From assembly GCF_900116105.1 (NCBI RefSeq), contig NZ_FPAC01000001.1, forward strand, positions 1 through 64,000: a stretch of DNA of 64,000 bases, in the 5' to 3' direction. A program made the translations under genes and the position numbers. Position 1 is the first letter of the stretch. Each line of letters opens with the position of its first letter. Below, in pieces: positions 1 through 64,000 of this stretch. This DNA comes from Paenibacillus sp. 453mf. GTDB lineage: Bacteria > Bacillota > Bacilli > Paenibacillales > Paenibacillaceae. A model generated the notes under the pieces. That model made no database searches and was not told the origin of the DNA. It worked only from the letters and a program-made list of their open reading frames with translations.

Positions 1-215
1 TGGTGGGTTTGAAGTAAGGTCTCAATCCAACGTTTGAAAAGCTCGAAGCCGTCACGATGATTTCCAAATTGAAGCGGATTCCCTAGAGCAATCCCACGAA
101 AGCTGACGGCCCTGGCTACATGGGTCTCTTGAGCGATATCTACGCCGACCACTAAATGATGAACGGTAATGTTTTCAATGAGTTGATTTTGTTTGTTTTG
201 TGCTTTAAACTTCAT
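1..215 (-). CDS. IS110-family transposase, N-terminal part (cut by window edge)
   Basis: This is the first 71 codons of a transposase that runs off the left edge. The visible protein starts MKFKAQNKQNQ and contains VVGVDIAQETHVARAV. That is the first acidic strand of the RuvC-like DEDD fold of IS110-family transposases, with the catalytic Asp in GVDIA. The ATG is at 213-215 on the minus strand, and a GGAGGT ribosome binding site lies at 225-230. IS110 elements move through a circular intermediate using a structured non-coding RNA read from their ends. The right flank at about 216-330 is therefore expected to be element DNA. Whether the element is intact cannot be judged from here. Confidence 0.85.
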   Translation of the reverse strand, partial: MKFKAQNKQNQLIENITVHHLVVGVDIAQETHVARAVSFRGIALGNPLQFGNHRDGFELFKRWIETLLQTH

Positions 216-330
216 GATAGAGCGACCTCCAGATGGGCTTTTTGAGGCAATGACCTCGTGCGTAACCCCATCATAACGAGGCGTTCTTTTTTATTCAAAC
301 TCCAAATATTCGTATTACAGGAATTCTAAC
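216..330 (-). other. Probable non-coding end of the IS110 element, candidate bridge-RNA region
   Basis: This lies between the transposase start and AT-rich host-like DNA. Two mutually exclusive pairings are visible. One is CCTCGT (254-259) with ACGAGG (276-281). The other is a nested pair, GATGGG (232-237) with CCCATC (267-272) around GAGG (244-247) with CCTC (254-257). In one IS110 subgroup the guide (bridge) RNA is encoded upstream of the transposase. The structure fits that position, but the RNA itself is an inference. The exact element boundary could not be placed because IS110 ends lack obvious terminal inverted repeats. Confidence 0.35.
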
Positions 331-546
331 GGGAAACATTAATTGAATAATATAATTAGCAGCTGATCAATCTGATCGGACTGCTTTTTTTAAGCCATAA
401 GTTCAATTGTAGAGCTATTTCCATTATCTAATCCATTATTTTCACTTATTAGATACATATCAAATTATAATATTATATAATTAGTTAGGCAGTTATAAAA
501 TGTCCCAAGTCTGGAGTCATATCTAATAAACAAAAGGAGAGAACCT
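331..546. other. AT-rich intergenic DNA before the phosphotransferase gene
   Basis: Together with the IS end this makes a stretch of about 330 bases without a host gene. It is AT-rich, with runs such as ATAATATTATATAAT around 467-482 that could serve as a promoter for the gene at 547. No convincing -35/-10 pair was fixed. AAAGGAG at 533-539 is the ribosome binding site of the next gene. Confidence 0.5.
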
Positions 547-1326
547 ATGAACGTAAAGGATATTCCCGTTGAGCTTATAGATCAAATCGGTAAGATCCGC
601 AACATCTCATATCCAAGGCAGGGGCATACTTCGCTTGTTGTTAAGATCGACACTAGTGATCATCAGTTCATTATCAAAAAAACACACCATGACCTATATA
701 ACGAATGGTTATCTGATGAATATGCAGCACTACAATTTCTTTCGACTACAGGCCTGCCTGTACCACATACTTATGCTTTCCATACAGATAGCAAATCAAG
801 CTGGCTGCTTATGGATTACATCCAAGGTATTAGTTTAAGACATTATCTAAGCGACCAACCTAACCTTAGGGATCGAGAAGAGGTGGTGTCTCAATATGGT
901 GCATGCCTACGGCAAATTCATGAATGCCCATGTCCTGTAGAGCTGCTCAAGGATGAGTCACCCTGGATCGATTCGATGCTCATGAAAGCCAGATACAATC
1001 TGGATAATTACAGTGTAGACGGGACGGAGGATCTCCTCGTACGACTAGATAGGAATAGACCATTACAGATTAAAAATACCCTGATCCATGGTGATTTTCA
1101 TACAAATAATATATTAGTCAAAGACAATAAGGTATGTGGTATTATCGATTGGCCCAGAGCCGGTTATGGTGATCCTCGATTTGATATGGCACTAGCCATC
1201 CGTCCGAAGCAGGGGGTATTTGATCAAGCGAGGGATAAGGAAGTTTTTTTGGAGTCCTATGGCAGGTTAAGGATAACGGATGAAGAGTATAGCTATTTTC
1301 AGGAAGGCATATATAAGTTCTTTTAA
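547..1326 (+). CDS. APH-family small-molecule phosphotransferase, probably frameshifted near its 3' end
   Basis: This 259-residue protein has the aminoglycoside/choline kinase (APH) fold. The catalytic loop HGDFHTNN is near residue 181 and the metal-binding IIDWPRAGYGDPRFDMA follows near residue 198. The N-terminal part has the usual beta-strand lobe with IIKKT. The substrate is unknown; relatives phosphorylate aminoglycosides, macrolides or metabolites. AAAGGAG at 533-539 supports the ATG at 547. The protein stops abruptly at YKFF. A second frame stays open from about 1320 to a TAA at 1440-1442 and encodes a hydrophobic, then basic, tail of about 40 residues. A one-base loss in the T run at 1321-1324 would explain this and would bring the length to about 300 residues. 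AT-rich compared with later genes, and next to an IS element. Confidence 0.75.
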   Translation: MNVKDIPVELIDQIGKIRNISYPRQGHTSLVVKIDTSDHQFIIKKTHHDLYNEWLSDEYAALQFLSTTGLPVPHTYAFHTDSKSSWLLMDYIQGISLRHYLSDQPNLRDREEVVSQYGACLRQIHECPCPVELLKDESPWIDSMLMKARYNLDNYSVDGTEDLLVRLDRNRPLQIKNTLIHGDFHTNNILVKDNKVCGIIDWPRAGYGDPRFDMALAIRPKQGVFDQARDKEVFLESYGRLRITDEEYSYFQEGIYKFF

Positions 1327-1595
1327 ATGTACTACTTGTGACGTATCTATTTCTTGAAATACCACTTTCTTTGATAACGGATGCATTGCACAAAGCGTTA
1401 AAATCTGTAGGTGATGGCAAGGAGCAATTTTATTTCCATTAATTATCGGACTTATCAGCAGGAAATTGAAAGAGAGAAAAAGAGCCTAAATTAAATCTGT
1501 AGATTTTTTATGTTATTTTAATGTTTTATTTTTGAAATCCTTTATATTTAATAAAAGGTCATGATATGGAAAGACACGAAGGGAGTTTTAGTTTA

Positions 1596-2789
1596 ATGGA
1601 TAACAACAAACCATCGCGTTTCGACAACGATGAAGAGAAGCAGGATGCTTTGCAAGAAGAGAAAGAAGTGCAACAGGGAAGTGAGCCTGATACTGAGCCT
1701 CATACACAGCTTGAATCAACGTCTGAAATACAGCCGGTAACAGAGGTGGAAGCACAGCCGGAAGCAGCTTCAGAGCCGGAGATGCAAAAGGATCATGCAG
1801 AGAATGAAGAACAGCCAGCAGCCAAAGGGAAGAGCAGTGTAGTCTGGATGGTGATATCGGGAGTTCTTGCTGCTGCGCTGATTATTGTGCTTATATATCC
1901 TCCGTTTGGAGGCGGTAAGGAAGCTGTTGCATCGGTGAATGGTACGGACATTTCCAAGGACGAGCTGTATAACGAACTCTTGACACTTGGCGGACAAGCT
2001 ACGCTGGAGAACATGATTACGATGGAGCTTGTCGATCAGGCAGCAGCTGAGGCTAATGTGACGGTTACAGACGAGGACGTAAACGCAGAGCTTGAAACGT
2101 TGAAGACGCAATATGGCGGTGAAGAAGCATTTGACATGGCACTTGCCCAATCCGGGATGACACTTGACGCTCTTAAGAAGAATATGGATCTGCAAGTCAA
2201 AATGCGTAAAATTCTAGAACCGCAAACGGATGTAACCGATGAAGAGATCAGCACTTACTATGAGGAGAACAAGGCATCCTTCGCTACACCAGAGCAGGTA
2301 AGAGCGTCCCATATTCTCGTTGAAACCAAAGAAGAAGCGGATGCGATCAAGAAAGAGCTTGATGGCGGAGCAGACTTTGCAACACTTGCAACGGAAAAAT
2401 CCACAGATACCGCTTCCGCAGCGAATGGCGGGGATCTCGGATTCTTTGGCGAAGAAGATATGCTAGAGCCATTCTCGAAGGCGGCTTTCTCCATGCAAGT
2501 TGATGAAATCAGCGATCCGGTGCAGTCGGATTATGGTTATCACATCATTATGAAGACAGATCATAAAGAAGCGACGAATCCAACCTTGGAAGACAAGAAA
2601 GAAGAGATTCGCAAAATATTGGTGGATCAACAGATCGGTGAACTTAGCTCAACCTGGATGACGGATCTGCGTTCCAATGCTACAATCTCGAATACACTTA
2701 CGCCAGCAGAGGAAAGCACAGATGCTGGAGCTGATACGAATTCCACGGATTCCACGACTGAGGATACAGAGTCCACAACAAACGAATAA
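1596..2789 (+). CDS. Membrane-anchored PpiC-type peptidyl-prolyl isomerase / foldase (PrsA/SurA-like)
   Basis: This is an extracytoplasmic folding catalyst. The N-terminus (residues 1-80) is cytoplasmic, acidic and Glu/Gln-rich. One transmembrane helix follows (about residues 82-102, VVWMVISGVLAAALIIVLIY). Then come a SurA-N-like helical domain and a parvulin domain with VRASHILVETKEEAD and GGDLGFFGEEDML ... YGYHIIMKTD, typical of PpiC rotamases. The tail is Thr/Ser/Asp-rich. Classical PrsA is a lipoprotein; here a plain signal anchor replaces the lipobox. I chose ATG 1596 because GAAGGGAG at 1578-1585 is well spaced. An in-frame ATG at 1566 would add ten residues. A strong terminator follows, so the gene is probably monocistronic. 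Confidence 0.88.
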   Translation: MDNNKPSRFDNDEEKQDALQEEKEVQQGSEPDTEPHTQLESTSEIQPVTEVEAQPEAASEPEMQKDHAENEEQPAAKGKSSVVWMVISGVLAAALIIVLIYPPFGGGKEAVASVNGTDISKDELYNELLTLGGQATLENMITMELVDQAAAEANVTVTDEDVNAELETLKTQYGGEEAFDMALAQSGMTLDALKKNMDLQVKMRKILEPQTDVTDEEISTYYEENKASFATPEQVRASHILVETKEEADAIKKELDGGADFATLATEKSTDTASAANGGDLGFFGEEDMLEPFSKAAFSMQVDEISDPVQSDYGYHIIMKTDHKEATNPTLEDKKEEIRKILVDQQIGELSSTWMTDLRSNATISNTLTPAEESTDAGADTNSTDSTTEDTESTTNE

Positions 2790-2819
2790 TAGGTAACGAT
2801 TAGTTAGATGAAAAAAGTA

Positions 2820-2866
2820 AGCAGCCAAGCAATTGAACCAGGGTTCATTGCTATGGCTGCTTTTTT
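2820..2866 (+). terminator. Rho-independent terminator after the foldase gene
   Basis: A very long near-perfect hairpin: AGCAGCCA and the following AGCAAT/GAACC arm pair with GGTTC/ATTGCT and TGGCTGCT. The loop is two bases and a T6 run follows. Confidence 0.9.
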
Positions 2867-3050
2867 CTACTCTAAAAATGACATGGATACATAATAGGAT
2901 ACAAAAAAATCATTATATGTGAATCAATTTCATATCTCATTAAAATGAAGATTATGAAATCATACATAGTCAAATTACACCGTTTTGATCTATATATACT
3001 CATGATTAAAGCAATTTGAGGTATTATGAAATGGATGACCCATGCTCAAT

Positions 3051-4133
3051 CTATCTCTTCTGAACCGTCTCACCGTAAACAAGCTCGGGCTGATAGTACG
3101 TATTGTCCGGCAAATCCTTTTTGCCTTGCAATTTCTTAATAATCCAGTCGGCAGCATCGCGTCCCATTGCTTCTTGGGGGTGAGTCAGCGTCGTTAACTG
3201 GATATTCGCATTCTTGGCAATATAGGAATTGTCCTGACCGATGATAGATAACTCCTCCGGAATTGAGATGCCAAGCTGTCTGCACGCATGAACTACTTCA
3301 AGGCCGACCTCGTCGTTATAGCAGACGAGGGCTGTAAGCCCCTCTCTGTTCACATCCAGGAAATCCTTCAGGTTGCTCGAGAGTGCCTGCTTCGTCTCTG
3401 TATCAAAGGAAAAAACAAGCTCCGGGTGAAAACGTAATTTAGCTTCGCCGAGTGCTTTGATATAGCCTTTCATTCGATACTTTCCTTGCAAATCATCCAT
3501 CTTAGAAATGAGTCCGATCTGCGAGTGTCCGTTCGATATCAGCTCTTTTGTCGCCAGATAGCTGGACTGCACGTCGTCGAGGCACAGAAAAGGCACATCA
3601 ATCTCTTCGTAATAAGCATTAATCATAATAAAGGGGATGTCTTGTTCCTTGAAGGACAGGTAATAAGCAATATTCGGATTGTACAGATTGCTCTTGGTAG
3701 GCTCAATGATCAGTCCGTCCACACCGTAAGAGAGCATCATCTCCAGCGCCTTTTTCTCCTGAGCGACATCATTGTTGGTGCTGGCCAGCAGAAGTGAATA
3801 ATTGTCCTCGTTCAGCCTGCTTTCAATCCCCCGAATGATAGAGGGGAAGATATAGTCAGAGATGTAGGTCGTGATGACACCGATCGTCTTTTTGTTAGAG
3901 GCTCCGCTTGTCCTCGTCCGATACTGGTTGCTGACATAGGTGCCGGATCCTTTTTCACTCCGCAAAAATCCCTCATTCGATAACTCCAGGATCGCCTTCC
4001 GAACCGTTTGCCGACTGACCTCGTACATGGTTTGCAGGGCAGACTCCGTTGGAATTTGTTCTCCTACACCATAATCCCCGGATAGTATTTTACTCTTTAT
4101 ATCATCAATGATGACTTGATACTTTGGTTTCAT
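3051..4133 (-). CDS. araR: Arabinose-responsive repressor AraR (GntR N-terminus, LacI-type sensor)
   Basis: This 360-residue transcription repressor of arabinose genes has a GntR winged helix at residues 1-70 (GEQIPTESALQTMYEVSRQTVRKAIL, then GSGTYVSN). A periplasmic-binding-like LacI/GalR effector domain follows (about 85-355, with IGVITTYISDYIFPSIIRGIE). This chimeric architecture is that of Bacillus subtilis AraR, which releases DNA when it binds L-arabinose. The gene is divergent from araBDA. An AraR box at 4184-4199 overlaps its own -10 (TATAAT, minus strand, 4198-4203), implying autorepression. Start ATG 4133 has AAGGAGTTTC just upstream. Confidence 0.93.
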   Translation of the reverse strand: MKPKYQVIIDDIKSKILSGDYGVGEQIPTESALQTMYEVSRQTVRKAILELSNEGFLRSEKGSGTYVSNQYRTRTSGASNKKTIGVITTYISDYIFPSIIRGIESRLNEDNYSLLLASTNNDVAQEKKALEMMLSYGVDGLIIEPTKSNLYNPNIAYYLSFKEQDIPFIMINAYYEEIDVPFLCLDDVQSSYLATKELISNGHSQIGLISKMDDLQGKYRMKGYIKALGEAKLRFHPELVFSFDTETKQALSSNLKDFLDVNREGLTALVCYNDEVGLEVVHACRQLGISIPEELSIIGQDNSYIAKNANIQLTTLTHPQEAMGRDAADWIIKKLQGKKDLPDNTYYQPELVYGETVQKR

Positions 4134-4183
4134 GAAACTCCTTCTTCCATACTTGTTCGCTAGGTTATTCGTTCATTTGGTAA

Positions 4184-4199
4184 ATTTGTATGTACAAAT
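4184..4199. promoter_or_regulatory. AraR operator at the araR promoter
   Basis: ATTTGTATGTACAAAT differs at one position from the AraR consensus ATTTGTACGTACAAAT. It overlaps TATAAT (minus strand, 4198-4203), the likely -10 of araR. Confidence 0.88.
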
Positions 4200-4373
4200 T
4201 ATAGCATGATTGTGAAATAAATAAAGAGAAGGTCCCATTTTAAATGACCGTGCGCTATTTTTATGTAGACTTAGAAAGTTATCACTATATTTGTAAACCT
4301 ATACCAGATCGCTTTGATGCAGCTTTTTATAGGACAGAATTTGAAGAAAGGCACAAAATTTTATTGTATCCAT

Positions 4374-4389
4374 ATTTGTATGTATATAT
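4374..4389. promoter_or_regulatory. Upstream AraR-like half-degenerate operator
   Basis: ATTTGTATGTATATAT matches the AraR consensus at 13 of 16 positions, with one half site perfect. It lies 32 bp centre-to-centre upstream of the core araBDA operator, about three helical turns. That spacing would suit cooperative binding of two dimers. Confidence 0.6.
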
Positions 4390-4400
4390 AACATATGATA

Positions 4401-4429
4401 TTGACAAATGTACGTACAAAAAATATACT
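4401..4429 (+). promoter_or_regulatory. araBDA promoter (sigma-A) with AraR box in the spacer
   Basis: TTGACA (4401-4406), 17 bp, TATACT (4424-4429). The AraR box AAATGTACGTACAAAA (4406-4421, 13/16 to consensus) fills almost the whole spacer, so bound repressor would block RNA polymerase directly. A weak cre-like sequence (three mismatches) follows at 4442-4456, so catabolite control is possible but not convincing. Confidence 0.88.
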
Positions 4430-4504
4430 ATACCTGTCAATTTAGAAAGCGCCTTCTTACAATTATCCTATTAATGAAGCGCTGCCAGAGAGGTGACCAA
4501 GGTA

Positions 4505-6109
4505 ATGTCGAGTCAAGTAAGCATCGAACAAGCGATTGCTAAGGGAGAAACGTCGCTTGGTATTGAGTTTGGATCCACACGGATCAAGGCCGTACTCATT
4601 GATGGGCGGTTTCAAACGATCGCTTCCGGAAGCTATGAGTGGGAGAATCAGCTGAAGGACGGTTTTTGGACGTACAGCCTGGATGACATTATTACAGGCC
4701 TGCAAGAAGCTTACCGCGAGATGAAGCAGGAGGTTGAACGAAAATACGGAATCACCCTCCAAACGGTCGGTTCGATCGGTTTCTCTGCGATGATGCACGG
4801 ATATATGGCTTTTGACGATACAGATAAACTGCTTGTTCCGTTCCGGACCTGGCGTAATGCAACAACAGGTGCGGCGGCGAGAGCATTGACCGAAGAGTTC
4901 AAGTTCAATATCCCTGAACGCTGGAGCATTGCTCACCTCTATCAAGCGATATTAAACGAAGAAGAGCATGTGCCTCAGATCCGTTTCGTGACGACATTGG
5001 CGGGATATATACACTGGCTGCTTACTGGAAACAAGGCGCTTGGCATCGGCGATGCGTCAGGCATGTTCCCAATCGATGAATCCACGCAAAATTATAATGA
5101 ATCCATGATCCAGCAGTTTAATGAGCTGGTTGCAGATAAAGGCTATCCGTGGAAGGTAAGTGACCTGCTGCCTAAGGTGTATTCTGCAGGTGAAGCAGCA
5201 GGCGTGCTGTCCGAAGCAGGGGCCAAGATTTTGGACCCTTCACTAGATTTACAGCCAGGCATTCCTTTGTGTCCTCCAGAAGGGGACGCGGGAACAGGGA
5301 TGGTGGCGACGAACAGTGTGAGAAAGCGTACGGGGAATGTCTCGGTAGGAACGTCCGTTTTTGCCATGATCGTCCTGGAGAAGGAGCTGTCCAAGGTTTA
5401 CCCGGAGATCGATATGGTTACGACGCCAAACGGTAGTCCGGTCGGTATGGTTCATGCCAACAACTGCTCAAGCGACCTTAATGCCTGGCTCGGATTGTTC
5501 CGTGAGTTCTCTGAAGCAGCCGGACAAAAGGTGGATACAGAGAAGCTGTACAGCGTGCTGCTGAACAAAGCACTGGAGGCCGATCCTGACGGCGGCGGCT
5601 TGCTGAGCTATGGTTATTATTCCGGTGAGAATATTACGGGTCTTGAGCAAGGACGTCCGCTGTTCGTACGTTCCCCGGAGAGCAGATTTAATCTCGCTAA
5701 CTTTATGCGGGTTCATCTGTTCACTGCATTTGGCGCTCTAAAGATCGGGATGGACATTTTGACGAAGGAAGAGAGTGTCGCGATCGACAGCATCCTGGCT
5801 CATGGCGGATTGTTCAAGACGCCGATCGTCGGCCAGAAAATGATGGCAGCTGCACTTCATGTGCCCGTGTCTGTTACATCGACGGCCGGAGAAGGCGGAG
5901 CTTGGGGGATGGCAGTGCTCGCTTCATACCTCCTGAACAAGACTGACGGAGAGAGCTTGGATGATTTCCTTGACCAGAAAGTGTTCAGCGATGTGGAAGA
6001 AGTAGAAATTAAACCGGATGCTGCTGATGTGAAGGGCTTTGAGGTCTTTATCGAGCGATACAAGAAGGGGCTTGTCATTGAGCAGGCCGCTGTCGACAAT
6101 TTAGTGTGA
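4505..6109 (+). CDS. araB: L-ribulokinase-type FGGY carbohydrate kinase
   Basis: Phosphorylates L-ribulose to L-ribulose-5-phosphate, the second step of arabinose breakdown in the cytoplasm. The FGGY kinase fold begins with the phosphate-binding strand [16 protein letters not shown] near residue 20. The ADP-binding motif [19 protein letters not shown] is near residue 460. The length of 534 residues is usual for FGGY kinases. Placement between araR boxes and araD-araA identifies the substrate. The reading frame is open from GTG 4493, but AGAGAGGTGA at 4487-4496 is a ribosome binding site and fits ATG 4505. First gene of the araBDA operon; araD starts 16 bp after its stop. Confidence 0.9.
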
Positions 6110-6125
6110 AATGGGAGGGAGCAAG

Positions 6126-6821
6126 GTGTTAGAACAACTGAAAGAAGAAGTGTTTCAGGCCAACCTTGATTTGCCGAAGCAAGGTCTGATCAAATATACA
6201 TGGGGTAATGTTAGTGCGATTGATCGGGAGAGCGGATTATTCGTCATCAAACCGAGCGGTGTCAGCTATGAGAAGATGAAGGCCAGCGATATGGTCGTTG
6301 TGGATCTGGATGGTAACGTAGTTGAGGGAGAGCTAAGACCTTCTTCCGACACACCAACGCATGCCGTGCTGTATAAGCACTATGCAGAGATCGGCGGCAT
6401 CGTACACACGCATTCCATGTGGGCAACCGTTTGGGCTCAAGCCGGGCTGGATGTACCTGTGATGGGAACAACACATGCGGATACATTTTATGGTTCGATC
6501 CCATGTGCGCGTTTCTTGACCCAAGAGGAAGTGGATCGTGGTTATGAGGCGGAGACAGGACATGTCATTATCGAAACCTTCGAGCAGCGCGGTATTGATA
6601 TCATGTCGATTCCAGGTGTATTGCTCCAGGGGCACGGACCTTTTACTTGGGGCAAGGATGCTAAATCCGCGGTCATGAACAGTGTCGTGCTTGAGGAAGT
6701 ATCGAAGATGAATCTGTTTGCCAGAGAATTAAACCGGTTTGCACCAGAGCTGCCACAGCGTATTCTTGACAAGCACTATTTGCGCAAGCACGGTAAAGAC
6801 GCTTATTACGGACAGAAGTAA
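6126..6821 (+). CDS. araD: L-ribulose-5-phosphate 4-epimerase
   Basis: Converts L-ribulose-5-phosphate to D-xylulose-5-phosphate, feeding the pentose phosphate pathway. This class II aldolase-fold protein has the zinc ligands IVHTHS (two His near residues 95-97) and the third His in LLQGHGPF near 171. [13 protein letters not shown] and [16 protein letters not shown] also match the family. I chose GTG 6126 because GGGAGG (6113-6118) is spaced seven bases away and the resulting 231 residues begin MLEQLKEEV, aligning with the E. coli protein end to end. An in-frame ATG at 6111 is less likely. Confidence 0.95.
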
Positions 6822-6878
6822 CGCAGAGGATTCAAGCCGGATTTTTAACTATACATTTATAGAAAAGAGGATGAAAAT

Positions 6879-8303
6879 ATGTCAGCAAACGTAGCAAAAC
6901 AATTCTGGTTTGTCGTAGGTTCACAGCACTTGTACGGAGAAGAAGCTCTGTCTGAAGTTAAGGCACATGCACAGGAAATGACGGATGCGCTGAACAACAG
7001 CGGCGTGCTGCCTTATCCGCTTGTACTGCAGGATCTCGCTGTCAGCGCAGACAAAATTACAAGTATTATGAAGGAAGTTAACTATCGTGACGAGGTTGCC
7101 GGTGTAATTACCTGGATGCATACGTTCTCGCCTGCAAAAATGTGGATCCGTGGAACGAAGCTGCTCCAAAAGCCATTGCTTCATCTGGCTACACAATACA
7201 ATGAGAGCATTCCTTGGGCAACCATTGATATGGACTTCATGAACTTGAACCAGGCCGCGCATGGTGACCGTGAGTATGGATTTATCAACGCACGGCTGAA
7301 AAAGCAAAATAAAATCGTAGTCGGTTATTGGGAGCGCCCTGAAGTACAGCAGCAAATTGCAGATTGGATGGACGTCGCTGTTGCTTATAACGAGAGCTTC
7401 AACATCAGAGTAGCCCGCTTTGGCGATAACATGCGTAACGTTGGCGTTACAGAAGGGGATAAGGTCGAAGCGCAAATCCAATTCGGATGGACAGTAGACT
7501 ACTTCGGAATCGGCGACCTTGTGCAAGTTGTTAATGAGGTTACCGAGGAAGAAATCAATGATTTGTTTGGTGAATATGCGGAGCTCTACGAATTTGATTA
7601 TGGTACTTACAGCAAGGAAGATTGGGAAGCCAGTGTCAAAGTCCAAGCGAGCTATGAAATTGCCCTTAAGCGTTTCCTCGATCAAGGGGGCTACAATGCC
7701 TTCACTTCGAACTTCGAGGATCTGCATGGCATGAAGCAGCTTCCAGGTCTCGCGGTACAACGCCTGATGGCACAAGGCTACGGATTTGCGGGTGAAGGCG
7801 ACTGGAAGACAGCAGCCCTCGACCGTCTTCTCAAAGTCATGAGCCATAACGAGTCTACCGGCTTTATGGAGGACTACACGTATGAGCTCGCTGCGGGTCA
7901 GGAATCCATTCTTCAATCCCACATGCTCGAGGTAGATCCAACACTGGCGGTTAACAAGCCTAAGGTTGTCGTTTCTCCACTGGGAATCGGCGATCGCGAA
8001 GATCCAGCCCGTCTTGTGTTCGATGGCAAGGCAGGAGAAGGTGTGGTTGTATCGATGGCTGACTTTGGCACACATTACAAGCTGCTCATTAACGAGGTAT
8101 CCTTGTTTGAGCCGACGACGCCTGCGCCTAAGCTTCCGGTTGCCCGTGTGCTCTGGAATGTGAAGCCGAACTTCCAGGATGGAGTCAAAGCGTGGATTGA
8201 GAATGGCGGCGGTCACCATACCGTTGTTTCCCTGAACCTGACCACCGATCAAATCGTAACCTATGCGAAGCTTGTGAATTTGGATTATGTCATTATTAAA
8301 TAA
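6879..8303 (+). CDS. araA: L-arabinose isomerase
   Basis: Interconverts L-arabinose and L-ribulose, the entry step of the pathway; needs Mn2+. The 474-residue protein begins with the family signature [16 protein letters not shown]. Metal ligands are recognisable: Glu in [10 protein letters not shown] (about 306), Glu in GFMEDYTYE (about 331), His in LQSHMLE (about 348) and His in GGGHHTVV near the C-terminus. AAAAGAGG at 6862-6869 precedes ATG 6879. Last gene of araBDA, followed by a clear terminator. No arabinose transporter is encoded beside it in this window. Confidence 0.97.
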
Positions 8304-8322
8304 CAATTAATAATTAACCGAG

Positions 8323-8353
8323 GAACCGGCCGTATGCCGGTTCTTCTTTTTTT
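8323..8353 (+). terminator. Terminator of the araBDA operon
   Basis: GAACCGGC (8323-8330), five-base loop, GCCGGTTC (8336-8343), then a T-rich tail ending in T8. Confidence 0.93.
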
Positions 8354-8451
8354 GCTGCAAATGAACGGGTAAGGCATAGGTAAACAATACAGACATGGTA
8401 TAATCTTACAGGCGACTGCTAAGTACCATAGTCTAAATTAGGAGTGATCGT

Positions 8452-8997
8452 ATGAAAGTGCGATTGAGTGATTACAGCGAGGCATGGTTCAGGCTGTTTC
8501 AAGAAGAAGCCAATTTCCTTATGATCTTATTCGAGGGTGAGATTCTGAGCATAGAGCATTTTGGAAGTACCGCAGTTCCCGGTTTAAAAGCCAAGCCTGT
8601 CATTGACATGATGTGTATCGTAAGTCAGATTGATCGAATTGACCGCTTCAATGATACCATGCAAGCTCTCGGCTATGACGTGGCTGGAGAATGGGGGATT
8701 CCGGGAAGAAGACTGTTTCGCAAGGGCGGAGAACATAGAACCCATCATATTCACTTTTACCAAGCAGGCAATCCTCATATTGAGCGGCATCTCGTATTCA
8801 GAGACTATCTGAGAAGTCATCCAGAGGAAGCTAAAAGATACGGCAGATTTAAAGAGGAATTAGCTCAGCGCTATGAGCACACAAGTGAATACAGTCCAGC
8901 CAAAAAAGCTTTTGTAACGGAAATGGAGCAGCTCGCGCTAGCCTGGTTTAGAGAATACAGTGTAAAGCATAACGGTAACTTTGGAAATCATCTTTGA
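8452..8997 (+). CDS. GrpB-family (UPF0157) nucleotidyltransferase-like protein
   Basis: A 181-residue GrpB-family protein. The defining motifs are present: SIEHFGSTAVPGLKAKPVIDMMCIV (residues 32-56, the nucleotidyltransferase-like GST/D core) and RTHHIHFYQAGNPHIERHLVFRDYLRSHPE (about 98-127). The GrpB family has the minimal nucleotidyltransferase fold and is also found fused to dephospho-CoA kinase; the substrate is not established. AGGAGTGAT at 8441-8449 supports ATG 8452. It stands alone after the araA terminator, so it is unlikely to be part of arabinose metabolism. TATAAT at 8399-8404 may be its -10. Confidence 0.9.
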   Translation: MKVRLSDYSEAWFRLFQEEANFLMILFEGEILSIEHFGSTAVPGLKAKPVIDMMCIVSQIDRIDRFNDTMQALGYDVAGEWGIPGRRLFRKGGEHRTHHIHFYQAGNPHIERHLVFRDYLRSHPEEAKRYGRFKEELAQRYEHTSEYSPAKKAFVTEMEQLALAWFREYSVKHNGNFGNHL

Positions 8998-9072
8998 CGG
9001 TACAATTATGAAATTGTGCGCTTGCGGCTAGCTTACGCTAATGAGCATTGTCGCACCAGGAGGGGAAGTTGC

Positions 9073-9261
9073 TTGGTACTTGTTGTCGTAATACTGCTGC
9101 TGGCAGTTGGAGTATTTCTTATTGTAAGATCAAACAAAGAGGACGAAAATTCTGTACTTCTTCGTTGGGTCGGAATCTCTATTGTAATCATGTCTCTATT
9201 TTTTATAGTATTCTTAGCTTATCAAATCATTGATATAGAAACGCATCGCGTTGGGCATTAA
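9073..9261 (+). CDS. Small membrane protein with two transmembrane helices
   Basis: A 62-residue hydrophobic protein that I do not recognise. Two transmembrane segments are visible (residues 1-16, VLVVVILLLAVGVFLIV, and about 30-50, WVGISIVIMSLFFIVFLAY), joined by a charged RSNKEDEN loop. I chose TTG 9073 because AGGAGGGG (9058-9065) sits seven bases before it; the upstream in-frame extension has no ribosome binding site. It may be transcribed with the GrpB-like gene 75 bp upstream. It ends at a bidirectional terminator. Confidence 0.6.
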   Translation: MVLVVVILLLAVGVFLIVRSNKEDENSVLLRWVGISIVIMSLFFIVFLAYQIIDIETHRVGH

Positions 9262-9295
9262 TCGAGAACGCTGGAATATTCACAAAATAAAAGAA

Positions 9296-9333
9296 GGAGC
9301 AGCTTGCCGGGTTGGCAGTTGCTCCATTTTTCT
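9296..9333. terminator. Bidirectional terminator between convergent genes
   Basis: GGAGCA (9296-9301) pairs with TGCTCC (9320-9325) and the inner GCTTGCC/GGCAGT arm extends the stem. T-rich tails exist on both strands, serving the small membrane protein and the ABC permease. Confidence 0.85.
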
Positions 9334-9347
9334 ATTCAAGCAACTTA

Positions 9348-10115
9348 TTATACTCGATTCTTGTAAATCCGCATGGCAAAGAAGTAGGAGATGATAATAA
9401 TTCCGACACACCAGGCAAGAGCGACCCAAATTTCATTGCCCACCGGTGTCCCAGACAATAACGCACGAATGGTTTCTACGATCGAGGTCACGGGCTGGTT
9501 CTCAGCAAAGGCGCGAACGACTGTCGGCATCGTATCGGTTGGCACAAACGCTGAGCTGATGAATGGAAGGAAGATAAGTGGATAAGAAAAGGCGCTTGCA
9601 CCTTCGACCGAATTTGCAGTCAGTCCGGCGATGACTGCGACCCAGGTCAAAGCCAGTGTGAACAATACGAGTATACCAGCCACTGCAAGCCAAGGCAGTA
9701 TTCCTGCTGAGGAGCGAAAACCCATTACAAGTGCTACGAGGATGATGACGACAACAGATAGGACATTGGATACCACCGAGGTAAGAACATGCCCCCATAG
9801 TAAGGCAGAACGGGAAATGGGCATCGTGTTAAACCGTTCAATAATGCCTCGCTGCTTATCCAGAAACAGTCGGTAAGCCGTGTAGGATATACCACTGGCA
9901 ATCGCAATCAGCAGGATGCCGGGCAGCAGGTAGTTAACATAGTTATCGGTATCGGTTTGGATTGCACCGCCAAATACATAGACGAATAGCAGCATCATGG
10001 CAATCGGTGTGATGCAGACTGTAATAATAGTATCCATACTGCGAAATATATGCCGCATGGAACGCCCAAGCATAACGCCCATATCGCTGAAAAAGTGCTT
10101 TTTTGTCATCTCCAT
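9348..10115 (-). CDS. ABC-2 type exporter permease (DrrB-like)
   Basis: Membrane subunit of an ABC exporter. The 255 residues contain six predicted transmembrane segments in the ABC-2 permease pattern, with the conserved intracellular stretch DKQRGIIERFNTMPISRSALLWGHV after the second helix and PLIFLPFISSAFVPTDTMP near the fifth. The first half resembles DrrB-type permeases of drug and lipid exporters. The start lies one base after the stop of the ATPase gene on the minus strand, so the two are translationally coupled. The exported substrate is unknown. Confidence 0.9.
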   Translation of the reverse strand: MEMTKKHFFSDMGVMLGRSMRHIFRSMDTIITVCITPIAMMLLFVYVFGGAIQTDTDNYVNYLLPGILLIAIASGISYTAYRLFLDKQRGIIERFNTMPISRSALLWGHVLTSVVSNVLSVVVIILVALVMGFRSSAGILPWLAVAGILVLFTLALTWVAVIAGLTANSVEGASAFSYPLIFLPFISSAFVPTDTMPTVVRAFAENQPVTSIVETIRALLSGTPVGNEIWVALAWCVGIIIISYFFAMRIYKNRV

Positions 10116-10116
10116 G

Positions 10117-10878
10117 TTACTTTACCCCCTTGGTGCCGACGATTGCGAGGAATATTTCCTCTAGTGAAGGCTGTTTTTCAACATACTCCACCTTTGCAGA
10201 CGGGAACAACTGCTTCAGCTCTGCGAGCGTGCCGCTTGCGATAATTCGGCCCTCGTGCAGAATGGCAATTCGATCGGCCAACTGTTCGGCCTCCTCCAGA
10301 TACTGCGTGGTGAGTAGTACCGTTTTGCCTCCGTCAGCCAATTCTTTCACATTCTTCCATACTTCGATGCGCGCCTCCGGATCAAGCCCAGTCGTTGGCT
10401 CATCGAGGAATATAACCTCTGGATTCCCCACAAGGCTCAAGGCGATGTCCAGCCTGCGGCGCATCCCGCCGGAATACGTAGACACCCTGCGGTCGGCTGC
10501 ATCTGTCAGGCCAAAGCGTGTCAGCAGCTCATCGGCAACCTGGCGTGGATTTTTGAGATATCGCAGCTTGGCGATCATGACCAAGTTTTCTCGTCCGGTC
10601 AAAATTTCGTCCACGGCGGCAAATTGTCCGGTCAGACTGATCGACTGGCGCACCTTATCAGGCTCGGCTGCTACATCGAATCCGTTAACGATCGCACTTC
10701 CGCTGTCTTGCTTGAGCAGTGTAGTAAGAATTCTGACGGTTGTGGTCTTACCAGCCCCGTTGGAGCCGAGCAGGGCAAAGATACTCCCCTTTTCGACCTC
10801 AAAATCTACACCCTTTAGGACTTGATGCTGCTTGTAGGACTTTTGAAGTCCTGTAACCTTAATAGAAATGTTTCGCAT
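10117..10878 (-). CDS. ABC exporter ATP-binding protein (DrrA-like)
   Basis: ATPase partner of the permease that follows. The 253 residues carry Walker A GSNGAGKTTT near residue 38, Q-loop SLTGQFAAVDEILTGRENL, the signature YSGGMRRRLDIA near 140, and Walker B VIFLDEPTTGLDPEAR. The FAAVDE..TGRENL Q-loop and the long GMRRRLD signature are typical of the daunorubicin-resistance (DrrA) family. It lies 15 bp after the HAAS-pentapeptide gene in a four-gene minus-strand operon headed by a PadR regulator, so the exporter is probably switched on by a small molecule sensed by PadR. Confidence 0.92.
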   Translation of the reverse strand: MRNISIKVTGLQKSYKQHQVLKGVDFEVEKGSIFALLGSNGAGKTTTVRILTTLLKQDSGSAIVNGFDVAAEPDKVRQSISLTGQFAAVDEILTGRENLVMIAKLRYLKNPRQVADELLTRFGLTDAADRRVSTYSGGMRRRLDIALSLVGNPEVIFLDEPTTGLDPEARIEVWKNVKELADGGKTVLLTTQYLEEAEQLADRIAILHEGRIIASGTLAELKQLFPSAKVEYVEKQPSLEEIFLAIVGTKGVK

Positions 10879-10893
10879 ATTTTTTCCCCCTCC

Positions 10894-11757
10894 TTATCGA
10901 ACCGTCACTTTGGACAGATCGGCCTCAATGCCTTTAAGCGAAGCGTAAGTCAGCTTATCCATGACTGCACCGTCAAAGCAGATCGTTTTGATGGCACGGT
11001 AATACTTCTTGGACAGCGGGAACCCTTGGAATGATACATTTCTCAGCGTAGCGCCCTTGAACGAAACCTCATTCAGTCCTGCTTTGTTAAACTTGACACC
11101 GATAAACGTCTGCCCGTCAAAACACATGCCTCCCAGATCTGATTTGCTGAAGTCCACTCCGTCAAAGATACAATTCTGGAAGGTGGTCTCTCGAAGATAA
11201 GTCATACTCAGATTGACGTCTGTCAGTCGTGCGTTAAGGAATTTGGCTCCGGCCAGCCACGATTTGCTGTAGTTGGTACGCACAAGGATCGATTGATTGA
11301 AGCTGCCATTGGTGAGGTCAAGGGTGGAAAAATTGCAGTCCGTGAGGTTCGCGCCGTCAAAAATCGCATCACGTACATTGCTTGAATTAAATGAGCTGCC
11401 GGTTAAATCTGCATTCGTGAAATCAGAGCCTTGCAGCAAGCTTGATGAGAAATTTCCTTTGTATGCGGTGATACCCGCAAAGTCACTCTGAGGCAGGTTG
11501 CTCGCCTTTAAGTTGGTCACCACTTGCCGTTCCAGCGAGCGGGAGAGGTTAGCCACCTCGATCACCGTTTGTTCAATATCCCCAATGCTGTCGACTGTCA
11601 TCTTAAAGGCAGTTTCATCGTCCTTGCCTTCAGCCTTGAGCTCACGGAACCGCTCCTCAAGATCGGAGAGCAGATCGCTCTTTAATTCGGTAACGCTCTT
11701 CACTCCATCATAGGGTGCGAACACACCGTTCAAATAACTCGTCAGCTTCTCATTCAT
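10894..11757 (-). CDS. HAAS-domain protein with pentapeptide repeats
   Basis: A 287-residue protein. Residues 1-70 form an alpha-helical segment (MNEKLTSYLNGVF ... DDETAFKMTVDSIGDIE) resembling the HAAS/DUF1700-type domains that often accompany PadR regulators. From about residue 85 the rest is a pentapeptide-repeat right-handed helix with A(D/N)LXX units such as SDFTNADLTGSSFNSS and DFSKSDLGGMCFDG. Such repeats can mimic DNA or build scaffolds. The frame is open upstream to 11892, but AAGGAG at 11768-11773 fits ATG 11757, leaving the gene 13 bp after padR. Its role between regulator and exporter is unknown; a signalling or immunity function is possible. Confidence 0.82.
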   Translation of the reverse strand: MNEKLTSYLNGVFAPYDGVKSVTELKSDLLSDLEERFRELKAEGKDDETAFKMTVDSIGDIEQTVIEVANLSRSLERQVVTNLKASNLPQSDFAGITAYKGNFSSSLLQGSDFTNADLTGSSFNSSNVRDAIFDGANLTDCNFSTLDLTNGSFNQSILVRTNYSKSWLAGAKFLNARLTDVNLSMTYLRETTFQNCIFDGVDFSKSDLGGMCFDGQTFIGVKFNKAGLNEVSFKGATLRNVSFQGFPLSKKYYRAIKTICFDGAVMDKLTYASLKGIEADLSKVTVR

Positions 11758-11770
11758 AACTTCCATCTCC

Positions 11771-12100
11771 TTATAATAAGTTTTCAAGCACACGCTTGGC
11801 ATATTCCCAGTTGTCTTTGTTGTGGACATAGATTGCCTTGCCCTTCTCGGTAACTCTGAAATATTTACGTCTTCCACCCTGAGATTCGTCACCCCAGTAC
11901 CACTCTACATCTCCATCATTCTCTAGCCGCCGGACGCTGGAGTACATTGTCGCTTCCTTTAATTCGTATTCGCCTCCCGAGCGCTCAGCAATCATCTTGA
12001 CGATCTCATAGCCATAACGGTCAGCTTCGGATAACAATCGTAATATCATGGTATCCGTGTGTCCACGAAGTAAATCTGAAGTAATCTTGTTCTCACCCAT
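11771..12100 (-). CDS. PadR-family transcriptional regulator
   Basis: A 109-residue winged-helix repressor: LLRGHTDTMILRLLSEADRYGYEIVKMI, then ATMYSSVRRLENDGDVEWYW and GRRKYFRVTEKGK, the standard PadR helix-turn-helix plus C-terminal dimerisation helix. An upstream extension to 12151 is open but lacks a ribosome binding site; GGAGGAG just before ATG 12100 decides the start. First gene of the operon padR, HAAS-pentapeptide, ABC ATPase, permease. Members of this family usually repress their own operon and are released by a toxic ligand. Confidence 0.92.
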   Translation of the reverse strand: MGENKITSDLLRGHTDTMILRLLSEADRYGYEIVKMIAERSGGEYELKEATMYSSVRRLENDGDVEWYWGDESQGGRRKYFRVTEKGKAIYVHNKDNWEYAKRVLENLL

Positions 12101-12122
12101 ATTTATCTCCTCCGTTAATTGT

Positions 12123-12173
12123 ATAGTACAGCAAAGTACTTTGACAGTCAAGGTAGTATTTTAAATAAAATAC
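12123..12173 (-). promoter_or_regulatory. padR operon promoter with an 18-bp palindromic operator
   Basis: On the minus strand TTGACT (12151-12146) and TACTAT (12128-12123) are 17 bp apart. GTATTTTA-AA-TAAAATAC (12156-12173) is a perfect palindrome directly upstream of the -35, flanked by AAGG/CCTT. This is a good candidate PadR binding site. Confidence 0.65.
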
Positions 12174-12204
12174 CTTATTTATAATAAATGGGTGTTTCTG
12201 ATTA

Positions 12205-12774
12205 TTAATTGGATTCAAAAATGGAGGGCGAATTGTACCGTGGAGCAATGAAATACGAATAAAAAGAGAGCAGCACACAGTGACATTCACTGGTGCGGCT
12301 CTCTATTACTAAGCGCCGGGCTTCTTCGGTATTCACTACGTCCGTAACACCAAACATTTCAAAAGCTGGTTTTTCCTCGATTCTGTAATTCATCTCCACA
12401 TCTCCCCGGATTGAAATATGAAAGGATAACCGTGGATAGGCCTTAAGCGCAATTCCTTTTTCGCGTGCAGAAGTCGGCATTACACCATGCATTTTTTTGA
12501 ACGCTCTGGAAAATGCCTCGGGTGATTCGTAGCCATGCTTCAGAGCGGTGTCGATGACTTTGGCATGACTCTGCTGTAGATCAAATGCGGCGAGGGTTAA
12601 CCTTCTCCGGCGGATATACTCCGATAGCGGAACACCGGTTATAAATGAGAACATCCGCTGAAAATGATAAGTAGAGCAACAAGCAACTCTTGCCGCTTGA
12701 TTGAGATCAATTTCTTCAGTTAAGTGTGATTCGATATATTCCATTGCATTATTCATCAGCTGCAGCCAATCCAC
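12205..12774 (-). pseudogene. AraC-type regulator with truncated GyrI-like effector domain
   Basis: Residues 1-105 are an intact AraC DNA-binding domain (MEYIESHLTEEIDLNQAARVACCSTYHFQRMF ... YESPEAFSRAFKKMHGVMPTSARE). The effector-binding (GyrI-like) domain that should follow starts normally (MNYRIEEKPAFEMFGVTDVVNTEE) but breaks after about 20 residues, whereas relatives are near 280-290 residues. The last 40 codons read through what looks like the original terminator hairpin (12265-12304). In another frame the stops TAG TAA TAG stand together at 12303-12311 just before that hairpin. An internal deletion with frame change is the simplest reading. GTG 12774 follows AAAGGAGG. Confidence 0.7.
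12258..12304 (-). terminator. Terminator lying inside the AraC pseudogene frame
   Basis: AGAGAGC (12265-12271) pairs with GCTCTCT (12298-12304), with inner CAGTG/CACTG. On the minus strand a CTTTTTATT tail follows. Confidence 0.8.
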
Positions 12775-13133
12775 GAGTAACCTCCTTTCAAGATTCAATA
12801 TACGGGATGTTGAAGGAAGGCACCTTGCAATCCGTGCACCGAAATATCATGATATTAAATAAGCTGCTGAAAAGATAAGATGGTAAACACTATTCCACAT
12901 GCAAGAAGAAAAATCCCCCTAAATTTCACTTTAACCAGATCAGTATCGCCATTTTCATCAACAAATCTATTGAATGGCCAAGAATCCGGTTCGTATGAAA
13001 TGTGAAAAGGTTAAATTAAGTATTGGATAGGCTAAGTTAGGTATTTTTCTTTGTTAATTGAAGAAGAGGCTATACCATTACTTAGAGTCGGTTTAATGTC
13101 GGTCAGTGGGACAATTCTCTTGGGGGAAGAACG
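12775..13133. other. Intergenic stretch without a recognisable gene
   Basis: I find no supported reading frame here. A short ATATCATGATAT palindrome sits near 12845. The region joins two pseudogenes and looks like decayed DNA. Confidence 0.5.
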
Positions 13134-13314
13134 ATGGCTTTATATTTTGTAAGGCATGGTGTTGACGATGAAGGATATCGTGGTGGCTGGAGTCAAAGAG
13201 GCCAGAATGTTGAGTGCTATAGACAATCAGAAAAACTGGGCATCCAATACATCGGATCATCAGTTGCAGAGGGCATTGGATACGGCAAATGAGCTTGCCA
13301 AGGATCTAAATTAA
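13134..13314 (+). pseudogene. Histidine phosphatase (phosphoglycerate-mutase-like) remnant
   Basis: The first frame starts at ATG 13134 after a GGGGGAAG site and reads ALYFVRHGVDDEGYRGGWSQRG, containing the catalytic RHG motif of the histidine phosphatase superfamily. After about 40 codons the frame loses similarity. In the +1 frame SDHQLQRALDTANELAKDL appears, which matches the following SSDLQRA..TA block of the same family, and ends at TAA 13312-13314. Both halves belong together but are broken by a frameshift and cut at about a third of the normal length. Confidence 0.75.
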
Positions 13315-13316
13315 AG

Positions 13317-13348
13317 ACGGAGCGGGATATGACCCTGCTCCGTTTTTT
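13317..13348. terminator. Terminator after the phosphatase remnant, facing the DUF817 gene
   Basis: ACGGAGC (13317-13323) pairs with GCTCCGT (13337-13343), with GGG/CCC inside, followed by a T6 run. It sits between convergent genes. Confidence 0.88.
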
Positions 13349-14145
13349 CATGATTTGTTTAAGTTCCGATTCGCTTTTACATATTTGAGCTGAGCTACGA
13401 TGATGACACTGATGATGACAAGGAGGAACCAGGAGCTGATCTTACTGAAGCTCACAAGCTGCCAGGCGTCATGCTGATCGGGGTACTTCCATCCATTAAA
13501 GAATGTTGCAATATTCTCCGCTGTCCAGATGAAGAAGCCTACAATAATAAATGCAAGTGTCAAGGGCATTCGGTATGTTTTGGCCCGGACCCGATAGATG
13601 ATCCATGTTTTCCAGAACACAATAAACACAAGCAGTGTCAGCCACCAGCGGAAATCCGGAATAAAATGATGTGTGAAGAAATTTAGATAGATCGCTCCGC
13701 CTAACAGCATCGAAGACATCGTCCCGGGCCATCCCGTCATGTCCATACGCAGCCTCCGCCATATTTGGCACATAAAGCTGGCTACACTTGCATACATGAA
13801 TCCACTGTAGAGTGGAACACCGAAGATCTTCGTATATCCAGGCTCTGGATATGACCACGATCCCATCCACACCTTATATAGCTCCAGTACCAAGCCAATG
13901 ACGTGAAATACGCAAATGACCTTGATCTCATCCATTGTCTCCAGTCCGCTTCGGTACATGAAATACTGCACGGCGAGCAATATCAACAGAATGGCATCGT
14001 ACCGGTATAGGAAAGGAATCTCAATGACACTAGTTATGGCAAGCGTCCCAAAGATCGCAACAGGAAAGATACAGCTCATCGCCTGATGATATCCAAAATG
14101 GAGCAGCTGTACAATCGATTTCAAGTGATGTTTTCTCCTTTCCAT
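13348..14145 (-). CDS. DUF817 family membrane protein
   Basis: A 265-residue integral membrane protein with about seven to eight hydrophobic helices. The stretch VLELYKVWMGSWSYPEPGYTKIFGVPLYSGFMYASVASFMCQIWRRL (about residues 85-132) is characteristic of DUF817 proteins. Its conserved aromatic and charged residues suggest a functional core rather than a plain transporter pore. No biochemical function is known to me for the family. AAGGAGAAAAC precedes the ATG on the minus strand. It is probably transcribed alone. Confidence 0.88.
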   Translation of the reverse strand: MERRKHHLKSIVQLLHFGYHQAMSCIFPVAIFGTLAITSVIEIPFLYRYDAILLILLAVQYFMYRSGLETMDEIKVICVFHVIGLVLELYKVWMGSWSYPEPGYTKIFGVPLYSGFMYASVASFMCQIWRRLRMDMTGWPGTMSSMLLGGAIYLNFFTHHFIPDFRWWLTLLVFIVFWKTWIIYRVRAKTYRMPLTLAFIIVGFFIWTAENIATFFNGWKYPDQHDAWQLVSFSKISSWFLLVIISVIIVAQLKYVKANRNLNKS

Positions 14146-14300
14146 ACTTCAGATGAGTATGATGCACTCTAATTAATGTAGAGCTTGCTTCCTTTCTTAT
14201 CTTTAATTCATCTTACAGGTGTTATATGTTTGGAAAAATAGAAAATCGGTTGATTAAATTTTCTTGTTTTTAGCTGTAGAATCATCAACTAGTTATTGAA

Positions 14301-15497
14301 TCAGCGCTTATGTTTATATTCTGTCAGGAAATATATGAATGCAAACAATGGTATTAGAACCCCCAGCCATGCACTCCATATCCAGCCGCCGTATGCATAG
14401 GTTAATCCTCCAAGAAATGATCCGGCCGCTCCGCCAATGAAGAATATTGCCATAAATATTCCGTTCAATCTCCCACTCGCTTCATTTCCGAGAGAGTATA
14501 TGATCCTTTGGCTGACAACCAGATTGCCAGACACAGCCATATCCAGTGTGATTGCTGAGATGAATAGCAGCACCAGTGCGACGAAAGAATGGTCATGGAA
14601 CAAGGCAATAAGCAGAAAAGAGCCAATTGCGGTTCCGATCGAGACGATGGTTAGGGTCTTTGTAAACCCTTTATCAGCTAATCCTCCAGCTATAGGAGCG
14701 GCTATGGCTCCTGCTACACCTACCAGGGCGAATAAAGCAATGCCGCCTTGTGTAAATCCGAAGTCGTTGGCAAGTCTGAGAGGGACAACTGTCCAGAAGA
14801 GGCTGAATGATCCGAACAAACAGGCTTGATAAAATGCCCGGCGTCTCAATATCGGGTATTTTCTAAACAGTTGAATTAACGAGGCTACAAGCTGTAGATA
14901 TGTTAATTGATTCTCCGGCTTTCGATGAGGTAAAGAACGCGCAAGCCAGATGGTCAACAGAGCCATGAGCACAGCAGACAGGACATAAATCATCCGCCAC
15001 CCCCAAATGTCTGCGATGAAGCTTGCGGCAGGCCTAGCCAGCATGATTCCGAGTAAAAGGCCGCTCATTACATTGCCTACCACACGGCCTCGTTCTTGTT
15101 CATTGGACAAGTATGCGGCAAGAGGGACGAGAATTTGTGCGACGACGGAGCCCGTTCCGATGAATAAGGTTGCTGTCAAAAACAAAGGGGATTGCGTAGA
15201 AACGGCTGCTATGATGAGAGCGACGACTACAATGGAGAGAACGGAGACCATAAGGCGGCGGTTCTCAAGCTTGTCGCTTAGAGGAACAATGAATAACAGC
15301 CCGACCACATAGCCTATTTGGGTTAAAGTTACGATAAGTCCTGCGGTTTCAGTAGATAGGCCAAGTTCTGTGCTGATGGGACCAACAAGGGTTTGAGAAT
15401 AGTAGAGGTTAGCGACAATCAGACCGCATGCGGTTGCGAAAATAATCATCATCGCAGTTGAAATCTTACTTTGCTTGGTTATATCGACCTCATTCAT
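14301..15497 (-). CDS. Major facilitator superfamily exporter
   Basis: A 398-residue MFS transporter with twelve predicted helices. The helix 2-3 loop motif appears as PLSDKLENRRLMVS, and helix 5 carries GNVMSGLLLGIMLARPAASFIADIWGWRMIY, which resembles drug-efflux MFS proteins of the YgaY/YfmO kind. It is transcribed divergently from a TetR regulator. Operator-like palindromes in the shared 145-bp intergenic region (15529-15551, 15571-15589) imply control by that regulator. Substrate unknown; most likely exports a toxic small molecule. Confidence 0.9.
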   Translation of the reverse strand: MNEVDITKQSKISTAMMIIFATACGLIVANLYYSQTLVGPISTELGLSTETAGLIVTLTQIGYVVGLLFIVPLSDKLENRRLMVSVLSIVVVALIIAAVSTQSPLFLTATLFIGTGSVVAQILVPLAAYLSNEQERGRVVGNVMSGLLLGIMLARPAASFIADIWGWRMIYVLSAVLMALLTIWLARSLPHRKPENQLTYLQLVASLIQLFRKYPILRRRAFYQACLFGSFSLFWTVVPLRLANDFGFTQGGIALFALVGVAGAIAAPIAGGLADKGFTKTLTIVSIGTAIGSFLLIALFHDHSFVALVLLFISAITLDMAVSGNLVVSQRIIYSLGNEASGRLNGIFMAIFFIGGAAGSFLGGLTYAYGGWIWSAWLGVLIPLFAFIYFLTEYKHKR

Positions 15498-15528
15498 AAA
15501 TAATCATTCTCCTTTAACTTTTTTGTAT

Positions 15529-15551
15529 TAAGTAAACGCTACGTTCACTTA
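15529..15551. promoter_or_regulatory. Candidate TetR operator between MFS gene and regulator
   Basis: TAAGTAAACG-CTA-CGTTCACTTA is a 23-bp inverted repeat with a single mismatched pair in the arms. A weaker related sequence containing GAACG-CAT-CGTTT follows at 15571-15589. Both lie between the divergent starts. Confidence 0.72.
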
Positions 15552-15642
15552 ATCGTTGAACAAAATATATACTGAACGCATCGTTTTGTAAATACCCAAT
15601 TTATCATTTATACTGGAGCAAAGGATAGAAAGGGGAATTGGA

Positions 15643-16218
15643 TTGGCAAAGAAGGGGCGCCCAAGGGATGTGACAATTCAACATTCCATATTGTCTGTGG
15701 CTTATGAATTGCTGCTTGAAAGTGGATTTGAAGAGGTAACGATTGAAAAAATTGCTGAGAGAGCAGGAGTAAGTAAAGCCACCATTTACAAATGGTGGCC
15801 TAATAAAGCTGCTGTTGTTGCGGATGGTTTTTTTGAAGGAGCAGCTAGCAGGCTGCCTGTTCCGGATACGGGATCTGTTAAGGAAGATATATTAACTCAT
15901 GCAATCAACCTGTCATTATATATGTCAGGCAAGGAAGGGAAAGTGATCTCCGAGCTGATCGGGCATGGGCAGGTGAATTCGACACTAATCGAAGTATTTA
16001 GACAATACTATATTCAACCTCGTCGTGCGGAAGCCGCAGGAATACTGAGGAAGGGGATTGAACGCGGCGAACTGAGTGCAGAACTGGATGTGGACTCTAG
16101 TTTGGATTTGCTGTACGGCCCTTTATTCTACCGCCTGCTAGTTACAGGAGAGCCGTTAGCCGAGGACAAGGTAAGACCCATCTTGTTAGCAGCATTCGAC
16201 GGAATGAAATCGTTATAA
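15643..16218 (+). CDS. TetR/AcrR-family transcriptional repressor
   Basis: A 191-residue regulator with the TetR helix-turn-helix at residues 10-55 (ILSVAYELLLESGFEEVTIEKIAERAGVSKATIYKWWPNKAAVVADGFFE) and a TetR_C-like ligand-binding domain containing EVFRQYYIQPRRAEAAGILRKGIERGEL. This second half is typical of the group controlling MFS or RND pumps. The TTG start at 15643 is preceded by AAAGGGG. Divergent from the MFS exporter, which it probably represses together with itself through the 15529-15551 palindrome. Confidence 0.92.
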   Translation: MAKKGRPRDVTIQHSILSVAYELLLESGFEEVTIEKIAERAGVSKATIYKWWPNKAAVVADGFFEGAASRLPVPDTGSVKEDILTHAINLSLYMSGKEGKVISELIGHGQVNSTLIEVFRQYYIQPRRAEAAGILRKGIERGELSAELDVDSSLDLLYGPLFYRLLVTGEPLAEDKVRPILLAAFDGMKSL

Positions 16219-16259
16219 CCTATGGCATGAAATGGATTCACTCTATGGATTTTGAACTG

Positions 16260-16285
16260 AGAAGGCCGCTGGCCTTCTTTTTTTA
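16260..16285 (+). terminator. Terminator of the tetR gene
   Basis: AGAAGGCC (16260-16267), GCT loop, GGCCTTCT (16271-16278), T-rich tail. Confidence 0.92.
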
Positions 16286-16295
16286 TTTTTGTGTG

Positions 16296-16328
16296 AGATG
16301 TCGATTTCCACTTCTATTGTTCGTTGTT
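16296..16328 (+). promoter_or_regulatory. Candidate ECF-sigma promoter 1 (before the alpha/beta hydrolase gene)
   Basis: GAGATGTCGATTT followed by TTCGTTGT. TGTCGA (16299-16304) and TCGTTG (16321-16326) are 16 bp apart. The same bipartite sequence with the same spacing precedes the DGPF-sigma operon at 17254-17287, and neither looks like a sigma-A promoter. Likely recognised by the ECF42-type sigma factor at 17830. Confidence 0.72.
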
Positions 16329-16396
16329 CTTATATAAGCAGGTGTTTTTGAAAAAATATCCAATTATATGAAATGAACACAGAGGAGATGAGGAAT

Positions 16397-17233
16397 ATGC
16401 ATTTCGCCATTTCGAAGGACGGTACTCAAATCGCATATGACAAAAAAGGGAACGGTCCCGCAGTCATTCTTGTAACAGGTGCTTTCAGCTATCGAAAGTT
16501 TCCGGCGCAGGTAGAACTGACCGATCTGTTATCCGAGCAGTTTACCGTATACAACTATGATCGCCGGGGCCGTGGAGACAGTGGGGATACCCAGCCCTAT
16601 GCGGTGCAGTGTGAGATTGAGGATCTGGAAGCTGTCATTCACGAGGCTGGAGGCTCGGCAGCTGTATGGGGGCTGTCATCAGGAGCCATCATTGCATTAC
16701 AAGCGGCAGCAAACGGTGCAGCCATTACCAAGCTGGCTTTGCATGAGCCTCCATTTCTAGTGGAAGCTGATGGTCGCAAGGTCCCCGCGGATTTCCTTCA
16801 GCAAGTGACTAGATTGATTAAGGAGAATCGCCGAGCAGATGCTGTCAAATACTTCATGACCACGGGGATGGGAGCGCCAGCCTTTGTCGTCGGCATGATG
16901 CGGATGATGCCTGGTGTTTGGTCCAAATTAGTATCCATTGCTCATACACTGCCTTACGATGCAGCAATAAGTGATGAATACATGAAGGGAAGAGCGCTGC
17001 CCAGGGATCTATGGAGCTCTGTGAAGATACCGACCGCAGTGCTTGAAGGTACCGAGAGTCCAGCAGAGCTGCGTCAGGGAGCTGCTGCTCTTGCGAAGGT
17101 TCTTCCGAATGCACAGCTTGTCAGCAAGAAGGGGCTCGGTCACACCAAGAAACTGAATGCAAAGCTCATTGCATCCGAGCTGTCTGCTTTTTTTGCAGAA
17201 GGTCATTCGACTGCGTTTAGGATTGCAAAATAA
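16397..17233 (+). CDS. Alpha/beta hydrolase
   Basis: A 278-residue soluble alpha/beta-hydrolase fold protein. The nucleophile elbow is WGLSSG (Ser near residue 98), the DRRGRGDSGDT oxyanion/loop motif is near residue 57, and the catalytic His is in GLGHTKK near residue 256. Substrate unknown. ATG 16397 is chosen because AGAGGAG at 16381-16387 precedes it by nine bases; the frame is open from 16373. The upstream promoter motif is shared with the DGPF-sigma operon 165 bp downstream, so the hydrolase is probably an output gene of that sigma factor. Confidence 0.88.
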   Translation: MHFAISKDGTQIAYDKKGNGPAVILVTGAFSYRKFPAQVELTDLLSEQFTVYNYDRRGRGDSGDTQPYAVQCEIEDLEAVIHEAGGSAAVWGLSSGAIIALQAAANGAAITKLALHEPPFLVEADGRKVPADFLQQVTRLIKENRRADAVKYFMTTGMGAPAFVVGMMRMMPGVWSKLVSIAHTLPYDAAISDEYMKGRALPRDLWSSVKIPTAVLEGTESPAELRQGAAALAKVLPNAQLVSKKGLGHTKKLNAKLIASELSAFFAEGHSTAFRIAK

Positions 17234-17253
17234 ATGCAGAACATTATTTTAGA

Positions 17254-17287
17254 GAGATGTCGATTTGCGTGAATATCATTCGTTGTA
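17254..17287 (+). promoter_or_regulatory. Candidate ECF-sigma promoter 2 (before the DGPF-sigma operon)
   Basis: GAGATGTCGATTT followed by TTCGTTGT. TGTCGA (17258-17263) and TCGTTG (17280-17285) are 16 bp apart, exactly as at 16296-16328. The TAT trinucleotide in the spacer is also shared at the same position. This would make the sigma factor autoregulatory. Confidence 0.75.
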
Positions 17288-17398
17288 TACATAAGGAGCG
17301 AAGAACGACTCTGGCTATAGCAATCGGTGAGAGTCAAGCCAAAAAAACGGAAACTCGAGCTGCTTCGCTTCACAATAAAACTTAGGAGGTAGTTAAAC

Positions 17399-17833
17399 AT
17401 GAGATTTATGATGATTGTTAAGGGAACAACGGATTCAGAGGCCGGCAAGCTGCCAAGCAAGGAGCTGATTGATGCGATGCACCGATATAACGAGGAATTG
17501 GCAAAAGCAGGAGTGCTGCTGGGAGGTGACGGCTTAGCACCAACCTCATCAGGAATTCGGATCTCCTATCCGGAGCCAGGCGGCAAGCCGAAGGTGGTCG
17601 ATGGACCATTTACTGAAGCGAAGGAGATTATTGCGGGGTACACGCTCATCGAGGTCAAGTCAAGGGAGGAAGCAATTGAATGGGCGCTGCGCATGCCGGA
17701 TCCCCATGGATTCGGACAGGGCGAGATTGAACTCAGGCAAGTATATGGGATCGAGGATTTAACAGATGATATGGAGTTCATCGAGAAAGAAAATGTGCTG
17801 CGGCAGCGAATTGAGGAGTCCAGAAAAGCGTGA
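17399..17833 (+). CDS. DGPF-domain (YCII-related) protein
   Basis: A 144-residue protein of the YCII/DGPF family: MRFMMIVKGT at the N-terminus, the hallmark VDGPFTEAKEIIAGYTLIEV near residue 66 and EEAIEWALRMPDPHG near 93. It adopts a ferredoxin-like dimer fold; the family has a conserved His/Asp pair but no settled reaction. TTAGGAGG just before ATG 17399 is a strong ribosome binding site. Its stop overlaps the GTG start of the sigma gene by four bases. Genes of this family are the standard companions of ECF42 sigma factors and are regarded as part of that signalling unit. Confidence 0.92.
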   Translation: MRFMMIVKGTTDSEAGKLPSKELIDAMHRYNEELAKAGVLLGGDGLAPTSSGIRISYPEPGGKPKVVDGPFTEAKEIIAGYTLIEVKSREEAIEWALRMPDPHGFGQGEIELRQVYGIEDLTDDMEFIEKENVLRQRIEESRKA

Positions 17834-19095
17834 CCAGAAGCAGCACGACGGGGACAATTGATGCCATATGGCGGATGGAGTCGGCGAAGCTGATTGCAAG
17901 TCTTACGAGAATGGTTCGGGATGTGGGTCTGGCTGAAGATCTTGCGCAGGATGCCTTGGTTATCGCTCTTGAGAAATGGCCGGAATCCGGTATTCCAGAC
18001 AACCCGGGCGCCTGGCTGATGACAACGGCCAAACGCCGTGCCATTGATCTTATGCGCCGAAGCAAAAGGCTTGATCAGAAATATGAGGAGATAGCTAAGA
18101 ATACAGATTTATATACGGAGGAGGACATGGATCGGAGGCTTCACGGGGAGATCAGTGATGATCTTCTTCGTCTGATCTTTATGACCTGCCATCCCGTGCT
18201 GTCACAAGAGGCTAGAGTTGCTTTGACTCTGCGCCTCTTATGCGGACTTACTACGGATGAAATTGCCCGTTCTTTTCTGGCAGCGGAAGCTACGATTGCT
18301 CAGCGCATTGTAAGAGCGAAGAAGACGTTAAGTGCTTCGAAGGTTCCTTTCGAAATCCCGGTAGGGGAAGAGCTGAATAAACGACTGTCCGCTGTTCTTG
18401 AGGTGATCTATCTCATGTTTAATGAAGGATATTCGGCTACCTCGGGGGAGCAATGGTTCCGCCCCTTGTTATGTCAGGAGGCTCTTCGACTCGGACGCAT
18501 GCTGGCTGAAATTGCAGCGCTTGAGCCGGAGGTGCACGGCCTGGTCGCTCTAATGGAGCTCCAATCTTCTCGTCTGAAGACCCGAATCAATAAGGATGGG
18601 GCGCCGGTACTGCTGCTGGATCAGAACAGGGGGCAGTGGGATCATCATTTGATCAGACGGGGGCTTGCTGCCCTTGAACGTGCCCGCAAGCTGGGCCGTA
18701 CACTTGGTCCCTATTCACTACAGGCGGCAATCTCAGCCTGTCATGCGGTGGCTCCTACACCTGAAGCTACAGATTGGATCCGGATTGCGGCACTATATGA
18801 AGCTTTGTCCCGAGTATCTCCTTCACCTGTGGTTGAACTAAATCGGGCGGTTGCCGTATCAATGGCATTTGGTCCTGAATTTGGACTTCAGCTTCTCGAC
18901 GAGTTAATGGGGGAGCCAGCGCTTAGAGGGTATCATTTGCTTCCGAGTGTTAGAGGAGATCTGTTAATGAAGCTTGGACGCTTCGATGAAGCTCGGACTG
19001 AATTGGAGCGGGCTGCTTCCATGACACGAAATGTCCGCGAGCGTGAGCTCTTGTTAGGCAGGGCTGCTGTATGCAGGGACAAAGGAAGGGGATGA
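17830..19095 (+). CDS. ECF42-type RNA polymerase sigma factor with long C-terminal extension
   Basis: A 421-residue sigma factor. Region 2 (about residues 18-90) reads LIASLTRMVRDVGLAEDLAQDALVIALEKWP..GIPDNPGAWLMTTAKRRAIDLMRR, and region 4 (about 120-170) has RVALTLRLLCGLTTDEIARSFLAAEATIAQRIVRAKKTL. The remaining 240 residues form an alpha-helical extension (YLMFNEGYSA..., LCQEALRLGRMLA, PYSLQAAISACHA, ALYEALSRVSPSPVVELNRAVAVSMAFGPEFGL) with TPR-like character. This extension and the DGPF partners define the ECF42 group, which has no anti-sigma factor. GTG 17830 overlaps the preceding stop (GTGA). The extension probably controls activity. Confidence 0.93.
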   Translation: MTRSSTTGTIDAIWRMESAKLIASLTRMVRDVGLAEDLAQDALVIALEKWPESGIPDNPGAWLMTTAKRRAIDLMRRSKRLDQKYEEIAKNTDLYTEEDMDRRLHGEISDDLLRLIFMTCHPVLSQEARVALTLRLLCGLTTDEIARSFLAAEATIAQRIVRAKKTLSASKVPFEIPVGEELNKRLSAVLEVIYLMFNEGYSATSGEQWFRPLLCQEALRLGRMLAEIAALEPEVHGLVALMELQSSRLKTRINKDGAPVLLLDQNRGQWDHHLIRRGLAALERARKLGRTLGPYSLQAAISACHAVAPTPEATDWIRIAALYEALSRVSPSPVVELNRAVAVSMAFGPEFGLQLLDELMGEPALRGYHLLPSVRGDLLMKLGRFDEARTELERAASMTRNVRERELLLGRAAVCRDKGRG

Positions 19096-19099
19096 AGGC

Positions 19100-19555
19100 A
19101 TGAGAATGATGCTGATGATCAAAGCCACAGATTACTCCGAGACCGGTGTAAATTACAGCTCGGAGCACACGAAGAAGCTTCAAGAATACAAAACGATGCT
19201 GGCGCGAGAAGGCATACTGCTCGCAGAGGAAGAGCTTCAGCCGAGTACAAGAGGGATAAAAATCACGTATTCGCAAGATGGAAAGCCTGAGCTGCTGGCA
19301 GGTCCTTTTGAGGGGAACAGCAAGGAGCTTGTAGCAGCGTATTATGTGTTTGATGTGGAGACGGAGGAGGAAGCTGTGCAGTGGGCACTGCGAATGCCGA
19401 TCGGGGCAGGTCAGGCTGGTCATGAGCTTGAGCTCAGATGGCTTGAAGAGAAGGGCGAACGAAAGCGAGAGCCTGTAATTGAAGGAATGGAAGCGGATCT
19501 GCAGGAGCAGCTGTATATTTATCAAAATCAGCCTAAAGGGAGCGAGCGAGTATGA
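19100..19555 (+). CDS. Second DGPF/YCII-type protein (AGPF variant)
   Basis: A 151-residue YCII-related protein: MRMMLMIKATDYSETG, then LLAGPFEGNSKELVAAYYVFDVETEEEAVQWALRMPIG. It parallels the first DGPF protein at 17399 but carries AGPF in place of DGPF and has a longer charged C-terminus (EEKGERKREPVIEG). The change of the signature Asp suggests a distinct role, for instance as heterodimer partner, but this is inference. It starts four bases after the sigma gene stop and overlaps the next gene by four bases (ATGA), so it belongs to the same operon. Confidence 0.88.
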   Translation: MRMMLMIKATDYSETGVNYSSEHTKKLQEYKTMLAREGILLAEEELQPSTRGIKITYSQDGKPELLAGPFEGNSKELVAAYYVFDVETEEEAVQWALRMPIGAGQAGHELELRWLEEKGERKREPVIEGMEADLQEQLYIYQNQPKGSERV

Positions 19556-19893
19556 ATCAAGAAGTTACGGCATTTATTGAACAGATCAAGGAACCTTGGC
19601 AAGGAGATTTAGCTGTGAACCTGCGGAATGCGGTACATGCAGCTATACCGGAAGTGACGGAACGGATACAGTACAAGAAGCCACACTTTTTAAAAAATGG
19701 AAAGTATGCAGCTGTCATCTCCACTTCGAAAGAGGCGGTCAGCTTTACCATATTTAATGCAACAGGTCTTGCACTTCCAGAAGGGGAATTTGAAGGGCCT
19801 GAAGAAAGAAAAACCCGGAAGCTGCGTAAAGGCGACGCCATTGATCTGGATCAGCTGACAGAATGGGTGAGGCAGGCCTCGGAATCTCTTTAA
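19552..19893 (+). CDS. DUF1801 family protein
   Basis: A 113-residue protein of the DUF1801 (YdhG/YdeI-like) fold: VTAFIEQIKEPWQGDLAVNLRNAVHAAIPEVTERIQYKKPHFLKNGKYAAVISTSKEAVSFTIFN, with the family Pro-His-Phe segment near residue 43. Members are small SRPBCC-unrelated alpha/beta proteins; one Bacillus member has been proposed as an iron chaperone. Translationally coupled (ATGA) to the second DGPF gene and followed by a terminator, so it is the last gene of the sigma operon. Confidence 0.85.
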   Translation: MNQEVTAFIEQIKEPWQGDLAVNLRNAVHAAIPEVTERIQYKKPHFLKNGKYAAVISTSKEAVSFTIFNATGLALPEGEFEGPEERKTRKLRKGDAIDLDQLTEWVRQASESL

Positions 19894-19935
19894 TAAGAGT
19901 AAAATGGAAAATACACAAATAAGAACTAGCTTTCG

Positions 19936-19978
19936 AAAGCACTAGACTATGCCTTGTCAAGCGTCCGGTGCTTTTTTT
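19936..19978 (+). terminator. Terminator of the ECF42 operon
   Basis: AAAGCAC (19936-19942) pairs with GTGCTTT (19968-19974) around a 25-base loop with weak inner pairing, followed by a T run. Confidence 0.65.
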
Positions 19979-20088
19979 GCTGTATAAAAATAGGCGTGGC
20001 TTGTGAAGTGAAACTATCGCGCATTAATGGTATCATTGCAGTTACAAGAATTGAAACGTGATAGCCAGAAGGAAGGTAACAAAGCGAA

Positions 20089-23000
20089 ATGACGACAATG
20101 CTGAATCGGAAGAAGATTAAACTGATGTGCGGCAAGAAGTTTTATGAACGTGGTGAAGAATACTACAATGCGGGCATGGTAGGTATAACCTTATCGGACG
20201 CATCGGCGGGCAATTTTCAGGCCGTAGTTAAGGGCGGCGGCAAAAATAAATATGATGTTTCAATCCAGTTGAAGGCCGGAGGAGATATTGAAGCACAATG
20301 CACTTGTCCTGCCTACAATAATTACAATTATTATTGCAAGCATATTGCCGCTGCCCTCCTTCAGATTAATGAGATGCAGCAGGAGGGGCGCATTGAGGTG
20401 AACGCTTACCCCTCTTTGCTTCATCCCGAGACGGTTGTTCCAGAGGGGAGATTAACCCCGCGCTACCACAGAGAAGCGAGCGAGGAGCAGATCATAGAGG
20501 ATGTGCTGGCTCTCTTCAGCAGTACGGCTAAGGTGAGTCCAGCTGCAAAATATATTATGGAGACAAGAGAGCCTCTGAGCATCGAGTATCTAATTAAGCT
20601 GGTTCCATACGGTCTGAACAAGCATATGATTGGATTGGAGATGAAGCTTGGAGCGAGGCGCTTGTATATCGTTCAGCAGATGAAGCAGTTTCTAAGCCGG
20701 ATGCAGCATGGGGGATCGTATGTCTTTTCGAAGAATTTCACCTATAACCCCGAAGCTCATTATTTCAAACCCCATGACGAAGCTGTGTTGAAAGAGCTGA
20801 TCCAATTGGAGCGTCAGGAGGAAATGTATCACGAGTCGTTAAACTCCTATCCGGGACGCGGCAAGAACCAGGACAGGCTGCTGCTGATTCCCCCGCTGGC
20901 GTGGGAACAAATCGCCCCACTGCTTCAGAATGTGCCTGAGGCATATACGCAGCAGGAAGAGCAGATATTCAGCGGAGTTTCCCTTACGGACAGCTTGCTG
21001 CCGCTTGATTTTGAATTTAACAAGACGGACACAGGCGCAGGCTATGAGCTGACGGCTATGGGAATCCGTGATGTCCTGATCCTGCCTGAGTATCGGATGG
21101 CGGTGAAAAACGGCATTTTCTACAAAATGTCAGAGGAATCCGTCAGCCAGATCGCAGGCTTGCAGGAGAAGCTGTCACGTGTACATTTTCCGAAGCTCAC
21201 GATACCTGCCAAGCAGATGGGACCTTATATCGAGAAGGTCGTCCCGGGTCTAATGCGGCTCGGACGAGTACATCTGGCAGAGGAAGTGTCCAGTCACATG
21301 GTCCAGGTGCCGCTGAAGGCAAGGCTGTATCTGGATCGCGTTCGGGACAAGCTGCTGGCGAGTCTCGAATTCCAGTATGGAGATGTCGTGATCAATCCAG
21401 TGGAGGAGAAGGTGAGGCTCCCGGAGAACAAGATCATTATTCGGGACAAGTCACAAGAGGAACAAATTATCCGGCTGATGCAAACAAGTGATTTTACCCA
21501 GACGGAATCTGGATATTACCTGGAGAATGAGGATGCGGAATTTGATTTTTTGTATTACACAATGCCTCAGCTTGAGCAGCTGCTTGATGTGTATGCCACT
21601 TCGGCAGTGAAGGTTAGGATTCTGTCTGAGCCGGTCAGCCCGAAGCTTCATGTGGATATGGATGAGCGGACGGACTGGATGGAATTCAAATTTGATATTA
21701 ACGGCATACCGCTGAATGAAATCAAGCACGTGATAGAGAGTGTGGAGGCAAAAAGAAGATATCATAGGCTGTCGAATGGGGCACTTATGCCCTTGTCAGC
21801 TTCTGCCTTTCAAGAGATTGTGAGACTCATGAACGACATGGGCTTTCGCAAGGGAGAGATCGACGACGGGATCATGAAGCTTCCGGTCGCAGCAGGTCTT
21901 AAGATAATGGACCGGGATCTGGGGGAGCAAGTACAGCTTGGCAGCAGACTGAAGGAATTTATAGGGAACCTCGCCCATCCAGAACATATGGATTTTCCCA
22001 TTCCTGATAGGCTCGCTCCTATACTGAGGGACTATCAGAAGCAGGGCTATCAATGGATGAAGACGCTCGCCTCCTATCGGTTTGGCGGTATTCTGGCAGA
22101 CGATATGGGACTCGGCAAAACGCTTCAGAGCATCACCTATATCGTGTCTGAGCTTCAAACCATACGGGAGCATAAGCAGCCCGTAATGATCGCAGCGCCT
22201 GCTTCCCTCATCTACAATTGGAAGAATGAGCTTGAGAAATTTGCTCCAGAGCTCACGACAATCATCGTAGACGGAACCAAACCGGAGCGACTGAAGATCA
22301 TCCGTGAGCATACCGCGGTGGATGTACTTATCACCTCCTATCCGCTTCTGCGCATGGATGCGGATATGTATAGTGAAAGGCATTTCCATGCCTTTATTAT
22401 GGATGAAGCGCAGGCGTTCAAGAATCATGTGACACAAACTGCACATGCGGTAAAATCAGTCAGTGCAAGACATCGTTTCGCACTCACCGGAACACCGATC
22501 GAGAACCGTCTGGAAGAGCTATGGTCTATCTATGACGTTGTCTTTCCAGAGCTGTTTCAAGGCAGAAAAGCCTTTAATGAGTTGCCAAGAGAAGTAGTTG
22601 CTCGTAGAATCCGTCCGTTCCTGCTGCGCCGTGTGAAGGCAGATGTCCTTGCGGAGCTGCCGGAGAAGATTGAGTCCTTGCACACTTCCGAGCTGCTGAC
22701 CGAGCAGAAGAAGCTCTATGTTGCCTTCTTGGCCAAGCTGCGGGCAGAGACCGTGAAGCATCTGAGCGAGAAGCAGTTCGACAAGAATCGAATCAAGATC
22801 TTGGCTGGCTTGACCCGGCTAAGACAGCTGTGCTGCCATCCTGGTCTATTTGTAGAAGGATATACGGGAAGCTCTGCGAAATTCGAGCAGCTGTTGGAGC
22901 TCATCGAAGAAAGCCGAAGCGCAGGCAAAAGGGTGCTGCTCTTCTCTCAATTTACTGAAATGCTGGGCATCATCGGCAGGGAGCTCGGGGCTCAAGGGGT

Positions 23001-23385
23001 TCCATTCTTTTATCTGGATGGGCAGACACCGGGCCAAGAGCGTGTTGAAATGTGCCAGCGCTACAACGAAGGAGAGAAGGATTTCTTCCTGATATCGCTG
23101 AAGGCCGGCGGTACAGGACTTAACTTGACGGGGGCGGATACCGTTATTCTGTATGATCTATGGTGGAACCCTGCGGTAGAAGACCAGGCAGCGAGCCGGG
23201 CACACCGGATGGGACAGAAGAACGTGGTTCAGGTGATCCGGCTGGTGAGCCGTGGAACGGTAGAGGATAAAATGTACGAGCTTCAGCAGCGCAAGAAAAA
23301 TCTCATAGAAGAAATTATTCAGCCCGGTCAGGAATCATCATCCGCCTTAAGTGAGGAAGAAATCCGCGAAATACTGGCGATCTAG
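20089..23385 (+). CDS. SWIM zinc-finger SNF2-family helicase
   Basis: A 1098-residue Swi2/Snf2 DNA-dependent ATPase. A SWIM zinc motif (CTCPAYNNYNYYCKH) is near residue 70. A long middle region of unknown fold leads to the SNF2 core: Walker A DDMGLGKTLQS near 670, motif Ia APASLIYNWKNELEKF, DEAQ box MDEAQAFKNH near 770, motif III LTGTPIENRLEELWSI, motif V SLKAGGTGLNLTGADTVI and arginine finger AASRAHRMGQ near 1035. The length and order match the bacterial HepA/RapA-like SNF2 group with SWIM. The role is likely nucleoprotein remodelling in transcription or repair. ATG 20089 follows GAAGGAAGG. Confidence 0.94.
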   Translation: MTTMLNRKKIKLMCGKKFYERGEEYYNAGMVGITLSDASAGNFQAVVKGGGKNKYDVSIQLKAGGDIEAQCTCPAYNNYNYYCKHIAAALLQINEMQQEGRIEVNAYPSLLHPETVVPEGRLTPRYHREASEEQIIEDVLALFSSTAKVSPAAKYIMETREPLSIEYLIKLVPYGLNKHMIGLEMKLGARRLYIVQQMKQFLSRMQHGGSYVFSKNFTYNPEAHYFKPHDEAVLKELIQLERQEEMYHESLNSYPGRGKNQDRLLLIPPLAWEQIAPLLQNVPEAYTQQEEQIFSGVSLTDSLLPLDFEFNKTDTGAGYELTAMGIRDVLILPEYRMAVKNGIFYKMSEESVSQIAGLQEKLSRVHFPKLTIPAKQMGPYIEKVVPGLMRLGRVHLAEEVSSHMVQVPLKARLYLDRVRDKLLASLEFQYGDVVINPVEEKVRLPENKIIIRDKSQEEQIIRLMQTSDFTQTESGYYLENEDAEFDFLYYTMPQLEQLLDVYATSAVKVRILSEPVSPKLHVDMDERTDWMEFKFDINGIPLNEIKHVIESVEAKRRYHRLSNGALMPLSASAFQEIVRLMNDMGFRKGEIDDGIMKLPVAAGLKIMDRDLGEQVQLGSRLKEFIGNLAHPEHMDFPIPDRLAPILRDYQKQGYQWMKTLASYRFGGILADDMGLGKTLQSITYIVSELQTIREHKQPVMIAAPASLIYNWKNELEKFAPELTTIIVDGTKPERLKIIREHTAVDVLITSYPLLRMDADMYSERHFHAFIMDEAQAFKNHVTQTAHAVKSVSARHRFALTGTPIENRLEELWSIYDVVFPELFQGRKAFNELPREVVARRIRPFLLRRVKADVLAELPEKIESLHTSELLTEQKKLYVAFLAKLRAETVKHLSEKQFDKNRIKILAGLTRLRQLCCHPGLFVEGYTGSSAKFEQLLELIEESRSAGKRVLLFSQFTEMLGIIGRELGAQGVPFFYLDGQTPGQERVEMCQRYNEGEKDFFLISLKAGGTGLNLTGADTVILYDLWWNPAVEDQAASRAHRMGQKNVVQVIRLVSRGTVEDKMYELQQRKKNLIEEIIQPGQESSSALSEEEIREILAI

Positions 23386-23406
23386 CATGTATGATCCTGA
23401 AGAAAG

Positions 23407-23463
23407 AAAAGGATAGAATCGACAGATACCCGCTGCGTACGGGTATTCGATTCTATCCTTTTA
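23407..23463. terminator. Long bidirectional terminator
   Basis: AAAAGGATAGAATCG (23407-23421) pairs with CGATTCTATCCTTTT, with an inner TACCCG/CGGGTA stem. It separates the convergent helicase and UPF0291 genes. Confidence 0.95.
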
Positions 23464-23467
23464 TACA

Positions 23468-23704
23468 TTAATTGAGCTTTGATTTATCCTGCTGCTGCTC
23501 AAGCTTGAGTTTCTCTGGAGTGACGTCGTCCCCATTCGGATCAACGATGGTCAGTCCGGATATCGTGGACAATACCTGTCCGCGGATGGCCTTCAAATAT
23601 TCCTCACGAAGCGCCTTCTGCTCGGTAATTTCCTCCGGCGTGAGGCCTTCCTTCTTCTGTTTGCGGCTCAGCTCATTGATTCTATTTAATGAAGGGATCT
23701 CCAT
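23468..23704 (-). CDS. UPF0291/DUF896 family protein (YnzC-like)
   Basis: A 78-residue cytosolic protein: IPSLNRINELSRKQKKEGLTPEEITEQKALREEYLKAIRGQVLSTISGLTIVDPNGDDVTPEKL. The two-helix hairpin with NELSRK..K..GLT..E..EQ..LR..Y is the DUF896 signature; family members include B. subtilis YnzC, an SOS-regulated operon gene. Function unknown. The frame is open upstream to 23830, but AAAGGAAGG before ATG 23704 and family length fix the start. Confidence 0.93.
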   Translation of the reverse strand: MEIPSLNRINELSRKQKKEGLTPEEITEQKALREEYLKAIRGQVLSTISGLTIVDPNGDDVTPEKLKLEQQQDKSKLN

Positions 23705-23859
23705 GGTATCAGCCTTCCTTTCAAGTAACATTGTATCATGACAGTTTACTGTATGAAGCAGCTTTATGCAACCCGAATAGGTAGAAGATAGGCTGTTATC
23801 TGCCTTGCTGCTTAAATTCTTCTTAAACAATTCAGATATATCGCTGAATTAATCCAAAC

Positions 23860-23887
23860 TTTACAAAACAGGAGAAAGCAGTATAAT
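23860..23887 (+). promoter_or_regulatory. Promoter of the thiamine-precursor transport operon
   Basis: TTTACA (23860-23865), 16 bp, TATAAT (23882-23887). It starts about 30 bp upstream of the TPP aptamer. Confidence 0.75.
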
Positions 23888-23918
23888 GGGATACGATTGG
23901 AACAGCATAATCGAAATG

Positions 23919-24032
23919 TAGCACTAGGGGTGCCTTAACTGGCTGAGAGACCAATACGTCGATGAAGGAAATGGACGATGGCGGTTAACCCTTTACACCC
24001 GATCTAGATCATACTAGCGTGGGGAAGTGCGG
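23919..24032 (+). ncRNA. TPP (THI-box) riboswitch
   Basis: The conserved core is all present: GCACTAGGGGTGCC (from 23921), CTGAGA (23943-23948), ACCCTTT (23988-23994), then GATCTAGATCATACTAGCGT and GGGGAAGTGC (to 24030). The GCAC/GTGC ends form P1. Thiamine pyrophosphate binding would favour one of the downstream hairpins and stop transcription of ykoF-ykoE-ykoDC, the classical target of this switch in Bacillus. Confidence 0.97.
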
Positions 24033-24049
24033 GGATATGAAATGATAAT

Positions 24050-24105
24050 AGCCCATTCAAATCTGAACCGAAGGCTTCGGTTCAGATGAAGTAAGATTTT
24101 GGGCT
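24050..24105 (+). promoter_or_regulatory. Riboswitch expression-platform hairpin
   Basis: A 12-bp perfect stem ATCTGAACCGAA / TTCGGTTCAGAT (24061-24087), enclosed by AGCCCA (24050-24055) and TGGGCT (24100-24105). It lies between the aptamer and the T-tailed terminator. Confidence 0.7.
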
Positions 24106-24117
24106 TCACATTTTATT

Positions 24118-24150
24118 GAGCTGCACTCACTTAGGGGTGCAGCTCTTTTT
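24118..24150 (+). terminator. Riboswitch-controlled terminator
   Basis: GAGCTGCAC (24118-24126) pairs with GTGCAGCTC (24137-24145) followed by T5. It lies 40 bp before ykoF, so it must be regulated or leaky for the operon to be expressed. Confidence 0.85.
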
Positions 24151-24189
24151 GTGTTGTTTCAACAATACTTGACCTGAGGAGATGGAGCA

Positions 24190-24798
24190 ATGAGTACAGA
24201 AGTCTGTGGAACAAGCCGAATCGTGGGCTGTCGTTTTTCGCTATATCCGATGAGTGATCGGTTTGTTGATATTATTCTTGGTGCGATCAAGGAGGCAGAC
24301 ACCTCCAAGGTATGGACAGAGACCGGTGATGTAAGTACTTGCGTACGAGGCAGGCTGGAGCATGTGTTTGATGTAATGAAGGCGATCTTTCTGCATGCGG
24401 CAAATACAGGCGAGCACGTAGTGTTCAGCGGCACCTTCTCTATTGGCTGTCCGGGTGATTCGGCGGGTGAAGTGTATATGTCAGAAGATGCCGCTCGAAT
24501 GAATGAAGATACGGTATCCTCCATCCGTATGGAAGGAGCGGCGGAATATGCGCTGTACGCTCTCGGGGAGCCGGAATACATGAAGAAGATTGCGCATGTC
24601 GTTGATATTGCGAAGGACGATGGCAGCTACGGTGGGGGCATACATTACGCTACACGCCTTGAAGGAGATGTACATACGATCTTTAAGACATTGGAGCAGT
24701 CCTTTGAAGTGACGCAGGAGTCGGTGTCCCATGTCGTGATGACTGTAACCCTGTCCTGCAACAGTCCGTCCAAAAAGGTACAAGGGAAGGTGGTATAG
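24190..24798 (+). CDS. ykoF: YkoF-like thiamine/HMP-binding protein
   Basis: A 202-residue cytosolic protein of the YkoF family, built from two ferredoxin-like repeats: CRFSLYPMSDRFVDIILGAIKEADTSKVWTETGDVSTCVRG in the first half and GGIHYATRLEGDVHTIFKTLEQSFEVTQE in the second. B. subtilis YkoF binds thiamine and is encoded with the ykoEDC transporter. GAGGAG at 24176-24181 supports ATG 24190. First gene after the TPP riboswitch; ykoE follows after three bases. Confidence 0.93.
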   Translation: MSTEVCGTSRIVGCRFSLYPMSDRFVDIILGAIKEADTSKVWTETGDVSTCVRGRLEHVFDVMKAIFLHAANTGEHVVFSGTFSIGCPGDSAGEVYMSEDAARMNEDTVSSIRMEGAAEYALYALGEPEYMKKIAHVVDIAKDDGSYGGGIHYATRLEGDVHTIFKTLEQSFEVTQESVSHVVMTVTLSCNSPSKKVQGKVV

Positions 24799-24801
24799 CT
24801 T

Positions 24802-25380
24802 ATGGGAGCCTGGAAGCTGCGTGACATTATCGTATTAAGCTCATTGTCCGTTGTTTTTGCTGTCATTTATCTCGTGTTCTTACAGATTGGAAATCTGCTG
24901 ACAGGTGTTATGGGGCCGATGGGTTATGAGGTGATCTTCGGAATCTGGTTCATTGTCTCGATCATTGCTGCCTACATTATTCGTAAGCCAGGGGCTGCCT
25001 TTCTGTCAGAAACGATTGCCGGCATCATTGAAGTCCTGATTGGAAATACAACGGGACCCATTCTTATCGTATCGGCCATGATACAAGGTCTTGGAGCTGA
25101 AGCGGTCTTTGCGGCTGTTCGTTATCGTAAATATTCGCTCCCGGTCCTGATGCTGTCAGGTATTGGTGCGGCGGTGTTCAGCTTCGCCTGGGGCTACTTC
25201 CGATCCGGCTTCGCCGCTTTATCACCTGAATTTGTCATCGCGATGCTGGGGGTTCGTATCATCAGTGGGGCACTCCTGGCCGGTCTGCTTGGAAAATGGA
25301 TCGCGGATGCGCTTGTTCGGACCGGTGTGCTGCGGAGCTTTCCGGTTGCCAAAGCAGCAGCCCGGTCACACAAAGCATAA
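24802..25380 (+). CDS. ykoE: YkoE, substrate-binding (S) component of an ECF transporter for HMP/thiamine
   Basis: A 192-residue membrane protein with five to six helices: DIIVLSSLSVVFAVIYLVFLQIGN at the N-terminus, GPMGYEVIFGIWFIVSIIAAYIIRKPGAAFLSETIAGIIEVLIGN in the middle. This is the YkoE S-component fold, which gives an energy-coupling-factor transporter its specificity for the thiamine precursor hydroxymethylpyrimidine or thiamine. Its stop TAA overlaps the ATG of the ATPase gene by one base (TAATG), a sign of translational coupling. Confidence 0.94.
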   Translation: MGAWKLRDIIVLSSLSVVFAVIYLVFLQIGNLLTGVMGPMGYEVIFGIWFIVSIIAAYIIRKPGAAFLSETIAGIIEVLIGNTTGPILIVSAMIQGLGAEAVFAAVRYRKYSLPVLMLSGIGAAVFSFAWGYFRSGFAALSPEFVIAMLGVRIISGALLAGLLGKWIADALVRTGVLRSFPVAKAAARSHKA

Positions 25381-28043
25381 TGGTACTCCAACCGCGTAAA
25401 GATCAGCCGGCTGATGAGATACTCAGATCCTCTGCTGCCATTGAAGTGAGAGATTTAACGCTGAAGTTCGAAGAAGAAGCTGCGCTCATATTAAACGGGG
25501 TTACATTCGACTTGAATCCAGGTGAAATGCTGCTGCTCCTGGGACCTAGCGGCAGCGGTAAGAGCTCATTGGCGCTGTGTCTGAACGGAATTTATCCGCA
25601 AGAGATCGAGAGTATGGTTACGGGAAGTGTCAGGATATGGGGCAGATCCATGACAGAAGAGAGTGCAGCCGTACATGCACAAGCAGTAGGAATCGTCTTT
25701 CAAGATGTAGACAGCCAGTTCTGCATGCTGACAGTGGAAGAAGAAGCTGCCTTCTGCCTGGAGAACGTGGGATGTCCACATGAGAGGATCAGCGGCCGAA
25801 TAGATGAAGCACTTCAGATGGTTGATTTGCACCAGTACAGGACAGCGCAGATTCATACACTCTCGGGCGGTATGAAGCAGCGTCTAGCTATCGCCTGTGC
25901 ACTCGCACTTCGGCCCGGCATCCTTGTGCTGGATGAACCGACGGCTAATCTTGACCCGGTTTCTACTCGAAATCTGGCTCAGCTCATCTCATTACTTCGC
26001 AAGAAGCATGGAATAACCGTCCTTCTGATCGAGCATCAGCTGGATGCCTGGATGGCTGATGTTGATCGTATTGTCTTAATGGATCACGAAGGGCGAATAT
26101 GTCGAATGGCTGCGCCAGACGTATTTTTTTCCATGTATCGTGCTGAACTGGATCAAATGGGAATTTGGGTGCCCGGACCAGTGAGCCTGCAGCGGCAATT
26201 ATGTGAACATGTACCTGGAACGGCTGAAGTCCTTCCACTTACGGCAGAGGAGCTCATTGATTATTGGAGATCGCGTCCGGTGCTTGAGCAAGAACAGGTT
26301 AGTCATTACTTGCGGGAGAGGGCTGAGCAATCTCCGTTTCCTCGAAGAGATGAAGAGAGACGGGATCCGGTGCTGGAGGCCCAAGGTATAACATTCTATC
26401 GGCAGAATCGGCCAGTCATTCAGAATGTCTCTCTAAGTGTAAGGGGAGGTGAATTCATTGCCGTAACTGGACCGAACGGAGCAGGAAAGTCTACCCTGGC
26501 CGGGCTTCTGTCCGGATTGCTCACGCCTAAGGAGGGGCGGGTGCTGGCTGGCGGAGAGGATATGACCCGGCTGCCGGAGTCCATCATTCGCAAGCGGGTG
26601 GGCCTCGTCTTTCAGCATCCCGAGCATCAGTTCGTCACGGATAAAGTGAGCGAGGAGCTTGCATTTGGACTGCGTTTGCAGGGCATACCCGAGAGAGAGG
26701 TTCAGCTAAGGTCAGCTGAGCTTCTAGCCGAGTTTCGTCTATCCCATCTTGCAGATCGCAGTCCTTATGCACTGAGTCAGGGCCAGAAACGAAGGCTGAG
26801 CGTGGCTTCAATGCTTGTGGAAGAGCAGCAGGTGCTCATATGTGATGAGCCCACCTACGGGCAGGATGCCTATGCATCTCTGCGGCTGCTGGAAGCACTG
26901 AAGGCAAGGGTCCGGCAAGGGCTTACTGTTATCATGATTACACATGATATGGAGTGGGTCCGGGCATATGCGAGCCGTGTGATCGTGGTGGTGGATGGAG
27001 GAATAGAACTGGATGACAGCGCGACAACATTGTGGCACTGGCCCGAGGACAGACTTGCCGGGGTGAAGCTGGTGCTGCCGCTTGAGGTACAGCTGGCAAG
27101 AGCACTCGAAGCAAACACAGACACCGCAACGAACAGGGACATCGCAACAAGCACAGGCATTGGAACAGGCACAGACCTCACAACGGAGAGGGACTTCTCT
27201 AACCCACACCCCGCTCACGCGGCATTGCTTGCTTCCGAAAGTGCTCAGCACGCCGGTTGGAATCTTCACCAGATGAATCCGAGTATCAAGGCACTTGCAG
27301 TTACCCTTGGCGTCATTCTGCTGTCCTTTGCGTTTGATCCCATAACACAGCTCAGCGCTTTAATGGTAACGATCCTGCTTACGGCTCGGCTTGGTCAAGT
27401 ATCCTGGCGCAGATGGCTGCTGCTGTTTGCTCCGTTTCTGATCATGGCACTCGGCTACGTATGGACAGCTATCGTTTTCCCTAGAGAAAGCATCGCTATG
27501 GATGATGTAGTATGGATCAGGATCGGAGGCTTTGAGGCAGGTCGAGAAACGGTGCTTACCGCTCTGTCCCTCGGACTTCGTACCCTCGCATTCTCTGCGC
27601 TCTCGCTCTTGTTCATTCTTACGACTGATCCAGTGAAGCTGATGTTTAGCCTGATGCAGCAGTGCAAGCTGTCTCCGAAGCTGGCTTACGGGGTTATGGC
27701 GGGTTATCGCTTCTTGCCGCTATTTCGGGAAGAGCTTGCGACCATGCAGCAGGCTCACCGTATGCGTGGGATTCTGCGGCAGAGGGGAGTTCGCTTTTTT
27801 CTTCATGCCTTCAAGAGGTACTCTATTCCGCTGCTTGCCAGCAGTATCCGCAAATCCGAACGGGTAGCCGTCGCCATGGTATCAAGAGGATTCACTGGGG
27901 TGCGCAATCGCGACTTTTACTTGAAGCTTCAGGTAAGGTGGCAGGATTGGTGCTTCCTGTTGGTACTGCTGGCTGCAATCTCAGCATGTTTTATCCTGGC
28001 TGATCAGCTTGGTTATTTGGAATGGTATGGAGGACAACTGTAA
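25380..28043 (+). CDS. Fused ECF transporter ATPases and T component (YkoD-YkoC fusion)
   Basis: One 887-residue polypeptide combines three modules. ABC ATPase 1 (about residues 15-245) has Walker A GPSGSGKSS, signature LSGGMKQRLAIA and Walker B ILVLDEPTANLDP. ABC ATPase 2 (about 325-560) has Walker A GPNGAGKST near 363, signature LSQGQKRRLSVA and VLICDEPTYGQD. After a Thr/Asp/Gly-rich linker (about 578-605) comes a CbiQ/EcfT-type membrane domain (about 630-887) with LALRTLAF-like, AYGVMAGYRFLPLFREELATMQQAHRMRG and the coupling-helix ARR-like segment. In B. subtilis ykoD and ykoC are separate genes. No internal ribosome binding site or stop is seen at the junction. Start ATG 25380 overlaps the ykoE stop; a longer frame from 25296 is not used. 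Confidence 0.92.
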   Translation: MVLQPRKDQPADEILRSSAAIEVRDLTLKFEEEAALILNGVTFDLNPGEMLLLLGPSGSGKSSLALCLNGIYPQEIESMVTGSVRIWGRSMTEESAAVHAQAVGIVFQDVDSQFCMLTVEEEAAFCLENVGCPHERISGRIDEALQMVDLHQYRTAQIHTLSGGMKQRLAIACALALRPGILVLDEPTANLDPVSTRNLAQLISLLRKKHGITVLLIEHQLDAWMADVDRIVLMDHEGRICRMAAPDVFFSMYRAELDQMGIWVPGPVSLQRQLCEHVPGTAEVLPLTAEELIDYWRSRPVLEQEQVSHYLRERAEQSPFPRRDEERRDPVLEAQGITFYRQNRPVIQNVSLSVRGGEFIAVTGPNGAGKSTLAGLLSGLLTPKEGRVLAGGEDMTRLPESIIRKRVGLVFQHPEHQFVTDKVSEELAFGLRLQGIPEREVQLRSAELLAEFRLSHLADRSPYALSQGQKRRLSVASMLVEEQQVLICDEPTYGQDAYASLRLLEALKARVRQGLTVIMITHDMEWVRAYASRVIVVVDGGIELDDSATTLWHWPEDRLAGVKLVLPLEVQLARALEANTDTATNRDIATSTGIGTGTDLTTERDFSNPHPAHAALLASESAQHAGWNLHQMNPSIKALAVTLGVILLSFAFDPITQLSALMVTILLTARLGQVSWRRWLLLFAPFLIMALGYVWTAIVFPRESIAMDDVVWIRIGGFEAGRETVLTALSLGLRTLAFSALSLLFILTTDPVKLMFSLMQQCKLSPKLAYGVMAGYRFLPLFREELATMQQAHRMRGILRQRGVRFFLHAFKRYSIPLLASSIRKSERVAVAMVSRGFTGVRNRDFYLKLQVRWQDWCFLLVLLAAISACFILADQLGYLEWYGGQL

Positions 28044-28071
28044 GAGGATAATCTGCGCAGGTGGAGGATAC

Positions 28072-28137
28072 ATGACATTTGTCATACTCATGACTTGACG
28101 TTTATGACTTCAAGGGGTGACATTCTTCTTCTATAAT
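28072..28137 (+). promoter_or_regulatory. des promoter with candidate DesR sites
   Basis: TATAAT at 28132-28137 lacks a good -35 at the right distance, as expected for an activated promoter. Upstream ATGACA-TT-TGTCAT (28072-28085) is a perfect inverted repeat, followed by TCATGACTTGACG and TTATGACTT repeats. They lie about -72 to -30 from the expected start, the span where DesR binds in B. subtilis. Confidence 0.72.
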
Positions 28138-28150
28138 GGAAGGAGAATAG

Positions 28151-28196
28151 GGACGCGAGTACATAGGATCGTTATGCTTCGATCTCTGTGCTGTCC
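28151..28196 (+). other. Stable hairpin in the des 5' leader
   Basis: AGTACATAGGATCG (28158-28171) pairs with CGATCTCTGTGCT (28180-28192), with one mismatch and one bulge. GGAC (28151-28154) and GTCC (28193-28196) extend the base. No T run follows, so it is not a simple terminator. It sits between the promoter and the ribosome binding site of des. Confidence 0.6.
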
Positions 28197-28217
28197 TGAT
28201 ATGAAGGAGACGATGTC

Positions 28218-29270
28218 ATGTCTGCATCATTTAAAACCCAGTTGAAAAAGGAAGTGGCTCCTTACGAAAGAACGGAGCTTAAAGCAAGTGTAATCCAAAT
28301 GGTAAATACGCTTATTCCTTTATTTGTGCTTTGGTATTTGGCATATGCAAGTCTGTCTGTATCCTACTGGCTCACCTTGCCTATAACCCTGGTTGCTTCC
28401 GGTTTTGTCATTCGGACATTTATCATCTTTCATGACTGCTGTCATGGTTCATTTTTCAAAAATAAAAAAGCCAATAACATTGTGGGTACGCTGACAGGTG
28501 TCATCTCACTTACCCCTTACATGCAATGGAAATACAGTCATTCGATGCATCATGCTTCCAGCGGTAATCTGGATAAACGGGGGATCGGCGATATCTGGAT
28601 GATGACCGTCACCGAATATAATGAATCTCCATGGTATACAAAGCTATATTATCGTGTTTATCGTAATCCGATCATTCTGTTCGGTATCGGTCCAATTGCA
28701 GTATTTTTGCTGCAATATCGATTTAATCGGCGCGATGCCAAGCGCAAAGAACGCTTAAATACGTATTTGACGAATCTGCTCATTGTGACTGTGTACGCGC
28801 TTCTAATCCTGGCCATTGGCTGGAAGGCGTTCCTGCTTGTACAGGTGCCGATATTCTATTTTGCCAGCATGCTTGGCATTTGGCTGTTTTATGTACAGCA
28901 CACCTTTGAGGATTCTTATTTTGAGAATGAGGAAGAATGGTCCTATATTCAAGCTGCTGTTGAAGGCAGCTCCTATTATAAGCTTCCGAAGCCGCTGCAG
29001 TGGATCACGGGAAATATCGGATTCCATCATGTTCACCATCTGAGCCCAAGAGTGCCAAACTACCATTTGGAAGAGGCGCACAACGCCACGCCGCCTTTGC
29101 AGCAAGCAACGACGATTACCGTAATAGAGAGCTTCCAGGCGATGAGATTCCGATTATGGAATGAGGAAATGAAGAAATTCGTAACATTCAGGCAATATAA
29201 GAAAGGGCAGCGTCTTAAGGAGCGAGCGCAGCGCGAGCTTGCATCAAGAAGACTGCAGCCATTCAAATAG
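28218..29270 (+). CDS. des: Acyl-lipid fatty acid desaturase Des
   Basis: A 350-residue membrane enzyme that introduces a double bond into phospholipid acyl chains to keep membranes fluid in the cold. The diiron-binding histidine boxes are visible: HDCCHGSF near residue 72, HSMHHASSG near 108 and GFHHVHHLSP near 270. Several hydrophobic helices flank them. Length and order match B. subtilis Des (delta-5). ATG 28218 follows GAAGGAGACG. desK and desR follow downstream, separated by a terminator, the arrangement of the B. subtilis cold-response locus. Confidence 0.95.
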   Translation: MSASFKTQLKKEVAPYERTELKASVIQMVNTLIPLFVLWYLAYASLSVSYWLTLPITLVASGFVIRTFIIFHDCCHGSFFKNKKANNIVGTLTGVISLTPYMQWKYSHSMHHASSGNLDKRGIGDIWMMTVTEYNESPWYTKLYYRVYRNPIILFGIGPIAVFLLQYRFNRRDAKRKERLNTYLTNLLIVTVYALLILAIGWKAFLLVQVPIFYFASMLGIWLFYVQHTFEDSYFENEEEWSYIQAAVEGSSYYKLPKPLQWITGNIGFHHVHHLSPRVPNYHLEEAHNATPPLQQATTITVIESFQAMRFRLWNEEMKKFVTFRQYKKGQRLKERAQRELASRRLQPFK

Positions 29271-29302
29271 GAAGCATAAGACCCCAATGCTTATGGTAAG
29301 AT

Positions 29303-29336
29303 GACTATAGATGATCATTTCATCTGTAGTCTTTTT
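29303..29336 (+). terminator. Terminator between des and desK
   Basis: GACTATAGATGA (29303-29314) pairs with TCATCTGTAGTC (29320-29331) with one wobble, then T5. Confidence 0.88.
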
Positions 29337-29379
29337 ACTGTTAAGATGGATAATTTTAGAAATGAGCAGGTGAGCTTAA

Positions 29380-30510
29380 GTGAACAGCATGCATCGCTGG
29401 CAGGATATGTTCCGCAAGAATACGGGCCTGAACCCTTATGTGTGGCTGGTCTGTTTTATATTGCCGTTTTATTTTATTATCGGATCTTCTTCCAGAGGAT
29501 ATATTGTATTTGGTGTTTTGCTGATCATCCTCTTCTTTGCTTCAAATCTGCTTGGCCTTGTCATGAGGGGATGGCCGGTATACATCTGGTATGGTATGCA
29601 AATCGCGATTTCGGTTATGATGGCGCTCATTTTTGGCTTTGTTTATTTTTCTCTGTTTCTAGCTTTCTTCATCGGGACGATTCAAAATAAGGCTGGGTTT
29701 ATTACGCTTTATACCGTACACCTCGTCAGCACCTTTATTACGATTAATTACTCACTGGCTTCGGCCAATGAAGTCGTCATTAAGCAGCTTCCCTTCGTGC
29801 TGATCAGTATGATGGCTGTTATTTTGCTGCCTGTCAGCACCTATAACAAAAATAAACAAGATCGGCTTGAAGGCCAGCTGGAGAATGCGAATAAACGGAT
29901 CTCCGAACTGGTTAAGCTCGAAGAAAGGCAGAGAATTTCTCGTGACCTGCATGATACTTTGGGTCAGAAGCTGTCGCTGATTGGCCTGAAGAGTGAACTG
30001 GCGGGTAAGCTCGTCATCCGTGACCCAAAGCGTGCGCAGAGTGAAATGGATGATGTGCGGCAAACGGCACGCACCGCACTGAAGGAAGTGCGCGAGATGG
30101 TAACCCAAATGAGAGGCGCGCGGCTGGAGGACGAGCTGTTTCGAATCCGTCAAATTTTGAAGGCAGCTGACATTGAGCTTCATATTGAAGGAGAAGAGCA
30201 TTTGAGTGACCTATCCTTAATGAATGAGAATGTGCTTGGAATGTCGCTGAAGGAAGCCGTGACGAATGTAGTGAAGCATAGCGAGGCGACCCGGTGTGAT
30301 ATAACGATTCACCCTGAGCGAACCGAGCTGGCAATCATCGTGAAGGATAACGGGCGAGGGATTGGAGAAGCGGCTAAGAAGTCTAGGGGCAATGGTCTAA
30401 GAGGAATGAAGGAACGACTTGAATTTGTAAACGGCAGTCTCCAAATCACAACGCATGAAGGAACCGAGCTGCGTATTGCTGTGCCACATGCAGTACTCGC
30501 GGCAGAGTGA
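29380..30510 (+). CDS. desK: Membrane thermosensor histidine kinase DesK
   Basis: A 376-residue sensor kinase. Four to five transmembrane helices occupy residues 18-150 (YVWLVCFILPFYFIIGS, VLLIILFFASNLLGLVM and others), followed by a coiled linker (QDRLEGQLENANKRISELVKLEE). The HisKA_3 phosphoacceptor reads RISRDLHDTLGQKLSLIGLKSELA (His near 191), then the HATPase with EAVTNVVKHSEATRCD and DNGRGIGEAAKKSRGNGLRGMKERL. DesK senses membrane thickening at low temperature and phosphorylates DesR. Start GTG 29380 follows GCAGGTGAG. desR follows 17 bp downstream. Confidence 0.93.
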   Translation: MNSMHRWQDMFRKNTGLNPYVWLVCFILPFYFIIGSSSRGYIVFGVLLIILFFASNLLGLVMRGWPVYIWYGMQIAISVMMALIFGFVYFSLFLAFFIGTIQNKAGFITLYTVHLVSTFITINYSLASANEVVIKQLPFVLISMMAVILLPVSTYNKNKQDRLEGQLENANKRISELVKLEERQRISRDLHDTLGQKLSLIGLKSELAGKLVIRDPKRAQSEMDDVRQTARTALKEVREMVTQMRGARLEDELFRIRQILKAADIELHIEGEEHLSDLSLMNENVLGMSLKEAVTNVVKHSEATRCDITIHPERTELAIIVKDNGRGIGEAAKKSRGNGLRGMKERLEFVNGSLQITTHEGTELRIAVPHAVLAAE

Positions 30511-30527
30511 AATAGGGGTGAATTATC

Positions 30528-31127
30528 TTGATACGAATTGTCATTGCAGAAGATCAGCGTTTGCTGTTAGGGGCTCTTGCTTCGCTGCTGGATCTTGAAG
30601 AGGATATGAAAGTGATCGGAAGGGCGAACAATGGAGAGGATGCAATCAAGCTTGTCCATCAGTATGAGCCGGATATTTGCATCATGGATATTGAGATGCC
30701 GGTTAAGAATGGGCTCGACGCCGCTGAGGAAATCAAGGGCAGGGACTGCAAAGTCATTATACTGACTACATTTGCCCGTACGGGTTATTTTGAGCGCGCC
30801 CTTAAGGCAGGTGTCAGCGGGTACTTGCTCAAGGACAGTCCGATTGAGGAGCTGGCCCAGACGATTCGAAGTGTCATGTCAGGAAGAAGAATCTATGCGG
30901 CAGAGCTGGTTGACGAAGGTTATGGTGAGAAGAACCCGCTGACCGATCGGGAGAAGGCTGTGCTTGAGCTGATTGCAGATGGCAAGAATACGAAGGAAAT
31001 TTCAGATGAGCTGTACATTACGACAGGAACGGTACGCAATTATGTGTCGGTCATCCTGGACAAGCTCGGAGTCAGCAACCGGATTGAGGCCATCAAGCAT
31101 TTCAAGGAAAAAGGCTGGTTTAAGTAA
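30528..31127 (+). CDS. desR: NarL/LuxR-type response regulator DesR
   Basis: A 199-residue response regulator: receiver domain (residues 1-118) with IAEDQRLLL acidic pocket, phosphorylated Asp in CIMDIEMPVKNGLD (about 54), switch Thr in IILTTFAR and Lys in LKDSP. The LuxR helix-turn-helix (about 135-195) has LTDREKAVLELIADGKNTKEISDELYITTGTVRNYVSVILDKLGVSNRIEAI. It should activate des at low temperature through the repeats at 28072-28110. TTG start 30528 after AGGGGTGA. Confidence 0.95.
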   Translation: MIRIVIAEDQRLLLGALASLLDLEEDMKVIGRANNGEDAIKLVHQYEPDICIMDIEMPVKNGLDAAEEIKGRDCKVIILTTFARTGYFERALKAGVSGYLLKDSPIEELAQTIRSVMSGRRIYAAELVDEGYGEKNPLTDREKAVLELIADGKNTKEISDELYITTGTVRNYVSVILDKLGVSNRIEAIKHFKEKGWFK

Positions 31128-31383
31128 AAACACTTCTAATGATTATGTGTGTTACGATGAGATACAGAATATAACCTTGCATGTAATGAATCAGCTGATT
31201 CCGGTGTGTTGCTGCACACTTAGACTTCAATTATTCATTAAAGAGGACCACCTTGTCTAATGATTATTCCGGTACTTTTCTATCCCTTGATATACTGGAA
31301 CACACGAAGCAAGTGAAGGTGCACATTCACCTGTATCGTGAGGACTTGTATTCAAATTATACGGGTAAAGGATGGGATTGATT
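31128..31383. other. Intergenic region with a weak 42-codon open frame
   Basis: A frame from TTG 31253 (after AAAGAGG) to TGA 31381 would encode SNDYSGTFLSLDILEHTKQ and a His/Tyr-rich tail. It ends inside the ribosome binding site of the lyase gene. I do not recognise it and consider it more likely fortuitous or a remnant. Confidence 0.3.
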
Positions 31384-32070
31384 ATGAAGACAGTGCTCAA
31401 GAAACGTTTAACAGGAGCTTTGTTATCTACGACTCTGGTTGCGGCAGCATTTGGTATACTGCCAGGAAGTATGAATGCGGCTACAACTGTAAATGAAACC
31501 ATCATTGTGCCTGCGGGACAAACTTATGACGGGCAGGGACAAACCTTTGTAGCCAACCCGAATACGCTTGGTGACGGTGGACAAGGTGAAGGACAGAAGC
31601 CAGTGTTCAGACTTGAAGCGGGAGCCACATTAAAGAACGTTGTTCTTGGCGCACCTGCAGCAGACGGGGTACACTGTTATGGAAACTGTAATATCACGAA
31701 TGTAACTTGGCAGGATGTGGGCGAGGACGCATTAACCTTGAAATCCTCCGGAACGGTGAACATCACAGGCGGAGCAGCTTATAAAGCCTACGATAAAGTA
31801 TTTCAAGCGAATGCAGCAGGTACATTCAATATTAAGAACTTCAGAGCCGACGATATCGGCAAGCTTGTTCGTCAGAATGGCGGAACCTCCTATAAAGTGG
31901 TGATGAATGTGGACAGCTCGGATATTTCGAACGTCAAGGATTCGATTCTGCGAACAGACAGCAGTACTTCCACTGGCAGGATCACGAATACTCGTTATCA
32001 TGATGTGCCTACTCTATTCAAAGGCTTTGCTTCAGGGAACACCTCCCAGTCCGGGAATACACAGTACTGA
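31384..32070 (+). CDS. Secreted pectate lyase, polysaccharide lyase family 3
   Basis: A 228-residue secreted enzyme. The signal peptide is residues 1-31 ([20 protein letters not shown]..., ending SMNA before ATTVNET). The mature part is a short parallel beta-helix of PL3: [87 protein letters not shown] and [12 protein letters not shown]. The acidic GEDALT residues bind the catalytic Ca2+. It cleaves polygalacturonate by beta-elimination. ATG 31384 is preferred over 31372 because GGTAAAGG lies at proper distance and the signal peptide is well formed. Confidence 0.93.
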
Positions 32071-32080
32071 GACTAGTGAT

Positions 32081-32113
32081 TTTTTCAACATTTAGACCTT
32101 AAATGTTGAAAAA
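32081..32113. repeat. Perfect AT-rich inverted repeat
   Basis: TTTTTCAACATTT (32081-32093), seven-base loop, AAATGTTGAAAAA (32101-32113). It follows the lyase stop by ten bases and lies just upstream of the metNIQ promoter region. The T run is on the 5' arm, so it fits a terminator on neither strand perfectly. An operator role is possible. Confidence 0.6.
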
Positions 32114-32181
32114 GCGGGGAATTTCAGGCACATATATGCTATAATCTATAAGGTTGTATTTTTTGAAAAAGTGTTACACAC

Positions 32182-32224
32182 GCTCGCCCGGGTTATGTAC
32201 TTCTATCCGGTGCGGGCTCTTTTA
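32182..32224 (+). terminator. Terminator-like hairpin in the metNIQ leader
   Basis: GCTCGC and CCGG (32182-32191) pair with CCGG and GCGGGC (32207-32217), followed by TCTTTTA. It stands between the likely -10 (TATAAT, 32140-32145) and the metN ribosome binding site. This suggests attenuation or the end of an upstream transcript. No SAM-riboswitch (S-box) core or T-box was found before it. Confidence 0.6.
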
Positions 32225-32248
32225 TGATTAAGGAGGACTGAATTTTAC

Positions 32249-32998
32249 GTGATATCGCTAAGCCATGTCAGCAAGACATTCGGGGCAGGGCATCATGGCA
32301 GTGGCTTGACCGTCGTTAATGATGTGTCTCTTCATATCGAGCAAGGGACCATTCACGGCATTATCGGAGCAAGCGGCGCGGGAAAGTCTACTCTTCTTCG
32401 TATGATGAATGTATTGGAAAGGCCGGACCAGGGACAAGTCTTCATGGGGGATCAGGAGCTGACCCAGATGAAGGAAGGCGAGCTGCGGGAAGCGAGAAGA
32501 AGAATCGGAATGATCTTTCAGCATTTCAATCTGCTGTCCAATCGAACCGTGCATGGAAATGTCGCTGTTCCGCTTGAGCTTGCTGGCGTTTCACGAGATG
32601 AACGCAATCAGCGGGTTCAGGAATACTTACAGTTTGTTGGCCTCTCAGACAAGGCGGCACAATATCCTGCTCAGCTCAGCGGTGGGCAGAAGCAGCGGGT
32701 AGCCATTGCCAGAGCGCTTGCGAATCAGCCTCAGGTACTGCTCTGTGATGAACCTACATCCGCACTTGATCCGAAGACAACAGGCGGTGTACTGGAGCTG
32801 CTGGAGCATGTCAACAGGGAAATGGGTATTACCATCGTCATCGTTACCCATGAGGTATCTGTTGTGGAGCGGCTGTGCCAATCCGTCTCCTTCATGGATT
32901 CGGGCAAGCTCCTCCGGACGGTACAGCTGGCAGAGGGGGCTCTCCCTCCAGATATGCTGGCCTGGTACGAGGAACAGGAAGCAGGTGACGAGGGATGA
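32249..32998 (+). CDS. metN: Methionine ABC transporter ATP-binding protein, short form
   Basis: ATPase of the methionine importer. The 249 residues hold Walker A GASGAGKST near residue 42, Q-loop MIFQHFNLL, signature LSGGQKQRVAIARAL and Walker B VLLCDEPTSALDP. The N-terminal ISLSHVSKTF and the QHFNLLSNRTVHGNVAVPLELAG stretch are MetN-like. Ordinary MetN is about 340 residues and ends in a NIL/ACT-type domain that binds methionine and inhibits transport. Here the protein stops directly after the ABC domain, so that feedback is missing. GTG 32249 follows AAGGAGG; the end overlaps metI (ATGA). Confidence 0.88.
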   Translation: MISLSHVSKTFGAGHHGSGLTVVNDVSLHIEQGTIHGIIGASGAGKSTLLRMMNVLERPDQGQVFMGDQELTQMKEGELREARRRIGMIFQHFNLLSNRTVHGNVAVPLELAGVSRDERNQRVQEYLQFVGLSDKAAQYPAQLSGGQKQRVAIARALANQPQVLLCDEPTSALDPKTTGGVLELLEHVNREMGITIVIVTHEVSVVERLCQSVSFMDSGKLLRTVQLAEGALPPDMLAWYEEQEAGDEG

Positions 32999-33702
32999 GT
33001 GATTTTTTTATAGGCCTATACGATTATGTCGTTAATTTCTATCCTAATTATGTGGAGACCTATTCTTCTGAAATGTGGGAATCGATCGGACAGACTTTTC
33101 TGATGGTCGGTATCTCACTGGCAGCGGCCATACTGCTGGGCCTTCCACTGGGAACACTTTTGTACTTGACGCGCAAAGGACAGAAATATGAGAATCGGAC
33201 GCTATTTGGCGTACTCGACTTTGTCGTTAACATTGTCCGGTCGTTCCCGTTCCTGCTGCTGGTCGTATTCATGATTCCTTTTACCCGAATGATTGTGGGG
33301 ACAGCACTTGGAACCGTCGCTGCTTCCGTACCGCTTGCCGTAGTGGCGATTGCCACCTATTCGCGTCTGGCAGAACAATCACTGCTTGAAGTGCCAAGAG
33401 GGGTTGTGGAAGCATCCTCGTCTATGGGAGCGACACTCCCGCAGTTTATATTCAAATTTTTGTTTGTTGAGGCACGTTCCGGCTTGGTCCGAGGCCTTAC
33501 CACTTCAACCATCAGCTTCATTTCGTACTCGACCGTGGTCGGTGTCGTGGGGGGCGGCGGGATTGGAGACTTTGCCATTCGCTATGGTTATCAAAGATAT
33601 GAGACTGAGCTTATGGTGTTTACGATTATGATCATGATTGTGCTTGTGCAGTTGGTTCAATATTTAGGTAATCTGTTATCGAGAAGCTTGGACAAACGCT
33701 AA
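32995..33702 (+). CDS. metI: Methionine ABC transporter permease
   Basis: A 235-residue permease with five to six helices. It has the MetI features WESIGQTFLMVGISLAAAILLGLPLGTLLYLT at the N-terminus, NIVRSFPFLLLVVFMIPFTRMIVGTALGT, the EAA loop LLEVPRGVVEASSSMGATLPQFIFKFLFVEARSGLVRG, and SYSTVVGVVGGGGIGDFAIRYGYQRYETELM near the C-terminus. It forms the membrane channel of the methionine importer with metN and metQ, with a four-base overlap with metN. Confidence 0.95.
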   Translation: MSDFFIGLYDYVVNFYPNYVETYSSEMWESIGQTFLMVGISLAAAILLGLPLGTLLYLTRKGQKYENRTLFGVLDFVVNIVRSFPFLLLVVFMIPFTRMIVGTALGTVAASVPLAVVAIATYSRLAEQSLLEVPRGVVEASSSMGATLPQFIFKFLFVEARSGLVRGLTTSTISFISYSTVVGVVGGGGIGDFAIRYGYQRYETELMVFTIMIMIVLVQLVQYLGNLLSRSLDKR

Positions 33703-33735
33703 ACTAATTCAAATTTGGAAGGGAACTTGTAATTG

Positions 33736-34593
33736 ATGAGAACATTAAGCAGCAAACGAGTTATGAAGTGGACAGGGCTCCTATTATTAGTGACAATAAT
33801 GCTGGTCGCGGCGGGCTGCGGCTCCAATAGCGGCGATACAGCTGACAATAATGAAGGCGCATCAGAGACCGGTGAATCCCAGACTTTGCGAGTGGCAAGC
33901 AGTCTTCCAGCGATGGTCGATATGATGGAAGCCTTGAAGCCGACTTTGAAGGAAGAAGGAATCGAGCTTGAGGTTGTTAACGTGTCAGACAACATCCAGC
34001 CGAACGATGCGCTCAAGAATAATGAAGTGGATGCGAATTTCTTTCAGCATCAGGTGTTCATGCAGCAGTACAATGAGAATGCCGATGCTAACCTGACGGT
34101 TGTCACTCCGATTTACCATATCATTTATGGCGGCTATTCCAAGAACTATGACAGTATTGATGCGCTTCCGGAAGGTGCAACGATTGCCATTCCGAACGAT
34201 CCGGCGAACATCGGACGCTCTCTTGCCATGTTTGATCAGAATGGAATGATCAAGCTGAAGGAAGGCGTAGGCACGGACGGACTTCAATCTGATATTGTGG
34301 AGAACCCGAAGAACTACAAGTTCCAGGAAGTGGATCTCTTGATGCTTGCTCGTGCATATGAGGATGTTGATCTGGTAACGATGTATCCTGCATATGCCTC
34401 CCCTCTGGGACTCACACCGAAGGACGCGATTGTAACAGAGGAGCTGGATGAGAAATATGCCATTTCACTTGTTGCGCGCGAGGATAACAAGGATTCAGAA
34501 GCGATTCAGAAGCTGGCCGAAGTGCTTACCAGCGATGAGGCTAGAAAATATATTGAAGAGAAGCACCCGGATACAATGATTCCGGCGTTCTAA
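33736..34593 (+). CDS. metQ: Methionine-binding lipoprotein (NlpA family)
   Basis: A 285-residue substrate-binding lipoprotein. Signal peptide with lipobox VAAGC at about residues 26-30 (cysteine acylated), then the NlpA fold: LRVASSLPAMVDMMEALKPTLKEEGIELEVVNVSDNIQPNDALKNNEVDANFFQHQVFMQQYN, and VTPIYHIIYGGYSKNYDSIDALPEGATIAIPNDPANIGRSL. Delivers methionine to MetI. ATG 33736 is preferred over TTG 33733. Third gene of metNIQ, followed by a terminator. Confidence 0.94.
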   Translation: MRTLSSKRVMKWTGLLLLVTIMLVAAGCGSNSGDTADNNEGASETGESQTLRVASSLPAMVDMMEALKPTLKEEGIELEVVNVSDNIQPNDALKNNEVDANFFQHQVFMQQYNENADANLTVVTPIYHIIYGGYSKNYDSIDALPEGATIAIPNDPANIGRSLAMFDQNGMIKLKEGVGTDGLQSDIVENPKNYKFQEVDLLMLARAYEDVDLVTMYPAYASPLGLTPKDAIVTEELDEKYAISLVAREDNKDSEAIQKLAEVLTSDEARKYIEEKHPDTMIPAF

Positions 34594-34598
34594 TTAAC

Positions 34599-34632
34599 AG
34601 GAGGTCCCAGATAACGGGGCCTCCTTCTTTTT
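34599..34632 (+). terminator. Terminator of metNIQ
   Basis: AGGAGG-T-CCC pairs with GGG-C-CTCCT, followed by TCTTTTTT. Confidence 0.9.
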
Positions 34633-34778
34633 TAGGATATGTACATAAGGATCTAATCCTTAAATCTCTCATGTTTGGTTTTACACCTGCCATACAATTT
34701 GCTGCTATTCCCTTAATAGTTAGTTTATATAATAGCAAGACGCAGCTTAAATCTATTATTTAATTGGGGAGAGAGAAT

Positions 34779-37016
34779 ATGAGAATTAAGGCACGGAGAT
34801 ACATAACCATGTTGCTGGCCGCAGGACTTACCCTTGGTATGGTACCGGTAGGTCCCGCAGACGTATATGCAGATAGCAATGCACTTCAGATCAACAAGAT
34901 CGGAAGCTATGAAGTAGGTGTTACCAATGCGGATGGCGGTATTGCCGAGATCGTCAGATATAACAAGGACAACGGCAGTTTTTATCTAGTAAACGGAGCT
35001 ACTCAGCCGCCAAGTCTGGATATTGTGAAGCTTGCCGAAGACGGCAAGACTAGCAAAGTGAACAGCATTAACATTGAGGCGCTTGCGGCAGCAGCTGGTT
35101 TTGAGGTCGGCGATTTGACAAGCGTGGATGTGAACACAGTAGGGAAATATGTTGCTGTAGCGGTACAAGAAGAAGCATCCATGAAAGCAGGAAAAGTGCT
35201 GGTCTTGGATTACGATGGCAAGCTGCTTAAGGAATATGCGGTTGGTGTACAGCCGGATATGATCAAGATCAGCAAGGACGGACGCTATATTTTGACTGCG
35301 GATGAAGGAGAGCCTCGTGATGGCATCGGGGCAGATCCGAAGGGCAGTGTCACAATTATTGATACACGTACAGATGAAGTAAAACAGGTCTTGTTCAACG
35401 ATCCTTCAGTGATACGCGATGACGTACATATTCGCGGTGATGTAAACGAGGATGGAATTATCGTTTCGATCGGCGCGAAGGAGAAGGCAGAGACGGATTT
35501 TGAGCCGGAATATATTGCACTGTCTGACGATAATAAGACGGCTTATGTGGCCCTGCAGGAGAACAATGCCATTGCTGCAATTGATCTGGCAGAGGCGAAG
35601 GTAATCTCTGTGCAAGGACTGGGAGCCAAGAATCTGAACGAGCCTGGAAACGAAGCTGACTTGATCTCTGATGGTCAGGTGAAGCTTGAGAATGCTCCTT
35701 TCAAAAGCCTGTATATGCCGGATGGCATCGTTTCTTACACGATAAATGGCCAGGCGTATCTCTTCACAGCGAATGAAGGAGATGCTACAGGATGGGAAGG
35801 TCTTGAGAATGAGCTCAAGGTATCTGATGTAAAAGAGGACTTCAAGCTGTCTGCATCCTTATCCGAGTGGCTGGGTCAAACGGAGGACTACGACGATGTT
35901 CGTGTCATTTCCGAAATGGGTATGAAAAATGGCGTATATGAAGAATTGTACTTGTACGGAGGCCGATCCTTCTCCATCTGGAATGCAGATACGATGGAGC
36001 AGGTGTATGATAGCGGAAGTGATTTTGAACGGATTACGGGAGAAATAAATCCTGAATTTTTCAACGTAAGCAATGATGATGAAGAGATGGATGACCGCAG
36101 TCCGAAGAAAGGTCCTGAGCCGGAATATGTGGCGGTTGGTGAGGTAGGAGACAAGCTCTATGCCTTTACGGGCCTTGAGAGAACGGGAGGGGTCATGGTA
36201 TACGATGTGACTAATCCGGAGAATCCCGTGTTTACAAGCTATGTGAATACTCGCAAATATGGTCAAGAGGACATTCTGGCGACAGATACGGGACCGGAAG
36301 GTCTGGAATTCATTCCTGCTGCGGACAGTCCGACAGGCAACCCGCTGCTTCTTGTAGCCAATGAAGTAGGCGGCACAGTTACAATTCTAGAAATGAATAC
36401 AGAGGGAGAAACGGATCCTGGAGAACTTCCGGAAGACAATACACCAGGTGAAACTCCTTCATTTACAGACCTAGAAGGTCACTGGGCGGCTCAAAGTATT
36501 ACTGAACTTGCTACAAACGGAATCATTCATGGAATAACCAGTGAGCGATTTGCTCCCCATATGTCTGTGACCCGGGCTCAGTTCGCTTCGATGCTCGTTA
36601 ACGCCCTGGATCTGACTTCAATCTCGGCTGAAGCAAGCAGCTTCACAGATGTAGCTCCGAATGCCTGGTATGCAGCACATGTACAGGCTGCTGTAGAGAA
36701 TAACCTGATCTCCGGCAGAACCAGCAGCTCTTTTGCTCCCAATGCTCCTGTTACAAGGGCAGAGATGGCCGTAATGGTTGATCGTGCAGCCCGTCTCGTA
36801 GACGCTTCGGAGAAAGGAGCGATCTCTATACTGAGCAAGTATAAAGACTTCGCAGACGTGCAGGAATGGGCCAAGGAGAGCTTCGCAAACCTGGTTCACA
36901 GCGGTATGATCAAAGGCGATCAAGCTAATCGCCTAAGTCCAACGGCACACACAAGCCGTGCAGAGGCAGCCGAAGTGCTGTACAGACTATTAATCAAGGC
37001 AGGGACAATAGAATAA
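34779..37016 (+). CDS. Surface-anchored choice-of-anchor I family protein with three SLH domains
   Basis: A 745-residue exported protein. Signal peptide at residues 1-32 (RRYITMLLAAGLTLGMVPVG..., ending VYADS). The body to about residue 550 is a choice-of-anchor I beta-propeller-like domain, with QPDMIKISKDGRYILTADEGEPRD, DFEPEYIALSDDNKTAYVALQENNAIA, LFTANEGDATGWEG and GPEGLEFIPAADSPTGNPLLLVANE. Three S-layer homology repeats follow (about 565-740: FTDLEGHWAAQSITELATNGII, FTDVAPNAWYAAHVQAAVENNLI, YKDFADVQEWAKESFANLVHSGMI), which bind pyruvylated cell-wall polymer. ATG 34779 follows GGGGAGAG. The catalytic role, if any, is unknown. Confidence 0.92.
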   Translation: MRIKARRYITMLLAAGLTLGMVPVGPADVYADSNALQINKIGSYEVGVTNADGGIAEIVRYNKDNGSFYLVNGATQPPSLDIVKLAEDGKTSKVNSINIEALAAAAGFEVGDLTSVDVNTVGKYVAVAVQEEASMKAGKVLVLDYDGKLLKEYAVGVQPDMIKISKDGRYILTADEGEPRDGIGADPKGSVTIIDTRTDEVKQVLFNDPSVIRDDVHIRGDVNEDGIIVSIGAKEKAETDFEPEYIALSDDNKTAYVALQENNAIAAIDLAEAKVISVQGLGAKNLNEPGNEADLISDGQVKLENAPFKSLYMPDGIVSYTINGQAYLFTANEGDATGWEGLENELKVSDVKEDFKLSASLSEWLGQTEDYDDVRVISEMGMKNGVYEELYLYGGRSFSIWNADTMEQVYDSGSDFERITGEINPEFFNVSNDDEEMDDRSPKKGPEPEYVAVGEVGDKLYAFTGLERTGGVMVYDVTNPENPVFTSYVNTRKYGQEDILATDTGPEGLEFIPAADSPTGNPLLLVANEVGGTVTILEMNTEGETDPGELPEDNTPGETPSFTDLEGHWAAQSITELATNGIIHGITSERFAPHMSVTRAQFASMLVNALDLTSISAEASSFTDVAPNAWYAAHVQAAVENNLISGRTSSSFAPNAPVTRAEMAVMVDRAARLVDASEKGAISILSKYKDFADVQEWAKESFANLVHSGMIKGDQANRLSPTAHTSRAEAAEVLYRLLIKAGTIE

Positions 37017-37093
37017 GCAAGATTACTGAGGTAAGTGAGTAATTTAACAGCAGCAGCGAGGTAGTGTTGTGTAAGTTCGTGTGACTCAGGATG

Positions 37094-37127
37094 GCGGTTT
37101 CGCTTGAATAGCGAAGCCGCTATTTTG
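37094..37127 (+). terminator. Terminator after the SLH protein gene
   Basis: GCGGTTTCGCT (37094-37104) pairs with AGCGAAGCCGC (37110-37120) with one G-T pair; a short TATTTTG tail follows. Confidence 0.75.
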
Positions 37128-37230
37128 CATTCCAGAAATTAGAAGTCGTAAATTTTGTCAATTTTCTAAAAATCGACCTCCTCCTACGCTGACACCTCAT
37201 GTATAATATTTGAACGAGGAGGGGCGATAA

Positions 37231-39138
37231 ATGAGTGATATTCAACAATTTGATCAGCAAGCCATAGCAAAACATATTTATAATCATGCACCGGTAGGCA
37301 TCGCTCTAGTATCGACCCAGGGTAAGTTGATTCATGCGAATGAGGCTGCCTGCCACATTCTAGGTTATGCGCTGGAGGAGCTCATGTCCCTTCCAGCCAT
37401 AGATTACATTTTGTCCGAAGCGATTCATCCATCAACGTTACTGGAAAGGGTTTCGACTTCAATTCAATTTGAGAAGGAATATCTGCACAGAAACGGAAAT
37501 TTGGTATGGGCCAGTGTCCATGTGTCTTTGGTGCTTGATGAAACATCAGCGGAACCAATCTATTTCATTGCACATCTTATAGATATTACTGCAAATAAAA
37601 TAGCAGAGTTAAAGCTGAATGAAAGTGTGGAAAGATACACTTCACTGAAAAAATATAATCACGATGCCATCATTTCATTTGGCCTGGATGGCAACATTAT
37701 TAATGGCAATCAAATGACAGAAACATTGACGGGTTATAAAATTGCGGAATTGATCGGGACAAGGATTGCCAGGCTGATTGACGAAAAAGTACTGGAAAAT
37801 CTGAAATCAGATGAACTTGATCATTCTCTGATTGAAGAGGAGATTGATCATATCAAGCATAAGGATGGTCATCTCGTCGAGGTCCTTGCCTCCCTTGCTC
37901 CAATTATTATTCACAATAACAGAGTTGGCTTCTATCTGATTCTGAAAGATATCACCGAGCAAAGGCGGCTTCTAATTGAGAAAGAAACGGCTGAGAAAAC
38001 GAATAAGGCAAAAAGCGAGTTCCTGGCGATGATGAGTCATGAGATTCGCACGCCGATGAACGGTGTAATCGGTATGACGGATTTGCTGCTTGAAACCGAG
38101 CTTGAATCGGAACAGCGCCAGTATGTTGAAATTATTAAACAGAGCGGCAGCACCTTGCTGAATATTATTAACGATATTTTGGATTTCTCCAAGATTGAGT
38201 CCGGCAAGATTGAGCTGGTTCATGAAGTCTTTAGTATGCGAACCACCTTGTCCGAGGCTTTCTATATTAATCAGCCTAGGGCCATCGAGAAAGGGATTGA
38301 AATCACCACATTCATAGCTTCGAACGTACCTGAGTATATATTTGGTGACGGGACCAAAGTAAGACAAATATTGATGAATTTACTGAGCAATGCGGTTAAA
38401 TTTACGCCAAGCGGCAGTGTATCGGTAAGCGTTGGACAAGTCGAACAGACAGCGAGACATGTGAGGCTAAGGGTAGAGGTTGAGGATACGGGAATTGGCG
38501 TGTCCGCAGATAAGAGGCTAAGGTTATTTGATCCCTTCTACCAGGTTGATAATTATATGACTCGGAAGATCGAGGGTACTGGTCTTGGGCTTGCGATATG
38601 TAAGAAGCTGGTTGAGCTGATGGAGGGAGAAATTTGGTATGAACCGAGACCGGATGGTCCGGGGTCCAAATTCATATTTACGGCGAACTTTAGACTTCAG
38701 CCTCCTTCTGTGGGTCAGTGGACTGATCAGAAACATCAGGATTATGAAACTTCTGTCGAACCACTTAAGATTTTAGTGGCTGAGGATAACGAGGTGAATC
38801 AGCTGGTGTTCATTAAGATGATGGACAGGCTGGGATATCGTGTAACGGTTGTGCCAAACGGAGAACAGGCAGTCCAGGCTTGTAAAGAGCAGGATTACGA
38901 TATGGTGTTTATGGATGTCCAGATGCCTGTAGTGGATGGCCTGATGGCAACAAGAATGATTCGCCAAGAGAAGCCTGGTAATCGGGGGCCATACATCATC
39001 GCCGTCACGGCACATGCAATTCATGGGGATCGTAATAAATATTTGGAGCTTGGAATGGATGACTATGTGAGCAAGCCGCTCAGCATGACTGCTGTTTCAG
39101 CTGTGATTCAAAAATATTTTGCACAGCGAAAGGGCTAA
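37231..39138 (+). CDS. Cytosolic hybrid histidine kinase (PAS-PAS-HisKA-HATPase-REC)
   Basis: A 635-residue signalling protein without transmembrane segments. Two PAS domains (about 10-130 and 135-255; IYNHAPVGIALVSTQGKLIHANEAACHILGY and HDAIISFGLDGNIINGNQMTETLTGYK) are followed by the phosphoacceptor FLAMMSHEIRTPMNGVIGM (His near 270). The ATPase carries N-box ILMNLLSNAVKFT and G-boxes VEDTGIGV and EGTGLGLAI. A receiver (about 510-632) has LVAEDNEVNQ and the phospho-Asp in VFMDVQMPVVDGL. No HPt domain or output protein is encoded alongside. ATG 37231 follows GAGGAGGGG. The AraC regulator starts 12 bp after its stop, suggesting shared transcription. Confidence 0.93.
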   Translation: MSDIQQFDQQAIAKHIYNHAPVGIALVSTQGKLIHANEAACHILGYALEELMSLPAIDYILSEAIHPSTLLERVSTSIQFEKEYLHRNGNLVWASVHVSLVLDETSAEPIYFIAHLIDITANKIAELKLNESVERYTSLKKYNHDAIISFGLDGNIINGNQMTETLTGYKIAELIGTRIARLIDEKVLENLKSDELDHSLIEEEIDHIKHKDGHLVEVLASLAPIIIHNNRVGFYLILKDITEQRRLLIEKETAEKTNKAKSEFLAMMSHEIRTPMNGVIGMTDLLLETELESEQRQYVEIIKQSGSTLLNIINDILDFSKIESGKIELVHEVFSMRTTLSEAFYINQPRAIEKGIEITTFIASNVPEYIFGDGTKVRQILMNLLSNAVKFTPSGSVSVSVGQVEQTARHVRLRVEVEDTGIGVSADKRLRLFDPFYQVDNYMTRKIEGTGLGLAICKKLVELMEGEIWYEPRPDGPGSKFIFTANFRLQPPSVGQWTDQKHQDYETSVEPLKILVAEDNEVNQLVFIKMMDRLGYRVTVVPNGEQAVQACKEQDYDMVFMDVQMPVVDGLMATRMIRQEKPGNRGPYIIAVTAHAIHGDRNKYLELGMDDYVSKPLSMTAVSAVIQKYFAQRKG

Positions 39139-39150
39139 GGAGGAACTGTG

Positions 39151-40038
39151 ATGCGAGGCAGCTTTTTTCATCATGAGCTTTCTCCTTCCGAGGCAGGCCC
39201 TGGCTTTTACGCCTATTATTATAAACAGTGGCAGAATTATAAAATGGAATATCATGAGCATCGCTGGACAGAGATCATGTATATGATCCAAGGAACAGGT
39301 GCAATTGATGTTATGGGCGATGACGGCAGCACTGAGAGGATCGTTCTGCGTAGAGGTGAATTTATTGTTCTCGATGAGGGAGTTCCTCATCGATTAATTG
39401 TGGAGCAGGCGGCTCCCTGCCGAATGCTGAATGTAGAATTCGGTTTCCAGCCGTATTCGGGGCCATTCTCTCTTGGACATATAGCAAGGGAGGAGCAGGA
39501 GGTCGCTGTGTTTCTGGCACGTCCGTTCAGACATCTTGTGTTATCTGACCCGGAAGAAGTCTATTATGTGCTGAAGAGTCTCGTGCTGGAACTGGACCGG
39601 CAGGATACTGTAAACACCAGCTTCATGATTGAGCTTCTATTTAGCCAGCTGCTGGTGCGGATCGCAAGGCTGAGGATTGCTGCTGAAGGCAGTGAGCCGC
39701 TTGCGGATGGATACATTACCAAGAGTATCCAATACATGCATCAAAATGTTGACCAGCGGCTTCAAGTTAAGGATGTAGCTGGATTTGTTAATCTGCATCC
39801 GGGCTATTTGCACCGAATTTTTAAGAAACATACAGATCAAACACTAACCGAATATTTGACCAAAGTTCGGATGGATAAGGCGAAGATGCTGCTGTCCCAA
39901 ACTGAAATCCCGGTTCAGGATATTCCGGATTATGTAGGCATTAGCAGTCGTCAATATTTTCACACCTTGTTTAAGAAGCATACAGGCTTAACGCCCGTTA
40001 AATATCGGGAGCTTGGTGAAAGAAAGTCCTGGGACTAG
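39151..40038 (+). CDS. AraC-family regulator with cupin sensor domain
   Basis: A 295-residue regulator. The N-terminal cupin-like ligand domain (residues 1-165) has YHEHRWTEIMYMIQGTGAIDVMGDDGS and LRRGEFIVLDEGVPHRLI. The C-terminal AraC helix-turn-helix pair (about 195-290) reads MHQNVDQRLQVKDVAGFVNLHPGYLHRIFKKHTDQTLTEYLTKVRMDKAKMLL and IPDYVGISSRQYFHTLFKKHTGLTPVKYRE. It lies between a hybrid kinase and a GH4 gene, so control of alpha-galactoside use is likely. ATG 39151 follows AAGGAGG; a terminator separates it from the GH4 gene. Confidence 0.9.
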   Translation: MRGSFFHHELSPSEAGPGFYAYYYKQWQNYKMEYHEHRWTEIMYMIQGTGAIDVMGDDGSTERIVLRRGEFIVLDEGVPHRLIVEQAAPCRMLNVEFGFQPYSGPFSLGHIAREEQEVAVFLARPFRHLVLSDPEEVYYVLKSLVLELDRQDTVNTSFMIELLFSQLLVRIARLRIAAEGSEPLADGYITKSIQYMHQNVDQRLQVKDVAGFVNLHPGYLHRIFKKHTDQTLTEYLTKVRMDKAKMLLSQTEIPVQDIPDYVGISSRQYFHTLFKKHTGLTPVKYRELGERKSWD

Positions 40039-40040
40039 AG

Positions 40041-40070
40041 AAGAAGAGGTCTTGTGATCTCTTCTTTTTT
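40041..40070 (+). terminator. Terminator after the AraC regulator gene
   Basis: AAGAAGAG (40041-40048) pairs with CTCTTCTT (40059-40066), then a T run. Confidence 0.85.
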
Positions 40071-40204
40071 GTGTTCACAGGTGAGGATTTTATACATTCA
40101 GCAGATGAAAAAGTCACGATATTGGTAACGCTTCCTGAATAGATATTGCTACAATGGCGAGGTAAGTATCAAAGATCTCAATATTGAAGGGTGATGAGAA
40201 GCAG

Positions 40205-41710
40205 ATGTCTTTTAAAGTGGCATTTATCGGTGCTGGAAGTATTGGATTTACTCGGGGACTATTACGTGACTTGCTGACCGTACCGGAGTTTAGCGATATT
40301 GAAATTTCGTTTACAGATATTAGTCAACATAATCTGGATATGGTAACAGAGCTGTGTCAACGTGACATTCGGGAAAATGGTCTGTCCATCGAGATTAAAG
40401 CGACCACGGATCGACGTGAAGCGCTGAAGGACGCGAAATATGTCATTTGTACAATTCGTGTCGGAGGACTGGAGGCTTTTGCGACGGATGTCGATATTCC
40501 GCTGAAATATGGTGTCGATCAATGCGTAGGAGATACGCTGAGTGCAGGCGGCATCATGTATGGACAGCGCGGAATTGCTGAAATGATGAATATTTGTAAG
40601 GATATCCGCGAGGTATGCGCGGAGGATGTACTGCTGCTCAACTACTCCAATCCGATGGCGATGCTGACCTGGGCCTGCAACAAATACGGCGGCGTAGATA
40701 CAGTAGGCTTATGTCATGGCGTGCAGCATGGACACCATCAAATCGCTCAGGTATACGGACTTGAGATGAAGGAAGTCGATATCGTCTGTGCCGGAATCAA
40801 CCACCAGACCTGGTATATCAAAGCAAGCCATGAAGGCAAGGATTTGACCTCAGGTCTGCTTGAAGCGTTCGAGAAGCATCCGGAATTCAGTCGTACAGAA
40901 AAAGTGAGAATTGATATGCTGCGCCGGTTCGGTTATTACAGTACAGAATCGAATGGTCATCTTAGCGAATATGTGCCTTGGTACCGCAAGCGTCCGGATG
41001 AAATCCAGGAATGGATTGATCTGGGCAGCTGGATTAATGGTGAAACCGGCGGATATCTTCGTGTATGTACGGAGGGCAGAAACTGGTTCGAGACGGACTT
41101 CCCGAATTGGATGAAGGAGGCGCCGAACCAATTTGTGCCGGAGAAACGTGGACAGGAGCATGGTTCCTATATCATTGAGAGTTTGGAGACAGGCAGAGTG
41201 TACCGGGGACACTTTAACCGAGTTAATAACGGTGTTATTTCCAACCTCCCGAATGACGCAATTATCGAGGCCCCAGGCTATGTAGATCGGAACGGAATCT
41301 CGATGCCGCATGTCGGGGATCTCCCACTTGGACCGGCAGCGGTATGCAATGTGAGCATATCCGTACAGCGGCTTGCAGTCGAAGCGGCCATTCATGGAGA
41401 TGATCAGCTGCTCCGCCAAGCGTTTATGATGGACCCGCTCGTAGGAGCGGTCTGCAATCCGAAGGAAATATGGCAAATGGTTGATGAAATGCTGGTCGCT
41501 GGAGAGACGTGGCTTCCACAATATACAGAAGCCATTGCTTCTGCCAAGGAACGGCTTGCTTCAGGCAACCTGATTCCAACCCGGGATTATCAAGGGGCTG
41601 CAAGGCTTAAAGTGAAGACCATTGAGGAAATGCAGCAGGATCGTGAAGCTGCGAATAAAAATGCAGGTGAATCCGACAAAGGCAAGGACCGCGAGAAAAT
41701 TGAAAGTTGA
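40205..41710 (+). CDS. Alpha-galactosidase, glycoside hydrolase family 4 (MelA-like)
   Basis: A 501-residue NAD+- and Mn2+-dependent glycosidase that works by a redox-elimination mechanism. The Rossmann start is VAFIGAGSIGFTRGLLRDLL; the metal and active-site segments are NYSNPMAMLTWA, VGLCHGVQHG (Cys and His bind the metal) and CAGINHQTW. GYYSTESNGHLSEYVPWYRK is also MelA-like. The motif is CHGVQ where E. coli MelA has CHSVQ. ATG 40205 is chosen from family alignment and AAGGGTGA at 40187-40194. A possible -10 (TACAAT, 40150-40155) with a weak -35 fits activation by the adjacent AraC protein. The cytosolic location implies an unlinked importer. Confidence 0.92.
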   Translation: MSFKVAFIGAGSIGFTRGLLRDLLTVPEFSDIEISFTDISQHNLDMVTELCQRDIRENGLSIEIKATTDRREALKDAKYVICTIRVGGLEAFATDVDIPLKYGVDQCVGDTLSAGGIMYGQRGIAEMMNICKDIREVCAEDVLLLNYSNPMAMLTWACNKYGGVDTVGLCHGVQHGHHQIAQVYGLEMKEVDIVCAGINHQTWYIKASHEGKDLTSGLLEAFEKHPEFSRTEKVRIDMLRRFGYYSTESNGHLSEYVPWYRKRPDEIQEWIDLGSWINGETGGYLRVCTEGRNWFETDFPNWMKEAPNQFVPEKRGQEHGSYIIESLETGRVYRGHFNRVNNGVISNLPNDAIIEAPGYVDRNGISMPHVGDLPLGPAAVCNVSISVQRLAVEAAIHGDDQLLRQAFMMDPLVGAVCNPKEIWQMVDEMLVAGETWLPQYTEAIASAKERLASGNLIPTRDYQGAARLKVKTIEEMQQDREAANKNAGESDKGKDREKIES

Positions 41711-41751
41711 AAAAAATTTCTCAGTTGAATCCATCAATTTCATAACTCATA

Positions 41752-41788
41752 GGGCAATACAGCGAATGCTGTCGTTGCTCTTTTTTTA
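41752..41788 (+). terminator. Terminator of the GH4 gene
   Basis: GGGCAA..CAGC pairs with GCTG..TTGCTC, followed by T7. Confidence 0.88.
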
Positions 41789-41895
41789 ATTAATCCAGCA
41801 TGGCGTTAAAAAGCAGCTGAGAAAAATCGATATATAAACTATACAAAAATAAAACGAGCTGTTAAATTAAGGATAAATGCATATTGGAGGAGAAA

Positions 41896-42003
41896 ATGAT
41901 GGCAAAAAGTATGGATATGGTCGTAATGTTTAGTTATTTATGTTTTCTCCTGCTAGGAGTACTGCTCAAAGAAATACCTTATTCGTTAAGACGAAGATCG
42001 TAA
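41896..42003 (+). CDS. 35-residue small membrane protein
   Basis: The frame begins ATG ATG after GGAGGAG (41886-41892). It encodes one hydrophobic helix (MDMVVMFSYLCFLLLGVLL) and a short basic tail ending YSLRRRS. It ends 27 bp before a strong terminator, so it is a self-contained transcription unit. This gives a good case for a real small protein. A single helix with a positive C-terminus predicts insertion with the tail in the cytoplasm. I recognise no family; roles such as transporter or kinase modulator are only possibilities. Confidence 0.6.
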   Translation: MMAKSMDMVVMFSYLCFLLLGVLLKEIPYSLRRRS

Positions 42004-42030
42004 GCAGCAATCACCATACATAACGTGAGA

Positions 42031-42060
42031 GCTTGTCCCTAAGCGGGGACAGGCTTTTTT
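42031..42060 (+). terminator. Terminator of the small membrane protein gene
   Basis: GCTTGTCCC (42031-42039) pairs with GGGACAGGC (42046-42054), followed by T6. Confidence 0.92.
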
Positions 42061-42169
42061 CAATCCGATCATTATTGACCACTTGTTTATTCTGCCATAT
42101 AATTATTAACAAAAATGTTAAGATATACGAAGCTGGATGTGAAGCTATAAACTCTTGATAAAGTAAGAA

Positions 42170-42262
42170 ATGGTATTAGAAATTAATCGATTTACGTATA
42201 TTCTGGGCATATCAAGCAATACATATTTATATGATCTGCTGAAAAAAGCATCACAAGTATGA
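42170..42262 (+). CDS. Possible 30-codon open frame upstream of the XRE regulator
   Basis: ATG 42170 to TGA 42262 encodes VLEINRFTYILGISS and a Tyr/Leu/Lys-rich tail. The ribosome binding site (AAAGTAAG) is weak. It precedes the regulator gene by 21 bp and could be a leader peptide or a gene remnant. I do not recognise it. Confidence 0.25.
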   Translation: MVLEINRFTYILGISSNTYLYDLLKKASQV

Positions 42263-42283
42263 GGAGTAAAGGAATGAGTGTAA

Positions 42284-42718
42284 ATGATCAAGACTGAAAC
42301 CGCTTACCGAAGAGCTTTGGAAAAAATGAAGGATCATAAGGCTTATATCGCTAATGAGAAGCTGCGTTATCAGAGCATCGGCATGAGCAAAGAACAGACA
42401 GACCTGGCCCTTCGCCCGCTGTTGTCTTTTAAAGAGGAGCTGGCCGAAGAGATTTATGACTATGAAATGATCAAGAAGGGATCATTTGGTCCGCTGGAGA
42501 GCATAACGGATCTCGGAAAGAATCTAATTGCATACCGGATCTTTATGAATATATCGCAAGCTGAGCTTGCCAAGAGATTAGGTGTGTCCGAGGCACAGGT
42601 ATCAAGGGATGAGCGCAATGAATACAGCGGAGCCACAACAGAGAAGATTCAGTCCGTCATGAATGTCATGGGACTAAGAACAACGATCAAGATTGAAACT
42701 AGCGTAATGCAAGTATAG
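42284..42718 (+). CDS. XRE-family helix-turn-helix regulator
   Basis: A 144-residue protein. Residues 1-75 are helical and charged (YRRALEKMKDHKAYIANEKLRYQSIGMSKEQTDLALRPLLSFKEELAEEIYDYE). Residues 78-138 form an HTH_3 domain, LGKNLIAYRIFMNISQAELAKRLGVSEAQVSRDERNEYSGATTEKIQSVMNVMG. This layout resembles antitoxin-like XRE proteins, but no toxin gene is adjacent. GAGGAGTAAAGG precedes ATG 42284. A terminator follows, so it is transcribed separately from the lysin pair downstream, though it may regulate it. Confidence 0.85.
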   Translation: MIKTETAYRRALEKMKDHKAYIANEKLRYQSIGMSKEQTDLALRPLLSFKEELAEEIYDYEMIKKGSFGPLESITDLGKNLIAYRIFMNISQAELAKRLGVSEAQVSRDERNEYSGATTEKIQSVMNVMGLRTTIKIETSVMQV

Positions 42719-42731
42719 GTTAGGGAACGCG

Positions 42732-42778
42732 AACAGGCAAATCTCCATTTATTTGGATGATTTGCCTGTTTTATTTTT
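42732..42778 (+). terminator. Terminator of the XRE regulator gene
   Basis: AACAGGCAAATC (42732-42743) pairs with GATTTGCCTGTT (42759-42770), T-rich tail. Confidence 0.93.
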
Positions 42779-42877
42779 ATATCCGAAGCGAGTTAGAAGT
42801 AATGCAGGTTGTAATTTCATAAATAAAAACTCCTTTATAGATGAGCAGTACATTTTGAGAAGAAAGGAGCTATTGCG

Positions 42878-43042
42878 ATGAGTGAAGCAAATAAGCAGTC
42901 GGTAGAACAAAGTGCAAATGAGGAGGTTGTGCTTCCTCTTGATCCAGCTGAATGGGGAGATGTGATATCGGATTTGGAAGAAGAGCTTCCCCAAGACCCT
43001 AATGTCGTGTTAATGGATATTGATGCAATTTATGAACTGTAA
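42878..43042 (+). CDS. 54-residue acidic protein next to the endolysin-like gene
   Basis: ATG 42878 follows AAAGGAGC at 42863-42870. The product is strongly acidic (about 16 Asp/Glu against one Lys), with ANEEVVLPLDPAEWGDVI and a Glu-rich helix followed by LMDIDAIYEL. There is no signal peptide, membrane segment or cysteine. It ends 25 bp before the lysin-like gene and shares its transcription. I recognise no family. An inhibitor, chaperone or immunity role toward the basic cell-wall enzyme would fit its charge and position, but this is inference. Confidence 0.65.
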   Translation: MSEANKQSVEQSANEEVVLPLDPAEWGDVISDLEEELPQDPNVVLMDIDAIYEL

Positions 43043-43067
43043 GCATAACAAATGAGGAGGGGTTAGA

Positions 43068-44426
43068 ATGTCTTTAAGAATGAATATGGTGAACACTGCC
43101 ATTTCACAAGTGGGTACACTAGAAGGAGCTAATAACAATAATAAATATGGTGTTTGGTTCGGAATGAATAATGTTGCCTGGTGTGCAATTTTTGTTAGTT
43201 GGTGCGCTACGAATTCAGGTAACATGAATTTTGATGGTGGGCGTCCGTTGTTTGCAAGAAGTGCATCAGTAAGGGAACATCGCTGGTTTCATGAAGCTTT
43301 TGGTGAATACTTAGGGAAATCGGAGTTTATCGATTATATTGGCTACGATCAGAAGAGAATTGCTAGAGCAACAGGCTGCCTTATTTTTTTTAGTGGAGAC
43401 TCTCACATCGGCATTGTGGAGAGGTACGATCCATCCAGCGGGACTGTTGTAACTATAGAAGGCAATACGTACCTGCCTTCCAAAGGTCAGAATTATCAAG
43501 GTGTGTTTAGAAGATATCGGAGAATGACGGATTCAAATATCGTAGGCTTTGCTATTCCTTATTACGAAAATTATGAGACAGAGTATGGAGGAAGTGAAGG
43601 CTCGGGAGCATCTGTTAAGCCACAGATGCCGCCTTATGGGAACAGCGGTGGGGCAGGTTCTGTTGCCTTCCCCGGCAGCCGATATTTCTACCTTGGAGCG
43701 AACAATAATTACGTTACGCTGCTAGGTAAAATGTTGATTCATGCAGGCTATGGAAGCTACTATCAAGTCGGAGCAGGTCCGCGTTTTACAGAAGCAGATC
43801 GTAATGCATGTGCAGCTTTTCAACGGGCACAAGGCTGGAGTGGAAGTGATGCAGACGGCTACCCTGGCCCGTCAACCTGGTCCCTTCTTACAGCTGCATA
43901 TGCAGGTGGAGCCGGAACTATAAGCTGGCCGCCTGCATTCCCCGGCACATCCTACTTCAGGGCAGGAGCTTCAAATGCATATGTGACACAGCTCGGTGTT
44001 CAGTTAGTGAAAGCAGGATATGGAAGGCATTATACTGTAGGCCCGGGACCTACTTGGGGTGAAGCCGACAGATTAAATTGTCAGGAATTTCAACAAGCCC
44101 AGGGGTGGAGCGGCAGTGACGCGGATGGCTATCCAGGCCCCACTACGTGGCAGCGGTTATTTGAAATTGTAGGAAGCAATCCGAATGTTTCCGCATTTCC
44201 GGGGACACATTTTTTTGGAAATGGAGCAAACAACGAGTACGTTACTGCAATGGGGAAACGGTTGATTGCAAAGGGGTACGAAGAGTATTACGTTGTCGGG
44301 GCTGGCCCTAAATGGAGCGATGCAGACCGAAATGCCTGCGCAGCGTTTCAGCGCGCTCAAGGCTGGAGTGGAAGTGATGCGGACGGGATTCCGGGTCCAT
44401 CGACTTGGAGCAGGCTCTTCGCCTGA
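43068..44426 (+). CDS. CHAP-type endolysin-like protein with three cell-wall-binding repeats
   Basis: A 452-residue putative peptidoglycan hydrolase. Residues 1-165 are a CHAP-like amidase/endopeptidase: WCAIFVSWCATNSG carries the likely catalytic Cys and GDSHIGIVERYDP the His. A Gly/Ser-rich linker (about 172-196) leads to three repeats of about 80 residues (about 198-283, 289-370, 374-452). Each has FPG..YF..GA.N.YVT.LG, YY.VG.GP.W..ADR and AQGWSGSDADG.PGP.TW. This repeat is common in actinobacterial and phage cell-wall proteins. No signal peptide is present, as in phage endolysins, yet no phage genes are near. ATG 43068 follows GAGGAGGGG. Confidence 0.85.
   Translation: MSLRMNMVNTAISQVGTLEGANNNNKYGVWFGMNNVAWCAIFVSWCATNSGNMNFDGGRPLFARSASVREHRWFHEAFGEYLGKSEFIDYIGYDQKRIARATGCLIFFSGDSHIGIVERYDPSSGTVVTIEGNTYLPSKGQNYQGVFRRYRRMTDSNIVGFAIPYYENYETEYGGSEGSGASVKPQMPPYGNSGGAGSVAFPGSRYFYLGANNNYVTLLGKMLIHAGYGSYYQVGAGPRFTEADRNACAAFQRAQGWSGSDADGYPGPSTWSLLTAAYAGGAGTISWPPAFPGTSYFRAGASNAYVTQLGVQLVKAGYGRHYTVGPGPTWGEADRLNCQEFQQAQGWSGSDADGYPGPTTWQRLFEIVGSNPNVSAFPGTHFFGNGANNEYVTAMGKRLIAKGYEEYYVVGAGPKWSDADRNACAAFQRAQGWSGSDADGIPGPSTWSRLFA
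43660..44426 (+). repeat. Three tandem coding repeats of about 235-265 bp
   Basis: Direct repeats at about 43660-43910, 43930-44160 and 44190-44423 encode the wall-binding units. The DNA stretch for AQGWSGSDADG is nearly the same in each copy. Conservation at DNA level suggests duplication or ongoing gene conversion. Confidence 0.8.
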
Positions 44427-44443
44427 ATTTATAACTTACACTA

Positions 44444-44467
44444 AAAGGCGCCGTTATGGCGTCTTTT
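44444..44467 (+). terminator. Terminator of the lysin-like gene
   Basis: AAAGGCGCC (44444-44452), GTTAT loop, GGCGTCTTT (44458-44466) with one G-T pair, T-rich end. Confidence 0.85.
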
Positions 44468-44571
44468 TAATGAACTGAATATTTTACATAAACAGCTATT
44501 GGATGTGACTTCCAGATAACATTTTCTTCCTATACTTGACCTAACCAAACGCATAAGGAGAGTGTTAGAAC

Positions 44572-45453
44572 ATGAAGCTGGCGATCCTGGGAGATTTGCA
44601 TTACCACGAAGCCGACGAGAGTACTAAGGCGTGGGTAACGGCAAGAGATGCGTTTTATAAAAAAATGCTGCACCATTTCATGAGCGCTGAAGCGGATATG
44701 CATATATCGCTGGGTGATCTTACGAACTTTGGTACAGAGAGAGAGATCAATGAAGTATATGACATTATAGAACAATATGACGCAAGCTTCTTCCACGTAC
44801 TTGGCAATCATGATACATATTCCCAGACCAAGAGGGATTTGCTCACTTTGACGGGACAAGCCCGTTATCAAGCACTCACGATGGGCAACGCGATTCTTGT
44901 GTTTCTGGATACGACAAGAGAGATGGATCTGACCAACTGGGGGGGCTGGATGGATGATGAGCAGCTGAGCTGGTTTGAGAATGTCATCGTCAGCTCAGGA
45001 ACGAAGCCGTTACTGGTATTCGCTCACCATCCGATTCATTTGACGACAACAGGCTCAGACCGGGATAAGGGCTCGATTGACCCATCGATCGATATGTGGC
45101 GGATCTTAAGCAAGAAACAGGGAACGGCAGTATATTTTAATGGACATACACATGTTGATTCTATCACCAAACAAAATAATTGGACGTTTGTTCAGCTGTC
45201 TGCATGCCTGGACGAGCATGCATTCCGGATGGTGGAACTGGGAGAGGACTATATCGACGTCACGGCAGTAGACATTGAAGATGCTGAGCTTCCTAAGCAG
45301 CTCCCGGAAATCCATCTTCATATGAAGCATTTCTCTCCGTCCGTCAATGCAAGAGGAACAGAGCTCGAAAGAGGCTGCCGTGTGATGCTGACGGGTGGAC
45401 AGGCTGCATTTGCATCTGCAGACACAGCAGCTCCTGGTCAAGGTCATGTCTAA
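44572..45453 (+). CDS. Calcineurin-like metallophosphoesterase
   Basis: A 293-residue cytosolic dinuclear metal phosphoesterase. Motifs in order: GDLHYH (residues 7-12), GDLTNFG near 48, GNHDTY near 81, FAHHPIH near 162 and GHTHVD near 196. It resembles GpdQ/Icc-type enzymes that cleave phosphodiesters. Because glpP overlaps it and a Ugp-type importer follows, hydrolysis of glycerophosphodiesters to G3P is a plausible role; this is inference from neighbours. AAGGAGAG precedes ATG 44572. Confidence 0.88.
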   Translation: MKLAILGDLHYHEADESTKAWVTARDAFYKKMLHHFMSAEADMHISLGDLTNFGTEREINEVYDIIEQYDASFFHVLGNHDTYSQTKRDLLTLTGQARYQALTMGNAILVFLDTTREMDLTNWGGWMDDEQLSWFENVIVSSGTKPLLVFAHHPIHLTTTGSDRDKGSIDPSIDMWRILSKKQGTAVYFNGHTHVDSITKQNNWTFVQLSACLDEHAFRMVELGEDYIDVTAVDIEDAELPKQLPEIHLHMKHFSPSVNARGTELERGCRVMLTGGQAAFASADTAAPGQGHV

Positions 45454-46114
45454 AGAGCAGCCAAGCGCCATCAAGCAGCCTTTTGTAAAGAAGAGCCTGA
45501 CAAGCACAAGGACAAGAGCTTCGGTCAGCACGCTGCTTGAGAGGCTCGAAACTTATAGAAATGTGGCTTCCATTCGAGATGTCAGACAGCTGGAGACAGC
45601 ACTTGAGCATAAAGATCGTTTAAGCTGTGTCTTCCTGCTGACAGGAAGCATCGGGGTCATTAAGGGCTATGTAGATCTGTTTCGCAAGCACGAAATTCCG
45701 GTGTTCGTTCATGTTGAGAAGATCGGGGGCTTGTCCTATGATCAGCCGGGGCTGGATTACCTCGCCAATGCGATTAAACCGGATGGAATCATCACGACGA
45801 AGATTCAGGTTGTCAAGAAGGCACAGAAGCTTGGCCTGATGACGATTCAGCGCTTTTTCCTCATCGATTCGGAAGGGCTTGATAACATTGCCCAGTCGCT
45901 GGATCAGGCACAGCCCGATGTCATTGAGATCATGCCGGCTCGTATTCCCGAAGTGCTCGGTAAAGTGAGGTCAATGACGGAGCTGCCCATTATCTCAGGA
46001 GGACTGCTTACCGAGCGCAGACATGCCAAGGAATGCCTCAAGTATGGGGCAACCGCCGTTTCCTCGTCGAGCAGCTCCATGTGGAAGGAAGTCTTTAACT
46101 TAACTCATGTTTAA
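45446..46114 (+). CDS. glpP: Glycerol-3-phosphate-responsive mRNA antiterminator GlpP
   Basis: A 222-residue RNA-binding regulator that, with G3P bound, lets RNA polymerase pass a leader terminator of glp transcripts. The family features are VASIRDVRQLETALEHKDRLSCVFLLTGSIGVIKGYVDLFRKHEIPVFVHVEKIGGLSYDQPGLDYLANAIKPDGIITTK, then QRFFLIDSEGLDN, VIEIMPARIPEVLGK and PIISGGLLTERRHAKECLKYGATAVSSS. It is a TIM-barrel-like fold. ATG 45446 overlaps the phosphoesterase stop by eight bases; upstream in-frame starts are less likely. The leader terminator at 46233-46298 is the likely target. Confidence 0.93.
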   Translation: MSKEQPSAIKQPFVKKSLTSTRTRASVSTLLERLETYRNVASIRDVRQLETALEHKDRLSCVFLLTGSIGVIKGYVDLFRKHEIPVFVHVEKIGGLSYDQPGLDYLANAIKPDGIITTKIQVVKKAQKLGLMTIQRFFLIDSEGLDNIAQSLDQAQPDVIEIMPARIPEVLGKVRSMTELPIISGGLLTERRHAKECLKYGATAVSSSSSSMWKEVFNLTHV

Positions 46115-46232
46115 CAATTACAACTAATGCTGTTAACAAAGAAGAGATAAGCTAAGTGCAGGATGAAAAGACAAAGAGTCAAGCATCCACTTATAAATAG
46201 ACAAGTAAATAGCCAGTGGGTTGGAGTGATGG

Positions 46233-46298
46233 AGAAACCTGAACAGACCAAAGAGGCCTTGTATAGAGCCTTGGATGGTTTCGTTCAGGTTTCTTTTG
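46233..46298 (+). terminator. Leader terminator before the Ugp-type operon, candidate GlpP target
   Basis: AGAAACCTGAAC (46233-46244) pairs perfectly with GTTCAGGTTTCT (46283-46294), followed by TTTG. It stands between glpP and the binding-protein gene. Its position fits G3P-dependent antitermination by GlpP. Confidence 0.8.
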
Positions 46299-46341
46299 TC
46301 ATGTCTAAGAGCGGCTTAAAACTATTAGGAGGAAATAGAAA

Positions 46342-47670
46342 ATGAAAAGTAATAAAAGACGCGGTTTCTTATCACTTATGCTGGGGATGGCGGTTATGCT
46401 GTCCGCCTGCGGCGGTGAATCCGGAGGAAGCTCAGTGACGAATGCGGGGGCAGGCTCGGCAAGTGAAAGTGAAGGGACAGGAGAGAAGATTCAGATTAAA
46501 TACTGGTACGCCTTCGGAGATAAGATAGAAGAGGCGAAGCAGGAGCTGGTCAAACGCTTCAATGAATCCCAGGATGAGATCGAGGTTATCGCCGAATACC
46601 AAGGAAATTATGACGATCTGCATGCCAAGGTTCAGGCTGCATTTGCAGCAGGGGATGCACCTGCGGTGTCCGACTTGGAAATTGCCTCGACCGCTACATT
46701 TGCCAGATATGGGATGATTCAAGAGCTCGGTCCTTTGGCGGAGCAGGATGCTGAGGAAGTGCAAATGGATGATTTTAACCCGGGTCTTATGGGAAATGCA
46801 TATGTAGACGATAAGCTGTACGGACTGCCCTTCATGCGCAGTACACCGATCATGTATATGAATGTAACTGTGCTTGAAGAAGCGGGCCTTGATCCTGCCG
46901 GACCAAAGAACTGGCAAGAATTTGAGGAGTACGGACGTACGCTCAAGGAAAAAGGAATCTCGCTGATGACCATGCCGGTTGATATTTGGTTCTATGAAGG
47001 ACTTGTTGCCCAATCCGGTGGACAAATCCTAACTGAAGACGGCAAATCCGTACTGTTTAATTCTCCAGAAGGTGTAGAACCGGTGGAATTCTGGAAGAAG
47101 CTTGCAAGCGAAGGCTTGATCAAAATCCCGGTTGGGGATGAGGCAGGAGCGACGGCAGACAAGGACTGGGCTAATCAGACTTCGGCGTTCAAATTCGGTT
47201 CTACCGCAGGTGTAGCAGGTGCAATTGATATTTCGGAAGGTAATAATTTTGAGTTCGATACTGCCTTTATGCCCGCCAATAAATCCTATGGTGTTCCGAC
47301 AGGTGGCTGTCAGCTCGTGATGACGTCCAAGCTCACGGAGGAAGAGCAGGCTGCAGCATGGGAGTTCATCAAATTTATGACAACGACAGAGAGTACAATT
47401 TATCAAAGTGAGCATGTAGGATACCTGCCAACTCGTCTGTCTGCTCTGGAAACAGAAGAAATGCAGTCCCTGTACAAAGAATATCCGCAATATAAGGTAG
47501 CTGTGGACCAGCTCGAATATGCAAGACCTCGTCCAATGGAGACTGCTTATCCGGAAGTTGCACAAATCATGAAGAGCGCGATTGAAAAAACGATTCTTGA
47601 TGCCAATGTGACGCCTCAGCAGGCACTTGATGAAGCGGCTGAGAAAGCAAACGCGCTGCTCAGCAAATAA
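46342..47670 (+). CDS. UgpB-like substrate-binding lipoprotein
   Basis: A 442-residue family 1 extracellular solute-binding protein. The signal peptide ends in the lipobox LSACGG (Cys near residue 23). The mature part has IKYWYAFGDKIEEAKQELVKRFNESQ, AAFAAGDAPAVSDLEIASTATFARYG, YGLPFMRSTPIMYMNVTVLEEAGLDPAGPKNWQEFEEY and SEHVGYLPTR. The STPIMYMN and AGLDP blocks and the C-terminal VTPQQALDEAAEKANALL resemble UgpB, the G3P-binding protein. AGGAGG precedes ATG 46342. The gene is downstream of the GlpP-type leader terminator and heads a four-gene transporter operon. Confidence 0.88.
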   Translation: MKSNKRRGFLSLMLGMAVMLSACGGESGGSSVTNAGAGSASESEGTGEKIQIKYWYAFGDKIEEAKQELVKRFNESQDEIEVIAEYQGNYDDLHAKVQAAFAAGDAPAVSDLEIASTATFARYGMIQELGPLAEQDAEEVQMDDFNPGLMGNAYVDDKLYGLPFMRSTPIMYMNVTVLEEAGLDPAGPKNWQEFEEYGRTLKEKGISLMTMPVDIWFYEGLVAQSGGQILTEDGKSVLFNSPEGVEPVEFWKKLASEGLIKIPVGDEAGATADKDWANQTSAFKFGSTAGVAGAIDISEGNNFEFDTAFMPANKSYGVPTGGCQLVMTSKLTEEEQAAAWEFIKFMTTTESTIYQSEHVGYLPTRLSALETEEMQSLYKEYPQYKVAVDQLEYARPRPMETAYPEVAQIMKSAIEKTILDANVTPQQALDEAAEKANALLSK

Positions 47671-47687
47671 ACGGGAGGTGGCTCTAA

Positions 47688-48791
47688 ATGGGCAGAATCG
47701 AGCTGAAGGGAATCAGCAAATTTTTCAAAGAAGAAGAGGTTATCAAGGATTTGGATTTGACGATTCGGGACGGTTCCTTCACCGTCCTCGTCGGACCCTC
47801 GGGCTGCGGTAAATCAACGACCCTGCGTATGATTGCAGGTCTTGATGAGCAGACAAAGGGAGAGATCTGGATCGATGATATGTGTGTCAACGGAGTTGCT
47901 CCAGGCAATCGTGATGTGGCTATGGTATTTCAGAATTATGCCTTGTACCCGACAATGAACGTGTACGACAATATTGAGTTTGGACTCGTTAACCGGAAGG
48001 TGCCGAAGAAGGAACGGGAGAAGCTTATCAAGGACATCGCTGAGATCGTAGGTCTCAGTGATTACATGAAAAAGAAGCCGGAGATGCTGTCCGGCGGGCA
48101 GAGACAGCGGGTAGCGTTAGCACGTGCCATGGTCAAGAAGCCGCAGGTGTTTATACTGGATGAGCCGCTCTCTAACCTCGACGCGAAGCTGCGCCACCAG
48201 ATGCGGACAGAGCTGATTCAGCTGCACAAACGGCTCGGCACTACCTTTGTATATGTCACTCACGACCAGGTGGAAGCCATGTCTATGGGGGATGAGATCG
48301 TCATCATGAACAAAGGGGTCATTCAGCAGGCAGCATCACCTATGACGCTGTACAACGATCCGGCGAATGTGTTTGCAGCCCAGTTCATTGGAACTCCAGC
48401 CATGAACGTGCTTCCGTACAAGGGGTTTAAGCTTCATTCGACGCAAGGGAAATCACAGGATATAGCCAGCTTTGGCTTCCGTCCGGAGCATGCCCTCTTG
48501 AATCCACAGGATTCATCAGAAGGTCTTCGCCTGGATGGAGAGGTTATGACCCGGGAAAGTCTCGGTGCAGAGAATATCTATCAGATTCAATCTCCATTCG
48601 GGATGTTCTCGATCAAGACCTTTCTAGAGCCGCTTGTTCCGGATAACATAGTCAGCATCACAGTTCCGTATGAGCGCCTGTACTATTTTAATACCGAAGG
48701 TCAAAGACTGAAGCAGTATGAAATCAGGCAAGGGCATGAAGGAAGTAAACCGAATGCTCCTGAATTGATCTCGATCGGTGGAGGGCTGTAG
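47688..48791 (+). CDS. UgpC/MalK-type ABC transporter ATPase
   Basis: A 367-residue ATPase: Walker A GPSGCGKST near residue 38, Q-loop MVFQNYALYPTMNVYDNI, signature LSGGQRQRVALARAMVKKP and Walker B VFILDEPLSNLDAKLRHQMR, followed by the TOBE/OB regulatory region (FGFRPEHALL, VMTRESLGAENIYQIQ). Typical for sugar or G3P importers of the CUT1 class. The TOBE part is somewhat shorter and diverged. It starts 17 bp after the binding-protein gene and ends one base before the permease start. Confidence 0.92.
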   Translation: MGRIELKGISKFFKEEEVIKDLDLTIRDGSFTVLVGPSGCGKSTTLRMIAGLDEQTKGEIWIDDMCVNGVAPGNRDVAMVFQNYALYPTMNVYDNIEFGLVNRKVPKKEREKLIKDIAEIVGLSDYMKKKPEMLSGGQRQRVALARAMVKKPQVFILDEPLSNLDAKLRHQMRTELIQLHKRLGTTFVYVTHDQVEAMSMGDEIVIMNKGVIQQAASPMTLYNDPANVFAAQFIGTPAMNVLPYKGFKLHSTQGKSQDIASFGFRPEHALLNPQDSSEGLRLDGEVMTRESLGAENIYQIQSPFGMFSIKTFLEPLVPDNIVSITVPYERLYYFNTEGQRLKQYEIRQGHEGSKPNAPELISIGGGL

Positions 48792-48792
48792 C

Positions 48793-49671
48793 ATGACGTC
48801 TCGTTTATGGGAGAAGCTTAGACCTTATGGAATGATATCTCCATCCCTAGTGATCTTTGGTGTGTTCTTTATTTATCCGATCTTTTATATGATCTATCTT
48901 AGTTTTTTTGATTGGAATTTTGTCAGTCCAACGAAGAATTATGTAGGCTTGCAAAATTTTTCAGACCTTTTGTCGGATTCAGAGTTTATGCAGGTGCTCC
49001 TGAATACGACAATTTACACCTTTGCAACTGTGGCCCTGACACTCAGCTTCTCGCTGTTGATCGCGTTGTGGCTTAACCGCTCGGGGCTGTTCTATGGGTT
49101 TGTTCAAGGAGCGATCTTCAGCCCGCATATCATTTCTTTGGTATCGATCTCTCTTCTGTGGAGCTGGCTGATGGATCCGGAATACGGGCTGCTCAACTGG
49201 GTTATCGGACTGTTTGGAATGGCGCCGCTGGATTGGTTGTCGCACCCGGATACCTCTCTCATGTCACTCATTCTGGTGGCCGTTTGGAAAGGTATCGGCT
49301 TCAATACACTTGTCTTTATCGCAGGACTTCAGAGCATTCCGCCAAGCATCTATGAAGCCGCGGCACTTGATCGATCCAAGCCGCTGCGCACCTTCTGGAA
49401 GCTGACACTGCCCATGCTGTCGCCGACGCTTTTTTTCCTGGCGATTATGAGCATGATCGGTTCGTTCCAGGTGTTTGAAACGATTGCGATTATGACGCAA
49501 GGCGGTCCGGTGAATTCGACGAATACACTTGTCTATTACATCTATGAATATGGCTTCCGCTTCTTCAAGATCGGTTACGCTTCTGCGGCGGGTGTCATTC
49601 TGCTTATCATTGTCGGCCTGCTTACCATCATTTATTTCCGTATGTTATCAAGACGGGTCCATTACCGGTAA
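48793..49671 (+). CDS. UgpA-type ABC transporter permease
   Basis: A 292-residue CUT1 permease with six helices: PYGMISPSLVIFGVFFIYPIFYMIYLSFFDWNFVSPTKNYVGLQNF at the start and the EAA coupling loop YEAAALDRSKPLRTFWKLTLPMLSPTLFF near residue 195. Pairs with the permease that follows. The frame is open from 48778, but GGAGGG with ATG 48793 directly after the ATPase stop is the better start. Confidence 0.93.
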   Translation: MTSRLWEKLRPYGMISPSLVIFGVFFIYPIFYMIYLSFFDWNFVSPTKNYVGLQNFSDLLSDSEFMQVLLNTTIYTFATVALTLSFSLLIALWLNRSGLFYGFVQGAIFSPHIISLVSISLLWSWLMDPEYGLLNWVIGLFGMAPLDWLSHPDTSLMSLILVAVWKGIGFNTLVFIAGLQSIPPSIYEAAALDRSKPLRTFWKLTLPMLSPTLFFLAIMSMIGSFQVFETIAIMTQGGPVNSTNTLVYYIYEYGFRFFKIGYASAAGVILLIIVGLLTIIYFRMLSRRVHYR

Positions 49672-49695
49672 GCATGAGGAAGGAGAGGAAATGAA

Positions 49696-50598
49696 GTGAA
49701 TGCAATAGATCCTACAGCTAGAGCGAGTGAGACCGCTCAAGGAACGGGCAGACAGCAGAGCTGGAGTGGGCTGGGCGCAATGAACAGCGTCCTGAAGATC
49801 GTCAACGTCATCGGCTTGCTGATCCTGGTTCTGATCTTCGCACTGCCATTTGCGTGGATGATCTCAACATCGCTTAAAACACTGCCCGAAACAATGATCT
49901 TTCCTCCGGATTGGATACCAAATAATCCGCAGTGGCAAAACTTTAGCCAGGCCTGGAACTCAGGTCCGTTTCTCCATTATTTTATGAACAGCGTATTGAT
50001 CGCTGTCGGGATCTTGATCCTGCAAATGCTGACGATTATCCCTGCTGCCTATGCTTTTGCGAGATTTCAGTTCAAGGGATCTGGAATTTTGTTCGGACTT
50101 GTTATGGTTACCTTGATGATTCCATCCCAGCTGATCTTTCTGCCCGTATATTTGCAGCTCAGCTCCTGGAACATGCTGAATACCCATCTGGGCCTGATTC
50201 TGCCTTTTGCCTCCAGTGCTTTTGGCATCTTCCTGCTCCGGCAGTCCTTTAAGCAGGTTCCCGAAGAGCTGATCGAAGCGGCCAGGCTGGACAAGGCCAA
50301 AGAGTGGAAGATTATGTGGAAGCTGATGATTCCGATGGCGCGCCCAGCACTAATCACCATTGCTCTGTTCAGCTTTATCAGTCATTGGAATGACTATTTC
50401 TGGCCGCTTGTCATGACGACGAATGAAACGGCAAGAACCCTGCCGCTCGGGATTGCGAAGATTCGTCAGACCGAGGGAGTCGCTACTTGGAATATTCTCA
50501 TGGCAGCCAATCTTATTCTTGTTCTGCCGATCCTCGTCGTCTTCTTCTTCGCACAGCGTTCGATCATCAAGGCGTTTGTGTACAATGGTGTGAAGTAG
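49696..50598 (+). CDS. UgpE-type ABC transporter permease
   Basis: A 300-residue CUT1 permease: LLILVLIFALPFAWMISTSLKTLPETMIFPPDWIPNNPQWQNFSQAW after the first helix, and the EAA loop ELIEAARLDKAKEWKIMWKLMIPMARPALITIALFSFISHWNDYFWPL. The GTG start at 49696 follows AAGGAGAGG. Last gene of the binding protein-ATPase-permease-permease operon; a terminator follows. Confidence 0.93.
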   Translation: MNAIDPTARASETAQGTGRQQSWSGLGAMNSVLKIVNVIGLLILVLIFALPFAWMISTSLKTLPETMIFPPDWIPNNPQWQNFSQAWNSGPFLHYFMNSVLIAVGILILQMLTIIPAAYAFARFQFKGSGILFGLVMVTLMIPSQLIFLPVYLQLSSWNMLNTHLGLILPFASSAFGIFLLRQSFKQVPEELIEAARLDKAKEWKIMWKLMIPMARPALITIALFSFISHWNDYFWPLVMTTNETARTLPLGIAKIRQTEGVATWNILMAANLILVLPILVVFFFAQRSIIKAFVYNGVK

Positions 50599-50633
50599 CT
50601 TGCAAGCACTTGAAGTAAAATCAATAAAGAACA

Positions 50634-50663
50634 GTCCGGCTGAAGAGCCGGGCTTTTTTTTTG
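50634..50663 (+). terminator. Terminator of the Ugp-type operon
   Basis: GTCCGGCT, GAAG loop, AGCCGGGC, then T9. Confidence 0.93.
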
Positions 50664-50892
50664 TGAGGATGCTGCATTCTTCGGTATTACATGAGTTATT
50701 TGTTGGGATATATGCAAAATACGCGTGCAAGTGTGTTATTTTCGGCTCATATGTTATTTTTGCTCTGATCTTCTACAGTCTTATCAAAGCTGATATGGTG
50801 TTCGCAAGGGTAGACTCAAGGGTCACTCTTTGCAGAGAATACTCTTGATGTGAGTACTGATTCGACAGACAAAGAGGAGATGAGCTTTCAAG

Positions 50893-53187
50893 ATGATCTA
50901 TAAAGATGCAGCAAGCTCGGTGGCGGAACGAACGGAGGATCTGCTGAAGCAAATGACAACAGAAGAGAAGATCGGTCAGCTGGTGCAGCCATTCGGCTGG
51001 AAAGTATACGAAAACGTTGAGGGTCGAATTACTTTAACAGAGGAATTTCGGAAACAGGTGCAAAAAGGCGGCATTGGCTCGCTCTATGGTGTTCTCAGGG
51101 CAGACCCATGGACAGAGGTGACGATAGAGAACGGTTTGTCACCCGAGCAAGGGGCAGAAGCTGTGAATGAAATTCAGCGTTATGCAATCCAGCACTCGCG
51201 GCTCGGAATTCCGATCTTGTTCGGAGAGGAATGCTCGCATGGTCATATGGCCATCGGTGCAACCGTATTTCCTGTGCCCTTGTTAATTGGCAGCACGTGG
51301 AATACGGAGCTGTACAGCGAAATGTGCCGTGCTGTTGCCCTGGAGACGAGAAGTCAGGGTGGGGCGGTGACGTATTCGCCTGTGCTTGATGTGGTGCGTG
51401 ACCCGAGATGGGGAAGAACAGAAGAATGCTTCGGTGAGGACCCTTATCTGATTGGTGAGTTTGCAGTTGCCTCGGTTAAAGGACTACAAGGCAATTCACT
51501 CGATCAACAGACATCTGTTGCTGCAACGCTGAAGCATTTTGCTGGATACGGCAGCTCGGAAGGCGGAAGAAATGCGGGTCCTGTTCATATGGGAATGCGC
51601 GAGCTGCGAGAGGTGGATCTGTATCCATTTCGCCGGGCAGTTGAAGCGGGAGCCGCTTCGATTATGCCAGCTTACAATGAAATTGATGGTACGCCCTGCA
51701 CGTCAAATCAAGTACTGCTTAAGGACATCCTCCGTAAGGAGTGGGGCTTCGACGGTATGGTCATCACCGACTGCGGTGCAATAAATATGCTGGCCTGGGG
51801 CCATGATACCGCGGAGAATGGTCTGTCTGCAGCAGTCCAAGCAATCACAGCCGGTATTGATATGGAAATGTCCGGCGAGATGTTTGCTAAGTATCTGGGA
51901 GAAGCCGTAGAGACAGGCAGGTTGGACATAGAGGTACTGGATCAGGCGGTAGGGCGGGTGCTGACGCTGAAATTCAGGCTTGGTCTGTTCGATCAGCCCT
52001 ATGTTGATCCCAAGAGGGCTGGAGAAGTCATTGGCAGGTCATCGCATAAACAGCTGGCAAGACAAGTGGCAGCGGAAGGGATCGTTATGCTCAAAAATAA
52101 AGATCGCGCCCTTCCGTTATCGGGGACGGACGCTGTAATTGCAGTTATCGGTCCCAATGCGGATCAAGGCTATAACCAGTTGGGCGATTATACGTCTCCT
52201 CAGCCGGATGGTGCTGTGACCACAGTGCTGAACGGGATCAAGGCCAAGCTCGCTGAGAATCCCGAGCGAGTCTTGTATGCGCCTGGCTGCCGAATTCAGG
52301 GGGATAGCCATGAAGGCTTTGAGGCTGCTCTTCACTGTGCAGCCCAGGCCGATACGGTCGTGCTTGTACTGGGCGGCTCAAGTGCGCGGGATTTTGGGGA
52401 AGGGACGATTGATCTTCGAACCGGTGCTTCTGTCGTCACAGATGCATGGAATGACATGGACTGTGGAGAAGGAATTGACCGGATGACCTTGACCTTATCA
52501 GGTGTACAGCTGCAGCTGGCTCAGGAAATTCATAAGCTTGGCAAGAAGCTGATCGTTGTATATATTAATGGCCGGCCGATAACAGAGCCCTGGCTGGATG
52601 CCCATGCGGATGCCATTCTCGAAGCCTGGTACCCCGGACAGGAGGGAGGACATGCAGTAGCCGATGTGCTGTTTGGTGATGTTAATCCGTCAGGCCGGCT
52701 GACAATTTCGATTCCGAAGCACGTCGGTCAGCTGCCCGTACATTACCTTGGCAAGCGCTCGCGCGGCAGAAGATACTTGGAGGAGGACAGCAAGCCGATG
52801 TATCCATTTGGATACGGACTCAGCTACACCTCTTTTACATATAATGATCTCCGTTTGTCTGCCTCTGAAATGCATTTGGATGACACGGTCGAAGCCGAAG
52901 TGATGGTAAAGAATACAGGAGATTGCCGAGGGGCAGAAGTCGTTCAGCTGTATATTTCCGATGCAGCAAGTCTTTATACAAGACCGGCACTTGAGCTGAA
53001 GGGATTCAGCAAGGTCGAGCTGGAGCCGGGTGAGGAGAGACGCATCACGTTTACCGTTGGACGCCAAGAACTGGAGTATGTTGGAGCGGATTACAAGACG
53101 GTTCTTGAGCCTGGGCTTTTTCACATCAGGATTGGCAGACATGTAGATGACACGCTGAGCACTGAACTTACTGTACTGGAGGGTTAA
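50893..53187 (+). CDS. Glycoside hydrolase family 3 (beta-glucosidase/beta-xylosidase type)
   Basis: A 764-residue cytosolic enzyme with no signal peptide. The GH3 barrel occupies about 1-380: EKIGQLVQP, GIPILFGEECSHGHMAIGATVFPVPLLIGSTWN, SPVLDVVRDPRWGRTEECFGEDPYLIGEF, LKHFAGYGSSEGGRN and the nucleophile Asp in GMVITDCGAI (about 295). A GH3_C domain follows (VIAVIGPNADQGYNQLGDYT..., ILEAWYPGQEGGHAVADVLFGDVNPSGRL), then a fibronectin III-like tail (YISDAASLYTRPALELKGFSKVELEPGEERRITF). Exact specificity unknown. It forms an operon with the GH38 gene five bp downstream. Confidence 0.93.
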   Translation: MIYKDAASSVAERTEDLLKQMTTEEKIGQLVQPFGWKVYENVEGRITLTEEFRKQVQKGGIGSLYGVLRADPWTEVTIENGLSPEQGAEAVNEIQRYAIQHSRLGIPILFGEECSHGHMAIGATVFPVPLLIGSTWNTELYSEMCRAVALETRSQGGAVTYSPVLDVVRDPRWGRTEECFGEDPYLIGEFAVASVKGLQGNSLDQQTSVAATLKHFAGYGSSEGGRNAGPVHMGMRELREVDLYPFRRAVEAGAASIMPAYNEIDGTPCTSNQVLLKDILRKEWGFDGMVITDCGAINMLAWGHDTAENGLSAAVQAITAGIDMEMSGEMFAKYLGEAVETGRLDIEVLDQAVGRVLTLKFRLGLFDQPYVDPKRAGEVIGRSSHKQLARQVAAEGIVMLKNKDRALPLSGTDAVIAVIGPNADQGYNQLGDYTSPQPDGAVTTVLNGIKAKLAENPERVLYAPGCRIQGDSHEGFEAALHCAAQADTVVLVLGGSSARDFGEGTIDLRTGASVVTDAWNDMDCGEGIDRMTLTLSGVQLQLAQEIHKLGKKLIVVYINGRPITEPWLDAHADAILEAWYPGQEGGHAVADVLFGDVNPSGRLTISIPKHVGQLPVHYLGKRSRGRRYLEEDSKPMYPFGYGLSYTSFTYNDLRLSASEMHLDDTVEAEVMVKNTGDCRGAEVVQLYISDAASLYTRPALELKGFSKVELEPGEERRITFTVGRQELEYVGADYKTVLEPGLFHIRIGRHVDDTLSTELTVLEG

Positions 53188-53192
53188 GCGAA

Positions 53193-56100
53193 ATGCAGCG
53201 AATTCATAGAATGATTCGGGAACTATCAGAGCGACAGTGGCTGGAGAGTACAGAGATTCACGATTGGAAAATGACGAGCACAACGTATTACATGCCTGGA
53301 GAATATGATGAGGAAACGTCCCTTCCAGAGGGGACTACACTTACCCAGTTTCCCGGCCAGCATGGAATCACCTATTTCTTCAGAAAAGAATTGGATTGGC
53401 CGGAGGCATGGGGAAAGGAAGGGATCGGCCTTGTGTTTAGCGCCGGGAGCGGGGAAGGACTGCTCAGAGTTAATGGGGTTTCTTATCAGGGCTTGGACCG
53501 GAACCATACCTATGTGACACTTGACCCGGCGTATGCCGAGAAGGATTCAAGGCTGGAATTAACCATTGAGCTCTATGACCCCATTCCTGAGCCGATTGAC
53601 CCGCTAAACCATCAAGCGAACAGACCTGCGCCGATCTCTCGTATAACCAGCCTGTTAGTGAAGGTGAACCGTCCGGTACAGAGCTTAATGTATACACTTC
53701 GGACACTGCTAGGTACGGCGCAGCAGCTGGCCGAGAGTGATATGCGAAGCGTTAGACTGCATGAAGCGATGTTCCGGACGCTCGATGGATTTCTCGGAAT
53801 GAGTGAGGCCGACATTCGTGAAGGTAGTCGTATATGTGAGCTGGAGGAACAACTAACTGCCCAGGTACAGCAGATCGGTGGAAGTACGGAAGGAATAGAG
53901 CATATGGTCGGTCAGTCACACATTGATATTGCCTGGTTGTGGCCGGTAAGGGAAACGGTACGCAAAACGAGCCGAACCTTCTCAACCGTAGATCGATTGA
54001 TGGATGAGTATCCTGGGTACAAATTTGCACAGAGTCAGCCGATCCTGTATCAATTTCTGAAGGAGCATGACCCTGAGCTGTATGACCGAGTCAAACGGCG
54101 AATTCAAGAAGGCCGATGGGAGCTGGTCGGGGGGATGTGGGTGGAACCGGATTTGAACATTCCGTGCGGTGAGTCGCTGATGCGGCAAATGCTCTATGGA
54201 CAGCGGTTCTATGAGCAAGAGTTCGGACGTACTTCTGAGATCGAATGGCTCCCTGATACTTTTGGTTATTGTGCTTCCTTACCCCAGATTCTGAAGCATG
54301 GCGGTATTCGTTATTTCATGACGACCAAGCTGAACTGGAATGATACCAATGTATTTCCTTTCGATCTATTTCAATGGGTAGGTATTGATGGTACACCGAT
54401 GCTCTCTTATCTCAATCATGGATTGAATGAAGATACATCGCCGAAGGATATACAAGAGCACTGGCAATCTTATCGGCAGCGCGCTGTTCATCCACAGCAG
54501 ATGCTGCTGTATGGACATGGAGACGGCGGAGGCGGTGTAACCCGGGAGATGCTGGAATACATGGACCGCAGTGAGCTGCTGGTTGGCCAGCCGGAGGTTC
54601 GATACAGTACAGCTTCAGAGTTCTTCAAGACGACGGAAGAGGTAAGGCACCGGCTTCCCAAATGGCATGGAGATCTCTATCTGGAGCTGCACCGCGGTAC
54701 CTATACGACACATGCCAGGAATAAAAGGGCTAACCGAAAGGCCGAAGTTCTGTATAGAGAGGCGGAAGTATGGCACAGCCTGAATAAACTGGCAGGTGGA
54801 GAGCATAAGCACGGTAATATGGAATCCGCGAATTTGGAGCAAGGGTGGAAACTGATTCTGCTGAATCAGTTCCATGATATCATCCCTGGGTCCGCAATTA
54901 CGGAAACGTATGATACCTCTTCTAAGGAGTACGAGCAGATCTTTAACATCGGCTCGGAAGTCTTAACGGAACGCTTGCAGCAAATCGCAGAGAACGTTTC
55001 ACTTGTTGGAGATGGAATTCCTTATGTCGTATATAACAGCCTTGGATGGGCCAGAGATGCGATTGTGGATATCGAGGTAAATCCTGCAAACATAATTCCT
55101 TATGATGAGACAGGGCAGGCTCTACGATATGAACGGAATGAACAGCGGGATGAGCAAGGACAAGCAGTTTTTAGTCTGCATGTGCTTGTGAGAGATATTC
55201 CTGCCTTTGGTTATCGAACGATCTGGCTAAAAGAAATCGAAACGGTAAGCGATCGTACCCAGGATCATGAATCATCCCCAGCCGCAGCGTTCCCTGATCG
55301 CTGGGATACCACATATTATTCCGTGACCTTTGGAGCGAATGGAGAGATAACAAGTCTATGGGATAAGGAGGCTTCCCGTGAAATTGTAATGCCTGGAGAA
55401 TCAATCAACCGATTCGAGCTGTTCCACGACCGGCCTACATACTGGGATGCTTGGGATATTGATCCTAGGTATGAACAGCAGAAGGCGGATGCTCCGATCC
55501 TTGTCCATCGACAGCTGCTCAGTCAAGGAGAGGTAAAGGACGTATTCCGGTTCATCTGGAAGCTGAGCAATTCAACAATTCGGCAGGACATTATTTTCTA
55601 TCATCACGATCAGCGTATCGACTTTGAGACCCATGTGGAATGGAATGAAGCGCATAAGCTGCTCAAAGTTGCATTCCCTGTGCAGGTCGTAACGAACAAG
55701 GCGGTCTACGAAATTCCTTATGGCACAATTGAGCGTTCTGTTCACCGCAATACGAGCTGGGAACAAGCTCAGTTCGAGGTGTGCGGTCATCGCTTCACGG
55801 ATCTATCAGAGCATGGATATGGCGTCAGTCTCCTGAACGACTGCAAATACGGCTATGACATCCAAGAGAGTACGATTCGTTTGTCTCTCCTGCGAGCACC
55901 GAAGTGGCCGGATATAACAGCAGATTTGGGTGAGCACCGCTTCACCTATTCACTCTACCCGCATCAAGGGAGCTGGCAAGGGGCTGGGACCATTCGCAAG
56001 GCAGCAGAGCTGAATACAGATATCCAGGTGAGCAAGGCAGCCCTCCATTCTTCTTCCGGTATCCTGCCACCAGTTAACTCGTTGCTTCCGTTTCAAAGTC

Positions 56101-56333
56101 AGCATGTCATCCTGGACACACTCAAACCGGCAGAAGACGGTACCGGCTGGATTGTCAGATTGTATGAATCTGCTGGAGGATGTGAGCAGGCAAGCCTTAC
56201 CTGGCCCGGCAAGTTGAGCGAGGTTTTTGAATCCGATGCACTGGAAAAAGAAACGACGGTGCTGAGCCATCACGAGGGAACCATAGAACTCAACTTCCGG
56301 CCATATGAAATAAAGACGATAAAAATGAAGTAG
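53193..56333 (+). CDS. Alpha-mannosidase, glycoside hydrolase family 38
   Basis: A 1046-residue cytosolic alpha-mannosidase. The zinc-binding catalytic start is QSHIDIAWLWPVRETVRKTSRTF near residue 240, the nucleophile Asp is in EWLPDTFGYCASLPQILKHGG near 354, and a further Zn ligand is in LLNQFHDIIPGSAI. A GH38 middle domain and a long beta-sandwich C-terminus follow (NRFELFHDRPTYWDAWDIDPRYEQ, FTYSLYPHQGSW). It removes alpha-linked mannose, as from N-glycans or mannans. GGAGGG precedes ATG 53193. Directly coupled to the GH3 gene. Confidence 0.96.
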   Translation: MQRIHRMIRELSERQWLESTEIHDWKMTSTTYYMPGEYDEETSLPEGTTLTQFPGQHGITYFFRKELDWPEAWGKEGIGLVFSAGSGEGLLRVNGVSYQGLDRNHTYVTLDPAYAEKDSRLELTIELYDPIPEPIDPLNHQANRPAPISRITSLLVKVNRPVQSLMYTLRTLLGTAQQLAESDMRSVRLHEAMFRTLDGFLGMSEADIREGSRICELEEQLTAQVQQIGGSTEGIEHMVGQSHIDIAWLWPVRETVRKTSRTFSTVDRLMDEYPGYKFAQSQPILYQFLKEHDPELYDRVKRRIQEGRWELVGGMWVEPDLNIPCGESLMRQMLYGQRFYEQEFGRTSEIEWLPDTFGYCASLPQILKHGGIRYFMTTKLNWNDTNVFPFDLFQWVGIDGTPMLSYLNHGLNEDTSPKDIQEHWQSYRQRAVHPQQMLLYGHGDGGGGVTREMLEYMDRSELLVGQPEVRYSTASEFFKTTEEVRHRLPKWHGDLYLELHRGTYTTHARNKRANRKAEVLYREAEVWHSLNKLAGGEHKHGNMESANLEQGWKLILLNQFHDIIPGSAITETYDTSSKEYEQIFNIGSEVLTERLQQIAENVSLVGDGIPYVVYNSLGWARDAIVDIEVNPANIIPYDETGQALRYERNEQRDEQGQAVFSLHVLVRDIPAFGYRTIWLKEIETVSDRTQDHESSPAAAFPDRWDTTYYSVTFGANGEITSLWDKEASREIVMPGESINRFELFHDRPTYWDAWDIDPRYEQQKADAPILVHRQLLSQGEVKDVFRFIWKLSNSTIRQDIIFYHHDQRIDFETHVEWNEAHKLLKVAFPVQVVTNKAVYEIPYGTIERSVHRNTSWEQAQFEVCGHRFTDLSEHGYGVSLLNDCKYGYDIQESTIRLSLLRAPKWPDITADLGEHRFTYSLYPHQGSWQGAGTIRKAAELNTDIQVSKAALHSSSGILPPVNSLLPFQSQHVILDTLKPAEDGTGWIVRLYESAGGCEQASLTWPGKLSEVFESDALEKETTVLSHHEGTIELNFRPYEIKTIKMK

Positions 56334-56341
56334 TCTAGGAT

Positions 56342-56390
56342 AGCATCTTCTGCCATGTTAAGTTACTTGCTGGTAGAGGGTGCTTTTTTT
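56342..56390 (+). terminator. Terminator of the GH3-GH38 operon
   Basis: AGCATCTTCTGCCA pairs with TGGTAGAGGGTGCT using several G-T pairs (14-bp stem), then T7. Confidence 0.85.
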
Positions 56391-56776
56391 ATGATTTCCG
56401 TAATTAACGTCATTTAATTTAACATCATAAAATCGCTTACAACCAAAAAGAGGTAAACCTAATGTAAATTTAGATCATCATAAACCTTCGTTTTAGATTG
56501 GTAATTTTCCGTTTTTCTATATGTAATCGCTTTCTTTTGTGCGAAAACAACATATTATTGAATTGTAATCTGTTGACAATAAGACGGAAAAACCTTGATA
56601 TATCAACGTTTATAGGGTGTGCCAAAATGACATGTTTACGAAGTGAAGCCTCATCCACTATCGTTAACCTAAAGCTGCGCCAACAAAACTGACATAGCAG
56701 GATTTGTATTTTGTATTTGGAGGCTTGCTCCTGGCGCAAGACCAAGATGAGTAATGACAGAAGGAGGCGAACCTGA
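56391..56776 (+). promoter_or_regulatory. Regulatory region of the LplB/YtcP-type transporter operon
   Basis: This 386-bp gene-free, AT-rich stretch holds ATGTAATCGCTTTCT (56521-56535), two mismatches from a CcpA cre site. It also holds TTGACA (56573-56578) without a clear -10 and a palindrome TTGATATATCAA (56595-56606). These suggest catabolite control plus activation by the AraC-type regulator at 60414-62699. No reading frame here is supported. Confidence 0.45.
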
Positions 56777-57736
56777 GTGCAGGAGATCAAGACGGTCAGA
56801 AGACAACAGACCATGTCGAGGCCGAAGAGCAGCAGAAAGCAATGGCAGAAAATCTGGAGAAACTGGGAACTGTATTTGTTTATTGCACCGGCATTTTTGT
56901 ATTTTCTTATATTCCACTACGGACCCATGTATGGCATCCAGATTGCGTTCAAGAACTACAATCCGGTTCGCGGGATATTCGGCAGCCCATGGATCGGCTT
57001 CGATCACTTTGTTCGGTTCTTTGACTCTTATTATTTCTGGGATTTGATGTGGAACACGCTGACGATCAGTTTATATGAGCTGGCTGTTGGCTTTCCGATT
57101 CCGATTATTCTGGCGCTGGCGTTCAATGAACTGAAGCACAAGCGCTTCAAGAAGCTCGCCCAGACCGTCACTTATGCTCCTCATTTTATCTCCATGGTCG
57201 TAATGGTCGGGATGATCATTTCTTTCCTTTCACCTTCAACGGGGATTCTGATCCACTTTATTGAATGGCTTGGTTTCGATGCCCCAGCCTTTCTGACAAG
57301 CCCGGCCTGGTTTAAGACGGTGTATGTGCTGTCTGGAGTATGGCAGAGTGCCGGGTGGGGGACGATCATCTATCTGGCTGCGTTGTCAGCAGCAGATCCC
57401 GGTCTGCATGAGGCAGCCATTATTGATGGAGCGAACAGGCTGCAGCGAATACGGAACATTAACATTCCGGTGCTGGTGCCAACGATGACCATTCTGCTCA
57501 TTCTGAACATGGGAAGTCTCCTCGGCGTCGGCTTTGAGAAAATTCTCTTGATGCAAAACCCGCTGAATATGGAATCTTCGGATGTCATTTCTACCTTTGT
57601 GTACCGTTCCGGTCTTGAGAATGCTCAGTATAGCTTCTCTACGGCTGTCGGGCTGTTCAATTCTGTAATCAATGCCATTCTGCTCATTGTAGTCAATCAG
57701 ATCGCACGCAAGACAAGTGAGAATAGTCTGTGGTAG
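56777..57736 (+). CDS. LplB-type ABC transporter permease
   Basis: A 319-residue permease for complex saccharides. After a basic N-terminus: WELYLFIAPAFLYFLIFHYGPMYGIQIAFKNYNPVRGIFGSPWIGFDHF, typical of LplB. The EAA-like loop is LHEAAIIDGANRLQRIRNINIPVLVPTMTILLILNMG, and the C-terminal IARKTSENSLW is also family-specific. GTG 56777 follows GGAGGCG. First gene of a three-gene importer operon without its own ATPase, which must be supplied by a shared MsmX-like protein. Confidence 0.94.
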   Translation: MQEIKTVRRQQTMSRPKSSRKQWQKIWRNWELYLFIAPAFLYFLIFHYGPMYGIQIAFKNYNPVRGIFGSPWIGFDHFVRFFDSYYFWDLMWNTLTISLYELAVGFPIPIILALAFNELKHKRFKKLAQTVTYAPHFISMVVMVGMIISFLSPSTGILIHFIEWLGFDAPAFLTSPAWFKTVYVLSGVWQSAGWGTIIYLAALSAADPGLHEAAIIDGANRLQRIRNINIPVLVPTMTILLILNMGSLLGVGFEKILLMQNPLNMESSDVISTFVYRSGLENAQYSFSTAVGLFNSVINAILLIVVNQIARKTSENSLW

Positions 57737-57752
57737 AGGAGGGAGCTGGACG

Positions 57753-58661
57753 ATGCTAACCGGTATTAAAGAAACGAGACAAGACAAAATTTTTCTGACA
57801 CTGAATTATCTCTATGTCACGATTGCATTCCTTGTTGTCGCTTATCCGCTGGTCTATATGATCAGTGCTTCAATCAGTAATCCAAAAGCCGTTGCTTCCG
57901 GAGCGATGTGGCTCTTTCCCAAAGATATTACGTTTGAGGGGTATCAGCGTGTGTTTCAGGATACACGCATCTGGTCAGGTTATGCGAACACCATTCTGTA
58001 TACCGTGGTCGGTACCGCGGTGAACCTGATGGTTACCATTCCAGCAGCTTATGCGCTCAGCAGAAGAGATTTCGTAGGAAGAAACTTTTTTATGGGAATG
58101 TTTATGGTCACGATGTTCTTCGGAGGAGGGCTCGTACCAACCTATCTGCTGATTAAGGAGCTGGGCATGATCAACAGCATGTGGGCACTGATTCTGCCTT
58201 CCGCCGCATCGGTGTGGAACATTATTGTCTCCCGCACCTTCTTCCAGGGGACGATTCCGGGAGAGCTTCATGAAGCAGCACAAATCGACGGATGCTCGAA
58301 TCTGAAGCTGTTTCTCAAGATTATATTGCCCCTCTCGATGCCGATTATTGCTGTCATGGCTCTCTTCTATGGGGTAGGACACTGGAACAGCTACTTCTCC
58401 GCCATGATCTATTTCAATGATTCGGATAAATATCCGCTGCAGCTTGTGTTAAGACAGATCCTCGTTCTGCAGGAAATGTCGGCCCAAGGCTCGGGCATGA
58501 TGGACAGCACATCCGCAACAGCGCTCAATAACAAAGCGGAGGTAGCTGCACTGGTCCGATATGCAGTTATCATCGTCTCCACACTGCCGGTCATCATTAT
58601 CTACCCATTCCTGCAACGCTATTTTGTACAGGGTGTTATGATTGGCTCCGTAAAGGGCTGA
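57753..58661 (+). CDS. YtcP-type ABC transporter permease
   Basis: A 302-residue permease: LNYLYVTIAFLVVAYPLVYMISASISNPKAVASGAMWLFPKDITFEGYQRVFQD, then GGGLVPTYLLIKELGMINSMWALILPSAASVWNIIVSRTFFQ, the EAA loop ELHEAAQIDGCSNLKLFLKIILPLSMPIIAVMALF and the C-terminal VQGVMIGSVKG. AGAGGAGGG at 57735-57743 selects ATG 57753 over an earlier in-frame start. Pairs with the LplB-type permease 16 bp upstream. Confidence 0.94.
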   Translation: MLTGIKETRQDKIFLTLNYLYVTIAFLVVAYPLVYMISASISNPKAVASGAMWLFPKDITFEGYQRVFQDTRIWSGYANTILYTVVGTAVNLMVTIPAAYALSRRDFVGRNFFMGMFMVTMFFGGGLVPTYLLIKELGMINSMWALILPSAASVWNIIVSRTFFQGTIPGELHEAAQIDGCSNLKLFLKIILPLSMPIIAVMALFYGVGHWNSYFSAMIYFNDSDKYPLQLVLRQILVLQEMSAQGSGMMDSTSATALNNKAEVAALVRYAVIIVSTLPVIIIYPFLQRYFVQGVMIGSVKG

Positions 58662-58700
58662 TCGTTACCATATAAACCATCAGAAAAGGGAGTTGTTGTC

Positions 58701-60323
58701 ATGAAGAGAGTTCGTAAGAAGTCAGCGGTTCTTCTCAGTTTGATCCTTTCCGCAAGCATGCTTGCCGCATGCGGAACCTCACCTTCTGAATCAGGCGAGA
58801 CGGCGGAGCCCCGTACCCCGGAGGAAACGGGTGTCAAGAAAGAGGGCTTTCCGATTGTGGACGAGCCGATCACGATGACCATGATGTCCCAGGATGCTGG
58901 TGTAGCAGACTGGAGCAATATGCCGGTCCTGCAGGAAGCAGAGAAGCTCACGAATATCAAGTTCGAATATCAGCTTACACCGATTGACAGCTTCGCAACG
59001 AAGAAGAACCTTGTGTTTGCAAGTGGCGATCTGCCAGACGTTCTATACGCAGCCGATCTTACACCCGCAGAGCAAGTGACTTACGGGACTCAGGGTTCTC
59101 TTATTCCGCTTGAGCCTTACATTGATGGAGGTTATGCGCCGAATATTAAGAAATTGTTTGATGAGAATCCCGACATTCGCAAATCCTTCACAACACCTGA
59201 TGGACATATATACTCCCTCCCATTCATCGACAGTGCTGCTGTCTGGTATCGCAGCCCCATGTGGTATAACGGCAAAATGCTGGAAGCGCTAGGTGTAGAC
59301 GAGCTTCCAAGAACAACGGACGAGCTGTATGAATTTCTTAAAAGAGTGAAGACAGAAGATCCGAACGGCAACGGTCAGGCTGACGAAATTCCGCTGACGT
59401 CTGTCAAGCTGGACGATCTGCGGATGTATTTCCTTGGCTTCTGGGGCATTTATGATCCGGTCGTCTATGTGGATAAGCAGGATCAGGTTTTTTACAGTCC
59501 GATGCAGGAAGGCTACAAGGGTTATTTGGAATTCATGAACCGTCTATGGGAAGAGGAGCTGCTGGATCATGAGACCTTCTCCCAGACGCCTGAGCAGAAA
59601 AAAGCTAAGGGAGAAAATAATCAGATCGCTGTCTTTAATGATTACTACTCCTACTTTACACTCGGCGGAGATCCGAATGACGCTATGAATAATCCACTGA
59701 TGACTCCGGTAGCGAGCGAGATCGAGGGATCTCCAGTCTATGGAATGCATCCGGGACTCTCGGCTAACGGAACCTTTGCGATTACCAGTGTGAATGAACA
59801 TCCGGAAGCGACGATGCGCTGGATCGACTATCTATATACGATTGAAGGACAAACCTTATTTAACCAAGGCCCTGAAGGCACTTTGTGGCAGTACACAAAT
59901 AAAGATACGTATGAAAAAGAATGGCTTCCCGTTCCAGGCGGTGGAGATCGTGAGGAGTACAGAGGTACGATTACACCAAACTTTGGCATGCTGACCCCAG
60001 GATATAACACACCTGAGCTGACAAATGGGCTTAGAACAGAGTTTGATGATTGGATTGCCAAGGAAAATGAGGAAAAGCTCGTACCGATTGGTAAAGCGCC
60101 TTTCCCGAATGCTTACTTGAATAATGAGCAGCAGGATGAGGCCTCAGCACTTCTCTCAGACCTCAACACATATGTAACACAGATGGAAGCAAAGTTTGTA
60201 ACTGGCGAAGAGCCCCTGTCCAATTGGGACAGCTACGTTGAGCAAGTGAAGAAGATGGGTGGAGACCGTATCCAGGAAATTTATCAGGAAGTTTACGATA
60301 CATGGAATGCTGCAGGTTTATAA
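58701..60323 (+). CDS. Extracellular substrate-binding lipoprotein of the LplB/YtcP importer
   Basis: A 540-residue lipoprotein: lipobox LAACGT (Cys near residue 25), then family 1 solute-binding features (TMMSQDAGVADWSNMPVLQEAEKLTNIKFEYQLTP, VFASGDLPDVLYAADLTPAEQVTYGTQGSLIPLEPYI, GHIYSLPFIDSA, GLSANGTFAITSVNEHPEATMRWIDYLYTIEGQTLFNQGPEG). The size and Asp/Trp-rich cleft fit oligosaccharide binding. Neighbouring GH3, GH38 and GH29 genes suggest mannose- or fucose-containing ligands. AAAGGGAG precedes ATG 58701. Confidence 0.92.
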   Translation: MKRVRKKSAVLLSLILSASMLAACGTSPSESGETAEPRTPEETGVKKEGFPIVDEPITMTMMSQDAGVADWSNMPVLQEAEKLTNIKFEYQLTPIDSFATKKNLVFASGDLPDVLYAADLTPAEQVTYGTQGSLIPLEPYIDGGYAPNIKKLFDENPDIRKSFTTPDGHIYSLPFIDSAAVWYRSPMWYNGKMLEALGVDELPRTTDELYEFLKRVKTEDPNGNGQADEIPLTSVKLDDLRMYFLGFWGIYDPVVYVDKQDQVFYSPMQEGYKGYLEFMNRLWEEELLDHETFSQTPEQKKAKGENNQIAVFNDYYSYFTLGGDPNDAMNNPLMTPVASEIEGSPVYGMHPGLSANGTFAITSVNEHPEATMRWIDYLYTIEGQTLFNQGPEGTLWQYTNKDTYEKEWLPVPGGGDREEYRGTITPNFGMLTPGYNTPELTNGLRTEFDDWIAKENEEKLVPIGKAPFPNAYLNNEQQDEASALLSDLNTYVTQMEAKFVTGEEPLSNWDSYVEQVKKMGGDRIQEIYQEVYDTWNAAGL

Positions 60324-60360
60324 AACAGATTAACTTGATCTTATGAAATGAAAGAAGCAA

Positions 60361-60407
60361 GCCAACATCCTCTCCGGAGTCGATGGATTACGGATGTTGG
60401 CTTTCTC
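60361..60407. terminator. Bidirectional terminator between convergent genes
   Basis: GCCAACATCC (60361-60370) pairs with GGATGTTGGC (60392-60401). TTTCTCT follows on the plus strand and TTGCTTCTTT on the minus strand. Confidence 0.9.
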
Positions 60408-60413
60408 TGCACA

Positions 60414-62699
60414 CTAGCTGGCAGAGCCGTTCTCATCATTGGCGGTGGTGCGGTGCTGCTTGCGATATTGTCCTGGTGTAAGACCGGTCTCCTTCTTGAA
60501 TTTACGAATAAAGTTGGGTGTATCCAGATAGCCGACCTCCTGAATAAGATCTTTCAGCGGTGTATCGGTTGTCTTCAGCTGGTAGATCATTCGATCGAGC
60601 CGTTTCTGCCAGATGTACTGAACGAAATTTATTCCCGTCTTGTCCTTGAAGGATCGGCTGACATGGGACGGTGAAATTTCAAATTCACAGGAAATGGTAT
60701 CAAGGCTCAGGCTGTGATCTGTAAAGTGTGTATCAATATATTCAATGATCCGGTCGATCAAGGACTGTTCTTCCTGCTTGGAATCCTGCTCAACCTCGGT
60801 ACATACCTGGGAGGCAAGGGAGAGCAGGACGGATTCCAGCTCCTTAAGTGAGCTGGTGAATACCATGCCTGGAGCAATTCTTTGCAGCATATGATGTTCG
60901 CCCAGTTCAGTAGCGGTCTTCAATATCGTGTTGAGCAGATCAAAGCTAATGCAGCGAACAAGGAGAGCCGGCAGCTTGGAAGCCTGCAGACTGTCTACAG
61001 ACGAGCGAATCATCTGGGAGGCGATGTCATAGTTGCCCTGCTTCAGACTTTGCGTAAGCTTTAGCTGAACATGATTCGGTATCCAGAAGGAGTGGCTCGG
61101 TGTCTTGGACAAATCTGCAAACAGCGCTACGGACCCGAATTCCCCTGGAACGAGCAGATCGAAGGCCGAGCAAGCCTCGATATAAGATTGATTCAGCTCG
61201 TGAAGGTGATGGTAACAGCTTCCTGTCCCAATCATCGGTGTAATGGCAAATGTATTCATCAGCATGCTGCGGATCTGCTCTGTAATCTGCTTCATTTGGG
61301 CCAGTTCATCAAGCTCTTCGGCTTCATCAAAATTGATAATGATCGCGAATTGATCCAGCTGTGTCAGTTCTACCCCATACCCGGTTGCCTGCAGCTCGGG
61401 CAGCTCAAAGCGAGCAAGCCGATTAATAATTTGACTGCGATTATCCATATTTGAGGGCTTTGCTTCGTTCCAGCCGATAACCATCACGAACAGATTGTTC
61501 CTGCTTAGATTAAGATCAAACAGCTGTGCGAGCTCAGGTGAGTGATGATCGGTGTCTCCAACCTTAATGAGTGTGGACAGATAGTGATTGCGGGCAAAAG
61601 GCTCCTGTATATCCATGCGGGAGCTGTAATCCTGCAGAGCAGAGCGTATCCGTTCCAGCTCGTTTCGGTAACTGTGCTTTCCATTGATTTGTGTCTCAGG
61701 GAAGCGCGAGGATGCGAATTCGACTAGCGATGAGATAGGACGATACTGCATTCGTGCAAGAACAAGTGCGATGACGGCTCCAATAAGCAGTACGAGTGCA
61801 ATGATCATAATCATAACGCTGCGGACATCTATCACACTGCTGAAGAACTGTGAGCTTGGCATTACCGTCATATACGTCCATCCATTGGATTCGGATTGAA
61901 CCGATACAATAGAATGCTCTTTACCATCCAGTGTTCGTTCATGGATACCTGGAGCAGTCTCTGCAAACAGGGTTTGTGAGGCTTCTTCGCTCAGTGTATC
62001 CCCTTGACGATTCGCAGCAAGCACTTGACCTTCTGCATCAAGAACGAAGGTGAGACCCTGGTAGCTTCCAAGGATCGAATCAATCAGATTGGTTATCTCT
62101 GTTTCCTTAATGAAATACATGACGGTGGCATGAGGATTAAGACTGTTTGGTGTAATCGGAATGAGAAAGGCCAGCTTACGGTCCTGCACTCCTCCGATCT
62201 TGGTGACCAAGTCAGCAGGTCTTACAGTAGGATGCTTCACTTCATTCAGATCACGATAGAAGGACTGCTTGTCCCAGCTCGCAAAGCTGAAATTGTCTGC
62301 AAATACTTCAAAGTCGGTTAAGCCTTTGCTGGAGTAAATACGTTTATCGTTGTGGAAGTAGAGATGAATTTCATCAATCATGGAGCTGGTCGCCTTGTAC
62401 TGATCCAGAGCACGAATCGCTTCCGGGCTGGTGCGTGTATTGTTCACACGATAGGACGAGAGCCGATCATCATAAGAAATCCGTGAAGCTATTTCACTGA
62501 GCTCTTTCATACGGCCATCAATCGTTACTTTCGTTTGAGAGAGTTGGGCTAGACGTGAGCTTTCAATTTCAGTACGGAGGGTTGCTACAGCATTTTCATA
62601 AATAAACACAGTCATGAGTACGAGAGGGATAAGCAGAATGAACAGATAGGACAGGATGTACTTCAGGAACAGCTTGGATTTGAAATAGTCCATTCTCAA
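60414..62699 (-). CDS. Membrane-bound AraC-family regulator (YesS/YtdP-like)
   Basis: A 761-residue one-component sensor. TM1 is about residues 10-30 (FLKYILSYLFILLIPLVLMTVFIYE), an extracytoplasmic dCache-like domain spans about 35-290 (LSQTKVTIDGRMKELSEIASRISYDDRLS, SIVSVQSESNGWTYMTVMPSSQFF), and TM2 is near 295-315 (VMIMIIALVLLIGAVIALVLA). A cytoplasmic linker leads to the AraC helix-turn-helix (about 660-755: SLDTISCEFEISPSHVSRSFKDKTGINFVQYIWQKRLDRMIYQL, GYLDTPNFIRKFKKETGLTPGQYRKQHR). TTG 62699 is distant (12 bases) from AAAAGGAGG; ATG 62693 is an alternative. It probably controls the neighbouring importer and glycosidases. Confidence 0.9.
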   Translation of the reverse strand: MRMDYFKSKLFLKYILSYLFILLIPLVLMTVFIYENAVATLRTEIESSRLAQLSQTKVTIDGRMKELSEIASRISYDDRLSSYRVNNTRTSPEAIRALDQYKATSSMIDEIHLYFHNDKRIYSSKGLTDFEVFADNFSFASWDKQSFYRDLNEVKHPTVRPADLVTKIGGVQDRKLAFLIPITPNSLNPHATVMYFIKETEITNLIDSILGSYQGLTFVLDAEGQVLAANRQGDTLSEEASQTLFAETAPGIHERTLDGKEHSIVSVQSESNGWTYMTVMPSSQFFSSVIDVRSVMIMIIALVLLIGAVIALVLARMQYRPISSLVEFASSRFPETQINGKHSYRNELERIRSALQDYSSRMDIQEPFARNHYLSTLIKVGDTDHHSPELAQLFDLNLSRNNLFVMVIGWNEAKPSNMDNRSQIINRLARFELPELQATGYGVELTQLDQFAIIINFDEAEELDELAQMKQITEQIRSMLMNTFAITPMIGTGSCYHHLHELNQSYIEACSAFDLLVPGEFGSVALFADLSKTPSHSFWIPNHVQLKLTQSLKQGNYDIASQMIRSSVDSLQASKLPALLVRCISFDLLNTILKTATELGEHHMLQRIAPGMVFTSSLKELESVLLSLASQVCTEVEQDSKQEEQSLIDRIIEYIDTHFTDHSLSLDTISCEFEISPSHVSRSFKDKTGINFVQYIWQKRLDRMIYQLKTTDTPLKDLIQEVGYLDTPNFIRKFKKETGLTPGQYRKQHRTTANDENGSAS

Positions 62700-62827
62700 G
62701 ATGAAATGCCGCCTCCTTTTCCTATGAATTGGTCATTTCTTATACATGATAGCAATAAACAAAAGATTTGGACATACAAATCTCGTCAAATGCAGATTTT
62801 TCTCTAATCTCAGTAGGAGGGTACACG

Positions 62828-64000
62828 ATGAGTCAAGATCAGACCCAGACAGAAGCTTCACCTGCCGTAGAGCAGGGAGTTCATAATTACAGCAGCGAGG
62901 ATAAGTGGGTCAAGCCCGAAGATCCGTTATTGCTGGAACGCTTGGAATGGTTTAAGGATCAGAAGCTCGGACTAATGATGCATTGGGGTCCTTATTCCCA
63001 GATTGGCATCGTAGAGTCCTGGGCGCTTAGTGATGAAGATGCGGTGTGGTCCCGTGCCGATATTGAGTGGGATATTGACGGTGAAGAGATGAAGCGGGAG
63101 TATTTTGAACTGAATAAGACCTTTAACCCCATTCGTTTTGAACCAGAGAAATGGGCAGAGCTTGCCGCAAATAACGGATTTAAATATTTGAACTTTACGA
63201 CGAAGCATCATGACGGGTTCTGTATGTGGAATACCCGTACCACAGAATATCGGATTACCGGAAGAGAATGTCCCTTCTCGAGGCATAGGTATGCAGATAT
63301 TACGAAGCATCTATTCGAGGCATTTCGTGCTCAAGGACTCGGAATCTCGGCTTATTTCTCCAAGGCAGACTGGCATTCTCCCTATTATTGGGCTGAAGGT
63401 ATGGAGAGAGGGATGAAGACATCACGCGGTCCGAGCTATGACCCTAGGGAGTACCCTTGGCTGTGGGAGGAATTCGTACAGTTCACCCATGAGCAGATTA
63501 TGGAGCTGATGACAGACTACGGACGGATCGATGTTCTATGGCTGGATGCCGGGTGGGTTAACGATTATAGGGTCCAGAATATTCGTCTCGGCGAAGTGGT
63601 GGAGAAGGCTCGTCAATTGCAGCCTTGGCTTCTGTCTGCAGATCGAACAGTGGGAGGACCCTACGAGAACCTGATTACCCCGGAGCAGACGATGCCGGAA
63701 CGGGCCCTTCATGTGCCGTGGGAGAGCTGTATTACGATGGGCACCTCGTTTTCTTTTCGCTACGAGGATGACTACAAGACCGTACGGCAGCTCATTCATA
63801 TGCTGATCGAAATCGTCGCAAAAGGAGGCAACCTGGCTCTTAACGTCGGACCTCAGCCAGATGGCCGATTGTCCAGAACAGCCATTGCCCGGATTGAGGG
63901 TATGGGGGCATGGCTGAAGGCTTACGGAGAATCCATATACGGAACACGGATATGTGAACCCTATTCGGCAGGTAACGTCCATTTCACACAAAAGAATGAA
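62828..64000 (+). CDS. Alpha-L-fucosidase, glycoside hydrolase family 29 (3' end outside window)
   Basis: The first 391 codons of a GH29 enzyme. The visible protein has WFKDQKLGLMMHWGPYSQIGIVESW, NGFKYLNFTTKHHDGFCMWNT, GLGISAYFSKADWHSPYYW, the nucleophile Asp in RIDVLWLDAGWVND near residue 235 and EIVAKGGNLALNVGPQPDGRL, the standard order of the GH29 barrel. No signal peptide, so substrates must be imported. TAGGAGGG (62814-62821) precedes ATG 62828. Divergent from the AraC-type regulator across 128 bp. Only the C-terminal part is missing at the right edge. Confidence 0.94.
   Translation, partial: MSQDQTQTEASPAVEQGVHNYSSEDKWVKPEDPLLLERLEWFKDQKLGLMMHWGPYSQIGIVESWALSDEDAVWSRADIEWDIDGEEMKREYFELNKTFNPIRFEPEKWAELAANNGFKYLNFTTKHHDGFCMWNTRTTEYRITGRECPFSRHRYADITKHLFEAFRAQGLGISAYFSKADWHSPYYWAEGMERGMKTSRGPSYDPREYPWLWEEFVQFTHEQIMELMTDYGRIDVLWLDAGWVNDYRVQNIRLGEVVEKARQLQPWLLSADRTVGGPYENLITPEQTMPERALHVPWESCITMGTSFSFRYEDDYKTVRQLIHMLIEIVAKGGNLALNVGPQPDGRLSRTAIARIEGMGAWLKAYGESIYGTRICEPYSAGNVHFTQKNE

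Follow-up and report, generated by a model that had tools for sequence, protein, structure and literature searches.

In Streptomyces venezuelae, whose ECF42 factors were studied by Liu, Pinto and Mascher (2018), a DGPF gene reportedly lies beside the sigma gene, the promoters are said to combine a TGTCGA -35 with a CGA/TC -10 element, and each Streptomyces sigma is said to control mainly its own DGPF operon. The ECF42 circuit itself is of a known type and is poorly described in the bacterial group considered here. ECF42 proteins consist of sigma regions 2 and 4 with a TPR extension (excerpts of PMC8999054 and PMC8103513), and this C-terminal extension was reported to be necessary for activity (PMC8999054, same excerpt). 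For RpoE10, the ECF42 factor of Sinorhizobium meliloti, the accessible part of PMC6180224 gives three promoter sequences, which by our count have the form TGTCGG-N17-CGTC. It was also reported there that overexpression of RpoE10 did not raise SMc01151, the YCII gene before rpoE10, indicating that autoregulation is not universal in the ECF42 group. In the portions of the literature that were searched, with Liu et al. 2018 and Casas-Pastor et al. 2021 outside that search, neither a Bacillota ECF42 regulon nor a start-region element was encountered, and no priority is claimed.

The window, a 64-kb (64,000-nucleotide) stretch of a Paenibacillus genome, contains the pattern TGTCGA-N16-TCGTTG at 16299-16326 (+, site 1) and 17258-17285 (+, site 2). 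A sequence-only reading of this DNA had proposed two matching bipartite motifs with an equal 16-base spacing, and pattern search confirmed both, the outer coordinates of that reading being about one base off; it had also placed one motif before a hydrolase gene and the other before a DGPF-sigma operon, which agrees with the start codons ATG 16397 and ATG 17399. In all likelihood both sites are promoters read by the ECF42 sigma factor (gene at 17830-19095), site 2 serving its own operon and site 1 the hydrolase. As judged from the sequence, the circuit would very probably be autoregulated, and the sigma factor is predicted to control the hydrolase in the cell. The parts of the locus are as follows.

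15643-16218, + strand: TetR regulator gene, directly upstream of site 1
16259-16290, + strand: intrinsic-terminator-like hairpin with a T run, separating the TetR gene from promoter 1, function presumed
16286-16290, + strand: T-tract upstream of the site 1 -35, UP-element-like, role presumed
16299-16304, + strand: candidate promoter 1, -35 element TGTCGA (pattern and profile)
16321-16326, + strand: candidate promoter 1, -10 element TCGTTG (pattern and profile)
16332-16339, + strand: candidate promoter 1, start-region element ATATAAGC at conserved positions 33-40, predicted start A16334
16397-17233, + strand: alpha/beta hydrolase, putative ECF42 target (PF12697, scan begun at 16373; PDB 3r0v, E 1e-64)
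17247-17250, + strand: T-tract upstream of the site 2 -35, one base closer than usual
17258-17263, + strand: candidate promoter 2, -35 element TGTCGA (pattern and profile)
17280-17285, + strand: candidate promoter 2, -10 element TCGTTG (pattern and profile)
17291-17298, + strand: candidate promoter 2, start-region element ATAAGGAG, a weaker match, predicted start A17293
17399-17833, + strand: YCII/DGPF-domain protein, encoded at the head of the sigma operon (PF03795; DGPF in its sequence)
17830-19095, + strand: ECF42 sigma factor with sigma2, sigma4, DUF6596 and a TPR-like C-terminus (PF04542, PF08281, PF20239)
19100-19555, + strand: second YCII-domain protein (PF03795)
19552-19893, + strand: DUF1801 protein, its gene presumably closing the operon and overlapping the second YCII gene (PF08818)

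The terminator-like hairpin has a 9-pair stem (16259-16279) followed by a T run, three such structures occurring in the stretch against 3.5 expected, and site 1 starts 19 bases past the stem. Translation of the hydrolase probably begins at ATG 16397, which is preceded by GAGGAG. In the operon YCII/DGPF - sigma - YCII - DUF1801 neighbouring genes overlap or lie at most 5 bases apart, the GTG start of the sigma gene overlapping the stop of the preceding YCII/DGPF gene. On the far side of the TetR gene and divergent from it (15643-16218, +), an MFS-like transporter, assigned by its sequence only, is encoded at 14301-15497 (-), and no ECF42 profile site was detected between these two genes (search range 14301-16218).

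The sigma factor comprises 421 amino acids, with region 2 (PF04542, 3e-11), region 4 (PF08281, 1.7e-10) and a C-terminal extension recognized by PF20239 (1.7e-36, residues 185-285), where TPR_16 and TPR_2 also match, below their cut-offs; a TPR-rich extension of about 200 residues marks the group, and the window sigma has one of this kind. Other ECF42 traits were found as well: YCII genes flank the sigma gene (17399-17833 and 19100-19555), no anti-sigma family is represented among the six genes at 15643-19893, and the candidate target promoters carry TGTCGA exactly, with a -10 element, CGTT, that differs from CGTC by one base. Among the NCBIfam matches listed (25 of 49) only the general sigma70-ECF model scored above its cut-off, and no PDB relatives were found at E 1e-5. 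A tree built from 84 sigma rows pairs the window sigma with that of its nearest relative, G047 (support 100/99), inside Bacillota and puts the five other sigmas of the genus in two other places, suggesting that transfer, loss or paralogy is likely.

When spacers of 14-18 bases were allowed, the window gave two matches against 0.03 expected, and none of 100 dinucleotide shuffles of it gave two. The whole genome, an assembly of 5.24 Mb in 24 contigs with a completeness of 99.78%, contains TGTCGA-N16-TCGTTG at sites 1 and 2 only, the reversed control having no match; with TCGTYG allowed there are still two matches, and also two of the reversed control. Searching the genome for TGTCGAT-N14-TTCGTYG with up to two mismatches produced no excess (49 matches versus 99 for the reversed control). 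These include 47 near matches other than sites 1 and 2, and among the 28 of the 47 that had a locus and were scored with the profile described below, the best reached 6.1 bits versus 42.7 for site 1 and 37.7 for site 2, so that the scored matches contain no further site of the quality of these two. A profile trained without the window and its nearest relative gave 42.2 bits for site 1 and 36.6 bits for site 2. A weak sigma-A-like match (9/12) at 17250-17279 overlaps site 2, but it does not constitute evidence because shuffled sequences give a similar number of matches of that grade (5.4 +/- 2.3, versus 9 in the stretch), and the sigma-A search of the stretch returned no convincing sigma-A promoter.

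The candidate ECF42 regulon put forward in the sequence-only reading is supported by the co-occurrence of motif and sigma gene, the fixed spacing, the strand bias and the placement of the sites before YCII genes and hydrolases. Relatives of the sigma factor were detected in 7 of 75 genomes of the genus (E <= 1e-20) and in 95 of 295 genomes of the family (E <= 1e-30). Among the latter, 87 carry an orthologue with an identity of 60% or more (fragments only in G209, G260, G264 and G301), and in eight the sole relative is of a second kind, 32-36% identical; this family search scored at most six candidates per genome, so that some genes may be missed. TGTCGA-N16-TCGTYG is present in all seven sigma-bearing genomes of the genus and also in 26 of the 68 others, eight of which share one identical sequence; since this pattern is too common alone and its reversed control is still more frequent, the longer pattern TGTCGAT-N14-TTCGTYG was used. 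It occurs in 97 of the 295 family genomes, that is, in 86 of the 87 with an ECF42 orthologue versus 11 of the 208 without (Fisher p 8e-61, relatedness ignored), and the mean number of sites per genome is 2.59 versus 0.058, which makes the motif specific enough for regulon prediction by sequence. At class level 299 genomes were drawn, 27 of which (including two of the ten sigma-bearing ones) also belong to the family draw; here the pattern occurs in 9 of 10 genomes with the sigma gene versus 21 of 289 without (p 3e-9). Enrichment of the motif near ECF42 genes in relatives, which had been suggested as a check, was observed in both draws and is strong at the sequence level. G285, the only orthologue-bearing genome without the strict motif, has a profile site in its locus. 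The highest number of exact motif sites among the 295 family genomes searched, 11, is found in G191. In G159 (contig C12, locus L089), where no orthologue was detected, two full motif sites stand before DoxX-like and YCII genes, possibly an orphaned regulon or a case of a missed sigma gene.

Spacing and orientation were analysed in 87 ECF42 loci (the window, six others of the genus and 80 of the family), a set that overlaps the 87 orthologue-bearing genomes and is not identical to them. The strand of the sigma gene carries TGTCGA-N16-TCGT[CT]G 132 times, the opposite strand never; spacers of 15 and 17 bases are absent from both strands, and the remaining spacings between 10 and 22 occur at most twice each. 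The profile built from these strict sites detects, at 12 bits or more, 152 sites on the sigma strand and none on the other, in 86 of the 87 loci, the exception being L138, whose genome (G247) has three sites elsewhere. The minority -10 form CGTTG accounts for 37 of the 132 strict sites, which indicates that CGTT, present in both window sites, is tolerated in the family; the nearest relative has CGTC at both corresponding sites. A preference of each sigma factor for C or T as the fourth base of the -10 element was considered and rejected, as concordance in loci with at least two sites was 0.654 versus 0.645 +/- 0.043 after shuffling (p 0.45). Two further resemblances between the window sites did not hold in the wider set: the shared spacer TAT is not conserved (its middle A is found in 13 of the 132 strict sites), nor is the GAGA ahead of TGTCGA (at most 0.12 bits per position).

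The first gene behind the 152 profile sites encodes a YCII protein in 85 cases, a hydrolase in 33, a VOC (glyoxalase-like) protein in 17, a DUF1801 protein in 9, a RibD_C protein in 4 and a sigma factor in 2, two being unclassified. In 63 of the 87 loci a site immediately precedes the YCII gene most similar to the first one of the window; in 22 it does not, and in two that gene was not detected. A homologous hydrolase gene is present in 46 of the 87 loci; in 33 the site lies directly before it, and in the other 13 it lies 428-2595 bases upstream on the same strand, in four of them preceding a RibD_C gene. At site 2, the distance from the end of the -10 element to the start codon is 113 bases versus a median of 55 before YCII genes. 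A further 70 loci around pattern matches were inspected, 30 as returned (some inside ECF42 loci) and 40 chosen by the authors among the matches listed, a choice by which the following counts are no census: 77 profile sites in 67 loci, with YCII behind 21, VOC 16, hydrolase 15, RibD_C 5, a DoxX-like group 5, a DUF998 group 4, DUF1801 2 and others 9, including one MFS transporter 256 bases from its site. Pfam scans of ten representative genes fit the assigned names. Several open reading frames behind remote sites in high-GC genomes resemble wrong frames and were left unclassified, and three strict remote sites (L102, L205, L209) were set aside as probable chance matches owing to their low profile scores.

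The 129 strict Paenibacillaceae sites that remained after removal of duplicates reveal conservation beyond the two boxes. T is found at -12 to -9 in 63-72% of them, forming a T-tract upstream of the -35 element, GT precedes the -10 element and T follows it. Positions 33-40 form a block, A T A G A R G C, that carries 0.66-1.44 bits per position versus 0.00-0.49 at positions 29-32, 0.09 at position 41 and 0.09-0.44 at most spacer positions. The block is present in YCII, hydrolase, VOC and DUF1801 promoters, and four RibD_C promoters, much alike, carry it in part. Over positions 28-41 site 1 fits well (10.8 bits) and site 2 partially (7.1 bits). Two S. meliloti promoter sequences given in the accessible part of PMC6180224 end, by our count, at position 35, which was taken as the start; one of these ends in lower case, which according to the table note denotes a start found by both methods. 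Transferred to the window, this position would make A16334 and A17293 the predicted first transcribed bases, with the block spanning about -2 to +6. In the promoter complex of Mycobacterium tuberculosis sigma-L, as described in the available portion of PMC6372665, bases are contacted at +1 and +2, in the core recognition element, and a G at +2 would fit this element of an ECF complex. The block carries 0.27-0.99 bits per position in 33 sites from other phyla; because some spacer positions there reach 0.95 bits and the T-tract is absent, the case for a start-region element is weak outside the family.

A second ECF42 paralogue (32-36% identity) was found in 34 of the 295 family genomes, 26 of which also possess the orthologue; none was found in the genome of the window, where the sigma search gave one match. 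Upstream of the paralogue, on its strand, TGTAGA-N17-CGAC occurs in 16 of 20 loci (L223-L242), the others having TGTCGA with CGTC (L228, L238), TGTAGA with CGTC (L242) or neither (L225). The pattern TGTAGAAAT-N14-CGACWT is present in 22 of the 34 paralogue genomes versus 6 of the 261 others, and in a few of the 22 (e.g., G166, G177, G184) the site that was listed lies away from the paralogue. The 20 paralogue loci contain no strict site of the window type, and the 87 window-type loci contain one strict site of the paralogue type. In sigma4, column 161 holds T in all 16 paralogues with TGTAGA/CGAC; L242 (TGTAGA/CGTC) also has T, the two paralogues with TGTCGA have S, and 83 of the 87 window-type sigmas have V, the other four T. 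A single-residue code for the -35 element at this column was rejected, since the sigma factor of G031 (L009/L015), the one of these four that was traced, carries T and still has a TGTCGA site; given these four sigmas, column 161 represents a lead and not a code. For the choice of the -10 element, no sigma column cleanly splits the classes (column 35 is V in 15 of 16). It can be proposed tentatively, with doubt outweighing confidence, that the Paenibacillaceae ECF42 promoter consists of the T-tract, TGTCGATT, CGTTCGTYGT and a TAGARGC-like start-region element at about -1 to +6, either read by the polymerase around the start or acting in the transcript; that the start-region part, given its weaker form in other phyla, is older than the family; and that the paralogues are insulated by few changes in the same geometry (TGTCGA..CGTY versus TGTAGA..CGAC), constituting a natural sigma-specificity code.

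Across the bacteria, 80 named loci with an ECF42 relative, the best 80 of 590, were examined, and TGTCGN-N17-CG[TA][CT] was found on the sigma strand in 71 of these 80, with 118 sites versus 10 on the opposite strand. In the same loci TGTCGA-N-CGT[CT] peaks at a spacing of 17 (80 versus 1), with further peaks at 13 (42 versus 1) and 20 (40 versus 3); these were read as probably the same sites because CGT occurs twice in the consensus CGTTCGTCGT, at a distance of seven bases. The form of the -10 element varies with the phylum, being TCGTCG in 45 and TCGTTG in 16 of 64 Bacillota sites, CGAC in 12 of 15 Actinomycetota sites, CGTC in 10 of 11 Pseudomonadota sites and CGAC in 11 of 14 sites of a mixed group (Gemmatimonadota, Myxococcota, Chloroflexota, Acidobacteriota). 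The TGTCGA-type -35 that the sequence-only reading had given for ECF42 targets in actinobacteria agrees with these loci and with the S. meliloti RpoE10 promoters, and the same -35/-10 distance in the latter indicates that the motif is of a known type; the Streptomyces consensus of TGTCGA with CGA/TC fits as well.

In the proposed mechanism, the sigma factor bound to RNA polymerase would recognize two elements at a fixed distance, its sigma4 region contacting TGTCGA as the -35 and its sigma2 region contacting CGTT, a CGTC variant, as the -10. Site 2 would then direct transcription of YCII-sigma-YCII-DUF1801, so that the sigma factor would amplify its own synthesis, and site 1 that of the hydrolase gene, the TPR-like C-terminus being the probable control point of the sigma factor according to the literature. 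The minority -10 form, the partial start-region fit of site 2 and its 113-base distance to the start codon speak against this interpretation, as do the S. meliloti overexpression result, locus L138 and genome G285, the 24 loci in which the YCII gene is not directly behind a site or was not detected, and the 11 genomes that have the motif with no orthologue detected. The first of these points may be taken to mean that the sites are ECF42 promoters by descent that are now weak or being lost through the change of CGTC to CGTT, the genes being expressed mostly from undetected sigma-A promoters, and the presence of CGTC at both sites of the nearest relative would agree with such decay. It is nevertheless improbable: CGTT is tolerated in the family, site 1 keeps its remaining elements intact, the search for sigma-A promoters turned up nothing convincing, and the fourth base of the -10 element is no more concordant within loci than after shuffling.

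Even less probable is that the motif is the operator of a DNA-binding regulator and not a promoter, for example of the TetR protein, whose gene (15643-16218) immediately precedes site 1; the motif lacks inverted-repeat symmetry, keeps one orientation to the sigma gene and a spacing fixed to the base, tracks the ECF42 gene across hundreds of genomes and matches the promoter form of the S. meliloti ECF42 factor. The two copies lie 959 bases apart and share 13 identical bases around the -35 element, as a recent local duplication would leave them, but an origin by duplication or by chance is hardly credible in view of the shuffled windows, the differing remainder of the 16-base spacers, the retention of both elements with differing spacers in other families and phyla, and the co-occurrence with the sigma gene. 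Promoters read by the ECF42 factor are thus the preferred explanation of sites 1 and 2.

What the analysis would add to the known circuit is a predicted Bacillota regulon, a start-region element, a T-tract and a paralogue with a promoter type of its own. The predicted regulon includes YCII/DGPF, alpha/beta hydrolase, glyoxalase-like, RibD_C, DoxX-like, DUF998 and DUF1801 proteins, whose genes offer concrete handles for seeking the ECF42 signal, and the paralogue pair provides a natural series for finding the residues that set promoter choice.

Compared with the Streptomyces circuits, the window differs in that a separate hydrolase gene carries the motif and in that the -10 element is CGTT. The architecture of the sigma factor, sigma2-sigma4 with a TPR C-terminal extension, is that of S. 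venezuelae Sven_0747, Sven_4377 and Sven_7131 (PMC8999054, in the part available). Pseudomonas putida ECF-10 belongs to the same group and also has the TPR extension; as cited in that part of PMC8999054, it was studied through its knockout phenotype in stress and biofilm formation. The sigma-L holoenzyme of M. tuberculosis can serve as a model for the start-region element, although sigma-L belongs to another ECF group and an extended TAGARGC element is not described in the accessible sections of PMC6372665. The RpoE10 system of S. meliloti resembles the window in its -35/-10 distance, in the YCII gene before the sigma gene and in having more than one target unit; it differs in its TGTCGG -35 element and in its induced genes, which are conserved hypothetical, some of them glyoxalase-like (PMC6180224, in the part available).
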